Below, in pieces: positions 1-64,000 of a stretch of DNA of 64,000 nt. The first letter of the stretch is position 1. Each line of letters opens with the position of its first letter. The translations under genes and the position numbers were made by a program. The notes under the pieces are model-generated. The model saw only the letters and a program-made list of their open reading frames with translations. It had not been told where the DNA came from and did not search any database. The stretch comes from Actinomyces viscosus (GTDB lineage: Bacteria; Actinomycetota; Actinomycetes; Actinomycetales; Actinomycetaceae), in contig NZ_LR134477.1 of assembly GCF_900637975.1 (NCBI RefSeq), positions 806,001 through 870,000 on the forward strand, given 5' to 3'.

Positions 1-625
1 GGCGCCACTTCGAGGCCTTCGCCCCGGGTGGGCTGTGGGTCGCCGACATTCCCCCGCAAGCGGGAGGTGCCCCCTCCTATGTACGCACCTTCTCCGGGTG
101 GGTCTATGTGGCTTTCGTGACCGACGTGTACTCCCGGAGGATCATCGGCTGGCAGACCACCTACCGGCCAGTGTGCACCGACCTGGCCGCCGGCGCCCTT
201 CAGATGGCCGTCTGGCAACGAAAGCGAACCGGGGCCGACCTGACGGGCCTGGTGCATCACTTGCGACCGCGGCGCGTAAGTACCGAGCCATCCGCTATGG
301 GTAGGCCCTATCAGAGTGTAATGCCGTCGCCTCGGTGGGTTCCAAGGGGGACTCCTTTCGGCTTTACTCTGGCCGAGGCGCTCAACTCCTTATGCAAGGC
401 CGAGCTCATCCGTAACCAGGGACCTTGGGAGGACATCGACGCCGCCCGTGCTCGCCACCGCCGAGTGGGTCCACTGGTACGGGCACCATCCGGCCACACT
501 CCGCCATCGGCATGCGCACCCCCGCCGAGCACGAAGCCGCCTGGGCCCCCGACACCCACCACGACCACCACCGCCAGGAACAACCACAACCAACTAAACC
601 AGCCTCCACAAAACCCGAGGCTTGA
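1..625 (+). pseudogene. IS3-family transposase (rve/orfB) remnant, C-terminal part
   Basis: The translation shows the integrase-core region of an IS3-type OrfB: LWVADI, then YVAFVTDVYSRRIIGWQ, then ALNSLCKAELIR and finally IRPHSAIGMRTPAEHE. These blocks do not share one frame. The start up to about base 260 is in frame 3, YRAIRYG is in frame 2 and ends at 304, ALNSL returns to frame 3, and the IRPHSAIG end is in frame 2 and stops at 625. The catalytic region after VHH is therefore broken by at least three frameshifts. The 5' part lies outside the window. This is a dead insertion-sequence relic. Bases 626-822 beyond it hold nothing recognisable. Confidence 0.85.
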
Positions 626-822
626 CAAAGATCCAGGATCACTTCGCCAAGGTCGGCCTCTTGTAACGATTAGTCACGATCCCTTGGTCTGTAGAGGCGA
701 GGTTCTCGATGAACTCCACGGGCGTCCTCAGGATCACCGTGAACGACAGCATCGTCGGACCATCTCTCCTGCACATGAGGCGATCCGACGACGTCGTCTT
801 GAGCAGATCCGAGGAGGACGAC

Positions 823-1822
823 GTGGGACGGCAGCCGACCACGGAGGACGTAGCCCGAAAGTGCGGTGTGTCGCGGGCCCTGGTGTCCATCGTCTTCCGG
901 CAGGCACCGGGGACCTCCGAGGAGACTCGGGCCAAGGTCTTCGCGGCGGCGGAGAGAATCGGCTACCGGCACAACCTTATCGCCGCTCGCTGTCGCCTCC
1001 AGCACCGCCCGGACCTTCGGCGTCTTCATTCGACATGCGCAACGAGCTGACCGCCAACGTCTATGACGGCATCCAGACCGAGGCCGACGCCCGCAGTATC
1101 GGGCTGGTCACCGACGTCTCTGACCCCAGCGGCCTACGGAACGAGCGCACGATGCGCGAGCTCCGCGCTGCCAGGGGCGATGCCGTATTCCTCGTCCCCA
1201 CCGCTCTTCCCGGTGAGGAGCTGCGAGCCTTGAATGGCTCGGTGCCCACAATCTCCCTCACCCGGCGGATCGACGGTCTGGACTCCATCGTCGGCGATGA
1301 TCGAACGGGTGGAAAGCTGCTCACCGAACACCTCATGACCGTCATACTCGGCCCCACGTGGAGTCCTTTGGACCGTGTTCTCGGCTATGAGGAGGCAGGT
1401 CCTGGTCCCCGATCGCCACGGGTTACACGGCCGACAAGGTGAAGCGAGCCACCCGCGATCTGCTGTCCCGTAACGACGCGCACAGGCCGGCCGCCGCGAT
1501 CATGGCGCACAACGACATCGCCGCTTACACGGTTCTCGACGTCGCGGACTCTCTCGGGCTGGCCGTTCCCGACGACATCGCCGTCACTGGGTATGACAAC
1601 CTGTGCACCTCCGCCTCCAACCGTATGGACCTCACGAGTGCGGACCAGCACGCCGGGGAGCTCGGTCGACTCGGCGTGAGGACGGCCTGCAAACGGCTGG
1701 ACGAGCCCAGCGGCGAGCCAATGCTCAGCGTGCTGGAGCCCGACCTCGTGGTCCGAGGGTCGTCCGAGCCTCGCTCCGTCCCCGCGCACGGCGGGGCACG
1801 TGAGACCATTGCAGACTTATAA
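823..1822 (+). pseudogene. LacI-family transcriptional regulator, frameshifted
   Basis: From a GTG at 823 the frame gives a LacI helix-turn-helix (TTEDVARKCGVSRALVSIVF, then a hinge-like AERIGYRHN). The sugar-binding domain continues only after frame changes. ASSTARTFGVFI is in frame 2, NELTANVYDGIQTEADARS is in frame 3 to about 1340, and the C-terminal part (PAAAIMAHNDIAAYTVLDVA, then GYDN) is in frame 2, ending at 1822. With at least three frame breaks the gene is almost certainly inactive. It would once have been a sugar-responsive repressor. It converges with the kinase gene, whose stop overlaps its end. Together with the IS3 relic it marks a zone of gene decay. Confidence 0.8.
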
Positions 1823-3367
1823 CCGGCCCAGGACGCAGGCGAATCCGCGATTGCCCGCGGCCCACTCCTCATCATTGGGACCAAGCGTGTTGATCGAGTA
1901 GCTGGTGGACAGGTCGAGTCCGTAGCGCTCCGCGTACTCGCTGGTGCAGGCGGCATTGACCTGAGGATCATCCGTCATGGCCTCGGAGGCGCTGGAGGCC
2001 GTCGTGGCCGGGTCGAAGGTGCCGCCGGCGAAGACGATCCAGTCGGCCTGGGAGCAGTCCACCTGACTGACGCTCGTGCCGCCCACGACCGAGGTCGACC
2101 GGCTCAGGCAGGTCCCCAGAGGCCATGGCATCTCGTCGGAGTAGGGAATGCCCTGAGCATTGACCTGCGCGGGAGTCGGAGCGGGTGTGGGAGACGGCGA
2201 GGCCTTCTCGGGACTGCGGGCATCTGGCTGAGCCGTGGCCGTGGCTTCGGCGCCGGCCCCCCGTTTCTCAAGGCTCTTGGCACTCGGGACGGTTGAGGCC
2301 GAGGCCCGCTGGGCGGTCCGGTTCGCCGAGGACGCCGACGGAACCAGGTTCGTACTCGCAAGCACGACGGCAGAGATGATGACGCCTGCTGTCACGCCGA
2401 GCGCCAGGAGCGCGAAGGCCCTGCCCGAGCGTCTTGCGTCGGAGGCCGGTACTGAGGCGGAGGCTGGATGGGGCGTCCGTATCACTGCGGGAGGGATGGC
2501 GATCGCCGAGCGCGGGATATCGCCGACTCGGGCCAGCGCCTCGGTGAGCTCGTTGCCGTCGCGGTAGCGCTGCGCCGGGTCGGGGTGAAGCGCCCGGTCG
2601 AGGAGTGGGCGCAATGCCTCGGGGATACGCAGATCCGAGGTGTCCGCGGGCACGGATAGGCGGTTGATGATCTTTGGCAGACTCAGCGCCCCGCCGTCGG
2701 CGGCGCGACGAGGACCGCGACCGGTCAGGAGCGTGAACAGGACAGCCCCCATCGACCATACGTCGCCGCTGGGTGTGGGGTCCGCCAGGGTGAAGGCCTC
2801 CGGTGGAGCGAAGTCCGGCGTCATCGTATCCAGGGTGACGGAGGACTGGATGCCCTCGCGCTGGATGGCTGCGAGTCCGAAGTCGCTCAGGCGCGGGCTT
2901 CCGTAGGCGTCGATGAGGATGTTTCCGGGCTTGATGTCACGGTGCAGGACCCCGGCCTCGTGAGCGGCCCCCAGAGCGGAGGAGACTGCTGTGACGATGC
3001 TGACGGCCTGGGCCGCGCTGAGCTCCTCACGCTCCAGGACCTGGGCCAAGGAGCCTCCGTCGCAGCGCTCCATGACCAGGTAGGGACGCCCGTCGGGCAG
3101 CACTCCGGAGTCGATCAGCGAGACGGCGTTCGGGTGGCCGCTGATCCGGCTGGCGGCCGCCATCTCCCGCATGAAACGTCTGCGGTTGCGCTCGTCGTGC
3201 AGCGGCCTGGAGTCGATCTTGACGGCCACCGGACGCTGCAACGAGATCTGCTCCCCGGCGTAGACGGTGGCGAAGCCTCCCTGCCCCAGCGGCTCTCCCA
3301 GACGTACACCGGGCACAGTCGGTGCGACGTGCGCAAAGGCGTCGGGAACAGGGAAGGAACTACTCAT
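1817..3367 (-). CDS. Membrane-anchored Ser/Thr protein kinase (PknB-like)
   Basis: This 516-residue eukaryote-type kinase phosphorylates Ser/Thr on target proteins. The glycine loop LGQGGFATV lies at 27-35, the ATP lysine K50 in VAVK, the catalytic loop HRDIKPGNIL at 142-151, DFG at 162-164 and the PPE of the APE motif at 188-190. A Ser/Ala/Pro-rich juxtamembrane stretch follows, then one membrane helix near 317-338. The outer C-terminal part from about 405 has spaced Cys residues (GTCLSR, QVDC, NAACTSEY, FACVLG) and resembles a septum-formation-type domain rather than PASTA repeats. The kinase should therefore face the cytosol and the sensor domain the exterior. It is not next to the usual pbpA/rodA/phosphatase genes, and its ligand is unknown. 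Confidence 0.93.
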   Translation of the reverse strand: MSSSFPVPDAFAHVAPTVPGVRLGEPLGQGGFATVYAGEQISLQRPVAVKIDSRPLHDERNRRRFMREMAAASRISGHPNAVSLIDSGVLPDGRPYLVMERCDGGSLAQVLEREELSAAQAVSIVTAVSSALGAAHEAGVLHRDIKPGNILIDAYGSPRLSDFGLAAIQREGIQSSVTLDTMTPDFAPPEAFTLADPTPSGDVWSMGAVLFTLLTGRGPRRAADGGALSLPKIINRLSVPADTSDLRIPEALRPLLDRALHPDPAQRYRDGNELTEALARVGDIPRSAIAIPPAVIRTPHPASASVPASDARRSGRAFALLALGVTAGVIISAVVLASTNLVPSASSANRTAQRASASTVPSAKSLEKRGAGAEATATAQPDARSPEKASPSPTPAPTPAQVNAQGIPYSDEMPWPLGTCLSRSTSVVGGTSVSQVDCSQADWIVFAGGTFDPATTASSASEAMTDDPQVNAACTSEYAERYGLDLSTSYSINTLGPNDEEWAAGNRGFACVLGRL

Positions 3368-3579
3368 GGGCTCATGATCGCTGCGAGCGCATTTTGGCGC
3401 AAACCTGCGCCGTCCTGGTCCTCAGCCTCCACCCGCTCACTGCCGGATCGAACCGACCAGTCAAGAAAGTACCAGAACCAGGCACACGCACCCATCGTGC
3501 GACTCACGAGGCAGCGGCACTCTGGAGCTGTCATTGAGACGCTGCGGAACGGGCCGTAACCAACACGATGGAGTGACTG

Positions 3580-4896
3580 ATGAAGAACCTCTCACCACCC
3601 CGGATCCTGGTCCCGGGACTCATCGCTATCGCGATCTTCATGACCGGCGATGGCTTCGAGCTGACCTTCCTGTCCAAGTACCTCGTCTCTCAGGGACTGG
3701 CAGCGGCGCAGGCCTCGAGCGTCATCACCGCTTACGGTCTGATGGCCGCTCTGGCGGGATGGGCCTCCGGCGTGCTCGCCGAGACCTTCGGGGTCCGCCG
3801 CATCATGCTCATCGGGGCGGGACTGTGGATCTCGGTCCATCTACTTCTTCTCATCGTTGCCATCCCGAGCGGCTCCTACGCGCTCATCCTCATCACCTAT
3901 GGGGCTCGCGGTCTGGCCTACCCACTGTTCATCTACTCCTTCGTCGTCTACATCACGCAGAAGATCCCCGCCGCCGCCCGGGCTTCGGCCATGGGCTGGT
4001 TCTGGACCGCCTACTCAGTCGGCATTGGATGCCTGGGCTCCTGGATCCCTGCACGTACCGTGCCCGTTATCGGCGAGTACCTCACCCTGTGGCTGTCCCT
4101 GGCCTGGACCGTTCCCGGTGCCATCATCTGCCTGCTGCTGGTGGCCAGAGGTGAGCCTCGACGAAGCACGCAAGGACTACGTGACACACTCGTCGAGCTC
4201 TCCGCAGGTGTCAGCATCCTCGGGCGTAACCGCCAGGTCGTCCTGACCGCCGTCGTTCGCGTCATCTGCAATCTCAGCCTCTACGGATTCCCCGTCATCA
4301 TGCCGCTCTATCTCACTGACAAGCACTATGGCGACGGTTGGTTCACCATGAGCCAGTGGATGACGATCTGGGGCATCCAGTTCGCCGTCACCGTTTTCGG
4401 CAACCTGTTCTGGGGATGGATCGGGGACCGCTTCGGCTGGATGCGACAGATGCGCTGGTACGGCTGCTGGTTCTGCGCTGCCGCCACGCTCGGCTTCTAC
4501 TACGTACCCCGAGTGCTGGGCGGCAGCGTGGTCGCCCTGGCTGCGGCGGCCGTCCTGCTCGGGATGGGCGTCACCGCCTTCGTGCCGATGGGTGCTGTTC
4601 TCCCGGCACTTGCCCCGAAGGAGCAGGGAGCCGCCATCTCGATCAACAATCTCGCCTCCGGGCTGACCACCTTCGCCGGACCGGGTCTGGTCACCCTTCT
4701 CATGCCGTTCATCGGCATTGGCGGAGTGTGCTGGACCTACGCAGCGCTCTACCTCTCCGGTTCCCTCATCACCTTCTGGATCCGCCCGCCCCAGCCCGGA
4801 TTCGACGAGCGCGGTCGTCGCCTGGTGACAACGGAAAGCCACGAGCCGCACGTCGCCCCCACCGCCCCGGCACGAGCTGAGGCCGTTGCCTCATGA
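3580..4896 (+). CDS. MFS polyol permease (DalT/RbtT-like)
   Basis: This 438-residue protein has about 12 hydrophobic segments and an MFS-type signature after helix 2 ([11 protein letters not shown]). The N-terminal half, including [17 protein letters not shown] and [15 protein letters not shown], resembles from memory the D-arabinitol/ribitol permease family (DalT, RbtT), which imports pentitols with protons. A good GGAG lies 7 nt before the ATG. The next gene, 81 bp on, is a xylitol/sorbitol-type dehydrogenase, and an AraC regulator follows that. Import of a pentitol such as xylitol, arabinitol or ribitol is the best inference. The exact substrate cannot be read from sequence. Confidence 0.85.
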
Positions 4897-4977
4897 CGAC
4901 GCAGACGCCTCTGACCCTCAGCTGACCACCACCTTGTCACTCAACTCGCTCTCACAACCAAACGGAGGAGAAGAAAC

Positions 4978-6012
4978 ATGAAGGCCGTTGTTCTTGAGAA
5001 ACAGCACGAGATCATGGTCCGCGAGGTACCCGGAGACCTTGCCTGCGGCCCCGGCGAGCTTCGTATCGCCCCGCACACCGTCGGCATCTGCGGCTCGGAC
5101 GTCCACTACTACACGCACGGGCGCATTGGTCGGTACGTGGTGGAGGAGCCCATGATCCTTGGCCACGAGGCCTCGGGAGTCGTGACCGAGGTGGGGCAGG
5201 ATGTCGAGGGCTTCGCCGTCGGCGACCGCGTCGCCATGGAGCCCGGTGTGCCCGATACCAGCTCACGTGCATCGCGTGCGGGTATGTACAACGTCGACCC
5301 GGCGGTCTCCTTCTGGGCCACCCCACCGGTCGACGGGTGTCTCGTTGAGGAGGTCATCCACCCGGCTGCCTTCACGTACCACCTTCCCGACAATGTCTCG
5401 TTCGCGGAAGGCGCTCTGATGGAGCCTCTTGCCGTCGGCATGCACGCAGCCACCAAGGCTCGCATCACCCCCGGAGACGTTGTGGCCGTCTCAGGGGCGG
5501 GAACGATCGGACTGCTCACTGCGGCGTCAGCGCTGGCCGGTGGCGCCTCCAAGGTCATCATCTCCGACATCTCCCCGGTCAAGCTCGACATCGCCTCCCG
5601 CATCCCTGGAACCCAGGCCGTTGACTCACGCGAGCGGCGGCTGCTCGACGTCGTCAACGAGCAGACTGCGGGCTGGGGAGCGGACGTCGTCTTCGAGTGC
5701 TCCGGTCACCCCAGCGCTTATGAGGACCTGTGGAGGATAGGCGCCCCCGGTAACCGGACCGTTCTCGTCGGCATCCCCGTTGACCCGGTAACCATCGACA
5801 TCACCGAGGTCCAGGCCCGTGAGACACGTATTGAGAACGTCTTCCGCTACGCCAACGTCTACCAACGGGCCATCGACCTCGTTGCCGCAGGAAAGATTGA
5901 CCTGAGTCCCTTCATCACGGCGACCTACGATATGGACCACGCCGTCGACGCCTTCGAGCGGGTGGCCGAGGGGCGACCCGGCGACGTCAAGATCCAGATC
6001 ACGGTGAGATGA
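4978..6012 (+). CDS. Zinc-dependent xylitol/sorbitol-type dehydrogenase
   Basis: This is a 344-residue medium-chain dehydrogenase. It should oxidise a polyol to a ketose (xylitol to D-xylulose is likely) with NAD. Catalytic zinc ligands are visible as C38 in GICGSD, H63-E64 in LGHEASG, and a Glu in the LMEPLAVG segment. The Rossmann region has SGAGTIG and a following acidic IISDIS, which favours NAD over NADP. The usual structural-zinc lobe with four Cys is replaced by GVPDTSSRASRAGMYNVDP, so the second zinc should be absent, as in mammalian sorbitol dehydrogenase. The RBS is strong (GGAGGAG). It is probably co-transcribed with the permease upstream and the regulator downstream. No kinase for the product lies in the window. 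Confidence 0.9.
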   Translation: MKAVVLEKQHEIMVREVPGDLACGPGELRIAPHTVGICGSDVHYYTHGRIGRYVVEEPMILGHEASGVVTEVGQDVEGFAVGDRVAMEPGVPDTSSRASRAGMYNVDPAVSFWATPPVDGCLVEEVIHPAAFTYHLPDNVSFAEGALMEPLAVGMHAATKARITPGDVVAVSGAGTIGLLTAASALAGGASKVIISDISPVKLDIASRIPGTQAVDSRERRLLDVVNEQTAGWGADVVFECSGHPSAYEDLWRIGAPGNRTVLVGIPVDPVTIDITEVQARETRIENVFRYANVYQRAIDLVAAGKIDLSPFITATYDMDHAVDAFERVAEGRPGDVKIQITVR

Positions 6013-6052
6013 ATCCAGTGAACGTCTCCGTCAGGAGGCACAGGAGGTCATC

Positions 6053-7060
6053 ATGGGTGCCACGTCAGCCAGTTCGGCCTCGCCCTCCCGGCGGGCCGGC
6101 GCAGGTGCCGCTGCGGCGCAGCGCCGGCCCACGAGCTCGCTGACGTCGGCCACCGGTGATGATGGCACCGGGATCGGCGACCTCGAGGTGGTGCTTCCTG
6201 ACCTGGGCTCGACGGTGCGTTGGTTTCGGCACGGGTACCCGACGCCGCTGGCGCGCTGGCACCACCATCCCGAGATCGAGTTCCACCTCATCGTCGCCTC
6301 GCACGGGCAGATGATGGCGGGAGACCGGACGCTGGACTTCGCCCCGGGGCAGGTCACGCTGATGGGGCCGGATCTTCCGCACAACTGGCTCTCGGACCTG
6401 GGACCGGGGGAGTGCCTGGAGGAGCGCGATGTCCTGTGCCAGGTGCTGCCGCAGCGGGTTGCCGCAGCAGCACGCGCTCTACCAGAGCTCTCGGGCTTCG
6501 AGACGCTTGTTGAAAGGTCCCGGCGCGGGATTGTCCTGAGCGGGACGAGTGCTGCGGCTGCCGCCGAGCTGCTCACCGTGATGGGGCGCCGGCAGGGCAT
6601 GGGGCGGCTCGGCACGCTTCTGGCCCTGGCCGAGGTCTTTCTCAGCGCCCCAGGCGACGAGTGGTGGCACATCGCCGCACCGGGCTACGTCCCCAGTCTC
6701 GATGACGTTACCACCGGCCGCATCAACGAGGTACTCACCTATATTGAGGACAATCTTGAGGGAACGCTGTCGATGGAGGCGGCGGCCTCCCGGCTGGCCA
6801 TGAGCCCCTCGGCCTTCTCGCGCTTCTTCCACGCGACGGCCGGCATCACCTTCTCCGCCCTTGTGCGTCGTCGAAGGATCGCACGCACCTGCCACCTGCT
6901 GCGGCGTACCGACCTTCCCGTCGCCCGCGTCGCCGACCTGAGCGGGTACACCAACCTGGCGAACTTCAACCGGCGTTTTCGCGACGAGACCGGAACGACG
7001 CCATCGAGCTATCGCAAGGCATCGCAGGCGGCGCTTGGCGGCCGATCGATAAGCGATTGA
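6053..7060 (+). CDS. AraC-family regulator with cupin sensor domain
   Basis: This 335-residue protein has an N-terminal low-complexity stretch, then an AraC-type cupin (WHHHPEIEFHLIV, DRTLDFAPGQVTLMGPDLPH, about residues 65-125). A C-terminal double helix-turn-helix starts near 225 (MEAAASRLAMSPSAFSRFF) and ends with the typical VADLSGYTNLANFNRRFRD and GTTPSSYRK. An AGGAGG lies 5 nt before the ATG. The gene sits 40 bp after the dehydrogenase, so it is very likely the local activator or repressor of the pentitol genes, with a polyol or sugar as ligand. A long hairpin at 7095-7148 closes the unit. Confidence 0.92.
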   Translation: MGATSASSASPSRRAGAGAAAAQRRPTSSLTSATGDDGTGIGDLEVVLPDLGSTVRWFRHGYPTPLARWHHHPEIEFHLIVASHGQMMAGDRTLDFAPGQVTLMGPDLPHNWLSDLGPGECLEERDVLCQVLPQRVAAAARALPELSGFETLVERSRRGIVLSGTSAAAAAELLTVMGRRQGMGRLGTLLALAEVFLSAPGDEWWHIAAPGYVPSLDDVTTGRINEVLTYIEDNLEGTLSMEAAASRLAMSPSAFSRFFHATAGITFSALVRRRRIARTCHLLRRTDLPVARVADLSGYTNLANFNRRFRDETGTTPSSYRKASQAALGGRSISD

Positions 7061-7094
7061 CGACTCTGCGTTGAGATGACGGCGAGAACGGGTA

Positions 7095-7148
7095 CTGCCT
7101 GCGTGCGGCCCGAGTCCTCAGACAGTGACTCGGGCCGCACGCAGGCAG
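7095..7148. terminator. Bidirectional hairpin terminator
   Basis: Perfect 22-bp inverted repeat: arms 7095-7116 and 7127-7148 with a 10-nt loop. It lies between the AraC gene and the convergent Cys/His-rich gene and could stop transcription from both sides. There is no clear T-run, as is common in high-GC actinobacteria. Confidence 0.8.
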
Positions 7149-7180
7149 TGGGCTCCGCTCGGGCCTGAGCGGTGTGCGTC

Positions 7181-7504
7181 TCAGGCGGCGTGGGTGCAGG
7201 TGGGGCAGGAGCAGTCCTCACAGGCGCACGAGGAGCAGGAGTCCGAGCAGTGCTCGCACGAGCAGGTGTTGTGGTTGCAGGTGGGGCAGGAGCAGTCCTC
7301 GCACTCGCACACGGCGCAGGAGTCCGAGCAGTGCTCACAGGAACAGGTGTCGCACTCGTCGTAGTGACCGTTGTCCTCGTGGTGGGCGTGGCCGTTGTGA
7401 ATGTAGTCCACGTGGTCCCCGTGGATGACGGCGAGGTGGCCGCAGTTCGGGCCGTGGGTGTGGTGGTGGGCCTCAGCGGGGCGGTGCTCAGTGGTGGCAG
7501 TCAT
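7181..7504 (-). CDS. Cys/His-rich metallothionein-like metal-binding protein
   Basis: The 107-residue product has 20 Cys and 17 His. Residues 1-50 are His-rich (AHHHTHG, HGDHVDY, HNGHAHHEDNGH). Residues 54-78 and 81-105 are two near-identical units of the form CSCEHCSDSC-x2-C-x-CEDCSCPTC-x-H, each with nine Cys in CxC, CxxC and similar spacings plus two His. Such Cys spacing is the hallmark of metallothioneins. There is no signal peptide, so the protein should be cytosolic and chelate Zn, Cd or Cu(I). The DNA repeats with an 81-bp period. The start at 7504 has GAAGGAG 7 nt upstream and overlaps the SmtB-like gene by 17 bp, so the two are translationally coupled. I know no exact named family; the metallothionein role is inferred from composition and context. 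Confidence 0.8.
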   Translation of the reverse strand: MTATTEHRPAEAHHHTHGPNCGHLAVIHGDHVDYIHNGHAHHEDNGHYDECDTCSCEHCSDSCAVCECEDCSCPTCNHNTCSCEHCSDSCSSCACEDCSCPTCTHAA

Positions 7505-7817
7505 GATCATGCTCCTTCGTATGCTCAAGGGTGTCGATGAAGATCGATGCGACGTGGTCGTCGATAAGGGAGTAGCTCTGGCGCCTGCCGTCGCGGACCG
7601 ACTCGACCAGGTGGGCGTTGCGCAGGACCCGCAGGTGGTGGGAGACCAGAGGCTGGGAGACGCCGAGGAACGTCACCAGCTCGGTGACATCGGCCGGCGA
7701 GCTGATAAGGCGGTAGACGATGCTTGCCCTCATGGGGTGAGCCAGCGCCTTGAACAGCTGGACCACGGCGGAGTCATCCCCTAAAGGGGCTTCCGGTGGC
7801 GTTGCGACCTTTCGCAT
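7488..7817 (-). CDS. ArsR/SmtB-family metal-sensing repressor
   Basis: This 109-residue winged-helix protein has a recognition helix around VSQPLVSHHLRVLR (53-66). The C-terminal helix carries D86, H88, H99 and E102, matching the alpha-5 Zn site of SmtB (D-x-H-x10-H-x2-E). The alpha-3 CxC motif of As/Cd sensors is absent, so Zn (or Co) is the likely inducer. The tail adds HDHDCHH, which may bind more metal. A textbook promoter with an internal palindrome precedes it, so autorepression is expected. Metal binding would release DNA and switch on the downstream Cys/His-rich protein. The translation appears leaderless: the -10 box lies 7 nt from the ATG and no Shine-Dalgarno is seen. Confidence 0.92.
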   Translation of the reverse strand: MRKVATPPEAPLGDDSAVVQLFKALAHPMRASIVYRLISSPADVTELVTFLGVSQPLVSHHLRVLRNAHLVESVRDGRRQSYSLIDDHVASIFIDTLEHTKEHDHDCHH

Positions 7818-7824
7818 ACAAGAA

Positions 7825-7852
7825 AGTTTATATCAAGATGCTTTGATGTCAA
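7825..7852 (-). promoter_or_regulatory. arsR-type promoter with overlapping operator
   Basis: On the minus strand TTGACA (7847-7852) and TAAACT (7825-7830) are 16 nt apart and the ATG is 7 nt further on. An inverted repeat ATCAA-N6-TTGAT at 7832-7847 fills the spacer, a typical place for an ArsR/SmtB operator. Bound repressor would block RNA polymerase. Confidence 0.75.
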
Positions 7853-7865
7853 GGCTACGACGAGA

Positions 7866-7922
7866 CTCATGAAGGATGCCCGCGTAAGAGGCTCGGTGCC
7901 TCATGTAGGACTGCCCGCGAAG
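7866..7922. repeat. Left-end repeats of the insertion sequence
   Basis: Two direct copies of a roughly 20-bp motif, CTCATGAAGGATGCCCGCG at 7866-7884 and CTCATGTAGGACTGCCCGCG at 7900-7919. The inner copy extends to GGTGC before and AAG after (7895-7922) and matches the right outer repeat at 23 of 28 positions. Confidence 0.75.
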
Positions 7923-7932
7923 CTCGTGGACC

Positions 7933-9207
7933 GTGGTGGGCATGGGAAGTGGGTTGTCGATGCAGGCCAGGGCCGAGATCACGGGAAAGTACGCCAGGGT
8001 GTACACGAGGGCGTCGAAGAAGGACAAGGGACGGATCCTTGATGAGGTCTGCGCAGTCACTGGCTGGAGTCGGGACAACGCGCGCCGACGCCTGGTGGCC
8101 GCAGCCAAGCGCCCACCGGGTCGCCGAAAGTCGGCGGAGCGAAGGGCTAGAGCCCGCAGGTACTCCTACGACGCCTTGAAGGTGCTCCAGCGAGTGTGGG
8201 CCGCCAGCGGCGGGCAGTGCGGCAAGTACCTCAAGGAGTCCATGCCGCTGCTGCTGGACCTGCTGGAGGCGAGCGGTGAGCTCGACGACGAGCCGCGCTA
8301 CACCCCAGCCGTCAGAGACGAGCTGGTGGCCATGAGCGCGGCGACCATTGACCGCTACCTCGCCCCGGTGCGGGCTACCGAGCAGCTGCGGGGCAAGTCG
8401 ACGACCAAGGCCGGTCCGTTGCTGCGCAGCTCCATCAAGATCCGCAAGGCCGGTGACGAGATCGAGGCTGAGCCTGGGTTCTTCGAGGTCGACACCGTCG
8501 CCCACTGCGGGCCGACCCTCAAAGGAGAGTTCACCCGGACTGTGAACATGACCGACGCGCTCACGGGGTGGACCTTCACTCGCTCAATCCGAAACAACGC
8601 TGAGAAGCACATCATCTCCGCCCTGGACGCCGCCGTGGGATGCGTCCCGTTCCCCGTTTTGGGCATGGACTTCGATAACGGCTCAGAGTTCATCAACCAC
8701 AGCGTGGTGCGCTGGGCCGGGGACTTGGACATCTACTTCACCCGCTCACGCCCCTACAGGAAGAACGACCAGGCCACCATCGAGTCGAAGAACAACCACC
8801 TGGTGCGCCGCTACGCCTTCTACTACCGCTACGACACCAGCGAGGAGCGCGAGGTCCTGGGCCGTCTCTGGGAGCAGGTCAACGTCAAGCTCAACTTCCT
8901 GACCCCCACCCGCAAGCCCATCGGATGGGGCACCGATAAGGCCGGCAGGCGCAAGCGCCTCTACGACGCTCCTCGTACCCCACTGGACCGGCTGCTGGAC
9001 ACCAGCGCCCTGACCAAGGCCCAGAAGACTGACCTGGTCTCGTACCGCAACCAGCTCAACCCCGCCTCTATCACCCGCCGCATCATCGAGCTCCAGGACG
9101 TTCTCATCCGCCTGGCCAAGGACAAGACCGACCAGCTCTACCTCGCCCAGATCCCAAGCATCCTGCCCGACGTCCACAAAGGCGTACGAGTCAGGAAAGC
9201 CTCCTAA
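7933..9207 (+). CDS. DDE transposase (rve integrase core)
   Basis: This 424-residue transposase has a basic N-terminal DNA-binding part (ITGKYARVYTRASKKDKG, then NARRRLVAAAKRPPGRR, about 17-65). The integrase-like core carries D187 (FFEVDTVAHCG), D248 (MDFDNGSEF) and E284 (DQATIESKNN); the second Asp and the Glu are 35 residues apart, the classic DD35E spacing. The C-terminal part has a KLNFLTPTRKP segment. All catalytic residues are present, so the protein may be active. The start is uncertain: GTG 7933 gives the full length, and an internal ATG 27 nt on gives MQARAEITGKY. It is the only gene of the element. Confidence 0.88.
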   Translation: MVGMGSGLSMQARAEITGKYARVYTRASKKDKGRILDEVCAVTGWSRDNARRRLVAAAKRPPGRRKSAERRARARRYSYDALKVLQRVWAASGGQCGKYLKESMPLLLDLLEASGELDDEPRYTPAVRDELVAMSAATIDRYLAPVRATEQLRGKSTTKAGPLLRSSIKIRKAGDEIEAEPGFFEVDTVAHCGPTLKGEFTRTVNMTDALTGWTFTRSIRNNAEKHIISALDAAVGCVPFPVLGMDFDNGSEFINHSVVRWAGDLDIYFTRSRPYRKNDQATIESKNNHLVRRYAFYYRYDTSEEREVLGRLWEQVNVKLNFLTPTRKPIGWGTDKAGRRKRLYDAPRTPLDRLLDTSALTKAQKTDLVSYRNQLNPASITRRIIELQDVLIRLAKDKTDQLYLAQIPSILPDVHKGVRVRKAS

Positions 9208-9222
9208 CCACCCCTCAACCTG

Positions 9223-9281
9223 GCGGGCATTCCTACATGAGGCACCGAAGACACTTCGCGGGCACCTTGACATGAGGCACC
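9223..9281. repeat. Right-end repeats of the insertion sequence
   Basis: Two copies inverted relative to the left end: GCGGGCATTCCTACATGAG at 9223-9241 and CGCGGGCACCTTGACATGAG at 9257-9275, each followed by GCACC. The outer copy pairs with the left-end repeat; the inner copy is an extra subterminal site, perhaps for transposase binding. Confidence 0.75.
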
Positions 9282-9305
9282 CCGGGCTACGTTCGTCGCC
9301 TCGTG

Positions 9306-9311
9306 TAGCAT
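9306..9311 (+). promoter_or_regulatory. -10 box TAGCAT, leaderless-type
   Basis: TAGCAT followed by 7 nt and then ATG 9319, with no Shine-Dalgarno. This spacing is typical of leaderless mRNAs in actinobacteria. Its -35 zone overlaps the right insertion-sequence junction. Confidence 0.55.
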
Positions 9312-9318
9312 TCCGGTC

Positions 9319-10092
9319 ATGTCATCGGCGACCTCAGAGAGTGGCGGGTCCTCGTCCGACGGCGAGCGCATGGTCATCGGGCATCGAGGTCTGAGCTCGC
9401 TCGCCCCGGAGAACACGATGGCCGCCTTCCGCGCCGCGGTGGATCATCAGGTGGCGTGGGTGGAGGCCGACGTCGACGTCATTGCCGACGGTACGGTGAT
9501 TGTCTGCCACGACTCGACCCTGGACCGGACCACCAACCGGACGGGCCGATACGACGACCTGACCGTCGCCGACCTGCCGGGCATTGACGCCGGAAGCTGG
9601 TTCTCCCCTCGGTTCGACGGGGAGCCGCTGCCGACCCTGGGCAGTCTCATCGACCTCATGAACGAGACGGGCCTCAACGCCAACATCGAGATCAAGCCCA
9701 ACGGGACCGGGCGGGAGGCGACGCTGCGTCTCATCGACGGCGTGGTCGCCCAGCTCGAGCGACTGCGCCCAGGAGCGGAGGTCATCGTCTCGTCCTTCAG
9801 CCATGTCCTGCTCTACCTGTTCAGGCAGCGCGCTCCGAAGGTGCCCGTGGGATGCCTCTACAAGAGCCGCACTCTCTCAGAGGACTGGAGGAGCACCCTG
9901 GAGATCGTGGGGGCCGATTACATCCACCCCGAGGACTCGAGCCTGACCCGGGAGCAGGTTCAGGCCTTTCGAGCCGAGGGGTACGGCGTCAATGTCTGGA
10001 CCGTCAACTCGCTCAGCCGTGCGAATGAGCTCTTCAACTGGGGCGTCACCGGCGTCTTCTCGGACATCGCCCACCAGATCCCTCGGCGCTGA
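9319..10092 (+). CDS. Glycerophosphodiester phosphodiesterase
   Basis: This 257-residue GDPD-family enzyme hydrolyses glycerophosphodiesters to glycerol-3-phosphate and an alcohol. The GDPD signature is complete: MVIGHRGLSSLAPENT with the catalytic His and Arg, WVEADVDVIADG with Glu and Asp metal ligands, VCHDSTLDRTTN with the second catalytic His, then IEIKPN and the C-terminal VNVWTVNS. There is no signal peptide or lipobox, so it should be cytosolic (UgpQ-like) rather than secreted like GlpQ. It recycles phospholipid head groups. It appears to be transcribed alone. Confidence 0.93.
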   Translation: MSSATSESGGSSSDGERMVIGHRGLSSLAPENTMAAFRAAVDHQVAWVEADVDVIADGTVIVCHDSTLDRTTNRTGRYDDLTVADLPGIDAGSWFSPRFDGEPLPTLGSLIDLMNETGLNANIEIKPNGTGREATLRLIDGVVAQLERLRPGAEVIVSSFSHVLLYLFRQRAPKVPVGCLYKSRTLSEDWRSTLEIVGADYIHPEDSSLTREQVQAFRAEGYGVNVWTVNSLSRANELFNWGVTGVFSDIAHQIPRR

Positions 10093-10185
10093 CAGTCCTG
10101 TCCTCGGCGCGCGTTCCCGACGGCGCCCCGGGCGGTGCTGACGCAGTGCATGCCCGGAATGCTGTGTGAGCGCAGTCACCAGGGG

Positions 10186-10191
10186 TAGGGT
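10186..10191 (+). promoter_or_regulatory. -10 box TAGGGT, leaderless-type
   Basis: TAGGGT lies 6 nt before ATG 10198. A GAGAG in the gap could be a weak ribosome site, but the distance fits a transcript starting at or next to the ATG. Confidence 0.5.
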
Positions 10192-10197
10192 GAGAGC

Positions 10198-10815
10198 ATG
10201 TCACGCTACATCGAGCTCCACCCCGTCAACCCGCAGACCCGTCTGGTTGAGAAGGTCGTCGACACGCTGCGCGACGGCGGCCTGGTCGCCTATCCCACCG
10301 ACTCCGGGTACGCCCTGGCCTGCGCGCCGGGCAACAAGGAGGGACTGGACCGCATCCGCACCATCCGCCAGCTCGACGGCAAGCACAACTTCACCTTCGT
10401 GTGCGCCGACTTCGCCCAGGTGGGTCCCCTGGCCATCGTGGGCAACAACGCCTTCAGGCTCATCAAGCGCCTCACCCCGGGACCGTGGACCTTCATCCTC
10501 AAGGGCACCAAGGATGTACCCCGGATGACGCTCAACCCGAAGAAGCACACGCTGGGCGTGCGCATCCCCGACCACGCCATCACCCAGTCCCTCGTCGCCG
10601 AGTTCGGCGCCCCCATCCTGTCATCCACCTTCATCCGCCCCGGTCACGAGGAGCCGGAGACCAACGGGTGGGAGGTCGAGGAGTCGCTGGGGCACCTCAT
10701 CGACGTCGTCATCGAGGGACCGGTGGGGCACGGGGAGCCGACCACCGTCGTCGACCTGACCGACGACGTCCCCGAGGTGCTGCGCGAGGGCGCGGGAGAC
10801 GTCAGTCTGCTGTAA
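10198..10815 (+). CDS. YciO/YrdC-like Sua5 family protein
   Basis: This 205-residue YrdC-fold protein has the family's RNA/nucleotide-binding features: GGLVAYPTDSGYALAC near 29-44, then TIRQLDGKHNFTFVCADF, LTPGPWTFILKGTKDVPR, and LGVRIPDHAITQSLVAEFG. Sua5/YrdC proteins make threonylcarbamoyl-AMP for tRNA t6A. This sequence has the shorter single-domain form and resembles YciO (SGYAL rather than the TVYGL seen in true TsaC), whose role is less certain. It may act as a paralogue of TsaC. It has its own leaderless-type promoter. Confidence 0.88.
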   Translation: MSRYIELHPVNPQTRLVEKVVDTLRDGGLVAYPTDSGYALACAPGNKEGLDRIRTIRQLDGKHNFTFVCADFAQVGPLAIVGNNAFRLIKRLTPGPWTFILKGTKDVPRMTLNPKKHTLGVRIPDHAITQSLVAEFGAPILSSTFIRPGHEEPETNGWEVEESLGHLIDVVIEGPVGHGEPTTVVDLTDDVPEVLREGAGDVSLL

Positions 10816-10938
10816 CCGGTCTGGTTGCAGCCGTTCCCATGGTGCTCGCCGGGTCCGGATCTCACTCACGGTCCTCTCCACGGCGGAAGCGGGCGGCTCT
10901 CGACGGCGAGGCCCCGGCGTGATGCCGCTCGGATCGCG

Positions 10939-11499
10939 CTACCGGCGCCGCCGGTGTCTGCGCCAGTAGCCGACCAGGCCGACCGTCAAGGCCACGGGCC
11001 AGGCCAGCATGGGCCCATAGCACAGGGAGAAGACGACGAGCTGGGCGGGCCCCATGCCCTCAACGGGCGTCCAGGACGGCGGGTCGCGCAGGAGGGCCAG
11101 GGCGAAGGGGAGGGCGACGTCGTAGTAGATGATGAGGTAGAGCAGGAGGTTGCCCGCAACGCCCACGATGACGGGCAGCCAGCGGGGGACCACCCGCCCA
11201 CCCGCACCCGGCACCCATGACGGGAGCCTCTCGCCCCACGGCCGACACAGTCCCAGGCAGGCCAGAGCGGCGCCGGCCTGGATCATCTCCAGGGCCACGA
11301 CGTAGGCGATCCCGCGCGCGCTGGTGCGGAAGAGATCCGCCCGCCCGAAGCCCACGTCCGCCCCGGCGAGCATCGCCACCCGCCAGGCGACCGAGGGCAG
11401 CGGGCACAGGAATGCCGTCCAGCACGCGGCCGCGGCCCACGGCTGCACCGGCACGGCGGCCGGCTTCCGGGCGGGCAGGGGAAGGGCTTTTGACTTCAT
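10939..11499 (-). CDS. Hypothetical membrane protein, about 4 TM
   Basis: This 186-residue protein of unknown function has hydrophobic segments around AACWTAFLCPLPSVAWRVAML, YVVALEMIQAGAALACLGL, LPVIVGVAGNLLLYLIIYY and LVVFSLCYGPMLAWPVALTVGLV. The C-terminus is Arg/His-rich (WRRHRRRR). ATG 11499 was chosen because TAGTTT at 11506-11511 lies 6 nt before it on the minus strand, a leaderless-type arrangement also seen at neighbouring genes. It stands alone between oppositely directed genes, and no family is recognised. The gap 10816-10938 holds nothing clear. Confidence 0.75.
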   Translation of the reverse strand: MKSKALPLPARKPAAVPVQPWAAAACWTAFLCPLPSVAWRVAMLAGADVGFGRADLFRTSARGIAYVVALEMIQAGAALACLGLCRPWGERLPSWVPGAGGRVVPRWLPVIVGVAGNLLLYLIIYYDVALPFALALLRDPPSWTPVEGMGPAQLVVFSLCYGPMLAWPVALTVGLVGYWRRHRRRR

Positions 11500-11505
11500 A
11501 GCCAA

Positions 11506-11511
11506 AAACTA
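11506..11511 (-). promoter_or_regulatory. -10 box TAGTTT, leaderless-type
   Basis: On the minus strand TAGTTT is followed by six bases and the ATG at 11499, again without a Shine-Dalgarno. Confidence 0.45.
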
Positions 11512-11665
11512 GTCGGACTCGGTCACGAGGAGCCCGGGACATCAGCCTCCTGCGACCGCCCCGGTCGCCGCCGGGTTCATGGTGCTTGCCGGCTGGTCCG
11601 TACCGACGTGAGGCCCGGCAGGCACCTGTAGGTCGTGCGCCCCGCGGGGCCGGCGGCGGGGGAGA

Positions 11666-11671
11666 TAGGGT
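11666..11671 (+). promoter_or_regulatory. -10 box TAGGGT, leaderless-type
   Basis: TAGGGT followed by CGCCCC and ATG 11678. No Shine-Dalgarno pairs with 16S rRNA here, so rarA is probably read from a leaderless mRNA. Confidence 0.5.
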
Positions 11672-11677
11672 CGCCCC

Positions 11678-13081
11678 ATGGACCTGTTCGAGTCGGCCGG
11701 CACTGATGACGCCGGACTTCCCGCGGACTCCCACGCGCCTCTGGCCGTGCGGATGCGGCCCCGCACACTCGATGAGCTCGAGGGGCAGGCGCACCTGCTC
11801 ACTCCCGGATCGCCTCTGCGCCGCCTCGTCGAGCCGTCCGAGGGAGCGCCGTACCCGAGTCCGGGCACGCAGGGGAGAGGAGTGCGGCCTCCCGGCGCGT
11901 CCCTGTCCTCCGTCATCCTGTGGGGGCCGCCCGGAACCGGCAAGACGACACTGGCCTACCTGGTGGCACGGGGCAGCGGACGACGCTTCGTCGAGCTGTC
12001 GGCGGTGACGGCGGGCGTCAAGGACGTGCGCGCCGTCGTCTCCGATGCCAGGCGCCGTCTGGCGGCGGGGGAGGAGACAGTGCTCTTCATCGATGAGGTG
12101 CACCGCTTCTCCCGCTCCCAGCAGGACGCCCTGCTGCCCAGCGTGGAGAACCGGTGGGTGACGCTCATCGCCGCCACCACGGAGAACCCCTCCTTCAGCG
12201 TGGTCTCGCCGCTCCTGTCGCGCTCTCTGCTCCTGACTCTTCGTCCCTTGGGCGCCGACGACGTCGGGCGCCTGGTCGATCGTGCTTTGAGCGACGATCG
12301 AGGGCTGGCCGGGTCCGTTCGAATAACCGAGGAGGCGCGCGAGCAGATCGTGCGCATGGCCGGGTCCGACGCCCGTAAGGCCCTGACCGTGCTGGAGGCC
12401 GCCGCGGGAGCGGTTCTGGCTCGGGAGACGGATCCCGACGCACAGCCCCTCATCGAGATCGCCGACGTCGAGCAGGCCGCCGACGTGGCTGCGGTGCGCT
12501 ACGACCGCGCCGGCGACCAGCACTACGACGTCATCAGCGCCTTCATCAAGTCCATGCGCGGCTCCGACCCCGACGCCACCATGCACTACCTGGCTCGCAT
12601 GATCGCCGCCGGGGAGGACCCCCGGTACATCGCCCGCCGCATCGTCATCCACGCCGCCGAGGACGTCGGGCTGGCCGACCCCGGGGTACTGTCCACCGCG
12701 GTGGCCGCTCAGCAGGCGGTCGCCATGATCGGGATGCCGGAGTCCGGGCTCCTCCTGGCCGAGGCCGCGCTCGCCGTGGCCACCGCGCCGAAGTCCAACG
12801 CGGTCACCGTGGCACTCAACGAGTCGCTGGCGGACGTGAGTGCAGGCAAGGCCGCGGCCGTACCCGCCCACCTGCGCGACGCCCACTACGCCGGGGCCGA
12901 GGGGCTCGGGCACGGTCAGGGTTACCGCTATCCGCACGACTTCCCCCATGCCGTCGTCGGCCAGCAGTACCTGCCGGAGGGACTTGAGGGCAGTCGCTAC
13001 TACCGCCCCAGCTCCAACGGCTTCGAGAGACAGCTGGCCTCCCGCCTTGAGGCCGTCCGGCGCATCCTCGACGAGAGGTAG
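11678..13081 (+). CDS. rarA: Replication-associated recombination ATPase RarA
   Basis: This 467-residue AAA+ ATPase is related to clamp loaders and acts at stalled replication forks (RarA/MgsA). An N-terminal [20 protein letters not shown] motif is followed by Walker [10 protein letters not shown] at 83-91, Walker [11 protein letters not shown], sensor 1 AATTENPSF and the arginine-finger region LLSRSLLL. The C-terminal tetramerisation part has [18 protein letters not shown] and [15 protein letters not shown]. An insert of about 20 residues (near 52-75, Pro/Gly-rich) before Walker A is longer than in E. coli. It is probably monocistronic. The gap 13082-13350 carries the rpsD leader; TAAAGT near 13190 is a possible -10 box. 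Confidence 0.95.
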
Positions 13082-13350
13082 GCGCGGATAGGTCCGGGGA
13101 CCTTTCGGAAGTCTCCACCCGAGTCACCACTGAGGACCGTCTCACACCGGGCGGTTCAGACATAGGTTTCTGCCGGCGGGCGCGCTAAAGTTCTCGAGTT
13201 GTCCACATCGACGACGACCGGCAGCGCCCGCTGATGCCACCGGCCGACGGCGATGCAGACCTCCTGGGGTCCCGGCCCGAACCGCGGCTGACCCCGCGCC
13301 GTCGGCACCAGCCTGCGGCGTGCGACCACCAATCCGACAGGAAAGAAACC

Positions 13351-13974
13351 ATGAGCTCTTCGCGCTCCCGCCGTCAGGTGCGTCTGTCTCGCGCCCTCGG
13401 CATCCCGCTGACCCCCAAGGCCGTGCGCTACTTCGAGCGCCGTCCCTACGGTCCCGGTGAGCACGGCCGCGCCCGCCGCCGCACCGAGTCCGACTACGCC
13501 GTCCGCCTCAAGGAGAAGCAGCGCCTGCGCGCCCAGTACGGCATCCGCGAGGCCCAGCTCCAGCGCGTCTTCGAGGAGGCCCGCCGTGGCCAGGGCCTGA
13601 CCGGTGAGTCGCTCGTCGAGCTGCTCGAGATGCGCCTGGACGCCCTCGTCCTGCGCTCCGGGATCGCCCGCACGATCGCCCAGGCCCGCCAGGACGTGGT
13701 CCACCGCCACATCCTCGTCGACGGCAAGGTCGTGGACCGCCCCTCCTACCGCGTCAAGCCCGGCCAGACCATTCAGGTCCGTCCCCGCTCCCAGGTGATG
13801 GTCCCCTTCCAGGTCGCCGCCGCCGGCGCCCACCGCGACGTGCTTCCTCCCGTCCCGGACTACCTCAACGTGGACCTCGAGAAGCTCTCGGCCACGCTGG
13901 TGCGTCGCCCCAAGCGCGACGAGGTCCCTGTGACCTGTGACGTCCAGATGGTCGTCGAGTACTACTCGCGCTGA
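13351..13974 (+). CDS. rpsD: 30S ribosomal protein S4
   Basis: The 207-residue primary rRNA-binding protein of the small subunit has an S4 RNA-binding domain around LLEMRLDALVLRSGIARTIA (about 90-155), with RQDVVHRHILVDGKVVDRPS following. The ATG at 13351 is preceded by GACAGGAAAG; longer upstream readings do not look like S4. The zinc-binding Cys of the C+ form are missing, so this is the zinc-independent C- type. The N-terminus (MSSSRSRRQVRLSRALGI) differs from the common MARYTGP start. It stands alone rather than in the alpha operon with rpsM/rpsK/rpoA, as in several actinobacteria. A strong hairpin follows. Confidence 0.97.
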   Translation: MSSSRSRRQVRLSRALGIPLTPKAVRYFERRPYGPGEHGRARRRTESDYAVRLKEKQRLRAQYGIREAQLQRVFEEARRGQGLTGESLVELLEMRLDALVLRSGIARTIAQARQDVVHRHILVDGKVVDRPSYRVKPGQTIQVRPRSQVMVPFQVAAAGAHRDVLPPVPDYLNVDLEKLSATLVRRPKRDEVPVTCDVQMVVEYYSR

Positions 13975-13990
13975 CGCCCACGCTCACCTG

Positions 13991-14037
13991 ACGCCGGGGC
14001 GCCCCGGACCCATGAGAGGTTCGGGGCGCCCCGGCGT
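13991..14037 (+). terminator. rpsD terminator hairpin
   Basis: Perfect 16-bp GC-rich inverted repeat, arms 13991-14006 and 14022-14037, starting 16 bases after the rpsD stop. Confidence 0.85.
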
Positions 14038-14200
14038 GGGAGTACGCTCACCTGGAGCAAGCCGACCGGCTGCGGCCCTACAGCCACCTGGATCCGCCGG
14101 CCACCAGACGGGCCGGTCAACCACACCACACCGTCCACACGTCCCAGCACACGGCTCGAGCGCCGAGTGCCCGGACTCACCACGAACAGGATGAGGACCC

Positions 14201-16912
14201 ATGCGCACATCCGAGATCCGCAGCCGCTGGCTGGACTACTTCGCCGCGAACGAGCACGAGATCCGGCCCTCGGTCTCCCTGGTGTCGCCCGAGCCCTCCA
14301 TCCTGTTCACCGTGGCGGGCATGGTGCCCTTCATCCCCTACATCCTGGGGACGGAGGAGGCCCCCTGGCCCCGGGCGGCCTCGGTGCAGAAGTGCATCCG
14401 TACCAACGACATCGACAACGTCGGCATCACGACGCGCCACGGCACCTTCTTCCAGATGAACGGCAACTTCTCCTTCGGCGACTACTTCAAGGAGGGGGCC
14501 ATCTCCTACGCCTGGGGCCTGCTGACCGGCAGCCGCGAGGAGGGCGGCTACGGCCTGGACGGAGACCGGCTGTGGATGACGATCTGGGAGGAGGACCAGG
14601 TCTCCTTCGACTACTGGACCCGTGAGATCGGCGTCCCCGCCGAACGGATCCAGCTGCTCCCCTTCAAGGACATCTCCTGGTCCACCGGCCAGCCCGGACC
14701 GGCCGGATCCTGCTGCGAGATCCACTACGACCGCGGCCGTGCCTACGGTCCCGACGGCGGTCCCGCCGTCGATACCCAGGGCGACCGCTTCCTGGAGATC
14801 TGGAACCTGGTCTTCGACGAGTTCCTCCGCGGGGAGGGCAAGGGACACGACTTCGAGCTCCTGGGCAAGCTCGACCAGACGGCCATCGACACCGGTGCCG
14901 GGCTGGAGCGCCTCGCCTTCATCATGCAGGACAAGCCCAACATGTATGAGATCGACGAGGTCTTCCCCGTCATCAAAGCCGCCGAGGAGCTCTCCGGCAA
15001 GGTCTACGGCCGGGGCAACGCCGGCCCCGAGGCGGGGGACGCCTACCATGACGACGTGCGCATGCGGGTTGTGGCCGACCACGTGCGCTCCGCCCTCATG
15101 CTCATCTCCGACGGCGTGCGACCGGGCAACGACGGACGCGGCTACGTCCTGCGCCGGCTCATCCGCCGGGCTGTCCGCTCCATGCGTCTGCTCGGCGTCG
15201 ACGAGGCGGCCATGCCCACCCTGCTGACCGCCTCGAAGGACGCCATGAAGGCCTCCTACCCCGAGCTCGAGACCGGCTGGAGCACCATCGCGGAGGTCGC
15301 CTACGGCGAGGAGGACGCCTTCAGGCGCACCCTGGCCGCCGGCACCACGATCCTGGACACCGCGGTGGCCTCAGCCAAGAAGGACGCAGGAAAAACCGGG
15401 CGTCCGCTGGTGTCGGGCAAGAGCGCCTTCGAGCTGCACGACACCTACGGCTTCCCCATCGACCTCACCCTGGAGATGGCGGCCGAGCAGGGGGTCGACG
15501 TCGACGAGACCGCCTTCCGCAGCCTCATGAACGAGCAGAAGGAGCGCGCCCGCGCCGACGCGCGCGCCAAGAAGACCGGGCACGCCGACATCCGCGTCTT
15601 CCGTGAGCTGGAGAAGGAGATGGGCGGCGGTTCGGCCTTCCTGGGCTACACCGAGTCCTCCGCCGAGGGAACCGTCACCGGCGTCCTCGTCGACGGCGTC
15701 CCGCAGAGCGTCGTCACCGCCCCGGCCGACGTCGAGGTGATCCTGGACCGAACCCCCTTCTACGCCGAGATGGGCGGTCAGCTCGCCGACCAGGGCACCA
15801 TTCGTCTGGCCGACGGGGGCACGGTCGAGGTCAACGACGTCCAGGCCCCCGTCAAGGGGCTGCACGTCCACCGCGGCACCCTGACCGAGGGCACGATCGC
15901 GGTGGGGGAGAAGGCCTTCGCCCAGATCGACGCGGCCCGCCGTCTGGCGATCGCGCGCGCTCACACCTCCACCCACATGGTGCACAAGGCGCTCCACGAG
16001 ATCGTCTCCGACAACGCCACCCAGGCCGGCAGCGAGAACTCCCCCTCCCGTATGCGCTTCGACTTCCGCCACGGCTCGGCCCTGGCCGGGGACCAGGTCG
16101 CGGGCATTGAGGAGCTGGTCAACGCCAAGCTCTCCGAGGACCTGGCCGTCACCGACGAGGTCATGGACATCGACGCGGCCCGGGCCCTGGGTGCCATGGC
16201 TCTGTTCGGCGAGAAGTACGGCAAGGAGGTGCGCGTCGTCTCCATCGGCGGCGACTGGTCCAAGGAGCTGTGCGCCGGGACTCATGTGCCCACCACCGGG
16301 CACATCGGCCGCATCGCGGTTGTGGGCGAGTCCTCGATCGGCTCGGGCGTACGCCGTCTCGACGCCCTCGTCGGTGAGGGCGCCTACGGCTACCAGGCCA
16401 AGGAGCACGCCCTGGTCTCCCAGCTCTCCACGCTGGTCGGAGGCCGTCCCGAGGACCTGCCCGAGCGTGTTGAGGGGCTTATGACACGCCTCAAGGACGC
16501 CGAGAAGCGGCTCGCCGCGGCCGAGCAGGCGGCCCTGTCCGCACGCACCACCGGTATCGTCTCCGACGCCGCCCGCGTGGGCGGGGTCCGTCTCGCCTCG
16601 GCCAATCTCGGCAGCATCGGATCTGCTGACGCCGTGCGCTCTCTGGCCCTCGATGTCCGCAGCCGACTCGGCGACTCCGAGCCCGTGGCCGTCGCCGTCG
16701 GAGGAGTCGTCGGCTCGCGCCCGGTCGTGGTGGTCGCCACGAACGCCGGCGCCCGAGACCAGGGGATTCGTGCCGGCGCGCTCGTGCGCACCGCGGCCCA
16801 GGTGCTGGGCGGCGGAGGCGGCGGCAAGGACGACCTGGCCCAGGGCGGCGGGCAGAACCCCGAGGCCCTGGATGAGGCTCTGCGCGCCGTCGCCGACCAG
16901 ATCAGGGCCTGA
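14201..16912 (+). CDS. alaS: Alanyl-tRNA synthetase
   Basis: The 903-residue class II synthetase charges tRNA-Ala. The N-terminal catalytic core shows RSRWLDYFAANEHE, then SVSLVSPEPSILFTVAGM and RHGTFFQMNGNFSFGDYFKE. An internal HDTYGFPIDLTLEM follows. The editing domain has the zinc motif HTSTHMVH and LCAGTHVPTTGHIG (HxxxH plus CxxxH), which clears mis-acylated Ser and Gly. The C-Ala domain ends with a glycine-rich LGGGGGGKDDLAQGGG. Length and domain order are normal. No T-box or other leader is seen in 14038-14200. The next genes ruvX, mltG and aroE follow closely, the conserved actinobacterial order. Confidence 0.98.
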   Translation: MRTSEIRSRWLDYFAANEHEIRPSVSLVSPEPSILFTVAGMVPFIPYILGTEEAPWPRAASVQKCIRTNDIDNVGITTRHGTFFQMNGNFSFGDYFKEGAISYAWGLLTGSREEGGYGLDGDRLWMTIWEEDQVSFDYWTREIGVPAERIQLLPFKDISWSTGQPGPAGSCCEIHYDRGRAYGPDGGPAVDTQGDRFLEIWNLVFDEFLRGEGKGHDFELLGKLDQTAIDTGAGLERLAFIMQDKPNMYEIDEVFPVIKAAEELSGKVYGRGNAGPEAGDAYHDDVRMRVVADHVRSALMLISDGVRPGNDGRGYVLRRLIRRAVRSMRLLGVDEAAMPTLLTASKDAMKASYPELETGWSTIAEVAYGEEDAFRRTLAAGTTILDTAVASAKKDAGKTGRPLVSGKSAFELHDTYGFPIDLTLEMAAEQGVDVDETAFRSLMNEQKERARADARAKKTGHADIRVFRELEKEMGGGSAFLGYTESSAEGTVTGVLVDGVPQSVVTAPADVEVILDRTPFYAEMGGQLADQGTIRLADGGTVEVNDVQAPVKGLHVHRGTLTEGTIAVGEKAFAQIDAARRLAIARAHTSTHMVHKALHEIVSDNATQAGSENSPSRMRFDFRHGSALAGDQVAGIEELVNAKLSEDLAVTDEVMDIDAARALGAMALFGEKYGKEVRVVSIGGDWSKELCAGTHVPTTGHIGRIAVVGESSIGSGVRRLDALVGEGAYGYQAKEHALVSQLSTLVGGRPEDLPERVEGLMTRLKDAEKRLAAAEQAALSARTTGIVSDAARVGGVRLASANLGSIGSADAVRSLALDVRSRLGDSEPVAVAVGGVVGSRPVVVVATNAGARDQGIRAGALVRTAAQVLGGGGGGKDDLAQGGGQNPEALDEALRAVADQIRA

Positions 16913-16941
16913 TTCGGCGCCCGGACCGCGTAGCAGATCAC

Positions 16942-17454
16942 GTGACTGACTCATCGCATCCCGCTCCCACGGGATTTCGTCCCGGAGTGCGTCTCGCCTT
17001 CGACGTCGGAAAGGCACGTATTGGTGTCGCTCGTTGCGATCAGGACGCGATCCTGTCGTTTCCTGTGGTAACTCTCAGGCGGGACCGTTATGGTGCTGAT
17101 CTCGATGAGGCCGTTGACCTCGTCGAGGAGTACGGTGCCTTCGAGGTGATCGTCGGTCTGCCCAAGCACATGGGCGGCGGCAGCTCGAGCTCGACCAGGG
17201 ATGCCCGCAGATGGGCCCAGGACCTGGCGAGTCTCCTTCCGCGGCGGGTGTGTGTGCGGCTGGTTGATGAGCGGCTCACCACCGTCACTGCTCACCGGGA
17301 TCTGCATGCGGCCGGCCTGAAGGAGAGGAGCTTTCGCGGTATCGTCGACCAGGCGGCAGCGGTCGTCATCCTTGAACAGGCCATCACAACCGAGCGGATG
17401 TCCGGGGTTCCGGCCGGTGAGCGAGTCCACCCGATCAAGAGAGGCAGAGCGTGA
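16942..17454 (+). CDS. ruvX: Holliday-junction resolvase-like YqgF, 16S rRNA processing
   Basis: This 170-residue RNase H-fold protein of the YqgF/RuvX family is linked to 16S rRNA 5'-end maturation. The first metal Asp lies in LAFDVGKARIGVARCD, followed by VIVGLPKHMGGG, the Glu-bearing LVDERLTTVTAHRDL, and DQAAAVVILEQ near the end. The start is GTG 16942, 29 bp after alaS. Its stop overlaps the GTG of mltG by 4 nt (GTGA), so translation is coupled. Confidence 0.93.
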   Translation: MTDSSHPAPTGFRPGVRLAFDVGKARIGVARCDQDAILSFPVVTLRRDRYGADLDEAVDLVEEYGAFEVIVGLPKHMGGGSSSSTRDARRWAQDLASLLPRRVCVRLVDERLTTVTAHRDLHAAGLKERSFRGIVDQAAAVVILEQAITTERMSGVPAGERVHPIKRGRA

Positions 17455-18665
17455 GCCACGACGATTTCTTCGCCGAGCTCGGCATCCAGCGCGATGAAGA
17501 TGCTGGTGACGCCACAGAGAAGCCCAAGAGCCGCAAGCAGCGGCGCATGGAGAAGGTCGAGCGTCGTCAGCGCAAGCGGCGCCGGCACTGGCTGACGAGC
17601 CTGGTCATCGTCATCACCCTCGTGGCAGTCGGCGTCCTGGGCTACAAGGCCATCGGAATCATGCGAGACGCCTCCGCTCAAGCGACCCACGCCGAGGACT
17701 ACCAGGGCAACGGCGAGGGGGAGGTCACGGTGACGATCCCGGAGGGCGCCTCCGGCCTGGACATCGGTGACATCCTGCAGGAGAAGGGCGTCGTCGCCTC
17801 CGGTAAGGCCTTCACCAACGCGGTGAAGAACAACCCGAAGGGCAGCACGATCCAGCCGGGCACCTACAAGCTCAAGAAGAGGATGTCCGCCAACGCCGCG
17901 CTCCAGGCGCTGCTCGATCCCGAGACCAAGGGCGACCACACCCTGACCGTCTCCGCGGGCAACACCAAGCAGATCGTCAAGGACCGGCTCAAGCAGGTCA
18001 GCAACTTCACCGACGAGCAGATCGAGGCTGCGTACGCCGACACCGCGGCCATCGGCCTACCGGCCGAGGCGGGCGGCAACGTCGAGGGCTGGCTCGCGCC
18101 GGGGACCTACGACGTCACCGAGAACGCGACTCCCACGGACCTGGTCAAGCAGATGGTCTCCCGCACCCAGACCCAGCTCAACGACCTCAAGGTCGCCAAG
18201 GAGGACTACCACACGGTCCTGACCAAGGCCTCCATCGTCGAGCGCGAGGTCAACGACCCCAAGTACTACGGGCAGGTGGCCCGGGTCATCGAGAACCGCC
18301 TGGCTCAGGTCGACGGAGAGACTCAGGGCAAGCTCCAGATGGACTCGACGGTGCAGTACGGTCTGGGGCGCTTCGGCGGCATCCCCAGCTCCACCGAGCT
18401 GGCGGACTCCAACAACGCGTACAACACCTACGTGCACCAGGGGCTCCCCCCGGGGCCGATCGGCAGTCCCAGCGAGGAGGCCATCAAGGCGGTGCTCAAC
18501 CCGCCAGCCGGAAGCTGGCTCTACTTCGTCACGGTCAACCTCGAGACCGGGGAGACCCTGTTCTCCTCCACGAGCGAGGAGCAGGCCGCCAACACCAAGA
18601 AGCTCGACGACTACTGCAAGAACAACGAGGAGATCTGCAACGGCGGAAAGAAGAAGAGTGGATGA
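17451..18665 (+). CDS. mltG: Endolytic murein transglycosylase MltG
   Basis: This 404-residue YceG-family enzyme cuts nascent glycan strands and sets their length. A basic cytosolic tail (KSRKQRRMEKVERRQRKRRR, about 25-45) is followed by one membrane helix near 47-67. A LysM-like region (VTIPEGASGLDIGDILQEKG) comes next, then the YceG catalytic domain with the Glu in LTKASIVEREVND, and the conserved LQMDSTVQYGLG and NTYVHQGLPPGPIGSPS. The C-terminal tail is Lys-rich. It overlaps ruvX by 4 nt and aroE by 8 nt. Confidence 0.95.
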   Translation: MSHDDFFAELGIQRDEDAGDATEKPKSRKQRRMEKVERRQRKRRRHWLTSLVIVITLVAVGVLGYKAIGIMRDASAQATHAEDYQGNGEGEVTVTIPEGASGLDIGDILQEKGVVASGKAFTNAVKNNPKGSTIQPGTYKLKKRMSANAALQALLDPETKGDHTLTVSAGNTKQIVKDRLKQVSNFTDEQIEAAYADTAAIGLPAEAGGNVEGWLAPGTYDVTENATPTDLVKQMVSRTQTQLNDLKVAKEDYHTVLTKASIVEREVNDPKYYGQVARVIENRLAQVDGETQGKLQMDSTVQYGLGRFGGIPSSTELADSNNAYNTYVHQGLPPGPIGSPSEEAIKAVLNPPAGSWLYFVTVNLETGETLFSSTSEEQAANTKKLDDYCKNNEEICNGGKKKSG

Positions 18666-19617
18666 CGCTCGGGGCGCGGGGCGGCGCCACCGTGCCGCCG
18701 TCATCGGCATGCCGGTGAGCCACTCGCTGTCCCCCGTGCTGCACCGCGCCGCCTATACCGGGCTGGGTCTGAGCGACTGGTCCTATGAACGCCGCGAGAC
18801 AGAGCCCGCGGTTCTGGAGGGGCTGCTCGCCGAGCTGGCCGCCCCGGTGCAGGCTGGGCCCACCTGGGCGGGGTTGAGCGTCACCATGCCCCACAAGCAG
18901 GCCCTCCTGACCCACCTGGACGTCATCGATCCTCTGGCTGAGGCGGTTGGCGCGGTGAATACCGTGGTAGCCCAGCGCAGCGGGGCAGGGGAGGCGCTCC
19001 TGACTGGTTTCAACACCGACGTCGCCGGCATCGTCGGTGCGCTGCGGGAGACCGCCCACAGAACGCTCGAGGACTTCCCGCAGGACGTTCTCCGGGTTGA
19101 GCGCGCGGTTGTCCTCGGGTCAGGCGCCACCGCCTGCTCCGCGCTGGCGGCGCTCGGCGAGCTCGGGGCCGGTCGCATCACCGTCGCCGCACGTCGCCAT
19201 GCCGGTCCCGGCCGCGCGCTCAGTGCCGCGCACCGCATGGGGCTGGACAGCGAGGCTCTCACCTGGAAACCGACCGACCCGGCTTCTCACGCCGAGGTGG
19301 CGCAGTGCCTGGCCGCGGCCGACGTCGTCGTCTCCACCCTGCCCGCAGGGGCGGCGGACCCTCTGGCCGGTCCGCTGGATGAGGTCCTGGACCACTTAGG
19401 CGGAGCCCGGCCTGGAGCCGTCATGCTCGACGTCGTCTACGCCCCCTGGCCCACGCAGATCGCCGAGGTCTGGGCGCGCGGCGGGGGAGCCGTCGCCCCG
19501 GGGTGGCTCATGCTCCTGCACCAGGCCGTGCCCCAGGTCCAGCTCATGACCGGGCAGCAACCCGATATCGAGCTCATGCGCAGCGCGCTCCTGTCGGCTC
19601 TGACGACTCAGCCCTGA
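18658..19617 (+). CDS. aroE: Shikimate dehydrogenase
   Basis: This 319-residue enzyme reduces 3-dehydroshikimate to shikimate. Shikimate-binding residues lie in GMPVSHSLSPVLH and SVTMPHKQALL (catalytic Lys), followed by VGAVNTVV and GFNTDVAG. The cofactor loop is LGSGATACSAL. A YAPWPTQIAEVWARGGGAV segment and the closing LLHQAVPQVQLMTGQ are typical. The GTG start at 18658 overlaps the end of mltG by 8 nt. Downstream, aroC, aroKB and a kinase-like gene form an aromatic amino acid group after a 107-bp gap. Confidence 0.94.
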   Translation: MDDARGAGRRHRAAVIGMPVSHSLSPVLHRAAYTGLGLSDWSYERRETEPAVLEGLLAELAAPVQAGPTWAGLSVTMPHKQALLTHLDVIDPLAEAVGAVNTVVAQRSGAGEALLTGFNTDVAGIVGALRETAHRTLEDFPQDVLRVERAVVLGSGATACSALAALGELGAGRITVAARRHAGPGRALSAAHRMGLDSEALTWKPTDPASHAEVAQCLAAADVVVSTLPAGAADPLAGPLDEVLDHLGGARPGAVMLDVVYAPWPTQIAEVWARGGGAVAPGWLMLLHQAVPQVQLMTGQQPDIELMRSALLSALTTQP

Positions 19618-19724
19618 CAGTCCTGACAGGTCCTCAGTCCCCGTCACTGGCTGGCTCCCACCGGGTGGGCGACCTGCGATGAGGCGCAGCGGAGACACCG
19701 TGAGGGTGTGAGAGTATCTACCTC

Positions 19725-20945
19725 ATGCTTCGATGGATGACGGCCGGGGAGTCCCACGGCGAGGCTCTGACAGCGGTGATGGAGGGCGTTCCCGCAGGTG
19801 TGCGGATCTCCAGTGAGGACATCAGGGCTGCGCTGGCCCGCCGTCGTCTGGGACACGGGCGGGGTGCTCGCCAGGCCTTCGAGCGCGATGAGCTGCGGGT
19901 CCTGGGCGGAATCCGCCACGGCAGCACCATCGGCAGCCCCATCGCGCTGCAGATCGGCAACTCCGAGTGGCCCAAGTGGTCCACGGTGATGAGCGCTGAT
20001 CCGGTGGACCCGCGTGACCTGCTCATCGACGCCGGCACCGGCGACGAGCGCGAGATCGCTCGCAATCGTCCTTTGACGCGCCCCCGGCCCGGGCACGCGG
20101 ACCTGCCCGGCATGCTCAAGTACGACCTGGATGAGGCGCGCCCAGTGCTGGAGCGGGCCTCGGCCCGTGAGACCGCGGCCCGGGTGGCGCTGGGGGCGCT
20201 GGCCGAGGCCGTCCTGGAGCAGGTCGCCGGTATCCGGCTGGTCAGTCACGTGGTGCGCATCGGAGCCGTCGCCCTGCCCGACGACGTCCCCCCTCCCACC
20301 GCTGACGACACCGAGCGTCTCGACGCCGATCCCGTGCGCTGCACGGATCCCGCCACCAGCGCCGCCATGGTCGCCGAGATCGACGCCACCAAGAAGGACG
20401 GGGACACCCTCGGCGGTGTCGTCGAGGTCATCGCCACCGGTGTCCCGGTGGGGCTGGGCACCCACGTCTCGGCCGATCGCCGCCTTGACGCCCGGCTCGC
20501 GGCCGCGCTCATGGGTATTCAGGCGGTCAAGGGCGTGGAGATCGGTGATGGCTTCGCTGAGGCGGCCAGGCGCGGCTCGGCAGCGCACGACGAGATCGTC
20601 TCGGTGGTCTCCGGGGAGCTCACGCGGAGCACGAACCGCGCCGGCGGCATCGAGGGCGGAATCTCGAACGGCTCCGCGATTCGGGTGCGAGCCGCCTTCA
20701 AGCCGATCTCCACGGTGCCTCGGGCCCTGCGTACCGTCGATATGGCCACCGGAGAGGCGGCCACCGGGCTGCACCAGCGCTCCGACGTGTGCGCCGTCGT
20801 GCCCGGTGCCGTGATCGCCCAGGCCATGACCGCCCTGGTTCTGGCCGATCTTCTCCTGGACAAGACCGGTGGCGACTCGGTTGCCGAGGCCCGACGCAAC
20901 CTTGAGAGCTACCTGGCCCGCGTCGCGGAGCGGACGCAGTGGTGA
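19725..20945 (+). CDS. aroC: Chorismate synthase
   Basis: This 406-residue FMN-dependent enzyme converts EPSP to chorismate, the last common step of aromatic synthesis. It starts [15 protein letters not shown] (signature with the catalytic His). [23 protein letters not shown] sequence, [33 protein letters not shown], and [21 protein letters not shown] follow. The C-terminus has [16 protein letters not shown]. Upstream, 19618-19724 holds a small CCCAC/GTGGG hairpin and AT-richer sequence just before the ATG that may be its promoter. Its TGA overlaps a GTG that opens a short repeat-coded ORF leading to aroKB. Confidence 0.97.
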
Positions 20946-21034
20946 TCACTGCGGTGAACCCGGTGGTGAGTCGGGCGGTGAGCGCGATACTGGTGTCCAC
21001 GGTGAGCTCAATGGTGAGGGAGACACGATCATGA
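20941..21034 (+). repeat. 12-bp-period repeat between aroC and aroKB, possible 30-aa linker ORF
   Basis: GGTGA occurs at 20941, 20953, 20965, 20977, 21001 and 21013, all on one 12-bp register; one unit near 20989 has diverged. Read from GTG 20942, which overlaps the aroC stop as GTGA, the repeat encodes 30 residues with Val at most fourth positions ([15 protein letters not shown] at the start). The TGA at 21032-21034 overlaps the aroKB ATG as ATGA. Either this is a real coupling peptide, or the repeated GTG/GGTGA motifs serve ribosome re-initiation. The product has no recognised family. Confidence 0.55.
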
Positions 21035-22902
21035 CCTGGAAGCACGTTCCGACCATCGCCCTGCGCGACGACCAGCTGCCCCTGGTGCTGGTGGGGCTGC
21101 CCGGTGCGGGCAAGACCACCCAGGCCCGCCTTCTGGCTCAGGCCCTGGGAGTTCAGGTCACTGACACCGATGCCGAGATCCGGCGTCGCGCCCGGATGAC
21201 GATCCCGGAGATCTTCGCCTCCGAGGGGGAGGAGGGCTTCCGCGACCGGGAGCACCGGGCGATGCGGGCCGTCCTGGACTCCCCGGCGGCCGCGCAGGGC
21301 GTCATCGCCCTGGGTGGGGGAGCGGTGCTGCGCCCCGAGAACCGCGAGCTGCTGCGCGGTCACACCGTCATCCACCTGTCCGCCTCCCCGAGCACCGCCG
21401 CCAGGCACGTGGGCGATGGGACCGGGCGCCCCCTCATGACCCCGGACGCCGACTCCGACCAGACGCGCGCCGCCCAGCGTCGCAGTGAGCACCTGGCGGA
21501 GAACCGGAGCGATAAGCAGGGCGAGTACGACGGCGTCCTGGCACGGATGGAGGCCCTCCACGCACAGCGCTCACCGCTGTACTCCGAGGTGGCGACCCTC
21601 ACCGTTCCCACCGACGGGCTGACTCCCCAGCAGGTCGCCGCTCTCATCCTGGTGGCCCTGGGGGTCCAGACCTCTCAGGCAGTCGGTGTCCTGGCTCCCA
21701 TGGCCGAGACGCAGACAGACTCGCCCGCTGCCCCGGACGGGGCCGATGCCTCGCCACGGCGCGTCCGCGTCCGGCCCGTGGCAACCACCGAGGCCAGCAG
21801 CGGCGCACGGAGGGTCACCGTCGGCGGCCCGAGCCCCTACGACGTACTCATCGGCCACGGGCTCCTGGCCGACCTGGCTCATGTTGTCCGGGACGCCCCG
21901 GGGGCAGGTGCAGGGGGCGTCGCCATCATCCACGCCAAGGCCCTGAGCGAACGCGCCACCGGTGCCGAGCAGCAGCTCGCCTCCCAGGGACTGCGCGTGC
22001 TTCGGATCGAGGTGCCCGACGGCGAGGCAGCCAAGAAGGCCCGTGTCCTGGAGTACCTGTGGGAGCGACTCGGCTCCTTCCGTCTGGGGCGCGACGGACT
22101 CGTCATCGGCCTGGGTGGTGGGGCGACCACGGACCTGGCCGGCTTCGCCGCCGCCACCTGGCTGCGCGGCGTCCCGGTGGTGCAGGTGCCCACCACCCTG
22201 CTGGCCATGGTCGACGCCGCCGTCGGCGGTAAGACGGGGATCGACACCCCGGCCGGCAAGAACCTGGTCGGCGCCTTCCACCCACCGGCCGCCGTGATCG
22301 CCGACCTGGAGACACTCTCGACCCTGCCGACCGCCGAGCTGCGGGCCGGGCTCGGCGAGGTCATCAAGTGCGGGCTCATCGCCGACCCGGTCATCCTCGA
22401 CCGCGTCCTGGCCGAGCCCGCCGACTGCCTGGCCTGGGACTCCCCGGTCCTGGCCGACCTCGTGGCCCGTTCGATCGCGGTCAAGGCCGCCGTCGTGGGG
22501 GAGGACCTCACCGAGGCGGGACTGCGGGAGATCCTCAACTACGGGCACACCTACGCGCACGCGATCGAGAAGGTCACCGGCTACTCCTGGCGTCACGGAG
22601 AGGCGGTCGCCGTCGGCTGCGTCTTCGCCGCCGAGGTCGCCCACCGCTGCGGCAAGCTGAGCAGCGACGCCCTGGCACTGCACCGTCAGAGCCTCAAGGC
22701 GGTCGGGCTGCCGGTCTCCTTCCCCGAGGGCCACGGGCGGTGGGATGAGCTCAAGGCGGTGATGATGAGTGACAAGAAGGTGCGCGGGGGCCGGTTGCGC
22801 CTGGTCCTGCTCGACGACGTCGCCAGGCCCGTGAGAGTCCAGGCTCCCGGTGAGGACGTTCTCATCCAGGCTCATGAGGCCGTCACCGGTCAGGCCGGCT
22901 GA
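21031..22902 (+). CDS. aroKB: Bifunctional shikimate kinase / 3-dehydroquinate synthase fusion
   Basis: This 623-residue protein fuses two shikimate-pathway enzymes. Residues 1 to about 200 are shikimate kinase: Walker A GLPGAGKTT at 22-30, DTDAEIRRRA, IFASEGEEGFRDRE, GVIALGGGAVL and the lid GRPLMTP. A linker of about 50 residues, rich in Ala/Pro/Asp, joins it to dehydroquinate synthase from about 255, with GLGGGATTDLAGF, QVPTTLLAMVDAAVGGKTG, KNLVGAFHPP, EVIKCGLI, ILNYGHTYAHAIE and RHGEAVAVG. Similar AroKB fusions are known in Bifidobacterium and relatives. ATG 21031 was chosen because a longer reading would run into aroC. The product covers steps 2 and 5 of chorismate synthesis. Confidence 0.95.
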   Translation: MTWKHVPTIALRDDQLPLVLVGLPGAGKTTQARLLAQALGVQVTDTDAEIRRRARMTIPEIFASEGEEGFRDREHRAMRAVLDSPAAAQGVIALGGGAVLRPENRELLRGHTVIHLSASPSTAARHVGDGTGRPLMTPDADSDQTRAAQRRSEHLAENRSDKQGEYDGVLARMEALHAQRSPLYSEVATLTVPTDGLTPQQVAALILVALGVQTSQAVGVLAPMAETQTDSPAAPDGADASPRRVRVRPVATTEASSGARRVTVGGPSPYDVLIGHGLLADLAHVVRDAPGAGAGGVAIIHAKALSERATGAEQQLASQGLRVLRIEVPDGEAAKKARVLEYLWERLGSFRLGRDGLVIGLGGGATTDLAGFAAATWLRGVPVVQVPTTLLAMVDAAVGGKTGIDTPAGKNLVGAFHPPAAVIADLETLSTLPTAELRAGLGEVIKCGLIADPVILDRVLAEPADCLAWDSPVLADLVARSIAVKAAVVGEDLTEAGLREILNYGHTYAHAIEKVTGYSWRHGEAVAVGCVFAAEVAHRCGKLSSDALALHRQSLKAVGLPVSFPEGHGRWDELKAVMMSDKKVRGGRLRLVLLDDVARPVRVQAPGEDVLIQAHEAVTGQAG

Positions 22903-22919
22903 GCAGGAAGGCAACGGGC

Positions 22920-23513
22920 GTGACCTCTGACCCGCCTCGGGTACTGGTTCTCATCGGTCCTCCGGGGGCCGGCTGCTCCAGCGTGGGGCGGGCAGCTGGG
23001 GCCGTCGCAGGCCTGCCTGTGCTCGACCTGGGCCGCAGCGTCGCCGACGAGCTGGGAACCAGCCCCGACCTGGCTCTTGTCGCAGTGCCGGAGGCCGAGT
23101 ACCGGCGGGTGGAGACGGATACCGCGCTCCGGCTCCTGGACCGTGCGGCGGCCGAGGGCGCCGTCGTGGCCCTGGGCTCGGGGTGCCTGGAGGACCCTCG
23201 AACACGTGAGCGCCTGGAGGAGCTGCGGCTCGGCCACGACCGGGCTCTCCAAGCGGGGGCAGTAGGTGCAGTGGCGGCAGTGGTGGCACTGACCTGCTCC
23301 CCCCGGGTGCTCGCCACCCGCAACGGTCTGGACGCGCCCCGGTCCGTGGCCCTGGGGACCGTCCACCACCAGTTCGTCCAGATGCTTCGCGACCGCCAGG
23401 CCAGGTGCCGGGAGCTGGCCGACGTTGTCGTCGACACGACCTCGACCACGCCCGAGGAGGCCTGTGCCGAGGTCATGCGCACCGTGGGATCCGCTTTCTC
23501 CCGCCGCTCGTGA
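22920..23513 (+). CDS. Shikimate-kinase-like protein with degenerate P-loop
   Basis: This 197-residue protein follows aroKB by 17 bp and has the shikimate-kinase layout: VLVLIGPPGAGCSSVGRAAG at the N-terminus, then AEYRRVETDTALRLLDRA, and VVALGSGCLED, which aligns with the kinase VIALGGGAVL. The Walker A lysine is replaced by Cys (G13-x-x-G-A-G-C19-S-S) and the DTD shikimate motif reads DLGRS, so phosphotransfer is unlikely. Codon use matches the neighbours and the frame is intact, so it is not an obvious pseudogene. A regulatory or structural role beside the fused enzyme is possible; that is inference. The start is GTG 22920. Confidence 0.75.
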   Translation: MTSDPPRVLVLIGPPGAGCSSVGRAAGAVAGLPVLDLGRSVADELGTSPDLALVAVPEAEYRRVETDTALRLLDRAAAEGAVVALGSGCLEDPRTRERLEELRLGHDRALQAGAVGAVAAVVALTCSPRVLATRNGLDAPRSVALGTVHHQFVQMLRDRQARCRELADVVVDTTSTTPEEACAEVMRTVGSAFSRRS

Positions 23514-23557
23514 CCGGCGTGACACACCCGTCACAGGGTGAGCCCGGTACGTCGCGG

Positions 23558-23563
23558 TAGGAT
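23558..23563 (+). promoter_or_regulatory. Probable efp -10 box TAGGAT
   Basis: TAGGAT 41 nt before the efp GTG, leaving room for the GAGGAAA ribosome site. The -35 region is weak, and a GTGAC/GTCAC inverted repeat lies just upstream. Confidence 0.4.
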
Positions 23564-23603
23564 CAGCGAGTCCCAGACGCAACGCAACAGTGAGGAAACC
23601 CTC

Positions 23604-24167
23604 GTGGCAACGACGAACGACCTGAAGAACGGCATGGTGCTCAACCTCGAGGGCCAGCTGTGGCAGGTAGTGGAGTTCCAGCACGTCAAGCCCGGTAAGG
23701 GCCCCGCCTTCGTGCGCACCAAGATCAAGAACGTCCTGTCCGGCAAGACCGTCGACAAGACCTTCAACGCCGGTCTCAAGGTCGAGACGGCGACCGTTGA
23801 CCGGCGTGACATGCAGTACCTCTACAAGGACGGCGACGACTACGTCTTCATGGACGTCAAGTCCTACGAGCAGACCTACGTCCCCTCAGCCACCGTCGGC
23901 GACGCCGCCACCTTCATGCTCGAGAACCAGGATGTCATCGTGGCCTTCCACGAGGACGCCGTCCTGTTCGTCGAGCTGCCGGCCTCCGTGGTCCTGACGA
24001 TCTCCCACACCGAGCCCGGTCTCCAGGGCGACCGCTCCAGCGCCGGCACCAAGCCCGCCACCGTCGAGACCGGTGCCGAGATCCAGGTGCCGCTGTTCCT
24101 CAACACCGGTGACAAGGTGAAGGTGGACACCCGCTCCGGCTCCTACATCTCCCGCGTCACCGACTGA
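23604..24167 (+). CDS. efp: Translation elongation factor P
   Basis: This 187-residue, three-domain factor relieves ribosome stalling at polyproline stretches. Domain I carries the tip loop [10 protein letters not shown] with K32. The palindromic PGKGP loop is the form known from actinobacteria such as Corynebacterium, where the Lys works unmodified, and no EpmA/EpmB is needed. Domains II and III include [14 protein letters not shown] and [18 protein letters not shown]. The GTG start at 23604 has GAGGAAA upstream. The stop overlaps the nusB ATG by 1 nt. Confidence 0.97.
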
Positions 24168-24670
24168 TGGCCGAGACCCCCGAGGAGACCCCCGAGAAGG
24201 GCTCGACCCGCTCGAGCCCCGCGTCGCGTCATCCAGTCACCGCCCGCACCAAGGCGCGTCGGCGCGCGATCGAGATCCTCTTCGAGGCCGACCAGCGCGG
24301 GATGCTGACCTCCGACGACACTGAGGAGCTGCGCTCCTTCGCGCAGCTGCGCGCCGTCAGCTCGGCGAACCACACCGAGGCTCCCGCCTACACCCGGGAG
24401 ATCCTCGACGGCGTGTGCGACCACCTGGCCGACATCGACGAGACGATTCAGACCTACGCCCAGGGCTGGACCCTGGGACGCATGCCGGCCGTCGACCGGG
24501 CCATTGCCCGGGTCGCCACCTGGGAGATCGTCTACAACGACGACGTCGACGCCCCTGTCGCCGTCGATGAGGCCATGACACTCAGCCGGATGCTCTCCAC
24601 GGACGAGTCCCCCCGGTACCTCGGTGGACTCCTGGGGCGCATCGGCGACCTCGCGGACACGCTGCGTTGA
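24167..24670 (+). CDS. nusB: Transcription antitermination factor NusB
   Basis: This 167-residue NusB helps RNA polymerase read through rRNA operons in complex with NusE (S10) and boxA RNA. After a 25-residue polar N-terminus the helical domain starts TKARRRAIEILFEAD. It ends with the family hallmarks TLGRMPAVDRAIARVATWEI, VAVDEAMTLSRML and PRYLGGLLGRIGDL. It is coupled to efp by a 1-nt overlap, and a hairpin 15 bases after its stop ends the unit. Confidence 0.95.
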   Translation: MAETPEETPEKGSTRSSPASRHPVTARTKARRRAIEILFEADQRGMLTSDDTEELRSFAQLRAVSSANHTEAPAYTREILDGVCDHLADIDETIQTYAQGWTLGRMPAVDRAIARVATWEIVYNDDVDAPVAVDEAMTLSRMLSTDESPRYLGGLLGRIGDLADTLR

Positions 24671-24685
24671 GCTCTCGGTCGCTCC

Positions 24686-24721
24686 GCTCCCGGCATGGGG
24701 CTCACTCCCTATGCCGGGAGC
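24686..24721 (+). terminator. efp-nusB terminator hairpin
   Basis: Perfect 11-bp arms 24686-24696 and 24711-24721 around a 14-nt loop, 15 bases after the nusB stop. Confidence 0.75.
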
Positions 24722-24770
24722 TGGGCTCAACCTGTCAACATGACCTAGCCTGGGCCACATCCATCCGCCG

Positions 24771-25634
24771 ATGCCGGAGCCTCCTGTGACCCAGCTACCT
24801 CCCCAAGACCCCAACGACTACCCCTACATCAAGGGCGCTTCAGCGTCCTCGGACGGGGCACACGACTCGCAGGTCCCTGCGCAGTCGATCCCCGGCTCCC
24901 TCCACGTCGGCCGGCCCGCCGCCGCACCGGGAGCGGGGTATCCCGGCGGACCACCGCCCCTGGGAGGCGTCCAGCCGCCTCCAGCAGGACCTGGCGGCTA
25001 TCCGTGGGGCGCTCCCGGCCCCGCCCCCTATGTTCCGTACCCCCCACCGGTGCTGGTTCCAGTCCCTGGAAGCAGCTGGAATGACCCGGCCCTCATCGCA
25101 GGACGCAAACGCACCACGAACCGCCGAGTCGCGATCTCGGGCAGCATCGTGGGGCTCATCACCGCGATCATTCAGCTCATCGTCACCGCAACCTTGTTCC
25201 TCGGCCCCCGGTACCTGGGACCTCCCGATTTCGGTGTGCTGCTGGCCATGCTGATCATCTTCTTCGGCCCGATCGTCGTCGGTATCGGATGGATCAGCAG
25301 CTTCATCGTCTCCCTCGTCGCCTGCGTACAGGCCCATTCTCGGGACGCCGGAACCCAGCCCGAGGGCTGGAGCGAGGCCAAGATGCCGACATCGGCACTC
25401 ATGGCCGCCAGCATCGTGCTCGGTATCCCCATCGTGATCATGTACACGACCCTGATCAAGATGGTGCAGAGCGACATCGATCGGCTGATCGACGACCTTT
25501 TTGGACCAGTGGTCGTCTCCTGCGCCGTGGTCCAGGTCCTGCTGACAGCGGGGTACATCTATCTTCTCAGAAGGAGCACCGCACTTGACGCCAGCGTGAG
25601 CCCACGCGCGACGTCGGAAGGAGTACCGCAATGA
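24771..25634 (+). CDS. Hypothetical membrane protein with Pro/Gly-rich N-terminus
   Basis: The 287 residues begin with a cytosolic, Pro/Gly/Ala-rich, low-complexity tail (about 1-105; PGGPPPLGGVQPPPAGPGGY is typical). About four membrane helices follow: AISGSIVGLITAIIQLIVTA, LLAMLIIFFGPIVVGIGWIS, LMAASIVLGIPIVIMYTTL and VVVSCAVVQVLLTAGYIYLL. Such tails with a small membrane domain are common in actinobacterial proteins of unknown function. The start codon is uncertain. Its stop overlaps the ATG of the next gene by 4 nt (ATGA), so the two are coupled. Confidence 0.75.
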   Translation: MPEPPVTQLPPQDPNDYPYIKGASASSDGAHDSQVPAQSIPGSLHVGRPAAAPGAGYPGGPPPLGGVQPPPAGPGGYPWGAPGPAPYVPYPPPVLVPVPGSSWNDPALIAGRKRTTNRRVAISGSIVGLITAIIQLIVTATLFLGPRYLGPPDFGVLLAMLIIFFGPIVVGIGWISSFIVSLVACVQAHSRDAGTQPEGWSEAKMPTSALMAASIVLGIPIVIMYTTLIKMVQSDIDRLIDDLFGPVVVSCAVVQVLLTAGYIYLLRRSTALDASVSPRATSEGVPQ

Positions 25635-26491
25635 GCACACCCGGCACACCTCTCATCGCCGTCACAGGCGCCACCGGGAAGATCGGCGGCGCAGTCGCCG
25701 AGCAGCTGCGCGATGCCGGTCTCGCCCCACGGCTCCTGGTCCGGGACGTCTCCCGGGCTCCTGCATGGGCCGGCGACGTTCACGTCGCCGGGTACGGTGA
25801 CGAGCAGGCCGCGCGCAGAGCCCTGTCCGACGTCGAGATCCTGTTCATGGTCTCCGCGGCCGAGTCCGAGGACCGCCTGGAGCAGCATCGCGCCTTTATC
25901 GCCGCTGCGGCACACGCCGGGGTCAGGCACGTGGTGTACACGTCTTTCCTGGGAGCCTCCCCGCACGCGACCTTCACCCTTGACCGTACCCACTGGTACA
26001 CCGAGGAGGCCCTGCGAGACTCCGGGATGGGGTACACGTTCCTGCGCGACTCCTTCTACACCGACTTCTTCATCGAGATCGCGGCCGAGGGCTCCATCAC
26101 CGGCCCCGCCGGCAACGGAAGAGTCGGAGCGGTGGCGAGGGCCGACGTCGCCTCCGCCGCGGCAGCGATCCTCAAGGATCTTGCTGCCGGTGAGCGGCGC
26201 CATGACGGCGTCACCTACGACCTCACCGGTCCGCAGGCCTTCACCATGGAGGAGGCCGCCCGGATCATCACGGAGGCGACTGGCAGGAGGACGGTCTACC
26301 GTCAGGAGACCGTCGAGGAGGCCTACGCCTCCCGCGCTCACTACGACGTTCCCGACTGGGAGAAGGACGCCTGGGTGAGCACCTATACCGCCATCGCCGC
26401 CGGTGAGCTCGACGTCGTCTCGGACGCCGTCGAGCGGCTGACCGGCAGGCGGCCCCTCAGCCTGCGCGACCTGCTTACGCAGGGTCATTAA
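25631..26491 (+). CDS. NmrA/QorB-like NAD(P)-binding protein
   Basis: This 286-residue atypical short-chain dehydrogenase has the Rossmann motif VTGATGKIGGAVAEQL at 11-26. HVVYTSFLGASP, TLDRTHWYTEEALRDSGMGY and FLRDSFYTDFF match the NmrA/QorB-type quinone reductase group. No Tyr-x3-Lys catalytic pair is evident, as expected for this branch, which acts as a redox sensor or quinone reductase using NADPH. It is translationally coupled to the membrane protein before it. Its end overlaps the convergent GH16 gene by 4 bp, with no room for a separate terminator. Confidence 0.87.
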   Translation: MSTPGTPLIAVTGATGKIGGAVAEQLRDAGLAPRLLVRDVSRAPAWAGDVHVAGYGDEQAARRALSDVEILFMVSAAESEDRLEQHRAFIAAAAHAGVRHVVYTSFLGASPHATFTLDRTHWYTEEALRDSGMGYTFLRDSFYTDFFIEIAAEGSITGPAGNGRVGAVARADVASAAAAILKDLAAGERRHDGVTYDLTGPQAFTMEEAARIITEATGRRTVYRQETVEEAYASRAHYDVPDWEKDAWVSTYTAIAAGELDVVSDAVERLTGRRPLSLRDLLTQGH

Positions 26492-27351
26492 CCGTCCATC
26501 GCACGGACGACGATGTAGTCGATGTCCACCTGGGCCTGAGTGAAGCCCTCGTGGTTGAGTCGTCCCCGATGGATGCTTCCGGTGTGCGTGGTCATGCAGA
26601 TGTGGTACGAGGAGGCTGGGCCGAAGCAGGCGTCGAACTCCTGCTGCGATTCGGAACGCGGCACCTCGTGGTAGGGCTGGCCGTCGAAGAGGAAAAGAAT
26701 CCTCTCCGGAGTCCTCTCCATCCCGTAGGTGTGCCACTGGGTGAGATCGGGCCGCGGTGAGATGCCCAGGTTGCTTCCCTTGCCGCCCGCCTGGCCGAAG
26801 TGGACGGTCGACTCGGCGATACCGGTAGCGCTACCGCCGCCGTAGGTCTCGACGACATCGATCTCGCCTCCGTTCTTCTCGTCGTCCGCTCTCAACCAGA
26901 TCCCGGCGAACAGGCCCTCGTCCGACTGGGGGAAGCGCGCCCTGGTCTCCAGCGAGCCGTAGACGAAGGAGAAGAGCCCCTGCGTGGTGATGAAGGTCTG
27001 GTCGACGTAGCGGACGGTCTCCTCCTTGTCGAAGCGGTTCTGGAAGCCCTTGAGAGGAGTGGTGCGCTTGCGCCACAGGAGGTGCCCGACGCCGTCACTG
27101 ACGCTGTGGGTGTCATGCGTGAACACCCCCCAGTCGTAGCTCGTGCAGGACTCGGGCTCCGAGCGGTTGTCCCGCCAGCGGGAGGGGGAGAAATCGGGCC
27201 CCTGGGAGAACTGCTCGTCGAAGATGACGGAGCCGAAGCCGTGCGCCGGCTCGGCCGCGAGGACGGGTGAGGGGGCGAGCAGGCCGGCAGCGGCCAGTCC
27301 GGTCCCGGCGCCGAGGCCGGTGATGATTGAACGTCGAGTGGGGAGAGTCAT
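26488..27351 (-). CDS. Secreted glycoside hydrolase family 16 enzyme
   Basis: The 287-residue protein has a Tat-type signal (TRRSIITGLGAGTGLAAAGLL, cleavage probably after AAA near 33). The GH16 beta-sandwich carries the catalytic motif GEIDVVETYG with E163, D165 and E168. FGSVIFDEQFS at the front, FVYGSLETRARFP, and GMERTPERILFLFDGQPYHE are typical of the fold. GH16 enzymes cut beta-1,3/1,4-glucans, agars or related polymers; the target is not clear. Export suggests attack on plaque or dietary glucans or on the cell's own polysaccharide. AAGGA lies 5 nt before the ATG. Confidence 0.9.
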   Translation of the reverse strand: MTLPTRRSIITGLGAGTGLAAAGLLAPSPVLAAEPAHGFGSVIFDEQFSQGPDFSPSRWRDNRSEPESCTSYDWGVFTHDTHSVSDGVGHLLWRKRTTPLKGFQNRFDKEETVRYVDQTFITTQGLFSFVYGSLETRARFPQSDEGLFAGIWLRADDEKNGGEIDVVETYGGGSATGIAESTVHFGQAGGKGSNLGISPRPDLTQWHTYGMERTPERILFLFDGQPYHEVPRSESQQEFDACFGPASSYHICMTTHTGSIHRGRLNHEGFTQAQVDIDYIVVRAMDG

Positions 27352-27740
27352 GTCATTCCTTGCTTGAGAAGAAGTCGCTGACGCAGCAGCAACCCGGGTC
27401 CTTACCTGCCTTGCGACATCGTTCAGGTCTCAATCGGGCTCAGATGGATCCGGCACTCACTTCTCAAGCTCTCGACATGTTGTGACGATCTCGCTGCTCA
27501 ACGTCTGATGACGCCGCGGCATTGGAGCAAGAGTATGACATTGTTACGGAGTTTCTGTAGATGGGGACATTCCCTCTTGCGGTCCGTGCCGGGCGCTGGG
27601 CCGATTCACCCCACCTTGGCGTGACCTTCGTCTCGGAGAGTCCTTCGGTTCTGTCGCGCGGAGCCCGTCGCGGCGACGTAAACTTACGGTCGACCAACAT
27701 CCTTTAAGTCCGTCCAGAGAGGCGGGGAAGGAGGCCTGAA
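27352..27740 (+). promoter_or_regulatory. GH16/pyr intergenic region with PyrR binding loop
   Basis: This 389-bp divergent region is AT-richer than its surroundings (for example 27520-27560) and holds promoters for both sides. TAAACT at 27679-27684 is a likely pyr -10 box. The leader near 27705-27725 reads AAGTCCGTCCAGAGAGGCGG. Its CCAGAGAGG core matches the PyrR RNA-binding-loop consensus and can fold as CCGUC-CAGAGA-GGCGG. The ribosome site AAGGAGG (27728-27734) follows within a few bases. PyrR bound to this loop could hide it, as described for mycobacterial pyrR. Confidence 0.65.
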
Positions 27741-28412
27741 ATGGCCGAACGTTTGTCAGGCGCCACCGGCGCACCATCCTCGGGCAAGGAGATCCTCGGG
27801 CCTCCCGAGATAGCCCGTTCCCTGTTCCGCATTGCGCACGAGATCCTGGAGCGCAACCACGGGGCTCAGGACGTCGTCGTCCTGGGGATCCCCAGCGGGG
27901 GAGTGCCTCTGGCGCACCGACTCGTTGAGGCGCTGGCCGTTGCGTCGAACGAGGGGGCGCAGCAGACCGAGCCGGCGGATCGGCCGAAGAGGGCCAGCGC
28001 AGGGGTTCCGGTCGGCACCCTGGACATCACCATGTACCGCGACGATCTGGGACGTCACCCCATCCGCGTGCCTCGTCCCACCGAGATCCCCCAGGGGGGT
28101 ATTGACGGCAGGATCGTCATCCTGGTCGACGACGTCCTCTACTCGGGGCGCACGATCCGGGCCGCCCTCGACGCCCTGGGCGCCATCGGGCGCCCCCGGG
28201 CCGTGCAGCTGGCCACCCTTGTCGACCGTGGCCACCGGGAGCTGCCCATCCGGGCCGACTACGTGGGCAAGAACCTGCCGACGTCCCGTGCGGAGAAGGT
28301 CGTGGTCTCTCTGACCGAGCTCGGCGCCTCCACCGACGCCGTCACCATCGTTCCCGCAGACGTCCCCACTGAGCGCTCAAGCGAGCGCACCGACCAGGAG
28401 GCCACCCGATGA
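27741..28412 (+). CDS. pyrR: Pyrimidine operon regulator / uracil phosphoribosyltransferase PyrR
   Basis: This 223-residue PRTase-fold protein senses UMP/UTP and binds pyr mRNA; it also has weak uracil phosphoribosyltransferase activity. The PRPP motif is [13 protein letters not shown]. Family blocks [51 protein letters not shown] and [14 protein letters not shown] are present. It is about 35 residues longer than usual because of a hydrophilic insert ([18 protein letters not shown]) and a C-terminal tail. The start has AAGGAGG 6 nt upstream. It is the first gene of the pyr operon and overlaps pyrB by 4 nt. Confidence 0.96.
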
Positions 28413-29398
28413 AGCACCTGCTCTCCGCCAAGGACCTGACCCACGACGAGGCGGTCATGGTCCTGGACACCGCCGAGGCCATGGCCGCGACCCAGAGCCG
28501 CGCGGTCAAGAAGCTTCCCACCTTGCGCGGTAAGACCGTGGTCAACCTCTTCTTCGAGGACTCCACCCGTACCCGCCTGTCCTTCGAGGCGGCCGCCAAG
28601 CGCCTGAGCGCCGACGTCATCAACTTCTCGGCCAAGGGATCCTCGCTGTCCAAGGGGGAGTCCCTCAAGGACACCGCCCAGACGATCATGGCCATGGGGG
28701 CGGACGCCGTCGTCGTGCGCCACTCGGCCTGCGGCGCCGCGCACCTGCTGGCCCACGCCGGCTGGATCAACGTGCCCGTGCTCAACGCCGGCGACGGCAC
28801 CCACCAGCACCCCACGCAGGCGCTTCTGGACGCCATGACCCTGCGCCGCTGGTACGTCCCCGGTGCACCCGGCACCGCGGACGGCAGCCCCGCCCCGCAG
28901 GGACGAGACCTGGAAGGAGCCCGTGTCATCATCGTCGGAGACGTCCTGCACTCCCGGGTGGCCCGCTCCAACGTGGACCTCCTGACGACGCTCGGTGCCG
29001 AGGTCACCCTCGTGGCGCCTCCGACGCTGCTGCCCATCGGCATGGAGAGCTGGCCCTGCGAGGTCTCCTACAACCTCGACGAGGCGATCGAGGCGGTCCA
29101 GCCCGACGCCGTCATGATGCTGCGGGTCCAGCGCGAGCGCATGAGCGCCGCAGGCGGCGGCTTCTTCCCCAGCCCTGCCGAGTACTCCAGCGTCTACGGC
29201 CTCAACTCCGCCCGTCGCCGGGCCATGCCGGAGCACGCCATCGTCATGCACCCCGGCCCCATGAACCGCGGCCTCGAGATCACCGCCGAGGCCGCCGACG
29301 ACCCCCGCTCGCGCATCATCGAGCAGGTCGGCAACGGCGTCTCCGTACGCATGGCCGCCCTCTACCTCCTCCTCGCTGACGAAGGGAACCAGCTGTGA
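28409..29398 (+). CDS. pyrB: Aspartate carbamoyltransferase catalytic subunit
   Basis: The 329-residue enzyme joins carbamoyl phosphate and aspartate. The carbamoyl-phosphate motif [13 protein letters not shown] is intact, with [47 protein letters not shown] and the C-terminal [13 protein letters not shown]. No pyrI lies nearby, so it should work as an unregulated trimer or with PyrC. A short insert ([14 protein letters not shown]) follows the HPTQ motif. It overlaps both neighbours by 4 nt (ATGA, GTGA). Confidence 0.97.
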
Positions 29399-30717
29399 CC
29401 TCCCACCTCCTGACCGGTGTCCGCCCCTACGGCGAGGACCCCACCGACATCCTCATCACCGACGGCACCATCACCGCCATTGGCCCCGACGCCTCAGCGA
29501 AGGCCCCCGCCGACGCCGTGCGACACGACCTGAACGGGCTCATCGCCCTGCCCGGGCTCGTCGACATCCACACCCACCTGCGTGAGCCGGGTGGGGAGTC
29601 CGCCGAGACCGTCTACACCGGCACCCGGGCCGCAGCCGCCGGCGGCTACACCGCCGTCTTCGCGATGGCGAACACCACCCCCGTGCAGGACAGCGCCGGC
29701 GTCGTCGAGCAGGTCCTGCGGCTGGGGCGCGAGGCCGGCTGGGTGGACGTCCAGCCGGTCGGCGCCGTCTCCGCCGGCCTGGCCGGTGAGCACCTGTCCG
29801 ACATGGGCGCCATGGCCGCCTCCGCCGCCCGGGTGCGGGTCTTCTCCGACGACGGCAAGTGCGTCTCAGACCCGGTTCTCATGCGCCGGGCGCTGGAGTA
29901 CGTCAAGTCCTTCGACGGCGTCATCGCCCAGCACGCCCAGGATCCCCGCCTCACCGAGGGCTCCCAGATGCACGAGGGCGTCGTCTCCGCCGAGCTGGGC
30001 CTGCGCGGATGGCCGGCCGTGGCCGAGGAGTCGATCATCGCCCGTGACGTCCTGCTGGCCGAGCACGTCGGCTCGCGCCTGCACGTGTGCCACCTGTCCA
30101 CCGCGGGCAGCGTCGACATCATCCGCTGGGCCAAGGCCCGAGGAATCAACGTCACGGCCGAGGTGACCCCGCACCACCTCCTGCTGACCGATGAGATGGC
30201 CCGCACCTACTCACCCCTGTACAAGGTCAACCCGCCGCTGCGCACGGCCGAGGACGTCGAGGCCGTTCGCCAGGCCCTGGCCGACGGCACCATCGACGTG
30301 GTCGGCACCGACCACGCCCCCCACCCGCTGGAGGACAAGGACTGCGAGTGGCAGGCCGGAGCCTTCGGCATGACGGGTCTGGAGACCGCGCTGAGCGTCC
30401 TGATCGAGACGATGGTGAGCACCGGCCGCATGACCTGGCGAGACATCGCCAGGTCCATGTCCTCGGCGCCGGCCCGCATCGGTCGCCTGACCGACCAGGG
30501 GCAGGGGCTTGAGGTCGGCGCCCCGGCCAACATCACGGTGGTGGACCCCGAGGTGCGTCGCACCGTCGACGGCTCCGCCCAGTGGACCAGCTCCACCAAC
30601 ACCCCCTACGCGGGCATGGAGCTGCCGGGGCAGGTCATGGCCACCTTCCTCCACGGCCGCCCCACCGTCGTGGACGGGGCACCCGTCGAGGCTCCTGCCG
30701 GCTCGGCCCATGCCTGA
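29395..30717 (+). CDS. pyrC: Dihydroorotase
   Basis: This 440-residue class I dihydroorotase closes carbamoyl-aspartate to dihydroorotate. The zinc motif [15 protein letters not shown] is clear. Further metal or substrate residues lie in [36 protein letters not shown] and [14 protein letters not shown]. It begins at GTG 29395 overlapping pyrB, and its last 8 nt overlap carA. Coupling along the operon is tight. Confidence 0.97.
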
Positions 30718-31933
30718 GTCGACCCACCGCCCAGCCGCCCTCCTCGTCCTGGAGGACGGCTGGGCCCTGCGGGGCCGTAGCTACGGGGCTCAAGGACGCA
30801 CCATCGGGGAGATCGTCTTCTCCACCGGGATGACTGGGTACCAGGAGACCCTCACCGACCCCTCCTACCACCGCCAGATCGTGGTGCAGACCGCACCGCA
30901 TATCGGCAACACCGGGGTCAATGACGAGGACGCCGAGTCCCACCGCATCTGGGTGGCCGGGTACGTCGTGCGCGAGCCCGCCCGGCGCGCCTCGAGCTGG
31001 AGGTCCCGTCGGGAGCTGGAGGACGACCTGCGCGCCGCCGGTATCGTCGGGCTCTGCGAGGTCGACACCCGGGCCCTGACCCGGCACCTGCGCGAGGCCG
31101 GCGCCATGCGCGGCGGCATCTTCTCCGGGGATGCCCTGCCGGCCGGCGCCACCGACCCTGGTGGCCCCAGCCAGGCCTGCATCGACATCTGCCTGGAGGC
31201 GGTGCGCAGCGAGCCGCCCATGACCGGCCGTGCCCTGGCCGCCGAGGTGACGACTCCCTCGGGCTACGTCGTCGAGCCCAGCGGGCCGACCGAGGGGAGC
31301 GAGCCGGTCGCGGTCCTGGCAGCCATCGACCTGGGCATCAAGTCGCGCACCCCGTGGCAGCTCGCCGAGCGCGGTGTGCGTGTCCACGTCCTGCCCCAGT
31401 CCACGACTCTCTCCGAGATCCTTGCCCTCAGGCCCGACGGGGTCCTGTTCTCCAACGGCCCCGGAGACCCAGGAACCGCCGACGCCGAGATCGCGCTCCT
31501 CCGGGGCGTGCTCGACGCCGGCATCCCCTTCTTCGGCATCTGCCTGGGCAACCAGCTCCTGGGACGGGCCCTGGGCTACGGCACCTACAAGCTCGCCTAC
31601 GGGCACCGAGGCGTCAACCAGCCCGTCCTGGACCGCGCCACCGGCAAGGTGGAGATCACCGCCCACAACCACGGCTTCGCCGTCGACGCGCCGACCGACG
31701 CCCCTTCCGTCGCTCCCTTCGACAACGGTCGATACGGGCGGGTGGAGGTCTCGCACCTGGGACTCAACGACGGTGTCGTCGAAGGACTGCGGGCACTGGA
31801 CCTGCCGGCCTTCTCCGTGCAGTACCACCCTGAGGCGGCCGCCGGCCCCCACGACGCCGAGCACCTCTTCGACCGATTCATCCGCCTCATGCGGGAGCAC
31901 CGCCAGGGCCAGGACCGCGAGGACACGAACTGA
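30710..31933 (+). CDS. carA: Carbamoyl-phosphate synthase small (glutaminase) chain
   Basis: The 407-residue glutaminase subunit delivers ammonia to CarB. The N-terminal domain has [15 protein letters not shown] and GGIFSG. The class I amidotransferase domain has [10 protein letters not shown], the nucleophile in [12 protein letters not shown], and the His/Glu pair in [15 protein letters not shown] 30710 ([17 protein letters not shown]) was chosen because it aligns with the family start and overlaps pyrC by only 8 nt. carB follows after 1 nt. Confidence 0.97.
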
Positions 31934-31934
31934 C

Positions 31935-35281
<3,347 letters not shown>

Positions 35282-35285
<4 letters not shown>

Positions 35286-36166
35286 GCCCCGCCGCATCTC
35301 ACCAGCCCGGTCAGCCCCGGAGCCCTTTCGGAGCCCGCCTGGCTGATGCCATGGATGACCGGGGGCCCCTGTGCGTCGGGATCGACCCTCACCCGAGCCT
35401 GCTTGAGCAGTGGGGTCTGAGCGACTCGGCCGCCGGGCTGCGGGACTTCGCCCTGCGAACCGTCGACGCGGTCGGCGGGCGCGTGGCCGCCGTCAAGCCG
35501 CAGTCCGCCTTCTTCGAGCGCCACGGCAGTGCCGGCATCGCTGTCCTTGAGGAGACCCTGGCGGCCCTGCGCGACGTGGGCACCCTGTCCGTCCTCGACG
35601 TCAAACGGGGCGACATCGGCTCCACGATGGCCGGTTACGCCCAGGCCTACCTGTCCGACGGCGCGCCCCTGGCCGCCGACTCCATCACGGTCTCTCCCTA
35701 CCTGGGCTACGGCTCCCTGGCCCCGGCACTGGACCTGGCGCAGGCCCGAGGACGTGGCGTCTTCGTCCTGGCCCTGACCTCCAACCCCGAGGGAGCCGCC
35801 GTCCAGCACGCCGTCAACGGCGAGCAGGCCGTGGCCGCCGGCGTCGTCGAGGGCGTGACCGCGTCCAACGCGACGGCGAGCGGCGAGGGCAGACTCGGCA
35901 GCATCGGACTGGTCCTCGGCGCTACCGTCGGAGAGGCCGTCTCCCGACTGGGAATCGACCTGCTGCGCGCCAACGGCCCGCTGCTGGCACCAGGCGTCGG
36001 TGCGCAAGGCGCGGGTCCCGCCGAGCTGGAGTCCGTCTTCGGACCGGCTCGCCGTCATGTCCTGGCCTCCACCTCACGTGGGGTTCTCAAGGCGGGCCCC
36101 TCCATCGAGGCACTGCGGACCGCGGCGCTCACAGCGACGCACGAGGCGGCGACGGCGCTTCGCTGA
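35282..36166 (+). CDS. pyrF: Orotidine 5'-phosphate decarboxylase (type 2)
   Basis: The 294-residue TIM-barrel enzyme makes UMP from OMP. The type 2 signature is [27 protein letters not shown] and [14 protein letters not shown] (catalytic Lys/Asp). [10 protein letters not shown] and [12 protein letters not shown] complete the phosphate site. It is the last gene of the pyr set; pyrD and pyrE are not in the window. The N-terminal 15 residues are a polar extension. mihF follows after 153 bp with its own promoter. Confidence 0.96.
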
Positions 36167-36202
36167 GGTTGTCCCGACGCAGATCCGCCACCGCCCGAGC
36201 GT

Positions 36203-36276
36203 GTGTTCGGGAACACGAAGTCGGTGTCGGAATACCGGCCCCTGCGAATGCGAGTGCACCCAACCCGACTTATACT
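36203..36276 (+). promoter_or_regulatory. mihF promoter region with palindrome
   Basis: A perfect 14-bp palindrome-type element GTGTTC-GG-GAACAC lies at 36203-36216, and TATACT at 36271-36276 is a good -10 box about 44 nt before the mihF ATG. The palindrome may be an operator or a weak pyrF terminator. Confidence 0.5.
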
Positions 36277-36319
36277 TGTGGTGCGGGTCACTGGAGTTGG
36301 ACCGGGGGAGGAGACCACC

Positions 36320-36631
36320 ATGACGCTTCCTACACTGACACCTGAGCAACGGGCTCAGGCACTGGAGAAGGCCGCCGCTGCACGCTCGCAGCGCGCTCGA
36401 ATCAAGTCCGAGCTCAAGAGCGGAGAGCTCAAGCTCTCCGAGTTCTTCGTCGCCTCAGACACCGACGAGGTCCTGGGCAAGATGAAGGTCAGGGCACTGC
36501 TCGTCTCCCTCCCACGCGTAGGGACCACCACGGCCGACGCCATTCTCTCCGACGTGCACATCGCCGAGTCCCGGCGGGTGCGCGGCCTGGGGGCGAACCA
36601 GCGGGCGGCACTGGTAGAGCGTTTCGGCTGA
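36320..36631 (+). CDS. mihF: Actinobacterial integration host factor mIHF
   Basis: The 103-residue nucleoid-associated protein bends DNA and is essential in mycobacteria. The long N-terminal helix is LTPEQRAQALEKAAAARSQR. The helix-two-turn-helix region is MKVRALLVSLPRVGTTTAD, then SRRVRGLGANQRAALVERF. GGGGGAGGAG precedes the ATG. The conserved position between pyrF and gmk matches other actinobacteria. Confidence 0.95.
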   Translation: MTLPTLTPEQRAQALEKAAAARSQRARIKSELKSGELKLSEFFVASDTDEVLGKMKVRALLVSLPRVGTTTADAILSDVHIAESRRVRGLGANQRAALVERFG

Positions 36632-36701
36632 GACCTCCGACAAGACACCTGATGAGACAACCGGGTCGTGCCTGCGGCGCCCGGTCGGTCATGATGTGAC
36701 C

Positions 36702-37295
36702 ATGACCGACGCCGTTGCCACCAACTCATCCGCCCCTGCCCTTGCTCGCCTCACCGTTTTGGCGGGCCCCACGGCGGTGGGCAAGGGCACCGTCGTCACC
36801 GAGCTGCGCAGACGTCACCCCGACCTCTTCGTCTCGATCTCCGCCACCACCCGCAAGCCCCGCCCTGGCGAGGTCGACGGCGTGCACTACTACTTCGTCA
36901 CCGCCGAGGAGTTCGACTCGCTCGTGGCGACCGGCCAGATGCTGGAGTGGGCACTGGTCCACGGGGTACACCGTTACGGCACCCCCCGCGGACCTGTGCA
37001 GGACCAGCTCGACGCCGGACGTCCCGCGCTCCTGGAGATCGACCTGGCCGGCGCTCGTCAGGTCCGCCAGGCCATGCCGCAGGCGCGGCTCGTCTTCCTC
37101 GCGCCGCCGAGCTGGGACGAGCTCGTCCGCAGGCTCGCGGGTCGCGGCACGGAGGACTCCCAGGAGCAGCAGCGGCGCCTGGTCACAGCGCGCACCGAGA
37201 TGGATGCGGCGGACGAGTTCGATCACGTCGTCATCAACGACACCGTGGCGAGTGCCACCACTGAGCTCGAGAGACTCATGGGACTCGGCAGTTAG
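36702..37295 (+). CDS. gmk: Guanylate kinase
   Basis: The 197-residue kinase converts GMP to GDP. The P-loop is AGPTAVGKGTV; GMP-binding blocks are SISATTRKPRPGEVDGVHYYF and EWALVHGVHRYGTPRGPV, then LLEIDLAGARQVRQ. The ATG at 36702 is preferred; a GTG six bases earlier would add two residues. RpoZ follows 45 bp on, and a TAGAAT box overlapping the gmk stop probably drives it. Confidence 0.96.
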   Translation: MTDAVATNSSAPALARLTVLAGPTAVGKGTVVTELRRRHPDLFVSISATTRKPRPGEVDGVHYYFVTAEEFDSLVATGQMLEWALVHGVHRYGTPRGPVQDQLDAGRPALLEIDLAGARQVRQAMPQARLVFLAPPSWDELVRRLAGRGTEDSQEQQRRLVTARTEMDAADEFDHVVINDTVASATTELERLMGLGS

Positions 37296-37298
37296 AAT
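37293..37298 (+). promoter_or_regulatory. Probable rpoZ -10 box TAGAAT
   Basis: TAGAAT overlaps the gmk stop codon, with GAGACT 16 nt upstream as a modest -35. The transcript would start about 35 nt before the rpoZ ATG. Confidence 0.5.
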
Positions 37299-37340
37299 AT
37301 CGTGGCTCTGAACTATCGAGATTGAACCGGAGGCATGCAC

Positions 37341-37739
37341 ATGCTCGGAACCTCTCCCCAGCCCGAGGGCATCACCAACCCGCCGATCGATGACCTTCTG
37401 GAGAAGGTCGACTCCAAGTACGGGCTCGTGGTGGAGGCCGCCAAGCGCGCCCGCCAGATCAACACCTACACCCAGCAGCTCGAGGACAACCAGTTCGAGT
37501 TCTTCGGGCCGCTGGTCGACTCCGAGGTCGGTGAGAAGTCACTCGGCATCGCCCTGCGCGAGATCGCCGAGGACAAGCTGGAGGTCATCCCCGGGGACGT
37601 CGCCCGCGCTCGCCGCGCCGAGGCCGAGGAGGCCCGCCGTGCCGCCGAGGCCGACATGTTCAGCGACATCTCTCTGGACGCTCCTGTCTCCCTTGAGGAG
37701 GGGGAGACGCCCACCAGTCTCGACGATATCCAGTTCTGA
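37341..37739 (+). CDS. rpoZ: RNA polymerase omega subunit
   Basis: The 132-residue omega subunit supports assembly of the beta-prime subunit. The core shows [35 protein letters not shown] and [15 protein letters not shown]. The C-terminus has an acidic, Ala/Glu-rich tail ([15 protein letters not shown]) beyond the fold, as in other actinobacteria. ATG 37341 is favoured over 37335 because GGAGG then sits 7 nt upstream. coaBC starts 11 bp after its stop. Confidence 0.95.
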
Positions 37740-37750
37740 GCCACGCTCGT

Positions 37751-39094
37751 ATGGACGAGCTGCACACCGCTGCGAGTGAACGCGCCGCGACCGCCCACCC
37801 GGGGCCGCGGCGCGTCGTCGTCGGCGTGGCCGGGTCCATCGCCGCATACAAGGCCCCCTTCATCATCCGTCTGCTGCGTCAGGCCGGCCATGAGGTCAAG
37901 GTGGTGGCCACAGAGTCGGCGCTGCGTTTCATCGGCGCCCCGGCTCTGGCGGCCGTCAGCGGCCAGACCGTGTCCACTGGTGTCTTCGACGATCCGGCCG
38001 CGGTCGAGCACGTGGCCGTGGCCGAGTGGGCGGACCTCGTCCTGGTGGCTCCGGCGTCGGCGGACCTGCTGGCGCGGGTACGCGCAGGACGGGCGGACGA
38101 CATGCTCACCGCAACGATCCTGACCAGTCAGGCGCCCGTCATCCTGGCACCGGCCATGCACACCCAGATGTGGCTCAATCCCGCCACCCGGGATAACGTC
38201 TCCGTGCTGCGTGAGCGAGGACTGAGGGTCATCGAGCCGGACTCCGGCCGCCTGACCGGCAAGGACTCCGGGCTGGGTCGTCTGCCCGAGCCCGAGCAGA
38301 TCGTCTCCCGTGCCCTGGCCGTCCTGCAGCAGGTGCGCGGGAAGGAGGGCAAGGAGGGCGCCGCCGTCGAGCAAGGCGAGGGCGGCAGTCTCCTCAAGGG
38401 ACGGCACGTCGTCGTCTCCGCAGGCGGCACGCGTGAGCCGATCGACCCGGTGCGCTACCTCGGTAACCGGTCCTCCGGACGTCAGGGACTCGCGCTGGCG
38501 GTCGCCGCCGTCGAGCAGGGTGCCCGCGTCACGCTGGTGCAGGCGCACGTCGCCTCGGAGCTGCTCGACGCCCTGCCCCCGGAGGTCACCGTCGTCACCG
38601 CAGGCACCGCCCACGACATGCTCCACGCGGTGCGCGAGGCCGCCCGTGATGCCGACGCCGTCATCATGGCCGCGGCGGTCGCCGACTACCGGCCTGTCAA
38701 CGTCGCGGCCACCAAGATCAAGAAGCAGGTGCCGACCGCGTCGGACCGCGTGAGCGGCCCGACGATGTCCATTGAGCTCACCACCAACCCGGACATCCTG
38801 GCCGGCCTGGTGAGCGATCCACCTCGGGCGGCCCAGGTCGTCGTCGGTTTCGCCGCCGAGACCGGGGACGACGACGGCGACGCGCTCTTCCACGGCCGGG
38901 CCAAGGCCCGCCGCAAGGGGGCTCACCTCCTGGCGGTCAACGCGGTGGGGGAGGACCTCGGCTTCGGCGACGTTCCCAACGCCGTCGTGGTCCTTGACGC
39001 CCAGGGCTCGGAAGTGGCTCGCGGGCAGGGCAGCAAGACGGAGGTGGCCCGCCTTCTCATCTCCCTGACTGCAGAACTGGTCAACGGTTCCTGA
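37751..39094 (+). CDS. coaBC: Bifunctional phosphopantothenoylcysteine decarboxylase/synthetase
   Basis: The 447-residue enzyme carries two steps of coenzyme A synthesis. The N-terminal CoaC flavin domain has [20 protein letters not shown], the active His in [19 protein letters not shown], and the PxMN-type clamp [16 protein letters not shown]. The CoaB domain has [24 protein letters not shown] sequence, [11 protein letters not shown], and [29 protein letters not shown] departs slightly from PASANT. A charged linker ([16 protein letters not shown]) lies between the domains. The position after rpoZ is the standard order. Confidence 0.95.
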
Positions 39095-39150
39095 AAGGTC
39101 GCGGTGCACTTTCGTGGGTAACGCCACCATGGATCGCTGCCGGTGGTGAC

Positions 39151-39156
39151 TACGAT
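39151..39156 (+). promoter_or_regulatory. -10 box TACGAT, leaderless-type metK promoter
   Basis: TACGAT, six bases, then GTG 39163. No Shine-Dalgarno and no room for a riboswitch leader. Confidence 0.5.
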
Positions 39157-39162
39157 GGGCGG

Positions 39163-40368
39163 GTGAGTTCCTCCTTGCGTCTGTTCACCTCCGAGTCGGT
39201 TACCGAAGGGCATCCGGACAAGGTCTGCGACCGCGTCTCCGACGCGATCCTTGACGCCATTCTTGAGCAGGACCCCACCGCACGTGTCGCGGTCGAGACG
39301 ATGGTGACGACCGGCCTGGTGCATGTGGCCGGCGAGGTGACCACCGAGCGGGCCTACGTCGAGATCCCCGAGATCGTTCGCCAGGAGATCTCGTCCATCG
39401 GCTACACCTCCTCGGAGGTCTGCTTCGACGCCCGCTCCTGCGGGGTCTCGGTGTCGATCGGCCAGCAGTCCCCTGACATAGCCGCCGGGGTCGACAAGTC
39501 TCTCGAGGCCCGCCAGGACGCGGGAGACATCGACCCCCTCGATCTGCAGGGCGCCGGCGACCAGGGACTCATGTTCGGCTACGCCTGTGATGACACCGCG
39601 GCCCTCATGCCGCTGCCCATCCACCTGGCGCACCGTCTGGCGGAGCGTCTGGCACTGGTACGCAAGCAGGGGATCGTCCCGGGCCTGCGCCCCGACGGTA
39701 AGACCCAGGTGACCATAGGCTACGAGGGACAGCGCCCTGTGAGCCTGGAGAACCTGGTCATCTCCACCCAGCACGACGACGACCGCACCCGCGCCTGGCT
39801 CACCGACGCCCTCCAGGCCGAGGTCATCGCGCCGGTGCTGGCGGCTGAGGCCGAGGCCGGCACCGAGCTCGCCACCGCCGGCGCCGAGATCCTCATCAAT
39901 CCCTCGGGTCAGTTCGTGATCGGCGGCCCGGCCGGAGACGCCGGGCTGACGGGGCGCAAGATCATCGTGGACACCTATGGCGGCATGGCGCGCCACGGCG
40001 GAGGCGCCTTCTCCGGCAAGGATCCCTCGAAGGTCGACCGCTCCGCCAGCTACGCCATGCGCTGGGTCGCCAAGAACGTCGTGGCCGCGGGACTGGCGAA
40101 GCGCTGCGAGATCCAGGTGGCCTACGCCATCGGCTCGGCCCATCCGGTGGGCGTCTATGTGGAGACCTTCGGGACGGCGACCGTTCCCGAGGAGCGCATC
40201 ATGGCCGCCGTCAACGAGGTCTTCGACCTGCGCCCGGCGGCGATCGTGCGGGACCTCGATCTGCTGCGCCCCATCTACCGCGCTACGAGTGCCTACGGGC
40301 ACTTCGGACGTCCCGGCTTCACCTGGGAGGCCACCGACCGCGCCGAGGCGCTGCGCCAAGTCGCCTGA
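39163..40368 (+). CDS. metK: S-adenosylmethionine synthetase
   Basis: This 401-residue enzyme makes SAM from methionine and [23 protein letters not shown] starts the N-terminal domain with the metal/ATP His. [16 protein letters not shown] and the phosphate loop [19 protein letters not shown] are intact. The centre has [20 protein letters not shown]. The start is GTG 39163, placed by the leaderless-type -10 box. No SAM riboswitch is seen upstream. priA follows after 37 bp. Confidence 0.97.
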
Positions 40369-40405
40369 GACTCGTCACCATCGGCGGAACCGTTCCAGAA
40401 ACTGT

Positions 40406-42550
40406 ATGGCATCCGGGTACGACGACGCTCCCACCCTCGATGAGCCGGGGGACCTGGCACGTCGAAAAGGGCCGAGTCGGCAGGGCGAGCTGCTGGACCT
40501 GCCCGAGCCCGGTGAGCGCACGGTGACGGTGCCCGGCGTCACCGACCCGGTTGCCAGGGTTCTTCTGGACTCCCCGGTGCCGCATCTGGACCGCACCTTC
40601 GACTACTCCATCCCCGCGGCGATGACGCAGGAGGCCCTGCCCGGGACCCGGGTGGTGGTCCGCTTCGGTGAGCAGGAGATGCGGGGCTGGATCTGGCAGC
40701 GGGCAACCACGACGAGGCACATCGGCCGTCTCTCCCCGCTGCGCCGTGTGGTCTCCGACCTTCCGGTGCTTCCGGAGAGCACGCGCCGACTCGTCGAGGC
40801 CGTCGCCGCCCGTAGCGCTGGAACCCGTTCCGACGTCGTCCGGCTTGCTCTGCCTGCCAGGCACGCCGCCATCGAGACGGCCGAACGTGACAGGGCCGCG
40901 CGTGATCTACCCGCCTGGGAGAGGCCTCCCACCGGGTGCGGCTGGCAGCACTACGACGGGGGCGAGGAGCTCCTCAGGCGGCTGGCCGATGGTGAGGCGC
41001 CTCGGGTGGCCTGGTGCGCTCTGCCTGCGCAAGACCGGCCGACTGAGACCGCCTCGGCGGCGTCCGGCGGGGGAAACCCGGATACCGTGACCAGGCCGTG
41101 GCAGGTGTGCCTCGCTCGTGCGGTACAGGCGTGCCTGGCGAGCTCCCGAGGCGCGGTCATCGTCGTGGCGACCACCGCGCAGGCCGAGGCCCTGGCTGCT
41201 CGGCTCCGGCAGGAGCTGGGGGAGGAGCCGGTGGTGGTGCTCTCGGCCGAGCACGGCCCGGCACGGCGCTACCGGGCGTTTCTGACCCTGCTGCTGGGGC
41301 GCGCGCGGGTCGTGGTGGGGACCAGGGCGGCGGCCTTCGCCCCAGTGCGCCGGCTGGGCCTGGCGGTTATCTGGGACGATGGGGACAACCGACTGGCCGA
41401 ACCGCACGCGCCTTACGTTCATACACGCACGGTGCTGGCTCTGCGCTCAACCCTTGAGGGCGCCGGCCTGCTCATCGGCGGGTTCAGCCGCTCCGTGGAG
41501 GCCCAGTCACTAGTCGAACAGGGCTGGTGCCGGGACCTGACGGCGCCTCGGCACGTGGTGCGCAGCGCGGTGCCTCGCACCGAGGCGCCAGGTCCGGCCG
41601 AGCTGGACCGTGAGGGTGCTTCCGGGGCGGCTCGGGTCCCGTCGCTGGCGCACCGGGCGCTGCGCCGCGCTCTGGAGGACGGTCCGGTTCTCATCCAGGT
41701 CCCTCGCGCCGGCTACGCGCCGTTGGTGGCCTGTGCCCGGTGCCGCACCGCAGCCCACTGTCCTGTCTGCGGTGGCCCGGTGGCGATGGATCACCAGGGG
41801 CGCACCGCCTGCCGATGGTGTGCTCGGACACTGGGGCAGTGGAGCTGCCACGAGTGCGGTGGGCACGCGCTGAGAATGGTGACGGTCGGATCAGCGCGCA
41901 CCGGGGAAGAGCTGGGGCGGGCCTTTCCCGGTACCCCGGTGGTGGTCTCAGGTGCGCGGGAGGCCCACGGCGTGGTGGACGAGGTGGACGGTTCACCGCG
42001 CCTTGTCGTGGCCACGCCCGGGGCCGAACCGGTGGCCGAGGGCGGCTACCGGGCAATACTGCTGCTCGACGGCGGCGCCCTGTCCTCGCGTCCCGACCTG
42101 GGTGCTGCCGGTGAGGCGCTACGACAGTGGACGAACGCGGTAGTACTGGCGGCGCCGTCGGCCCGCGTCATCCTTCTGGGGGGCCCGGATCCGGTGGCGG
42201 CACAGGCGCTGGTGAGGTGGGACCAGGCGGGCTTCGCCCGCAGGGACCTCATGGAGCGGGCCGAGCTGCATCTACCGCCGGCGTGGCGAGTGGCTCGCCT
42301 GGACGGACCGGTGCGAGGCGTGGAGACCGTGCTGGCTCAGGCCGAGGCCGATGGCTTTGAGATCCTGGGGCCGGTGGCACCACCGCCGGTCAACGGTCAG
42401 GTGGCCCCGGGCATGGTGAGGGCACTGGTTCGCGCCCCTCGCTCTCACGGCAAGGAGCTGTCCGAGATGCTCGCTGTGAGACTGCGTGACCGTTCGGCCC
42501 GCCGGGAGGAGCAGGTTCGGGTCGAGATGGACCCCACCCGTTTGTGGTGA
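40406..42550 (+). CDS. priA: Replication restart protein PriA, helicase motifs lost
   Basis: The 714-residue protein has a PriA N-terminal DNA-binding domain (VARVLLDSPVPHLDRTFDYS) and the paired zinc sites CARC-x4-HCPVC, CRWC and CHEC near 445-490. The helicase core is eroded: there is no Walker A GxTGSGKT, and the DEEH box reads WDDGDN. This is the known actinobacterial form, predicted to recognise forks and help reload DnaB without unwinding DNA itself. ATG 40406 starts 37 bp after metK. The gene ends 31 bp before a convergent TetR gene. Confidence 0.92.
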   Translation: MASGYDDAPTLDEPGDLARRKGPSRQGELLDLPEPGERTVTVPGVTDPVARVLLDSPVPHLDRTFDYSIPAAMTQEALPGTRVVVRFGEQEMRGWIWQRATTTRHIGRLSPLRRVVSDLPVLPESTRRLVEAVAARSAGTRSDVVRLALPARHAAIETAERDRAARDLPAWERPPTGCGWQHYDGGEELLRRLADGEAPRVAWCALPAQDRPTETASAASGGGNPDTVTRPWQVCLARAVQACLASSRGAVIVVATTAQAEALAARLRQELGEEPVVVLSAEHGPARRYRAFLTLLLGRARVVVGTRAAAFAPVRRLGLAVIWDDGDNRLAEPHAPYVHTRTVLALRSTLEGAGLLIGGFSRSVEAQSLVEQGWCRDLTAPRHVVRSAVPRTEAPGPAELDREGASGAARVPSLAHRALRRALEDGPVLIQVPRAGYAPLVACARCRTAAHCPVCGGPVAMDHQGRTACRWCARTLGQWSCHECGGHALRMVTVGSARTGEELGRAFPGTPVVVSGAREAHGVVDEVDGSPRLVVATPGAEPVAEGGYRAILLLDGGALSSRPDLGAAGEALRQWTNAVVLAAPSARVILLGGPDPVAAQALVRWDQAGFARRDLMERAELHLPPAWRVARLDGPVRGVETVLAQAEADGFEILGPVAPPPVNGQVAPGMVRALVRAPRSHGKELSEMLAVRLRDRSARREEQVRVEMDPTRLW

Positions 42551-42581
42551 GGTGATCGGCGAGCCCATCAAGCCGGTGAGC

Positions 42582-43307
42582 TCACTGGGCGCTGCCGCTC
42601 GACTCCGCTGTCACGGGCACTGTCGCTTTCATCGAGGTGGAGGGCACCGAACCGCCGGGAACCTGGAAGGACGGCATGCCGTGCGCCAGGGTGATGAGGT
42701 CTGTCAGCAGCCCCGCCGCGGTCGACTTGACGTTCCATCCTTCACTGAGCGCGGTGACGGCCGCACCGTCGACGACGGCGATCACCATCTCCGGCTCAAG
42801 CGGGCTGTCGAGCTGACGCAGCACCCTGCGCAAGGCTGCGTTGAGACGTTGGCGGCCCAGGCGGTAGGCCTGCTTGACCGGGGCCGCCTGGCTGGCGGAG
42901 ATGAGCTGGAGATAGTGCCCGAAGTAGCTGCCATGGGCCGGAAGGGTCGCCTGCAGGATGAAGCGGACACGTTGGGGCAGGTCCGGAACTCCTTTGAAGG
43001 CCTCCACCCGGTCGGCCACCCGCTCGGCACGGGTAGCCCACAACCCGATGTTGACCAGACCGGCCTGGTGGAGAAGATCCTCCAACCCGTCGAAGTAGTA
43101 GGTCGTCGCAGACAGGGAGCATCCCGCACGCTTGGCGACGCTGCGGTGGCTGACCGCTGAGGGGCCAGACTCGCGGATGATGGCCGCTGCTGCGTCGATA
43201 ATGGCCTGGCGCCGGTCCTCACCTCGTGGTGTGACCCGAGATTCAGTTCGAGAACGTGCATGTGCAGCAGCGTCGTTGCTTACCGCGTCTGCATCTGTAC
43301 CATCCAT
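42582..43307 (-). CDS. TetR-family transcriptional regulator
   Basis: The 241-residue regulator has a TetR helix-turn-helix near 30-75 (RRQAIIDAAAAIIRESGPSA, then KRAGCSLSATTYYFDGLEDL). The C-terminal ligand domain (LPQRVRFILQATLPAHGSYF and following) is of unknown specificity. A polar C-terminal tail of about 20 residues is unusual. Start 43307 is chosen because AGGA lies 8 nt upstream; ATGs at 43313 and 43316 are possible. It is last in a minus-strand run after an MHS transporter, which it may control, possibly with the arginine genes. Two inverted repeats upstream are candidate operators. Confidence 0.88.
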   Translation of the reverse strand: MDGTDADAVSNDAAAHARSRTESRVTPRGEDRRQAIIDAAAAIIRESGPSAVSHRSVAKRAGCSLSATTYYFDGLEDLLHQAGLVNIGLWATRAERVADRVEAFKGVPDLPQRVRFILQATLPAHGSYFGHYLQLISASQAAPVKQAYRLGRQRLNAALRRVLRQLDSPLEPEMVIAVVDGAAVTALSEGWNVKSTAAGLLTDLITLAHGMPSFQVPGGSVPSTSMKATVPVTAESSGSAQ

Positions 43308-43335
43308 GCTCATCATCCTACGACGGTTGGACGGC

Positions 43336-43377
43336 CTTGTCCGTAACAAGACGGTGATAATGACCTCTCGTAAGAGG
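43336..43377 (-). promoter_or_regulatory. Inverted repeats upstream of tetR-type gene
   Basis: CTTGT-N5-ACAAG at 43336-43350 and CCTCT-N4-AGAGG at 43364-43377 lie just before the regulator start. They are plausible TetR operators for autoregulation. The region is AT-rich compared with the chromosome. Confidence 0.4.
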
Positions 43378-43421
43378 CAAACTATATTCGACTCGTTGAC
43401 AGCTGCTCTTGATGGGTCTGC

Positions 43422-44786
43422 TCAGGCTGGTGGCTGAGTCTGTTCCTCGGTCAGCTCAGACCCGTGAATCGTACGTGACTGGAAGATCGCCACCATCGCG
43501 ATCAACGCGATCACAGTGAGATAAACCGCAGGAGCCAAGGTAGAGCCAGTCACCTTAATGAGCCAGGTCACTATGAACGGTGTGGTACCCCCAAGGAGTG
43601 CATTTGCCCCATTGAAGGACAATGCAAACCCTGAGTATCGCACGTTGGTTGGGAACGATTCCGCCAGAAAGGTTGCCAGCGTTCCATCGTTGGCTGTGAG
43701 AGCGATCGCGAAAACAACTTGACACACGATCACAACCAGAAGCATTCCATGGGCCCTGGTCATCACCAGGAACAACGGTATCGTCAGCACAATAAATGCA
43801 ACACAGGCTGCGATGAGCATCCGGCGACGCCCGAAAGAATCGGACAGGTGTCCCATAAGGAAAATCGATGCAATATAAACCACAAGCATCACCGATGTGG
43901 CCAGCGTGGCAGTGTCCTGAGAGAAACCAAGTTCCTCGTGAACATAGGTCGGCATATAGGTCAACAGCATGTAGAAGGCAACGGCATTGAGGCAAGAAAC
44001 ACCAAAGGTAATGAGTGTCTCATGCAGGTGATCCCGCAAAAGAAGGCGTAATGGTTCCGACCAACTTGACGACTTCGGCTCCTGGGGCAGCTCGGCACGC
44101 ATCTCCTGGTAAGCGGGCGAGTCCTCCAGATGCACCCGGATGTAACGGCCAACCAGCCCTAGCGGGCCAGCCAGAAGGAAGGGAATGCGCCACCCCCAGG
44201 TGTTCATGGCACTGTCACTCAGTACCGTGAACATCCCCGTCACCATAAGAGAGCCAGCAAGCAAACCGCAGGCGGTGGATGCGGGAACCAGGGACGTATA
44301 GATGCCTCGACGCGAGGGGGGTGCGTACTCAGCCAGGAAGGTTCCGGCGCCAGCATATTCACCCGATGCAGAGAACCCCTGGATCATGCGCAGCAGAAGC
44401 AAGCCGATTGCGCCTACCACTCCAATGGCCGAATATGTGGGAAGAAGCCCGATGAAGAAGGTCGATCCTGACATGATGAGAATCGACCACGATAAGGCCC
44501 AGCGACGTCCCCACCGATCACCCCAGGCTCCCCACACGACGGCCCCGATCGGTCGCAGGATGAAGGACATCGCGAATACGGCGTACGTCGACAGCAGCTG
44601 GACAGACTTGTCCGACTCAGGGAAGAAAGCGAAGCCGATGACGGTGGCCAGATAACCGTACGAGGCGTAATCGAACCACTCGATGAAGTTTCCGATGAAG
44701 CTTGCTTTTGCTGCGCGCCTCAGTGCGAGACTTCTCTCAGGGTCCAGGTGATGGTCGGTCGTGCTTCCTAGGTGGACGGTATTCAT
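43422..44786 (-). CDS. MHS-family MFS transporter (ProP/KgtP-like)
   Basis: This 454-residue, 12-helix metabolite:proton symporter has the MHS hallmarks: AAKASFIGNFIEWFDYASYG at the first helix, FILRPIGAVVWGAWGDRWGRR after helix 2, and MIQGFSASGEYAGAGTFLAEYAPPSRRG. The second repeat of the motif is GHLSDSFGRRR. Family members take up proline/betaine, dicarboxylates or shikimate. Next to arginine-catabolic genes it might carry an amino acid, but that is inference. Base use is visibly more AT-rich than in flanking genes, a sign of transfer. The gap 43308-43421 holds the candidate operators. GGAG lies 9 nt before its ATG. Confidence 0.9.
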   Translation of the reverse strand: MNTVHLGSTTDHHLDPERSLALRRAAKASFIGNFIEWFDYASYGYLATVIGFAFFPESDKSVQLLSTYAVFAMSFILRPIGAVVWGAWGDRWGRRWALSWSILIMSGSTFFIGLLPTYSAIGVVGAIGLLLLRMIQGFSASGEYAGAGTFLAEYAPPSRRGIYTSLVPASTACGLLAGSLMVTGMFTVLSDSAMNTWGWRIPFLLAGPLGLVGRYIRVHLEDSPAYQEMRAELPQEPKSSSWSEPLRLLLRDHLHETLITFGVSCLNAVAFYMLLTYMPTYVHEELGFSQDTATLATSVMLVVYIASIFLMGHLSDSFGRRRMLIAACVAFIVLTIPLFLVMTRAHGMLLVVIVCQVVFAIALTANDGTLATFLAESFPTNVRYSGFALSFNGANALLGGTTPFIVTWLIKVTGSTLAPAVYLTVIALIAMVAIFQSRTIHGSELTEEQTQPPA

Positions 44787-44859
44787 AGCCTACGGCTCCG
44801 GCTCGGTCGATGTCAACGATGTTATATGGACTCGTGATAATGCGTGGATGATCGGCTGG

Positions 44860-44910
44860 TTCCTGTCTGCCTGCGACTCGGCTGCGCCCGCATGCGCAGG
44901 CAGACAGGAA
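44860..44910 (-). terminator. Terminator after the EamA transporter gene
   Basis: Perfect 16-bp stem, arms 44860-44875 and 44895-44910, starting about 10 bases after the EamA gene stop on the minus strand. It separates that gene from the MHS gene. Confidence 0.8.
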
Positions 44911-44920
44911 TGTATGAGGC

Positions 44921-45934
44921 TCAGGACCGGGAGGTGCGGGACCTCCGGGTGACGGCATCCAGGACGATGGGTGCCAGCCCGCCTCCGACAATGAGCAGCC
45001 CCCCGACCATTCCTACGGGAGTGAGTTGCTCTCCCCATACAAGGAGACCACACAGAATGGCAACCGGGCACTCCCAGTAGGAGATTGTCGAGTACTCCAC
45101 GGCAGGGAGGTTGCGTCCCGCCACAACCAGGAACCCCAGGGCGAAGAGGCCGCAGATCAGGAAGAGGGCCACCGCCCACATCCAGTTGGTGGAGGTGAAG
45201 GACGAAACGCCATGCCATGGGCGCAGGATGATTGACATCACCAGAGTAGCAGAGGCCGCCCAGAAAAAGTTCCAAACGCCGCGTACAACTGAGTCAACAT
45301 CCTTGCGGTAACCATAGAAGAACATTGCCAGCCCGTAGAAGACACCTGACAGCAGACCAAGAAGGTCTCCCAGGCTCTTGTTCGGGAACTCGGGGGACGA
45401 GGCTGACAGGTCCAGACCGAAGGTCAGACTTCCATTCTTGACGTCGATGATGCCGATGGTCAGCAGCATGCCAACGAACACAAGAGACAGGAAGATCCCC
45501 GAAAGCACGCTGATCTTCTCCTTACGGAAGATGCGTGCGAGCAGTGCACAGAACAGGGGGCCAGTGTAGATGAGGAAGACGGCGTTGGCGATCGACGTCA
45601 TCAGTGTCGAGGAGATGTAGCAGCCCAGGGACAGGCCGATACTGATCCCTCCCAGGATCACGGTGGTGCTCAGGCGGGTGCGCCGGAACAATCCGGTCTT
45701 TCCGGTGAGGACGAGAATGAGGATGAAGCCGAGCAGCCCAACGGTCATACGCCCGAAGGCCAGGAACGATCCGATGACGGCCTTGTCGGCATCAGCGAGA
45801 CCAGCGGTCGTGCCACGGCTGATGGTACCGACGAGCCCCATCCCGGTGGCGGATAGAAGCATGGCAACAGCGCCGAGCTTCTTGTTCATCACGTAGTCTG
45901 TGACAGAGGATTCAGTGGACGAAGTCTGTGACAT
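44921..45934 (-). CDS. DMT-superfamily (EamA) transporter
   Basis: The 337-residue protein has about ten hydrophobic helices in the two-EamA layout. AVAMLLSATGMGLVGTISR begins the first half, LMTSIANAVFLIYTGPLFCA closes it, and LGDLLGLLSGVFYGLAMFFY begins the second. VEYSTISYWECPVAILCGLL and GMVGGLLIVGG end it. EamA carriers usually export amino acids, nucleosides or other metabolites. The setting after an amidinotransferase suggests export of a guanidino product or of ornithine; this is inference. ATG 45934 has AGGAGA 10 nt upstream. Confidence 0.88.
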   Translation of the reverse strand: MSQTSSTESSVTDYVMNKKLGAVAMLLSATGMGLVGTISRGTTAGLADADKAVIGSFLAFGRMTVGLLGFILILVLTGKTGLFRRTRLSTTVILGGISIGLSLGCYISSTLMTSIANAVFLIYTGPLFCALLARIFRKEKISVLSGIFLSLVFVGMLLTIGIIDVKNGSLTFGLDLSASSPEFPNKSLGDLLGLLSGVFYGLAMFFYGYRKDVDSVVRGVWNFFWAASATLVMSIILRPWHGVSSFTSTNWMWAVALFLICGLFALGFLVVAGRNLPAVEYSTISYWECPVAILCGLLVWGEQLTPVGMVGGLLIVGGGLAPIVLDAVTRRSRTSRS

Positions 45935-46063
45935 GGCAGTTGTGTCTCCTGAGTTCTCTCCCGGCGGGCACAGCATCATTGCTGGGCCTCGTGCAGCCGG
46001 GCCGGCCCTCTCCGCCTCCACGGGGAGTCCGACGGCCGCGCTGCGAGTACCCGAGCCGGGAAC

Positions 46064-46106
46064 GGTGCGGGGCGGCAGCCCGATCCATGAGCCGCCGCCC
46101 CGCACC
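46064..46106 (-). terminator. Terminator after the amidinotransferase gene
   Basis: Perfect 13-bp GC-rich stem, arms 46064-46076 and 46094-46106, directly after the amidinotransferase stop. The EamA gene beyond it may depend on read-through or its own promoter. Confidence 0.75.
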
Positions 46107-46115
46107 CGCTTGGAA

Positions 46116-47243
46116 TCAGACCAGAGTCGGGTCAGCGACCTGGTTCGGGAAGTAGTCCTCGCAGCCACCCTCGCGGTACACGTCCGCCGTCGCGCAGTGG
46201 AGACCACCGCCGAAGGCGTAGGCGTCACGGAAGGGAACCGGGATGACGTTCATGCCAAGCTTGTCCATCTGCTCCATCTGGTGGACCTCACTGGCCTCGA
46301 CGCACACGGTCTTGTGGTCGATGACGAGGCAGTTCATGGACAGCCAGACGGAGGAGTAGCACAGCGGCGGCGGAACCTCGTGAGCCGGGGGAGCCGCGTC
46401 AACGATCTGCCAGTCATTGGCCTCGAAGATCTTGCGCTGCTCCTCGGGCAGGCGGCGGTGCGGGTTGTTGATGATCAGCCCGGGCCGCAGCGGCACGAAG
46501 GTAGCGTCGATGTGGATCGGGTAGGGGTCGCCGGGGAAGTTCACCGCGTGCACCCGCAGGTCGGGGTAGTAGCGCTTGAACCACTCCATCGCCTTGCGGT
46601 TGGTGGTCAGACCGTGCTGGATGAACAGGTCCTTGCCCACGCGCATGACGTCGGCGGCGTCCCACATCGGCTCAACCTCAGTGGTCACGAAGTCCTTGGC
46701 GGCAGTGCGCTCCAGACGCTCCTCCAGGGAGATCCGCTCGTCGTAGTAGTTGTGCTTGTAGGACCTGTCCGTCAGCCGAGGACGAGGCGCCTGGGTCCAC
46801 TTGAACTCCGGGTCCTCCTCGAAGTACTCGTTCATGAGGGGCCAGTAGGCGAGGTACTCGAAGTACCGGCAGCGGAACGAGTTGGCCGACGACATGATCT
46901 CGTCACCGATGGTGAGCAGGATGTCGCGCGGGGGCATCTGGGTGAAGCCCGACTCCGTGCGGAAGTCAGGCGTCTGGATGGCCTGGTTCCACTGCAGCGG
47001 CGTGGGGCGGTCCACCTTGACGCCCAGTCCCTCAAGGATCTTGACGTAGTTGTCGAGCTGCTCGTTGGCGGCCTCGACAGTGGCGGTGGGGCGCGGGCCC
47101 CACATGCCGCGCATCTCGGAGTCGATCGGCACCTTCTCGGAGGTGGCCGGCTCCTCGGGAGGAATAACCGAGAAGTCCGCGCGCCCGACGATGACGTGCT
47201 TGAGCGGGTCGAAGTCGTTCCAAGAGTTGACGATCTTCGTCAT
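46116..47243 (-). CDS. GATM/CyrA-like arginine amidinotransferase
   Basis: The 375-residue protein belongs to the amidinotransferase branch of the guanidine-modifying superfamily. It starts TKIVNSWNDFDPLKHVIVG, as in CyrA and human GATM. The catalytic triad is complete: D195 (MWDAADVMRVGKD), H244 (YPIHIDATFVPL) and C350 (AFGGGLHCATADVYR), at nearly the GATM spacings. The enzyme should move the amidino group of arginine to an amine, giving ornithine; glycine (to guanidinoacetate) is the best-known acceptor, but the acceptor cannot be read from sequence. It follows arcC by 210 bp on the same strand and has its own -10 box and AAGGAG. Confidence 0.88.
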   Translation of the reverse strand: MTKIVNSWNDFDPLKHVIVGRADFSVIPPEEPATSEKVPIDSEMRGMWGPRPTATVEAANEQLDNYVKILEGLGVKVDRPTPLQWNQAIQTPDFRTESGFTQMPPRDILLTIGDEIMSSANSFRCRYFEYLAYWPLMNEYFEEDPEFKWTQAPRPRLTDRSYKHNYYDERISLEERLERTAAKDFVTTEVEPMWDAADVMRVGKDLFIQHGLTTNRKAMEWFKRYYPDLRVHAVNFPGDPYPIHIDATFVPLRPGLIINNPHRRLPEEQRKIFEANDWQIVDAAPPAHEVPPPLCYSSVWLSMNCLVIDHKTVCVEASEVHQMEQMDKLGMNVIPVPFRDAYAFGGGLHCATADVYREGGCEDYFPNQVADPTLV

Positions 47244-47320
47244 GAGTGAGTCACTCCTTTGTGCTCGTTGTGTGGTGTGTGAATTGAGACAGGTGAATGT
47301 GTCTGCGGTTCAACGCTCTC

Positions 47321-47326
47321 ATTCTA
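47321..47326 (-). promoter_or_regulatory. Candidate -10 box TAGAAT for the amidinotransferase
   Basis: On the minus strand TAGAAT lies about 80 nt before the amidinotransferase ATG; the -35 (GTCACT, 18 nt upstream) is weak. No clear terminator for arcC is seen in 47244-47453, so read-through is also possible. Confidence 0.4.
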
Positions 47327-47453
47327 TCCTGAAGGAACTTCGAAAGTGACAGCAGGAGTATCTGTGTAAAAGAATGACAGCTGAACCATGGCATGGTCAT
47401 ATGTGGTTGACGGCTTTCACCACCTCCTTGAAGGACCGATGCCGTCGCGCCGG

Positions 47454-48434
47454 TCAGGCCCTACGAATGCGAGTGTCGATTTGCTCGGGAATCGGGGGAT
47501 GGATATCGTCAGGGCCACCGTAGTTGCCCCCAGGGGTAACGATAGTCCCTGCCTGGCCGTCAATGATGGAAACGGCGTCCTCAAGACGACCAATTGCCGC
47601 CATGTCTCCGGTCAGCTCCACAAATCGGCACACCGCCTCGACCTTTGGTCCCATGGATCCGCTGGGAAGACCCATGGCCCGCAGTGCTGCCGGCGTGGCC
47701 CGCGGAACCTGTTTCTGGTTCTCGGTTCCGAAGTCCTCGTAGACGCCGTCGACGTCGGTAAGGATGAGAAGCGCATCGGCCTCCAGCGCCTCGGCCAGGA
47801 CCGACGCGGTGAGGTCCTTGTCGATGACGGCCTCGATGCCCTTGAGCTTGCCTTCGGCGCTGCGGATGACGGGGACCCCGCCTCCGCCTGAGCAGATGAC
47901 GATGGCTCCGGCCTCCAGAAGCGTTCGCACCAGCCGGGTCTCGATGACCCGCTGCGGCTTGGGGGAGCCGACGACGCGGCGGTAGTGCTCGCCGTCGGGC
48001 TTGACCACCCAGCCGCGCTCCTCGGCCAGCTTCTCGGCCTCCTCCTTGGTGTAGACCTCACCGACGAACTTGGTGGGGTTGGAGAATGCCGGGTCGCCGG
48101 CCATGACCAGGGTCTGGTTGACCATCGCGGCCACATGGCGCCCCGGCAGGGCGTTCTGCATGGCCTGCAGCAGCCAGTACCCGATCATGCCCTGGGTCTG
48201 TGCCCCCAGGGTATCGAAGGGGTAGGGCTCTGAGAGCCGTTCGTCGTTGGCGGACTCCAGGGCCAGGACGCCCACCTGAGGGCCGTTACCGTGGGTGAGG
48301 ACCAGCTCGTGCTTCTCCGCCAGCTTCGCCAGCTCACGCGCCGCAACCTCGACGTTGTGGATCTGGGTGCTGGCGTCGGGCTTCTCGCCCCTGCGCAGAA
48401 GGGCGTTCCCGCCGAGGGCAACAACGATTCTCAC
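47454..48434 (-). CDS. arcC: Carbamate kinase
   Basis: The 326-residue kinase makes ATP from carbamoyl phosphate and ADP, releasing ammonia and CO2. It starts RIVVALGGNALLRRGEKPD. LTHGNGPQVGVLALE, GEVYTKEEAE, IVICSGGGGVPVI and AVIDKDLTASVLAE are the family motifs, followed by SMGPKVEAVCRFVE. The start is GTG, 3 nt after the arcB stop, so the two are coupled. It is the energy-yielding step of the arginine deiminase pathway. Confidence 0.97.
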   Translation of the reverse strand: MRIVVALGGNALLRRGEKPDASTQIHNVEVAARELAKLAEKHELVLTHGNGPQVGVLALESANDERLSEPYPFDTLGAQTQGMIGYWLLQAMQNALPGRHVAAMVNQTLVMAGDPAFSNPTKFVGEVYTKEEAEKLAEERGWVVKPDGEHYRRVVGSPKPQRVIETRLVRTLLEAGAIVICSGGGGVPVIRSAEGKLKGIEAVIDKDLTASVLAEALEADALLILTDVDGVYEDFGTENQKQVPRATPAALRAMGLPSGSMGPKVEAVCRFVELTGDMAAIGRLEDAVSIIDGQAGTIVTPGGNYGGPDDIHPPIPEQIDTRIRRA

Positions 48435-48437
48435 GAC

Positions 48438-49445
48438 TCAGTCCCACTCTCCGAGGGTTGCGACCATGACGGCCTTGATGGTGTGCATGCGGTTCTCGGC
48501 CTGATCGAAGGCGACGTTGCGCTCGGTCTCGAAGACGTCGTCGGTCACCTCCAGGCCGTCCATGCCGGTCTTGGTGAAGATATCCTCACCCACGGTCGTG
48601 TTGCGGTCGTGGAAGGCGGGCAGGCAGTGGAGGAACTTCACGTCGGGGTTGCCGGTGGCCTCCACCATCTCGGCGTTGACCTGGTAGGGACGCAGCAGGG
48701 CGATGCGCTGGTCCCAGACCTCCTTGGGCTCACCCATTGAGACCCACACGTCCGTGTAGAGGAAGTCGACCCCCTTGACGCCTTCGGCGACGTCGTCGGT
48801 GACCAGGATGCGGGCTCCGCTGGTCTCGGCCAGCTTCTCGGCCTGGGCCACGACCTCAGGAGGTGTCTGCAGCTCCTTGGGCGCCACCATCCGCACGTCC
48901 ATCCCCATGAGGGCCGCTGAGATGAGCAGCGAGTTGGCGACGTTGTTGCGGGCGTCTCCCAGGTAGGCGAAGGAGATCTCCTCGATCGGCTTGCCGGAGT
49001 GCTCCAGCATGGTCAGCTGGTCGGCGAGCATCTGGGTGGGGTGCCACTCGTCGGTCAGCCCGTTCCACACCGGCACGCCGGAGAGCTCGGCCAGGGCCTC
49101 GACGTGCTCCTGCTTCTTGCCGCGGAACTCGATGCCGTCGTAAAAGCGCCCCAGGACCCGGGCGGTGTCCGCCACGGACTCCTTGTGACCCATCTGGGAG
49201 CCCGAGGGGTCCAGATAGGTGACCTGCGCCCCCTGGTCGTAGGCGGCGACCTCGAAGGAGCAGCGAGTGCGCGTCGAGGTCTTCTCAAAGATGAGAGCGA
49301 TGTTCTTGCCGGTCAGCCGCTTGACCTCGCGGCCGGCCTTCTTGTCCTCCTTGAGCTGAGCCGCCAGCTGGAGCAGGATGCTCCACTCCTTGGCGGTGAA
49401 GTCGAGCTCCTTGAGGAAGCTGCGGTTGTGCAGGGGATGGGACAT
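48438..49445 (-). CDS. arcB: Ornithine carbamoyltransferase (catabolic)
   Basis: The 335-residue enzyme splits citrulline into ornithine and carbamoyl phosphate. The carbamoyl-phosphate motif is [53 protein letters not shown] and [11 protein letters not shown] follow. Location between arcA and arcC assigns the catabolic role. GAAGGAG lies 5 nt before the ATG. The gap to arcA is 77 bp without a terminator. Confidence 0.97.
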
Positions 49446-49522
49446 GAGGACTCCTTCGTCCAGGATGGGTGGTGGATGTACTTACTTCGTTGACGCCGAA
49501 GGCGCTGATGGACGGGGCCGGC

Positions 49523-50746
49523 TCAGGCCACCGGGTCCCGCAGGATCGGACAGCTCATGCAGTGCGGGCCGCCGCGTCCGCGCCCCACCTCCGAGCCGGG
49601 GATGGTCAGGACCTCGATGCCTCGGGAGGTGAGGTACTCGTTGGTGTTGACGTTGCGCTCATAGGTGACGATGACGCCGGGGGCGATGGCCAGCGAGTTG
49701 GAGCCGTCGTCCCACTGCTCGCGAGCCGCGGCCATCGAGTCCTGAGGGGTGATGAGGATGGTGAGGTCGTCAATCCCCAGAGCCCGGGCGATGACGCGGT
49801 ACATGTCCTGGGGGTCGTTGCGGGTGACGTTGATCTGCCCACCCTCGCCCGGACGCAGGGTGAGTGTCGGCAGCATCCCCAGGCCTCCGTAGGTGGTGAA
49901 GGTGCCGACGTCGACCATGGTCATGACGGTGTCCAGATGCATCTGCGCGCGTGTCCGGTTCATCTCGACGGCGACCACCTGGTTGACCTTCCCGCCGGCG
50001 AAGAGCCGGCTGGCGAGCCTCTCAATACCCTGTGCGGTGGTGCGCTCCGAGACCCCGACCAGGACGGAGCCGTTGCCGATGATCTGGACGTCGCCGCCCT
50101 CGACGGTGGCGGGACCGGCCTGGGTGCCCTCGGACCACACGGGGAAGTCCGCGCTCGCGAACCGGGGGTGCCAGCGGTAGATCGCCTCGTAGTTGATGGT
50201 CTCGCGCTGCCTGGCGGGCATCATCATCGAGTTGATGGACACGCCGTCGTAGATCCAGCAGGACGTGTCGCGGGTGAAGAGGTGGTTGGGAAGCGGCGCC
50301 AGGAGCAGGTCGTCGTCATCCATCGATGCCAGTACCAGTGAGTCCGGGCAGGAGATGCGCTCAAGCAGCTCGCCCTTGGTGATGCCGGCGATGAGCACCT
50401 CGGCCAGGTCCGCCCCGGACAACCCCTGCGCCAGGGCCCGCAGGGGCTCGGCGGCACTGGGGCCGTTGGTGTTCTCGTTGATGACGCGGTCCAGGACGTA
50501 GTCCCTGGCCTCGGTCACCTCCAGGGTCTCGGCCAGGAGGTCGCTGAGGTAGAGCACCTCGATGTCGCGGTCGGTCAGCACGCGCGCGAACTGGTCGTGC
50601 TCCTCCTGGGCCCGCTCGAGCCACAGGACGTCGTCGAACAGGAGGTGCTCCTTGTTCTGCGGAGTGAGCCGGAGCATCTCACTGCCAGGCCTGTGCAGGA
50701 TGACCTGCCGGAGCCTGCCGATTTCGGAATCTACGGAAAGATCCAT
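49523..50746 (-). CDS. arcA: Arginine deiminase
   Basis: The 407-residue enzyme converts arginine to citrulline and ammonia and raises local pH, which protects oral bacteria from acid. The start has [74 protein letters not shown] and [11 protein letters not shown] mark the pentein fold. The nucleophile C396 lies in [15 protein letters not shown]. It is the first gene of the arc unit. Two palindromes at 50821-50853 lie upstream. No arcD antiporter lies nearby. Confidence 0.98.
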
Positions 50747-51159
50747 GACTCCCTCTCTGACACAACGCTGTGTCGTTGATGTGGATCATGATGCGCATCA
50801 CGCGCTATGACGATTGAAGTGGTACGCCCGTACCGGATTGGTACGAGCGTACCAGGGTCTGCGGGGATTGGAAACCCCCTGGTGAGACTAAGTTCCAGGA
50901 AAGTTGATCCACCAACCATCACCCTTACGTGACATTAATCCCACAAGGTACTGGTGTCGTCGGCAGCGTCATCAGACATCTTCTGCCATCCGGGTGGGTG
51001 ACTGGCGTGTTCATAGAAGCCATACAAAAGTTGCAGCCTCTCATCAGCGTCAGGTCCGGACCGACGGGACGAGACGCCCCCGGTCGCGCAGCAGGGGCGC
51101 GCAGGAGCACGGAGGACACGGAACGGATGGGCACGGATGCGCGTGGGAGGATGCGACTC
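50747..51159. promoter_or_regulatory. Divergent intergenic region arcA / HAD gene
   Basis: This 413-bp AT-richer region is between arcA and the HAD gene. It holds two tandem palindromes (50821-50834 and 50840-50853). CAACG-N6-CGTTG lies near 50763-50778 and GATGCGCATC near 50791-50800. They are likely operators for arc regulation. 50860-51120 shows no ORF with ribosome site that I trust. Confidence 0.55.
50821..50853 (-). promoter_or_regulatory. Twin palindromic operator upstream of arcA
   Basis: GGTACG-CC-CGTACC at 50821-50834 and GGTACG-AG-CGTACC at 50840-50853 have identical arms and start 19 bp apart, so dimers could sit on nearly the same DNA face. They lie 75-107 bp before the arcA ATG, within promoter range. 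Confidence 0.7.
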
Positions 51160-51831
51160 ATGACCGCCTCCAGCCTTGCCGCCGGTACCCCGTCACCTCC
51201 CGGTTCCGTGAGCGCCGTCGTCCTTGACTACGGCAACGTCCTGTACGCCTGGGAGCCGATGGCGGCCGTGGCCGGCTACGTCTCGGTGGAGGCGTGGGAG
51301 GAGTTCGTGGCCGACGGCGACTTCCTCGCCTGGAACGAGAGGCTGGACCTGGGGGAGCCCTGTGAGCGGGTGCTGGCCGACTACGCCCGAGCCCATCCGG
51401 ACCGCCCCGACTGGGCGGGGATCCTCTCCCTGTACCGCGAGCGCTTCGCCGCCTCGCTGACCGGTCCCGTGCCCGGCATGGAGTCTGTGCTCGACGATCT
51501 CCTGGAGGCGGGCGTGGTGCTGTACGGCCTGACCAACTTCGACGCCGGCCCCTTCGAGTCAGCCCGGCTCCTGGTGCCCCAGCTCGAGCGATTCGCCGGA
51601 ATCGTGGTCTCCGGACGCGAGCACCTGGTTAAGCCCGACACCGCCGTCTTCACGCTTCTGCTGGAGCGTTACGGCCTGCGGGCCGCCAGCACCCTGTTCG
51701 TCGACGACTCGCCGGTCAACATCCGGGCCGCCGGCCGTCTGGGTCTGCGCACCCACCGATTCACCGGCGCGGGGCGCCTGCGCGCCGAGCTCATCGCTCT
51801 GGGCCTGCTTCCCACGCCGGGCCAACGGTGA
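51160..51831 (+). CDS. HAD-superfamily hydrolase
   Basis: The 223-residue phosphatase-like enzyme of the haloacid dehalogenase superfamily has motif I VVLDYGNVLYAW, motif II in YGLTNFD, the motif III Lys in REHLVKPDTAVF and motif IV LFVDDSPVNIRAA. In motif I the usual DxD second Asp is Asn (DYGN), which is known in some dehalogenase-like branches. ATG 51160 is favoured because GGGAGG lies 9 nt upstream; ATGs at 51127 and 51151 are alternatives. The substrate is unknown. fmt follows 39 bp downstream with its own promoter. Confidence 0.88.
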   Translation: MTASSLAAGTPSPPGSVSAVVLDYGNVLYAWEPMAAVAGYVSVEAWEEFVADGDFLAWNERLDLGEPCERVLADYARAHPDRPDWAGILSLYRERFAASLTGPVPGMESVLDDLLEAGVVLYGLTNFDAGPFESARLLVPQLERFAGIVVSGREHLVKPDTAVFTLLLERYGLRAASTLFVDDSPVNIRAAGRLGLRTHRFTGAGRLRAELIALGLLPTPGQR

Positions 51832-51857
51832 AGCCCGCCCTCGGCGGCGTAGAGCCG

Positions 51858-51863
51858 TAGACT
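51858..51863 (+). promoter_or_regulatory. -10 box TAGACT, leaderless-type fmt promoter
   Basis: TAGACT, seven bases, then ATG 51871, without Shine-Dalgarno. Confidence 0.5.
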
Positions 51864-51870
51864 CGGCCTT

Positions 51871-52845
51871 ATGCGTGTGCTTTTCGCCGGAACACCCGAG
51901 GTGGCGCTGCCCACCTTGGAGGCCCTCATCGCCAGTGAGCACGACGTCGTCGGGGTCCTCACCCGTGCGGACGCCCGCAAGGGCCGCGGCCGCACGCTGC
52001 ATCCCTCACCGGTGGCCGCTGTGGCCCGCGAGGCCGGACTCGACGTGCGCACTCCGGCCACGCTCAAGGGCGAGGCGGCTGACGACGTACGTGCCTGGGT
52101 GCGCGGCCTTGAGGCCGACGTCGCCGTCGTGGTCGCCTACGGGCGCCTGGTGCCGGCCGATCTGCTGGATGCGCCGGGGCACGGGTGGCTGAACCTCCAC
52201 TTCTCCCTGCTGCCGGCCTGGCGTGGAGCCGCCCCGGTCCAACGGGCGATCATTGCCGGCGAGGAGGTCACCGGCGCCTGCGTGTTCCGTCTTGAGGAGG
52301 GGCTCGACACCGGCCCCGTCTATGGCCGCGTCACCGAGGCGATCGGCACCAGGGACACCAGCGGCGACCTCCTGGAGCGACTCGCCCGGGCCGGAGCGCC
52401 ACTGGTTCTCGACGTCCTGCACTCGGTTGAGGCGGGCGAGGCGCGCCCCGAGCCGCAGGACGACACGCTGGCCACCCTGGCGCCGATGCTCTCCACGGCC
52501 GACGGCGAGGTCCGCTGGGATGATCCCGCACTGACCATCGACCGCCGGATCCGGGGCGTGAGCCCGGCTCCGGGCGCTCACACCACCTACCTCGGTGCCA
52601 GGTTCCGCCTGGGGCCGGTCACCCCGGTACCGGAGGTCACCGATCTCCTGCCCGGCCAGGTGCGCGCCACCAAGCGCGAGGTCCTCGTGGGAACCGGTGG
52701 CTGCGCCGTCCGCCTGGGGCAGGTCGCGCCCGCCGGGCGCAGCTGGATGCCGGCTGACGCCTGGGCCCGCGGAGCCCGCCCACAGGTGGGCACCGTCCTG
52801 GGGGCTCCGGCTCCCACGAACGACGACGGCGAGGGGGTCAGCTGA
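51871..52845 (+). CDS. fmt: Methionyl-tRNA formyltransferase
   Basis: The 324-residue enzyme formylates initiator Met-tRNA with 10-formyl-THF. RVLFAGTPEVALPTLEALI begins the Rossmann-like domain; LNLHFSLLPAWRGAAPVQRA holds the catalytic signature and VCRLEEGLDTGPV-like sequence (VFRLEEGLDTGPVYG) follows. The C-terminal OB-like domain begins near 210 with the WDDPAL segment. Its TGA overlaps the rsmB ATG by 1 nt. Confidence 0.96.
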   Translation: MRVLFAGTPEVALPTLEALIASEHDVVGVLTRADARKGRGRTLHPSPVAAVAREAGLDVRTPATLKGEAADDVRAWVRGLEADVAVVVAYGRLVPADLLDAPGHGWLNLHFSLLPAWRGAAPVQRAIIAGEEVTGACVFRLEEGLDTGPVYGRVTEAIGTRDTSGDLLERLARAGAPLVLDVLHSVEAGEARPEPQDDTLATLAPMLSTADGEVRWDDPALTIDRRIRGVSPAPGAHTTYLGARFRLGPVTPVPEVTDLLPGQVRATKREVLVGTGGCAVRLGQVAPAGRSWMPADAWARGARPQVGTVLGAPAPTNDDGEGVS

Positions 52846-54506
52846 TGGGGGAGAGGCCAGCGCGCCGGGGCTCGCCGGGTCGTCACGGTGATCATCGCAG
52901 CGAGCGGGCCGGGCGACGGCACGGCAATCACCCTGAGCACGGCAAACGCAGTGACAGGCACGGTGACAGGTACAGTGACAAGCGTAGTGACCGGAGTAGC
53001 CGGGGAGGCCCGGGGCACCGGGATGACCGGGGGCGGCGCTCCCGCAAGCCGGATGGCGCCGCAGGAGGCGCGCGTACGCGCTCGCCTCGGCGGCGATCGG
53101 ACCCGGCGCGCCGGGTGGCGCTGGAGGTGCTTACTCGTGTGCGCCGCGACGACGCCTTCGCCAACCTGCTCCTGCCCGAGCTTCTGGACTCCGCCGACCT
53201 GGACCGACGCGACGCCGGTTTCGCCACCGCCCTGACCTATGGGGCCCTGCGCCTGCAGGGGCGCTACGACGCCATCATCGCCACCTGCACGGACCGGCCC
53301 CTGGAGGAGATCGATCCGGTGGTGCTCGACGTCCTGCGGCTGGGGGCCCACCAGCTCATGGGCATGAGGGTGGCCCAGCACGCCGCCGTGAGCACCACCG
53401 TGGACCTGGCGACCGACTCCTGCGGGCGCGGCGCCGCCACCTTCGTCAACGCCGTCATGCGCCGCCTCAGCGGCCAGGACCCGGAGGCCTGGCTGGCGCT
53501 CCTGGAACAGGATGCGCCCAATGAGACGGTGGCCCTGGCTCGCACCCAGTCCCATCCGGAGTGGATCGTCAAGGCGCTGCGTCAGGCCCTGGTCACCCAC
53601 GGGCGCAGCGCCGAGGAGCTGGAGGCGCTCCTGGTCGCCGACAACACCGACCCCGAGGTGGCCCTGTGTGCCCGGCCCGGCCTCATCTCCCCTGAGGCCC
53701 TGGCCAAGGCGGCCCGCAAGGCCGACAGGGTCCACGACGCCGAGCCCCGCCTGGGGCGGGTCAGTCCCCTCGGCGTCGTCCTGGTCGGAGGGGACCCCGG
53801 CAGGATCGAGGCGATCCGAGACTCCCGGGCCGGGGTCGAGGACGAGGGCAGCCAGCTCGTGGCCCTCATCGCCGCGGAGGCCCCCCTCGAGGGTCGCGAC
53901 GAGCGCTGGCTCGACCTGTGCGCCGGCCCTGGCGGCAAGGCTGCTCTACTGGCTGCCAGGGCAGCCCAGAAGGGCGCTCACCTGCTCGCCAACGAGGTCA
54001 GTGCTCACCGGGCGGAGCTGGTGCGCTCCGCCCTGCGTGCGGTGCCGCGAGAGGTTGCCCGGGTGCGCTGCGGGGACGGGCGGGATCTCGGCCGCGATGA
54101 GCCGGGGTCCTACGACCGGGTCCTGGTCGACGCGCCCTGCACGGGACTCGGTTCGCTGCGCCGTCGTCCGGAGGCCAGATGGCGTCGGCAGCCGGGCGAC
54201 GTCACCGTCCTGGCCGAGCTCCAGCGCGAGCTGCTGGCCAGCGCGCTGCGCGCCGTGCGACGCGGGGGAGTGGTGACCTACGTGACCTGCTCACCGCATG
54301 CGCTGGAGACCACCCTCGTGGTGCGTGACGTCACCCGGCTCCTGGAGCGCGAGGGACTGAGCACCGAGATCCTGCACGCCGGGGACGTCGCCACCCGGCT
54401 GGCGCCTCAGCCGCCGGCCGGCGGTGACCGCGAGATGCTTCAGCTCTGGCCCCACCTCGACGGTACCGATGCCATGTTCTGCGCCCTGCTGCGCCGTACC
54501 AGCTGA
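52845..54506 (+). CDS. rsmB: 16S rRNA m5C967 methyltransferase RsmB
   Basis: The 553-residue SAM enzyme methylates a cytosine of 16S rRNA. The N-terminal 85 residues are a basic, Arg/Asp/Gly/His-rich tail partly built of 4-residue repeats. A NusB-like domain follows ([20 protein letters not shown]). The methyltransferase domain has the SAM loop [35 protein letters not shown] with one catalytic Cys and [12 protein letters not shown] with the second. It is coupled to fmt; rpe follows after 37 bp. The tail is much longer than in E. coli. Confidence 0.94.
52951..52998 (+). repeat. 12-bp tandem repeat inside rsmB
   Basis: Four 12-bp units beginning GTGACA/GTGACC at 52951, 52963, 52975 and 52987. 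In the rsmB frame they encode an [16 protein letters not shown]-type run in the disordered N-terminal tail. Confidence 0.75.
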
Positions 54507-54543
54507 CACCCGACGACCCCAGCACATCATGAGGAGCACCCCG

Positions 54544-55224
54544 ATGACGGCCATCCACCCCTCGATCCTCAACTGCGACATCGCGCACCTGGCCGACGAG
54601 CTCGACCGGGTCGCCGGCGATGACGGAGCCGACGGGATCCATGTCGACGTCATGGACAACCACTTCGTGCCCAACCTGTCCTGGGGGCTACCCGTGGTCG
54701 AGGCGGTGCTCGCTCACACCTCGCTGCCCGTGGACGCCCACCTCATGATCTGCGATGCCGACCGCTGGGCCCCGGCCTACGCCGAGGCCGGCTGCCAGAT
54801 CGTCACTCCTCATGCCGAGGCCACGACGGCCCCGGTGCGGCTGGCACACGAGCTCCACCGACTCGGCGCCGGTGCGGGAATCGCCCTGAGGCCCGCCACG
54901 CCGCTCGAGGCCGTCGCCGACGTGCTGGGGGAGTTCGACCTCCTCCTGCTCATGACCGTGGAACCGGGCTTCGGGGGCCAGTCCTTCATCGAGTCGATGC
55001 TGCCCAAGATCCGCCGAGCCCGTGAGCTCGTGGGGGCCAGGGGACTCGACCTGCGCATCCAGGTGGACGGCGGCATCACCTCGCAGACGATCGAGCGCGC
55101 GGCCGAGGCCGGGGCCGACGTCTTCGTCGCCGGGTCGGCCGTCTACCGGGCCGACGACGCCCTGGCCGCCATCTGCGAGCTGCGCGATGCGGCATCCTCC
55201 CACCGGCATGATCACGGCCATTGA
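54544..55224 (+). CDS. rpe: Ribulose-phosphate 3-epimerase
   Basis: The 226-residue TIM-barrel epimerase interconverts ribulose-5-P and xylulose-5-P in the pentose phosphate pathway. [67 protein letters not shown] and [12 protein letters not shown] carry the metal His/Asp residues and phosphate site. A GAGGAGC precedes the ATG. The C-terminus is His-rich (SSHRHDHGH), which might bind metal. It would also accept xylulose phosphate from the pentitol route. Confidence 0.96.
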
Positions 55225-55605
55225 CAGCCGCGGTCAGGTGCTCGTGGTGACCACAGCTCGCGCTCCAGGAAAGGAGGTACTCATGAGACAGGTGTGACTG
55301 GAGGGATGTTGAGCCGCCTCGCTCGCAAACCTTGTGGGAAACCTCAAAGGCCTTCGTGGCGTGAGAGGCACCTTTGCAAGGCCCCCGTTATGCCGCACCA
55401 TTACTGGTGTCTCGGTTGTTACACCAACGCAACTCTCGGTCTTTGTGAGGTTTCCACAAATGGATTGTGGTGCCCTGACCACGTAACGTCATCGTCCAGC
55501 GGATCTGTCAGCCTGCACTTGTAGGGAAGGCACGGATCCGCACCGTCCCAGGCCCAAGGAGGGCCTCGCCGCCACCCCGGCACCGTCCAGGCAAGGAGAC
55601 TCTTG
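55225..55605 (+). promoter_or_regulatory. 380-bp leader region before the carboxylase genes
   Basis: This AT-richer gap holds a very strong ribosome site (AGGAAAGGAGG at 55268-55278) 5 nt before ATG 55283, which opens a 4-codon ORF MRQV. Its TGA overlaps GTG 55294, the possible start of a 76-codon ORF. Short hairpins include CCACAA-N5-TTGTGG near 55455 and GGTGT-N10-ACACC near 55410. The layout suggests a translated leader controlling something downstream, or a small gene. Confidence 0.45.
55294..55524 (+). CDS. Possible small Cys-rich protein
   Basis: The 76 codons encode a basic N-terminus and a Cys-rich centre (KPCGKPQRPSWRE, then HYWCLGCYTNATLGLCEV and LWCPDH). The spacing C-x2-C-x9-C-x8-C-x2-H hints at a zinc-binding fold. 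Codons do not show the GC-rich third positions of neighbouring genes, which argues for foreign origin or for non-coding DNA. Start GTG 55294 overlaps the stop of the MRQV mini-ORF, which has a strong ribosome site; ATG 55306 is an alternative. No family is recognised. Confidence 0.35.
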   Translation: MTGGMLSRLARKPCGKPQRPSWRERHLCKAPVMPHHYWCLGCYTNATLGLCEVSTNGLWCPDHVTSSSSGSVSLHL

Positions 55606-57453
55606 GTGACCCTCTCCCGCATCCTCATCGCCAACCGCGGTGAGATCGCACTGCGTATCGTGCGAACCGCCCGTGATCTCGGGGCGACATCGATCCTCCC
55701 GTACACTCCCGAGGACCTCATGAGCCCAGCGGCCGAGCTCGCCGACGAGGCCTACGCGCTGCCCGAGGGCTCGTCCTACACCGACGCGGCAGCGGTTCTC
55801 GAGCTGGCCCGCACCACCGGCGCCGACGCCGTTCACCCCGGCTACGGCTTCCTGTCCGAGGACGCCGACTTCGCCCGCTCGATCATCGCGGCCGGCATCA
55901 CCTGGGTCGGCCCCTCGCCCGAGGCCATGGACGCCCTTGGGGACAAGATGAGCGCCCGCGCCACCGCCGAACGGGCCGAGGTCGCCCCGGTGCCCGGCAT
56001 CACCAGCTCGGTCACCGACGCCGACACCGTCATCCGTTTCGCCGCTGCCCACGGCTACCCGGTCGCCCTCAAGCGCACCGACGGCGGTGGCGGGCGCGGC
56101 ATCACCGTCCTGCACAACGACGACGAGGTCCGGTCCACCCCGGCCTTCGAGTCCGCTGCACTGGGCGGGGGCACACTCATCCTGGAGCGCTTCGTCACCG
56201 CCGCCCGCCACATCGAGACCCAGTGCGCCCGGGACTCCCACGGAGGCTTCGCCGTCGTCTCCACCCGTGACTGCTCCCTGCAGCGCCGCAACCAGAAGCT
56301 CCTCGAGGAGGCTCCAGCCCCCTTCCTGCCCGAGGGCGTTCACGACCGTCTCGTCGAGGCCTCCCGCCGTCTCCTGGAGACGGTCGACTACGTCGGCGTG
56401 GCCACCTGCGAGTTCCTCCTGACCCCCGAGGGCGACCTGTGGTTCCTCGAGGTCAACCCCCGCCTCCAGGTGGAGCACTGCGTCTCCGAGGAGGTCACCG
56501 GCACCGACCTGGTCGAGGTTCAGCTGCGCATCGCCGAGGGCGGCCGCCTCGGTGAGCTCAACGCCCCCCGCGGTCACAGCCTCGAGCTGCGCATCACCTG
56601 CGAGGACCCGGCCCGTGGCCTGGCCCCCTCCACCGGCACCATCACTCGCCTGCGCTGGCCTGCCGGTCCCGGCATCCGCATCGAGTCCGGCGTCACCGAG
56701 GGCGACGTCGTCACCCCCATGTTCGATCCGATGCTCGCCAAGATCGTCGTCACCGGGGCCACTCGGGAGCAGGCCATCGCTCGCGCCCGGCGCGCCCTGC
56801 GTGAGACGGTGGTGGAGGGCGTCACCGTGTGCACCCCTCTGCACGCAGAGGTCCTGGGACGCCCCGTCTTCACCACGCCCGACGAGTCCGGGAGGCTGAC
56901 GGTGACCACGCGGTGGATCGAGAACGAGGTGCTGCCGGACCTCGCTGACGACGCCGCACCGTCAAGCACGGAGGGCTCCCCGGCCGCACCGGAGGCGGTG
57001 ACCAACCCGCGCACCCGCTCCAGCTACATCATCGAGCTCAACGGTCGACGGATGCAGCTGACCCTGCCCGACGGGATCCTCGCCCCCTCCAACCCGGCAC
57101 GCGGCTTCAGCCCGCGCAGCAACCGGGCCCAGCCCCTGCGCGGCCGCTCCGGCGGGGCCACGCGCTCGGCCCGCGGCAGCGCCTCCGGCGAGACCGAGGC
57201 CGCCGGCTCGGAGCCCGGCGTCATCGCCGCTCCGATGCAGGCCATCGTCACCCGCATCTGCGTCGAGCCCGGCCAGCGGGTCTGCCAGGGCGACCTGCTG
57301 GTGGTCCTGGAGTCGATGAAGATGGAGAACTACGTCCACGCTCTGAATGACGGAACCATCTCGGAGATCCCCGTCAGCGCCGGGCGCACCGTCTCCGCCG
57401 GGGACGTCCTGGTGCGCATGCACACCCCCGAGAACAGCTCCGAGGAGGCCTGA
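55606..57453 (+). CDS. Acyl-CoA carboxylase alpha chain (biotin carboxylase + BCCP)
   Basis: The 615-residue protein joins a biotin carboxylase and a biotin carrier domain. The ATP-grasp part has RILIANRGEIALRIVRTARD, VHPGYGFLSEDADFA, KRTDGGGGRGITVL, and FLEVNPRLQVEHCVSEEVTG. A low-complexity linker (about 450-545) leads to the carrier with the biotin Lys in LESMKMENYV. It carboxylates biotin with bicarbonate and ATP. With the next gene it makes malonyl-CoA for the FAS beyond. AAGGAG lies 7 nt before GTG 55606; TTG 55603 is less likely. Confidence 0.94.
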   Translation: MTLSRILIANRGEIALRIVRTARDLGATSILPYTPEDLMSPAAELADEAYALPEGSSYTDAAAVLELARTTGADAVHPGYGFLSEDADFARSIIAAGITWVGPSPEAMDALGDKMSARATAERAEVAPVPGITSSVTDADTVIRFAAAHGYPVALKRTDGGGGRGITVLHNDDEVRSTPAFESAALGGGTLILERFVTAARHIETQCARDSHGGFAVVSTRDCSLQRRNQKLLEEAPAPFLPEGVHDRLVEASRRLLETVDYVGVATCEFLLTPEGDLWFLEVNPRLQVEHCVSEEVTGTDLVEVQLRIAEGGRLGELNAPRGHSLELRITCEDPARGLAPSTGTITRLRWPAGPGIRIESGVTEGDVVTPMFDPMLAKIVVTGATREQAIARARRALRETVVEGVTVCTPLHAEVLGRPVFTTPDESGRLTVTTRWIENEVLPDLADDAAPSSTEGSPAAPEAVTNPRTRSSYIIELNGRRMQLTLPDGILAPSNPARGFSPRSNRAQPLRGRSGGATRSARGSASGETEAAGSEPGVIAAPMQAIVTRICVEPGQRVCQGDLLVVLESMKMENYVHALNDGTISEIPVSAGRTVSAGDVLVRMHTPENSSEEA

Positions 57454-57456
57454 ACC

Positions 57457-59076
57457 GTGAGCATCGACTCCAGCCCCGGATCCAGCACGCCGGCACAGGG
57501 AACCACGATGGCGGACTCGCCCTCCACCACGGCGTTCCGCCAGCGCATCGCCCGCGTCGACCGAGAGGCCGAGGAGCGCGCCGCCACCCGCCAGCACGCC
57601 AAGGGCAAGCGCACCGCCCGAGAGCGCATCAACGACCTGCTCGACGACTCCACCTTCCTGGAGATCGGCCGCTACACCGGCTCCGGCGCGGGGGAGAAGG
57701 CCCGTCCCTCCGGCGTCGTCACCGGGTTCGGGCAGATCGACGGACGCCAGGTGGCCGTCTACTCCCAGGACTTCTCCGTCTCCGGCGGCGCCCTGGGCAC
57801 CATCGAGGGGGACAAGATCGTCCGCCTCCTGGACGACGCCCTGCGGCTGCGCATCCCCGTCATCGGGCTCATCGACTCCGGCGGCGCCAAGATCCAGGAG
57901 GGCGTGGGCGCCCTGCGCCAGTACGGGCGCATCTTCAACCGCACCTGCGCCGCCTCCGGCCTGGTCCCGCAGATCAGCGTCATCCTCGGCCCCTGCGCCG
58001 GCGGCGCCGTCTACAGCCCGGCCCTGACCGACTTCGTCATCGCCACCCGTCAGGCCTCCCACATGTTCGTCACCGGCCCCGACGTCGTACGCGCCGTCAC
58101 CGGTGAGCAGATCAGTGCCGAGGACCTCGGTGGCGCGAAGATCCACGGCTCGGTCTCCGGCGTCGTCCACTACGTGGCCGAGGACGAGGAGGACGCGCTG
58201 GGACAGGTCCGCAGCTTCCTGGCCTACCTGCCCTCGTCCGCCGAGGTCGACGCCCCCCTGTACGCCTACGACGACTCCGACGCCCAGGCCGATGCCGAGG
58301 CGGCCCGCAGCGTCGGGGAGATCGTCCCGGCCTCCACCCGTCAGGCCTACGACGTCGTCGAGGTGGTCTCGGCCGTCGTCGACCACGGTGAGCTCGTCCA
58401 GGTCCAGGAGGAGTTCGCCGCCAACGTCGTGGTCGGCTTCGCCTGCTTCGAGGGCCACCCGGTGGGGATCGTCGCCAACCAGCCGCTGGTGGACGCCGGC
58501 ACCCTGGATGTCGACGCCTCCGAGAAGCTGGCCCGGTTCGTGCGCTTCTGCGACGCCTTCGGGCTGCCGGTGGTCACCTTCGTCGACGTCCCCGGATACC
58601 GCCCCGGCGCCGAGCAGGAGCACGCCGGCATCATCCGCCGCGGCGCCAAGGTCATCAACGCCTACGCCACCGCCACCGTGCCCCTGGTGACGATCGTCCT
58701 GCGCAAGGCCTACGGCGGCGCGTACATCGTCATGGGCTCCAAGGCCATCGGCGCCGACCTCAACTTCTGCTGGCCGGGCGCCGAGATCGCCGTCCTGGGC
58801 GCCGCCGGCGCCGTCGGCATCATCCACCGCCGCGACCTGGCCAAGGTCCGTGATGAGCAGGGCGAGGAGGCCGCCACCGCCGAGCACGAGCGGCTCGTGT
58901 CCGAGTACACCGACGCCGTCATCAATCCGGACAAGGCCGTGGCCATCGGGGAGATCGACGCCGTCATCGCCCCCGAGGACACCCGCAGCGTCATCGTCGA
59001 CTCCCTGGCCGCGCTGCGCGCCAAGAACGACGCCCGCCCCGACTCGCCCAAGAAGCATGACAACATCCCCCTCTAG
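57457..59076 (+). CDS. Acyl-CoA carboxylase beta chain (carboxyltransferase)
   Basis: The 539-residue PccB/AccD-type carboxyltransferase moves CO2 from biotin to acetyl- or propionyl-CoA. The crotonase folds show KGKRTARERINDLLDDSTFL, SGGALGTIEGDKIVRL, LIDSGGAKIQEGVGAL and LGPCAGGAVYSPALTDF with the oxyanion glycines. The second half has FVDVPGYRPGAEQEHAGIIR, LRKAYGGAYIVMGSKAIGAD and GAAGAVGIIHRRDL. It follows the alpha chain by 3 nt, and the FAS frame opens before its stop. Acetyl-CoA is the likely main substrate. Confidence 0.94.
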   Translation: MSIDSSPGSSTPAQGTTMADSPSTTAFRQRIARVDREAEERAATRQHAKGKRTARERINDLLDDSTFLEIGRYTGSGAGEKARPSGVVTGFGQIDGRQVAVYSQDFSVSGGALGTIEGDKIVRLLDDALRLRIPVIGLIDSGGAKIQEGVGALRQYGRIFNRTCAASGLVPQISVILGPCAGGAVYSPALTDFVIATRQASHMFVTGPDVVRAVTGEQISAEDLGGAKIHGSVSGVVHYVAEDEEDALGQVRSFLAYLPSSAEVDAPLYAYDDSDAQADAEAARSVGEIVPASTRQAYDVVEVVSAVVDHGELVQVQEEFAANVVVGFACFEGHPVGIVANQPLVDAGTLDVDASEKLARFVRFCDAFGLPVVTFVDVPGYRPGAEQEHAGIIRRGAKVINAYATATVPLVTIVLRKAYGGAYIVMGSKAIGADLNFCWPGAEIAVLGAAGAVGIIHRRDLAKVRDEQGEEAATAEHERLVSEYTDAVINPDKAVAIGEIDAVIAPEDTRSVIVDSLAALRAKNDARPDSPKKHDNIPL

Positions 59077-62000
59077 ATCCCGCCCTGAGTCCCGTTCGCA
59101 GTCAGTCTCTCCGTCTTCATCCGATCCCGGTTCTGGTCACCGTTCCGAGATCTCCGACCACGCCGTCGCAACACCGAAGGACACCACTACCGTGCACACG
59201 ACCTCGCAAGCCCCCAGCCCCGCGACCACCATCGCTGAGCGCCTGAGTGGAGGCGAGCCCTACATCATCACCTTCGGAGGCCAGGCGACCCCCTGGCGCC
59301 AGACGCTCGCCGACCTGGTCTCCCTGGACCAGGCCCTGGCCGATGACGTCGTGGCGGTCGACCGGGCCGTGTCCGAGCGCCTGGCCCCCGTGGCCACCGA
59401 CCTGCTCACCGTGACGCCGCGCGGCTCACGACTCCTGGACGACGAGGCCGCTCCGGTCGTGCCCCAGCACCGCACCACCGCCGACGGCGCCGACGTGTCC
59501 GTCCCCGGCATCCTCATGGCCCAGCACGCCGCCCTGGCCTCGCTGCCGGCAGCCGGCATCGACCCCACCTCCCACGCCCCGGTGGGCGCCATCGGCCACT
59601 CCCAGGGCGTTCTGGGCGTCAGCCTCCTCAAGGCTGTGCGAGCCGGGGACCGCGAGAGCGTCATCCAGGTCCACGCCATCGCCCGCCTCATCGGCGCCGC
59701 CGCCACCCGGACCACCCGCCGCCTCGACCTGGGCACGGTGGGGGAGTCCACCCCCATGCTCTCGGTGCGCGGCGTGACCCGCTCGGTGCTCGACGCCGTC
59801 CTGGCCCGGGTGCCCGGCTCCGAGCGGATCTCCGTGGGCGTCACCAACGGGCTCCAGGCCCACATCCTCTCCGGGCGCCCCGCCGACCTCGAGCGCGTCG
59901 TCACCGCGCTGGAGGCAGCCGCCGCCCGTAGCGCCAAGGCTCGCAAGGACCGCCGCCGCGGGGGCGCCGTCCTGGCCCCCGTCACCGAGTTCCTCACCAC
60001 CTCGGTGCCCTTCCACACCCCGCTGCTGGCCGGGGCCGTCGACGACGTCGCCGCCTGGGCTGCCGCCTGCGGCCTGGACGAGAGGCTCGCCCGGGACCTG
60101 GCCACCGCCGTGCTCATCGACCCCGTCGACTGGCCCGGCCTGGTCACGGGCGCCCTGGGGACCGGCTCGGCCGACCCCGTGCGCACCGTCCTGGACCTGG
60201 GGCCGGGCAATGTCCTGGACCTGGGGCCGGGCAATGTCCTGGTCCGTCTCACCGAGGGGATCGTGGCCGGCACCGGCACGACCGTCGTACCCGCGGGGAC
60301 CGCCAAGGCCATCGACGACCTCGACCGCGCCGGCGCCGCCCCCCGGCCCAGCGTCGACCGCTCCCGCTTCGCGCCGCGCATCACCCGCCTGCCCGACGGA
60401 CGCCTCACCCTCGACACGGCCTTCACCCGACTGACCGGCCGCAGCGCCGTCCTCCTGGCCGGAATGACCCCCACCACCGTGGACCCCGCCATCGTGGCCG
60501 CCGCCGCCAACGCCGGCTACTGGGCCGAGCTCGCCGGCGGCGGGCAGACCACCCCCGCCGTCCTGACGGAGAACCTCGAGGGCCTGGAGGAGGCTCTCGA
60601 GCCCGGCCGCACCGCGGCCTTCAACGCCATGTTCATGGACCGCTACCTGTGGAACCTGCACCTGGGCACCCAGCGTCTGCTGTCCAAGGCCCGCGCCGGC
60701 GGCGCCCCCATCGACGGCATCACCATCTCCGCGGGCTTCCCCGAGCTCGACGAGGCCACCGCCCTGCTCGAGCGCCTCCACGCCGAGGGCTTCCCCTACA
60801 TCGCCTTCAAGCCCGGCACCGTGGACCAGATCCGCCAGGTGCTGGCCATCGCGCGCGCCGTGCCCGACAGCCCCGTCATCATCCAGATCGAGGACGGGCA
60901 CGCCGGCGGCCACCACTCGTGGGAGGACCTGGACACCATGCTCCTGGCCACCTACGACGCCATCCGCGCCGTGAACAACGTCGTGCTCGTCGTCGGAGGC
61001 GGTATCGGTACACCCACCCGCGCCGCCGACTACCTCACCGGTCGCTGGGCCGAGGCCTACGGCACGGCCGCGGCCCCCGTCGACGGTGTCATGATCGGCA
61101 CCGCCGCCATGACCTGCCTGGAGGCCAAGACCAACGACGACGTCAAGCAGCTGCTCGTCGACACCCCCGGGATCCCCGAGGACTCCGGCGTCGAGGGCGG
61201 CTGGGTCGCCTCCGGGGAGTCCATCGGCGGCATGACCTCGGGCCTGTCCCACCTGCGCGCCGACCTCTACGAGATCGACAACTCCTCGGCCCGGGCCTCG
61301 CGCCTCATCCAGGAGCTCGCCGGTGACGAGGCCGCCATGTCCGCCCGCCGCCAGGAGATGATCGACGCCCTGGCCAGGACCGCCAAGCCCTACTTCGGCG
61401 ACGTCGAGGAGATGACCTACCTTCAGTGGGCCACCCGCTACGCCGAGCTGTGCGTCGCCCCGCACGAGGGGCGCGCCGCCACCCGGGCGGACTGGGCCGA
61501 CGAGGGCTGGTACGACCGCTTCCTCGACCTGCTGCACCGCATCGAGGCCCGCCTGAGCCAGGCCGACCACGGCGAGATCCCCACGCTCTTCGCCGACTAC
61601 GACGCCGTCATCGACTCAGACGCCGCCCTGGCCGCCCTGGCCGAGCACTACCCGTCGGCCGCCTCCACCCTCGTGGAACCCGTCGACGCCGCATGGTTCG
61701 TCGACCTGTGCCGCAAGCACCCCAAGCCCGTGCCCTTCGTGCCCGTCGTTGACGCCGACATCCTGCGCTGGTGGGGCACCGACTCCCTGTGGCAGTCCCA
61801 GGACCCGCGCTACACCGCCGACCAGGTGCGCATCATCCCCGGTCCCGTGGCCGTCGCCGGCATCACGACCATCAACGAGCCGGTCGGTGAGCTGCTGGGC
61901 CGGTTCGAGACCGCCGCCGTCGAGGCCCTCCAGGAGGCCGGCACCGGTAAGCAGGAGGCCGCCGGCCGCCTGGGCGCCGATCCCGCCCTGGCCGACGGCG

Positions 62001-64000
62001 CCCTGGCCTCCCCGGTGGCTGACGCCAAGGAGTTCGTCCAGGTCGCCCCCCACGTCCTGTGGAACGGCCACCTGACGGTCAACCCCGCCACCGTTCTGAG
62101 CGACGACGCCTACAACGTCGTCGCGCGCCCGGACGTCGCCGAGGACGCCTACGACCTCGACATCCGCCTCGACACCCACTGGGACGGCACTCCCGGCGGA
62201 GAGGGGATCCACGCCGTGCGCCGCCTCGTGGTGCCGCTGCGTCTGGCCCGCGCCTGGGACGGCGCCGCCCCGCTGGTCGACCCCGAGCGCATCAGCGAGA
62301 CCATGAACGACCTGCTGCGCGCCACCGCCGGTGTGGGCGCCGTGTCCATCACCGGAGACGACGTCGACCACCTGCCCGAGGTCCGCCCCGCGCAGTCCGG
62401 CGCCACGGACGCCCTGGGGCGCCCCGCCACCCAGCCCTTCGGCACCATCCACGGCTCCTTCACGCTGGCGAGCACCCTGGGTCACGACCACGCCTCGGTG
62501 ACGGCCGACGCGCTGCCGGTGGACCTCTCGGCCGCCCCCTTCGTCCCCGACGCCCTGCTCGGCCCCTGCTGGCCGGTGGTCTACGCGGCCCTGGGCAGCG
62601 TCGTCGAGGACGGCATGCCGCTCATCGAGGGCCTGCTCGGTGCGGTGCACCTCGACCACACCATCGACCTGCACCTCACCCTCCACCAGCTCCAGGCGGC
62701 CGCGGCCACCACCAGCCCCACGATCAACGTCACCGGCTGGGTGGCGGCCCTGGAGGAGTCCAGCGCCGGTCGCGTCGTCGACGTGCGCCTGGAGCTGACC
62801 GACGCCAGCGACGGCACCATCGTGGCGCTCATGCGCGAGCGCTTCGCGATCCGTGGCCGTGCCTCCGGCAACGCCGTGCCCAGCGCGCCCGAGCTGGCCG
62901 GCGGCACCGGACGCGAGACCGCTCCGGCCGCCCGTCGCATCCTGCGCCGCACCACCGTCACCGCACCCGCGGACATGACGGCCTTCGCCCGGGTCACCGG
63001 TGACTTCAACCCGATCCACACCTCCTACAACGCCGCTCACGTGGCCGGCATGGACGCCCCGCTCGTCCACGGCATGTGGCTGTCGGCCACCGCCCAGCAG
63101 GTGGCGGCCTCCACCGCCGCTGACGGCTCGCGCCACGTCCTGGCGGGCTGGACCTACGTCATGACCGGTCCGGTGGAGCTGGGCGACGACGTCGAGATCA
63201 CCGTGGAGCGCACCGGCCTGGTGGTCGGAGGCGGCTACGTCCTGGAGGTCGTCTGCCGCATCAACGGCGAGGTCGTCTCGCGCGGCACCGCCGTGACGAC
63301 GCCCGAGCCCACCGCCTACATCTACCCTGGTCAGGGCATTCAGGCCCCCGGCATGGGTCTGGACGAGATGAACTCCTCCAGGGCCGCCCGCGAGGTCTGG
63401 GAGCGCGCCGACGCCCACACCCGCGCCGAGCTGGGCTTCTCCGTCATCAACCTGGTGCGCGACAACCCCACCGAGATGACCGCTCGCGGTGTCACCTACC
63501 GCCACCCCGAGGGTCTGCTCAACCTCACTCAGTTCACCCAGGTGGCTCTGGCCACCGTCGCCATGGCGACCACCGCGCGTCTGGCCGAGGCCGGTGCCCT
63601 GGTGGAGAACGCCGCCTTCGCCGGCCACTCCCTGGGCGAGTACACGGCCCTGAGCGCCTACGGGCGCGTCATGCCGGTGGAGACGACGATCTCGATCGTC
63701 TTCCAGCGCGGCTCCACCATGCACTCGCTGGTGCCCCGCGACGCCGACGGCGCCTCGAACTACCGCATGGGCGCCCTGCGTCCCAACCAGGCCGGGATCA
63801 AGGCCGACGAGGTCGAGGCCTACGTGAAGTCGATCTCCCAGGAGACCGGTGAGTTCCTCCAGATCGTCAACCACAACCTGGCCGGCGTCCAGTACGCCGT
63901 GGCCGGCACGATCAAGGGCCTGGACGCCCTGGCCGCGGACGCCCGCGCCAAGGCCAAGGCCCGCGGCGGCAAGAACCCCTTCATGTTCGTGCCCGGCATC
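59057..64000 (+). CDS. fas: Type I fatty acid synthase, N-terminal part (runs off window)
   Basis: An open frame continues to the window end and encodes the beta half of a giant FAS I. An acetyltransferase domain has IGHSQGVLG (59594-59608). The FMN enoyl reductase follows (LLAGMTPTTVDPAI, QIEDGHAGGHHSWEDLD, VVGGGIGTPTRAADYLTGRW). Next is a MaoC-type dehydratase with GDFNPIHTS (near 63000), then the malonyl/palmitoyl transferase with AGHSLGEYTALSAYG (63623). ACP, KR and KS parts would lie beyond 64000. ATG 59057 overlaps the carboxyltransferase gene by 20 nt; GTG 59192 is an alternative that omits a Ser-rich leader. It forms one unit with the carboxylase genes. Confidence 0.93.
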   Translation, partial: MTTSPSRSRPESRSQSVSPSSSDPGSGHRSEISDHAVATPKDTTTVHTTSQAPSPATTIAERLSGGEPYIITFGGQATPWRQTLADLVSLDQALADDVVAVDRAVSERLAPVATDLLTVTPRGSRLLDDEAAPVVPQHRTTADGADVSVPGILMAQHAALASLPAAGIDPTSHAPVGAIGHSQGVLGVSLLKAVRAGDRESVIQVHAIARLIGAAATRTTRRLDLGTVGESTPMLSVRGVTRSVLDAVLARVPGSERISVGVTNGLQAHILSGRPADLERVVTALEAAAARSAKARKDRRRGGAVLAPVTEFLTTSVPFHTPLLAGAVDDVAAWAAACGLDERLARDLATAVLIDPVDWPGLVTGALGTGSADPVRTVLDLGPGNVLDLGPGNVLVRLTEGIVAGTGTTVVPAGTAKAIDDLDRAGAAPRPSVDRSRFAPRITRLPDGRLTLDTAFTRLTGRSAVLLAGMTPTTVDPAIVAAAANAGYWAELAGGGQTTPAVLTENLEGLEEALEPGRTAAFNAMFMDRYLWNLHLGTQRLLSKARAGGAPIDGITISAGFPELDEATALLERLHAEGFPYIAFKPGTVDQIRQVLAIARAVPDSPVIIQIEDGHAGGHHSWEDLDTMLLATYDAIRAVNNVVLVVGGGIGTPTRAADYLTGRWAEAYGTAAAPVDGVMIGTAAMTCLEAKTNDDVKQLLVDTPGIPEDSGVEGGWVASGESIGGMTSGLSHLRADLYEIDNSSARASRLIQELAGDEAAMSARRQEMIDALARTAKPYFGDVEEMTYLQWATRYAELCVAPHEGRAATRADWADEGWYDRFLDLLHRIEARLSQADHGEIPTLFADYDAVIDSDAALAALAEHYPSAASTLVEPVDAAWFVDLCRKHPKPVPFVPVVDADILRWWGTDSLWQSQDPRYTADQVRIIPGPVAVAGITTINEPVGELLGRFETAAVEALQEAGTGKQEAAGRLGADPALADGALASPVADAKEFVQVAPHVLWNGHLTVNPATVLSDDAYNVVARPDVAEDAYDLDIRLDTHWDGTPGGEGIHAVRRLVVPLRLARAWDGAAPLVDPERISETMNDLLRATAGVGAVSITGDDVDHLPEVRPAQSGATDALGRPATQPFGTIHGSFTLASTLGHDHASVTADALPVDLSAAPFVPDALLGPCWPVVYAALGSVVEDGMPLIEGLLGAVHLDHTIDLHLTLHQLQAAAATTSPTINVTGWVAALEESSAGRVVDVRLELTDASDGTIVALMRERFAIRGRASGNAVPSAPELAGGTGRETAPAARRILRRTTVTAPADMTAFARVTGDFNPIHTSYNAAHVAGMDAPLVHGMWLSATAQQVAASTAADGSRHVLAGWTYVMTGPVELGDDVEITVERTGLVVGGGYVLEVVCRINGEVVSRGTAVTTPEPTAYIYPGQGIQAPGMGLDEMNSSRAAREVWERADAHTRAELGFSVINLVRDNPTEMTARGVTYRHPEGLLNLTQFTQVALATVAMATTARLAEAGALVENAAFAGHSLGEYTALSAYGRVMPVETTISIVFQRGSTMHSLVPRDADGASNYRMGALRPNQAGIKADEVEAYVKSISQETGEFLQIVNHNLAGVQYAVAGTIKGLDALAADARAKAKARGGKNPFMFVPGI
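60188..60235 (+). repeat. 24-bp tandem duplication inside fas
   Basis: Two identical 24-bp units, 60188-60211 and 60212-60235, encode VLDLGPGN twice in frame. The second copy is a clean insertion near the AT/ER junction. Confidence 0.9.

Follow-up and report, generated by a model that had tools for sequence, protein, structure and literature searches.

The 107-residue protein encoded at positions 7181-7504 of the window (the whole stretch of 64,000 nucleotides of Actinomyces viscosus DNA that was analysed) is rich in Cys and His, and its gene overlaps that of an ArsR/SmtB-family repressor. The best reading of the pair, and the one that the evidence supports, is an SmtB-type sensor coupled to a metallothionein-like protein. 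The two genes can be taken with good confidence as an autoregulated, zinc-inducible metallothionein operon, in which metal binding and regulation are deduced from sequence. Newly described here is a second arrangement: such an ArsR is missing from the whole genome in 11 of the 34 Actinomyces that carry the metallothionein-like gene, and ten of these 11 have a Zur-like box at a fixed distance from a -10-like hexamer, in the position expected of an activator site. The features of the locus are as follows.

7488-7817, minus strand: gene for the ArsR/SmtB-family repressor, 109 residues (open reading frame call; PF01022 and NF033788; PDB alignment)
7181-7504, minus strand: gene for the metallothionein-like protein, 107 residues, 20 Cys and 17 His (open reading frame and conservation)
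7355-7486, minus strand: His module, residues 7-50, including C21 (homologue comparison)
7277-7354, minus strand: Cys unit 1, residues 51-76, ten Cys (repeat analysis and conservation)
7196-7264, minus strand: Cys unit 2, residues 81-103, nine Cys, with H78 and H105 on its flanks (repeat analysis and conservation)
7825-7852, minus strand: promoter-like site TTGACA-16-TAAACT (promoter search)
7830-7849, minus strand: predicted operator ACATCAA-AGCATC-TTGATAT (near-palindrome within the promoter; relatives)
7512-7518, minus strand: Shine-Dalgarno-like GAAGGAG inside the end of the ArsR coding sequence (read from the sequence)
7094-7149, no strand assigned: terminator-like hairpin with perfect 23-bp arms and without a T-run (inverted repeat; fold score)

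The first-pass annotation had given the size of the protein, its Cys and His counts and the 17-bp overlap of the two genes (7488-7504), all of them exactly. It had also described a coupled operon with the repressor first. This is correct for the locus but is not the sole arrangement of the gene, as 11 of the 34 Actinomyces with the gene are without this ArsR. GAAGGAG precedes the start codon of the metallothionein-like gene by 7 nt. TTGACA-16-TAAACT is the sole promoter-like site in 7000-8000 (one found; shuffle mean 0.2) and, because the ArsR start codon lies 7 nt past its -10 hexamer TAAACT, a leaderless arsR transcript is predicted. The hairpin lies between the operon and a convergent araC-type gene (6053-7060); the surrounding region (7080-7190) has a fold z of -9.2, and the hairpin was not called by the terminator search.

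The repressor matches PF01022 (E 2.3e-12, 47 bits; cut-off 22) and NF033788 (86.3 bits; cut-off 55). Its alpha-5 ligands D86, H88, H99 and E102, named correctly in the first-pass annotation, align with those of the SmtB chains of the PDB, and D-x-H-x10-H-x2-E is intact in all 36 distinct ArsRs encoded upstream of the gene (loci L001-L070). A winged-helix domain scoring over its cut-off, together with the D-x-H...H-x2-E ligand set, assigns the predicted sensor to the SmtB/CzrA-like alpha-5 class. Its best PDB matches were the ArsR chain 8qkf, NmtR, SmtB and then CzrA-type repressors. NmtR is a Ni/Co sensor. Because this second-best match aligns over the same region of ArsR, and because the His/Cys tail (EHDHDCHH) could add ligands, Co/Ni sensing is possible. 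The Cd/Pb sensors of the ArsR family have extra Cys ligands; these are missing here, as the sole Cys is C107, in the tail.

The predicted operator is a near-palindrome (six of seven arm positions paired) inside TTGACA-16-TAAACT, within the region 7825-7852 flagged earlier. The promoter of A. oris-like relatives reads TTGACATCAA-N6-TTGATATAAA, with six variable spacer bases between conserved arms. Strict ATCAA-N6-TTGAT is present in 14 of the 23 ArsR-linked Actinomyces and a diverged form in nine. Twelve of these 23 genomes, picked for having the motif, were searched for ATCAA-N6-TTGATATAA with at most one mismatch. It occurred exactly once in every one (12/12), always as an exact match and at the operon; the reversed-pattern control gave three matches over the 12 genomes. 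A single operator-like site per genome is what is expected as the trace of a dedicated autorepressor, which would putatively bind there.

The downstream protein is 19% Cys, with two Tyr, no Phe or Trp and conserved CxC/CxxC motifs; it has no Lys, one Arg and a computed pI of 5.1. In its small size, high Cys content, CxC/CxxC motifs and few aromatic residues it resembles metallothioneins as broadly defined, and the inference that it is one is strong. Residues 51-103 form two Cys units with the pattern C-x2-C-x-C-x2-C-x3-C-x2-C-x-C-x2-C-x-C-x2-C. Unit 1 has ten Cys (51, 54, 56, 59, 63, 66, 68, 71, 73 and 76) and unit 2 nine (81, 83, 86, 90, 93, 95, 98, 100 and 103), one fewer because H78 occupies the place of C51. 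The C-terminal domain thus holds 19 Cys, the twentieth being C21 in the His half. At the DNA level the two copies of the 81-bp repeat are 84% identical ungapped (87% matches with Tandem Repeats Finder), so the period reported in the first-pass annotation is real, while the two units that it described are unequal (ten versus nine Cys). The AlphaFold model of the protein is poor (mean pLDDT 56.6), without usable cluster geometry.

Mean identity of the two Cys units within a genome is 0.79, and between genomes it is 0.76 for unit 1 with unit 2, 0.82 for unit 1 with unit 1 and 0.85 for unit 2 with unit 2; concerted evolution of the units is weakly indicated at best. The units look homogenised in two genomes, G008 (0.96) and G006 (0.91).

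No Pfam or NCBIfam model matched the 107-residue protein, and membership of a known family of either collection was rejected on this ground. Among 31 family members the sole Pfam match was that of one member to a plant zinc-finger model (E 0.015) and the sole NCBIfam match that of one member at E 0.26. PDB sequences gave one chance-level match, to a Synaptotagmin-like chain (E 0.61). The first-pass annotation had proposed a search of metallothionein families. In that search the metallothionein model PF02069 matched none of the 31 members and nothing at E 0.1 in the A. viscosus genome; across 49 Actinomyces genomes it was never over cut-off (0/49) and gave matches below cut-off in two (E 0.04-0.05). 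As a control, it matched in three of 14 genomes, among them Synechococcus elongatus, with one match over cut-off. The Cys half alone (57 residues), run against 5.8 billion proteins in a search that depends on shared five-residue words, recovered only six family members and no known metallothionein. The earlier statement that the protein is unlike nameable metallothioneins therefore holds against Pfam, NCBIfam, PDB sequences and PF02069, and no paper on the protein was found in the literature searched (by titles and abstract openings).

The weak plant zinc-finger and Synaptotagmin-like matches, and the CxxC-type spacing, would suit a Cys-rich zinc finger that binds nucleic acid, or a buffer of thiol redox state, in place of a metal store. 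A protein of 107 residues with no Lys and one Arg, with invariant Cys and His spacers and with an SmtB-type sensor in its operon, makes either very improbable.

Relatives of the metallothionein-like protein are widespread. A database search with the 107-residue sequence returned 28 proteins, from Actinomyces, Amycolatopsis and Streptomyces where named, and a scan of one genome per species (84,980 species) gave at least 560 confirmed relatives, the best 80 of which were analysed as loci. Among these 80, 40 loci encode both halves, all in Actinomycetota; their genera include Actinomyces, Mobiluncus, Cutibacterium, Acidipropionibacterium, Rothia, Alloscardovia, Nocardioides, Pseudonocardia, Lentzea, Kibdelosporangium and others. 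A restriction of the His and Cys chimera to Actinomyces was rejected, since other genera of Actinomycetota carry both halves. Within Actinomyces the gene is present in 34 of 49 genomes and absent from 15. By query coverage, full-length carriers number 42 of 213 in a family sample (including the 34 Actinomyces), 9 of 297 in an order sample and 13 of 394, plus one partial match, in a class sample; the three samples overlap. Since 15 of 49 Actinomyces genomes do without the gene, and the A. viscosus genome encodes two CDF exporters, it is apparently dispensable in this genus.

Conservation was assessed in 70 full loci, representing 57 distinct proteins. Invariant in 57/57 are C21, the ten Cys of unit 1 and nine His (H15, H17, H23, H28, H36, H39, H41, H47 and H78). 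In unit 2, eight of the nine Cys are kept in 55/57 and C98 in 54/57; the other two homologues have one Cys unit only. The Cys repeats, on whose conservation in orthologues the first-pass reading depended, are therefore conserved, and a chance repeat or non-coding artefact was rejected. In an extended set of 87 loci (74 distinct proteins with His and Cys halves), with Cys counted from eight residues before the CGH motif, 69 proteins have 20 Cys, three have 21 and two have 12. One-unit forms of 80-82 residues (P0009, P0010, P0012, P0013 and P0021) may reflect variation in copy number or the collapse of repeats in short-read assemblies.

Linkage to an ArsR gene is frequent. For 47 of the 74 distinct proteins it lies directly upstream on the same strand, within 160 nt; for three it is convergent within 25 bp, and for six it is about 1.5-2.6 kb downstream on the same strand. 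No ArsR was found in the flank examined for the remaining 18, and universal linkage was rejected on this evidence. Only one of the 40 His-only loci (L098; loci among the best 80 of at least 560 relatives) has an ArsR in its flank. Locus L119 also has none in the flank examined.

In Actinomyces, 11 of the 34 gene-bearing genomes have no ArsR in the flank of the gene. Whole-genome searches covered all 11 and seven of the 23 ArsR-linked genomes. The best ArsR match in the 11 had E 2.3e-8 and at most 41% identity, with none in G039, compared with E 1.5e-37 or better and 62-100% identity in 7/7 ArsR-linked genomes. That the missing repressor is merely elsewhere in the genome was rejected, as only distant matches occur in the 11.

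The ArsR-less genes have putative Zur-regulon boxes. The consensus was the actinobacterial one, as given in the available text of S. coelicolor work (PMC5472717). With it, the 300 nt upstream of the gene beat shuffled sequence at 11/11 ArsR-less genes (P of 0.033 or less, 300 shuffles; scores 12-17 of 17). At the same test 22/22 ArsR-linked genes gave P of 0.10 or more (100 shuffles; scores 8-12; 0/22 at P 0.033; 22 of 23, G020 left out). The scores overlap, ArsR-linked L023 reaching 12, equal to the weakest ArsR-less locus, L037. Nine of the 11 genes have two non-overlapping matches, the second scoring at least 12 of 17. In ten of the 11 the proximal box is followed, at exactly 26 nt, by a TAnnnT hexamer, and in nine of these ten no other such hexamer lies within 60 nt; this constant distance is not by construction, although the sequences are related to one another. 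With a spacer of 18-19 nt, a -35-like hexamer fits 1-2 nt past the box; as it was sought only 0-8 nt past the box, this distance is partly set by construction. Locus L015 has no such box at its promoter. Activation of the gene by Zur in the ArsR-less species is predicted from the DNA, with the chances slightly in its favour.

Zur might conversely repress the gene in these species, making the protein one for zinc starvation, or the box might be that of another Fur-family regulator; taken together, these alternatives are rather unlikely. One Zur-box analysis covered eight of the 11 ArsR-less genomes, and the Zur palindrome, with up to three mismatches, was upstream of the gene in five of the eight; the reversed-pattern control gave no match in nine genomes. 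With three mismatches the palindrome also occurred at the 5' end of znuA in A. viscosus itself (L129) and ahead of L28 ribosomal-protein genes in two other genomes (L139 and L140). Both znuA and L28 genes are typically Zur-repressed, and such genes are repressed by Zur in mycobacteria according to the available text of PMC7174638. Two-mismatch sites were found beside a FecCD siderophore-type permease gene (L136) and at L130 and L135. Because these match better than the sites at znuA and L28, part of the Zur-like signal could be a related Fur-family box. However, the boxes at L28 genes lie about 12 nt from the start codon, versus about 85-185 nt for the proximal boxes of the metallothionein-like gene, and the latter occupy an activator-like position, ten of 11 at exactly 26 nt from the hexamer and 1-2 nt upstream of the chosen -35. 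This layout resembles that of the Zur-activated zitB of S. coelicolor, whose box is 8 nt upstream of -35 (PMC5472717, available text). In addition, a metallothionein made in starvation would compete for zinc.

A recA tree was made for 49 of 51 genomes, leaving out G015, whose recA match is in pieces, and G029, whose match is partial. On the best such tree, of one gene and with many open forks, the ArsR and Zur states need four changes and presence or absence of the gene needs five. The gene's own tree also has four ArsR/Zur changes, of which well-supported branches force only one. The ArsR-linked form is probably older, because all five outgroup rows from outside Actinomyces in the gene tree are ArsR-linked. 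In the recA tree the ArsR-bearing G017 is nested, with starred support, in the Zur-box group, which suggests transfer of the operon or repeated switching.

The first-pass annotation had presented the joined His-rich domain as distinctive. The His half is in fact a widespread module and not unique to the 107-residue protein. It spans residues 7-50 and is centred on HTHGPxCGHxAVxHxDHVDYxHxGHxHxxxxxGHYDE. In six of seven His-only loci tested (of 40, among the best 80 of at least 560 relatives) it forms the C-terminal tail of an ABC-3 (zinc/manganese-type) permease. Stand-alone proteins with two His modules occur commonly in all three samples (family, order and class); an ArsR lies within 160 nt at three of four such loci examined (L113, L115 and L116), and L114 lacks one. 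A single-His protein (L120) adjoins genes for an ArsR, a FUR protein, CobW and an ABC-3 permease. A double-His query returned 423 proteins, the best 120 of which include Actinomycetota, Pseudomonadota and other phyla and are named, where a name is given, 'hypothetical', 'threonine dehydratase' or 'zinc transporter permease'. L112 has the converse form, a 60-residue Cys-only protein whose gene overlaps by 17 bp that of an ArsR with the D86/H88/H99/E102-type alpha-5 set. At L066 the gene follows those for ZnuA (partial), an ATPase and an ABC-3 permease, as in a znuABC-like operon, and at L059 it is near an ArsR-FUR family pair.

The permease tails, the znuABC-like context of L066 and the stand-alone relatives (an ArsR being near three of four double-His loci examined and the single-His one) could also mark a zinc storage or delivery protein, not a detoxifier, which holds zinc by the importer and passes it on, the His module docking or transferring. 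This is doubtful, as SmtB-type repression means expression at high, not low, zinc, and the Zur-like boxes stand at an activator position. Storage and buffering are not mutually exclusive. A role of the His module as a transfer domain is likewise possible, though unlikely.

More broadly, and tentatively, Actinobacteria may have built a modular zinc-buffer kit by shuffling one His and one Cys module. The combinations would be [His], [His-His], [Cys-Cys], [His-Cys] and [His-Cys-Cys], with the His module also used as a ZnuB-type permease tail, and a zinc-transfer domain would thus be common to importer and buffer. Within Actinomyces the control of the [His-Cys-Cys] buffer would have switched, probably on more than one occasion, between derepression of the SmtB type and activation by Zur, and both cyanobacterial control modes would have arisen anew with an unrelated metallothionein. 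The chances of this whole scheme fall a little short of even.

Zinc is likely to be the metal. The alpha-5 site, the His content, the ABC-3 permease tails, the znuABC-like operon of L066, the ArsR-FUR neighbours of L059 and the Zur-like boxes favour it over Cu(I) or Cd. A detoxification metallothionein for Cu(I), Cd(II) or Ag(I), with soft metals in the Cys clusters and zinc as a bystander, is improbable. The C-terminal domain, with its 19 Cys, should bind Cu(I) and Cd(II) tightly, soft-metal binding by the protein is possible, and the ArsR family includes Cd/Pb sensors, the repressor matching the CmtR model far below cut-off. However, the alpha-5 site is all-O/N in 36/36 ArsRs, and the one Cys of the A. 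viscosus ArsR is in its tail. The 17 His of the buffer, the His module in common with ABC-3 permeases and the Zur-like boxes of ArsR-less relatives also argue against a soft-metal system.

We infer the metal, its binding and the direction of regulation from these features, and the zinc-inducible operon would work as follows. Apo-ArsR, a repressor of the SmtB/CzrA type, would sit on the near-palindrome in its own promoter and keep arsR and the downstream gene shut. When cytosolic zinc rises, Zn(II) would occupy D86, H88, H99' and E102' across the dimer and the repressor would leave the DNA. A single transcript would then yield both proteins, arsR being probably leaderless and the second gene having a strong internal ribosome-binding site. 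The product would buffer zinc, each Cys unit offering 9-10 thiolates and one or two His for Zn-thiolate clusters by analogy with SmtA, whose cluster is Zn4Cys9His2. The His half would bind zinc too, in a more labile way, as a second domain of the type that zinc-type importers carry as well. In the 11 ArsR-less Actinomyces, zinc-loaded Zur just upstream of the promoter probably turns the gene on.

The nearest known system is SmtB/SmtA of Synechococcus, which likewise has an ArsR-family repressor with the same alpha-5 ligand pattern adjoining a small Cys- and His-containing protein. However, smtA and smtB are divergent, whereas the Actinomyces genes form one overlapping operon with the repressor first. 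SmtA is about half as long as the 107-residue protein, which differs from it in having its Cys units as a tandem pair, along with a distinct His module, and in giving no match to PF02069. On this reading the operon works like SmtB/SmtA, yet its protein is outside the PF02069 family. One further metallothionein is reportedly under an ArsR-type repressor.

For the ArsR-less species the comparison is with marine Synechococcus WH8102, in which Zn-Zur activates the metallothionein gene bmtA, with two predicted Zur boxes in its promoter; the available text of that report calls Zur control of a bacterial metallothionein unprecedented (PMC9337993). Two non-overlapping box matches are similarly present at nine of the 11 ArsR-less Actinomyces genes, although BmtA is unrelated by the searches made and Zur control in Actinomyces is predicted from DNA. 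As far as the available text of PMC5472717 goes, zitB of S. coelicolor is zinc-induced and has, like these genes, an actinobacterial Zur box immediately upstream of its promoter; zitB, however, encodes a CDF exporter, and its box-to--35 distance is 8 nt versus 1-2 nt (chosen -35) in Actinomyces. In Mycobacterium smegmatis an actinobacterial SmtB also controls a zinc-excess gene, zitA, but it is encoded with zur and not with a metallothionein, and its motif was not identified there (PMC7174638, available text). The best reading of the Actinomyces loci is that SmtB-like derepression in A. viscosus and probable Zur activation in sister species parallel the two cyanobacterial modes of metallothionein control.

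Actinomyces provides a natural experiment, since two opposite zinc sensors would govern orthologous buffers within the one genus. To our knowledge few bacterial metallothionein families have been described, and this one is widespread in Actinomycetota (Actinomyces, Rothia, Cutibacterium and Mobiluncus) and invisible to Pfam and NCBIfam. The His module gives a testable role to proteins named 'hypothetical', 'threonine dehydratase' or 'zinc transporter permease'. Finally, the operon could bear on how plaque bacteria cope with the zinc salts in oral products.

The ArsR/metallothionein-like operon is directly preceded by an insertion sequence, which lies 7 bp from the predicted -35 of the operon promoter.

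7860-9284, insertion sequence directly upstream of the operon
7933-9207, + strand, rve-type transposase gene of the insertion sequence (PF00665, over cut-off)

In the profile search, IS481 and IS30 models also matched the transposase, below their cut-offs. A 7-bp target duplication, GGCTACG, brackets the element (7853-7859 and 9285-9291), and locus comparison showed that the close relative L009 does not have it. The insertion could affect how the operon is expressed in this strain.

Other neighbours are as follows.

3580-6012, sugar-alcohol type pair: RbtT/DalT/CsbX-family MFS transporter and zinc-binding alcohol dehydrogenase genes
6053-7060, araC-type regulator gene, after this pair
10198-10815, Sua5/YciO/YrdC-type gene

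The transporter, dehydrogenase and araC-type genes resemble an ordinary catabolic cluster. In Actinomyces that lack this ArsR gene, too, the metallothionein-like gene has a Sua5/YciO/YrdC-type gene as a neighbour (L035, by Pfam; L037, L024, L026 and L015, by eye). Since this neighbour is common to them and the window, the locus looks largely syntenic across Actinomyces. Outside Actinomyces, TTGACAT...GCGCATATGAGCAT-like elements were seen by eye upstream of the metallothionein-like gene in several promoters (L043, L046, L051, L053, L056, L057, L060, L066 and L067); they are perhaps a candidate operator of the wider SmtB group.

A CDF exporter gene lies elsewhere in the genome (region G000:C1:196305-197365).

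G000:C1:196305-196895, - strand, one of two CDF exporter genes
G000:C1:197153-197365, - strand, another ArsR gene, more distant in sequence from that of the operon

Because these genes adjoin, efflux of zinc or another metal may have a separate sensor.

Sequences of the family also differ in their modules. The 80- to 82-aa forms from metagenome contigs (P0009, P0010, P0012, P0013 and P0021) have one Cys unit; the 81-bp repeat may vary in copy number, or it may have collapsed in assembly. One relative carries a Cys module but no His module.

L112:739-1216, - strand, 60-aa Cys-only protein gene and ArsR gene, overlapping by 17 bp as in the window

Conversely, L098, L113-L116 and L120 encode double- or single-His-module proteins, with ArsR genes near five of the six. 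A Pfam search with the L098 protein gave no match, and threonine dehydratase was a frequent name among the best 120 of 423 relatives listed for a double-His protein. These His-module proteins are a widespread family.
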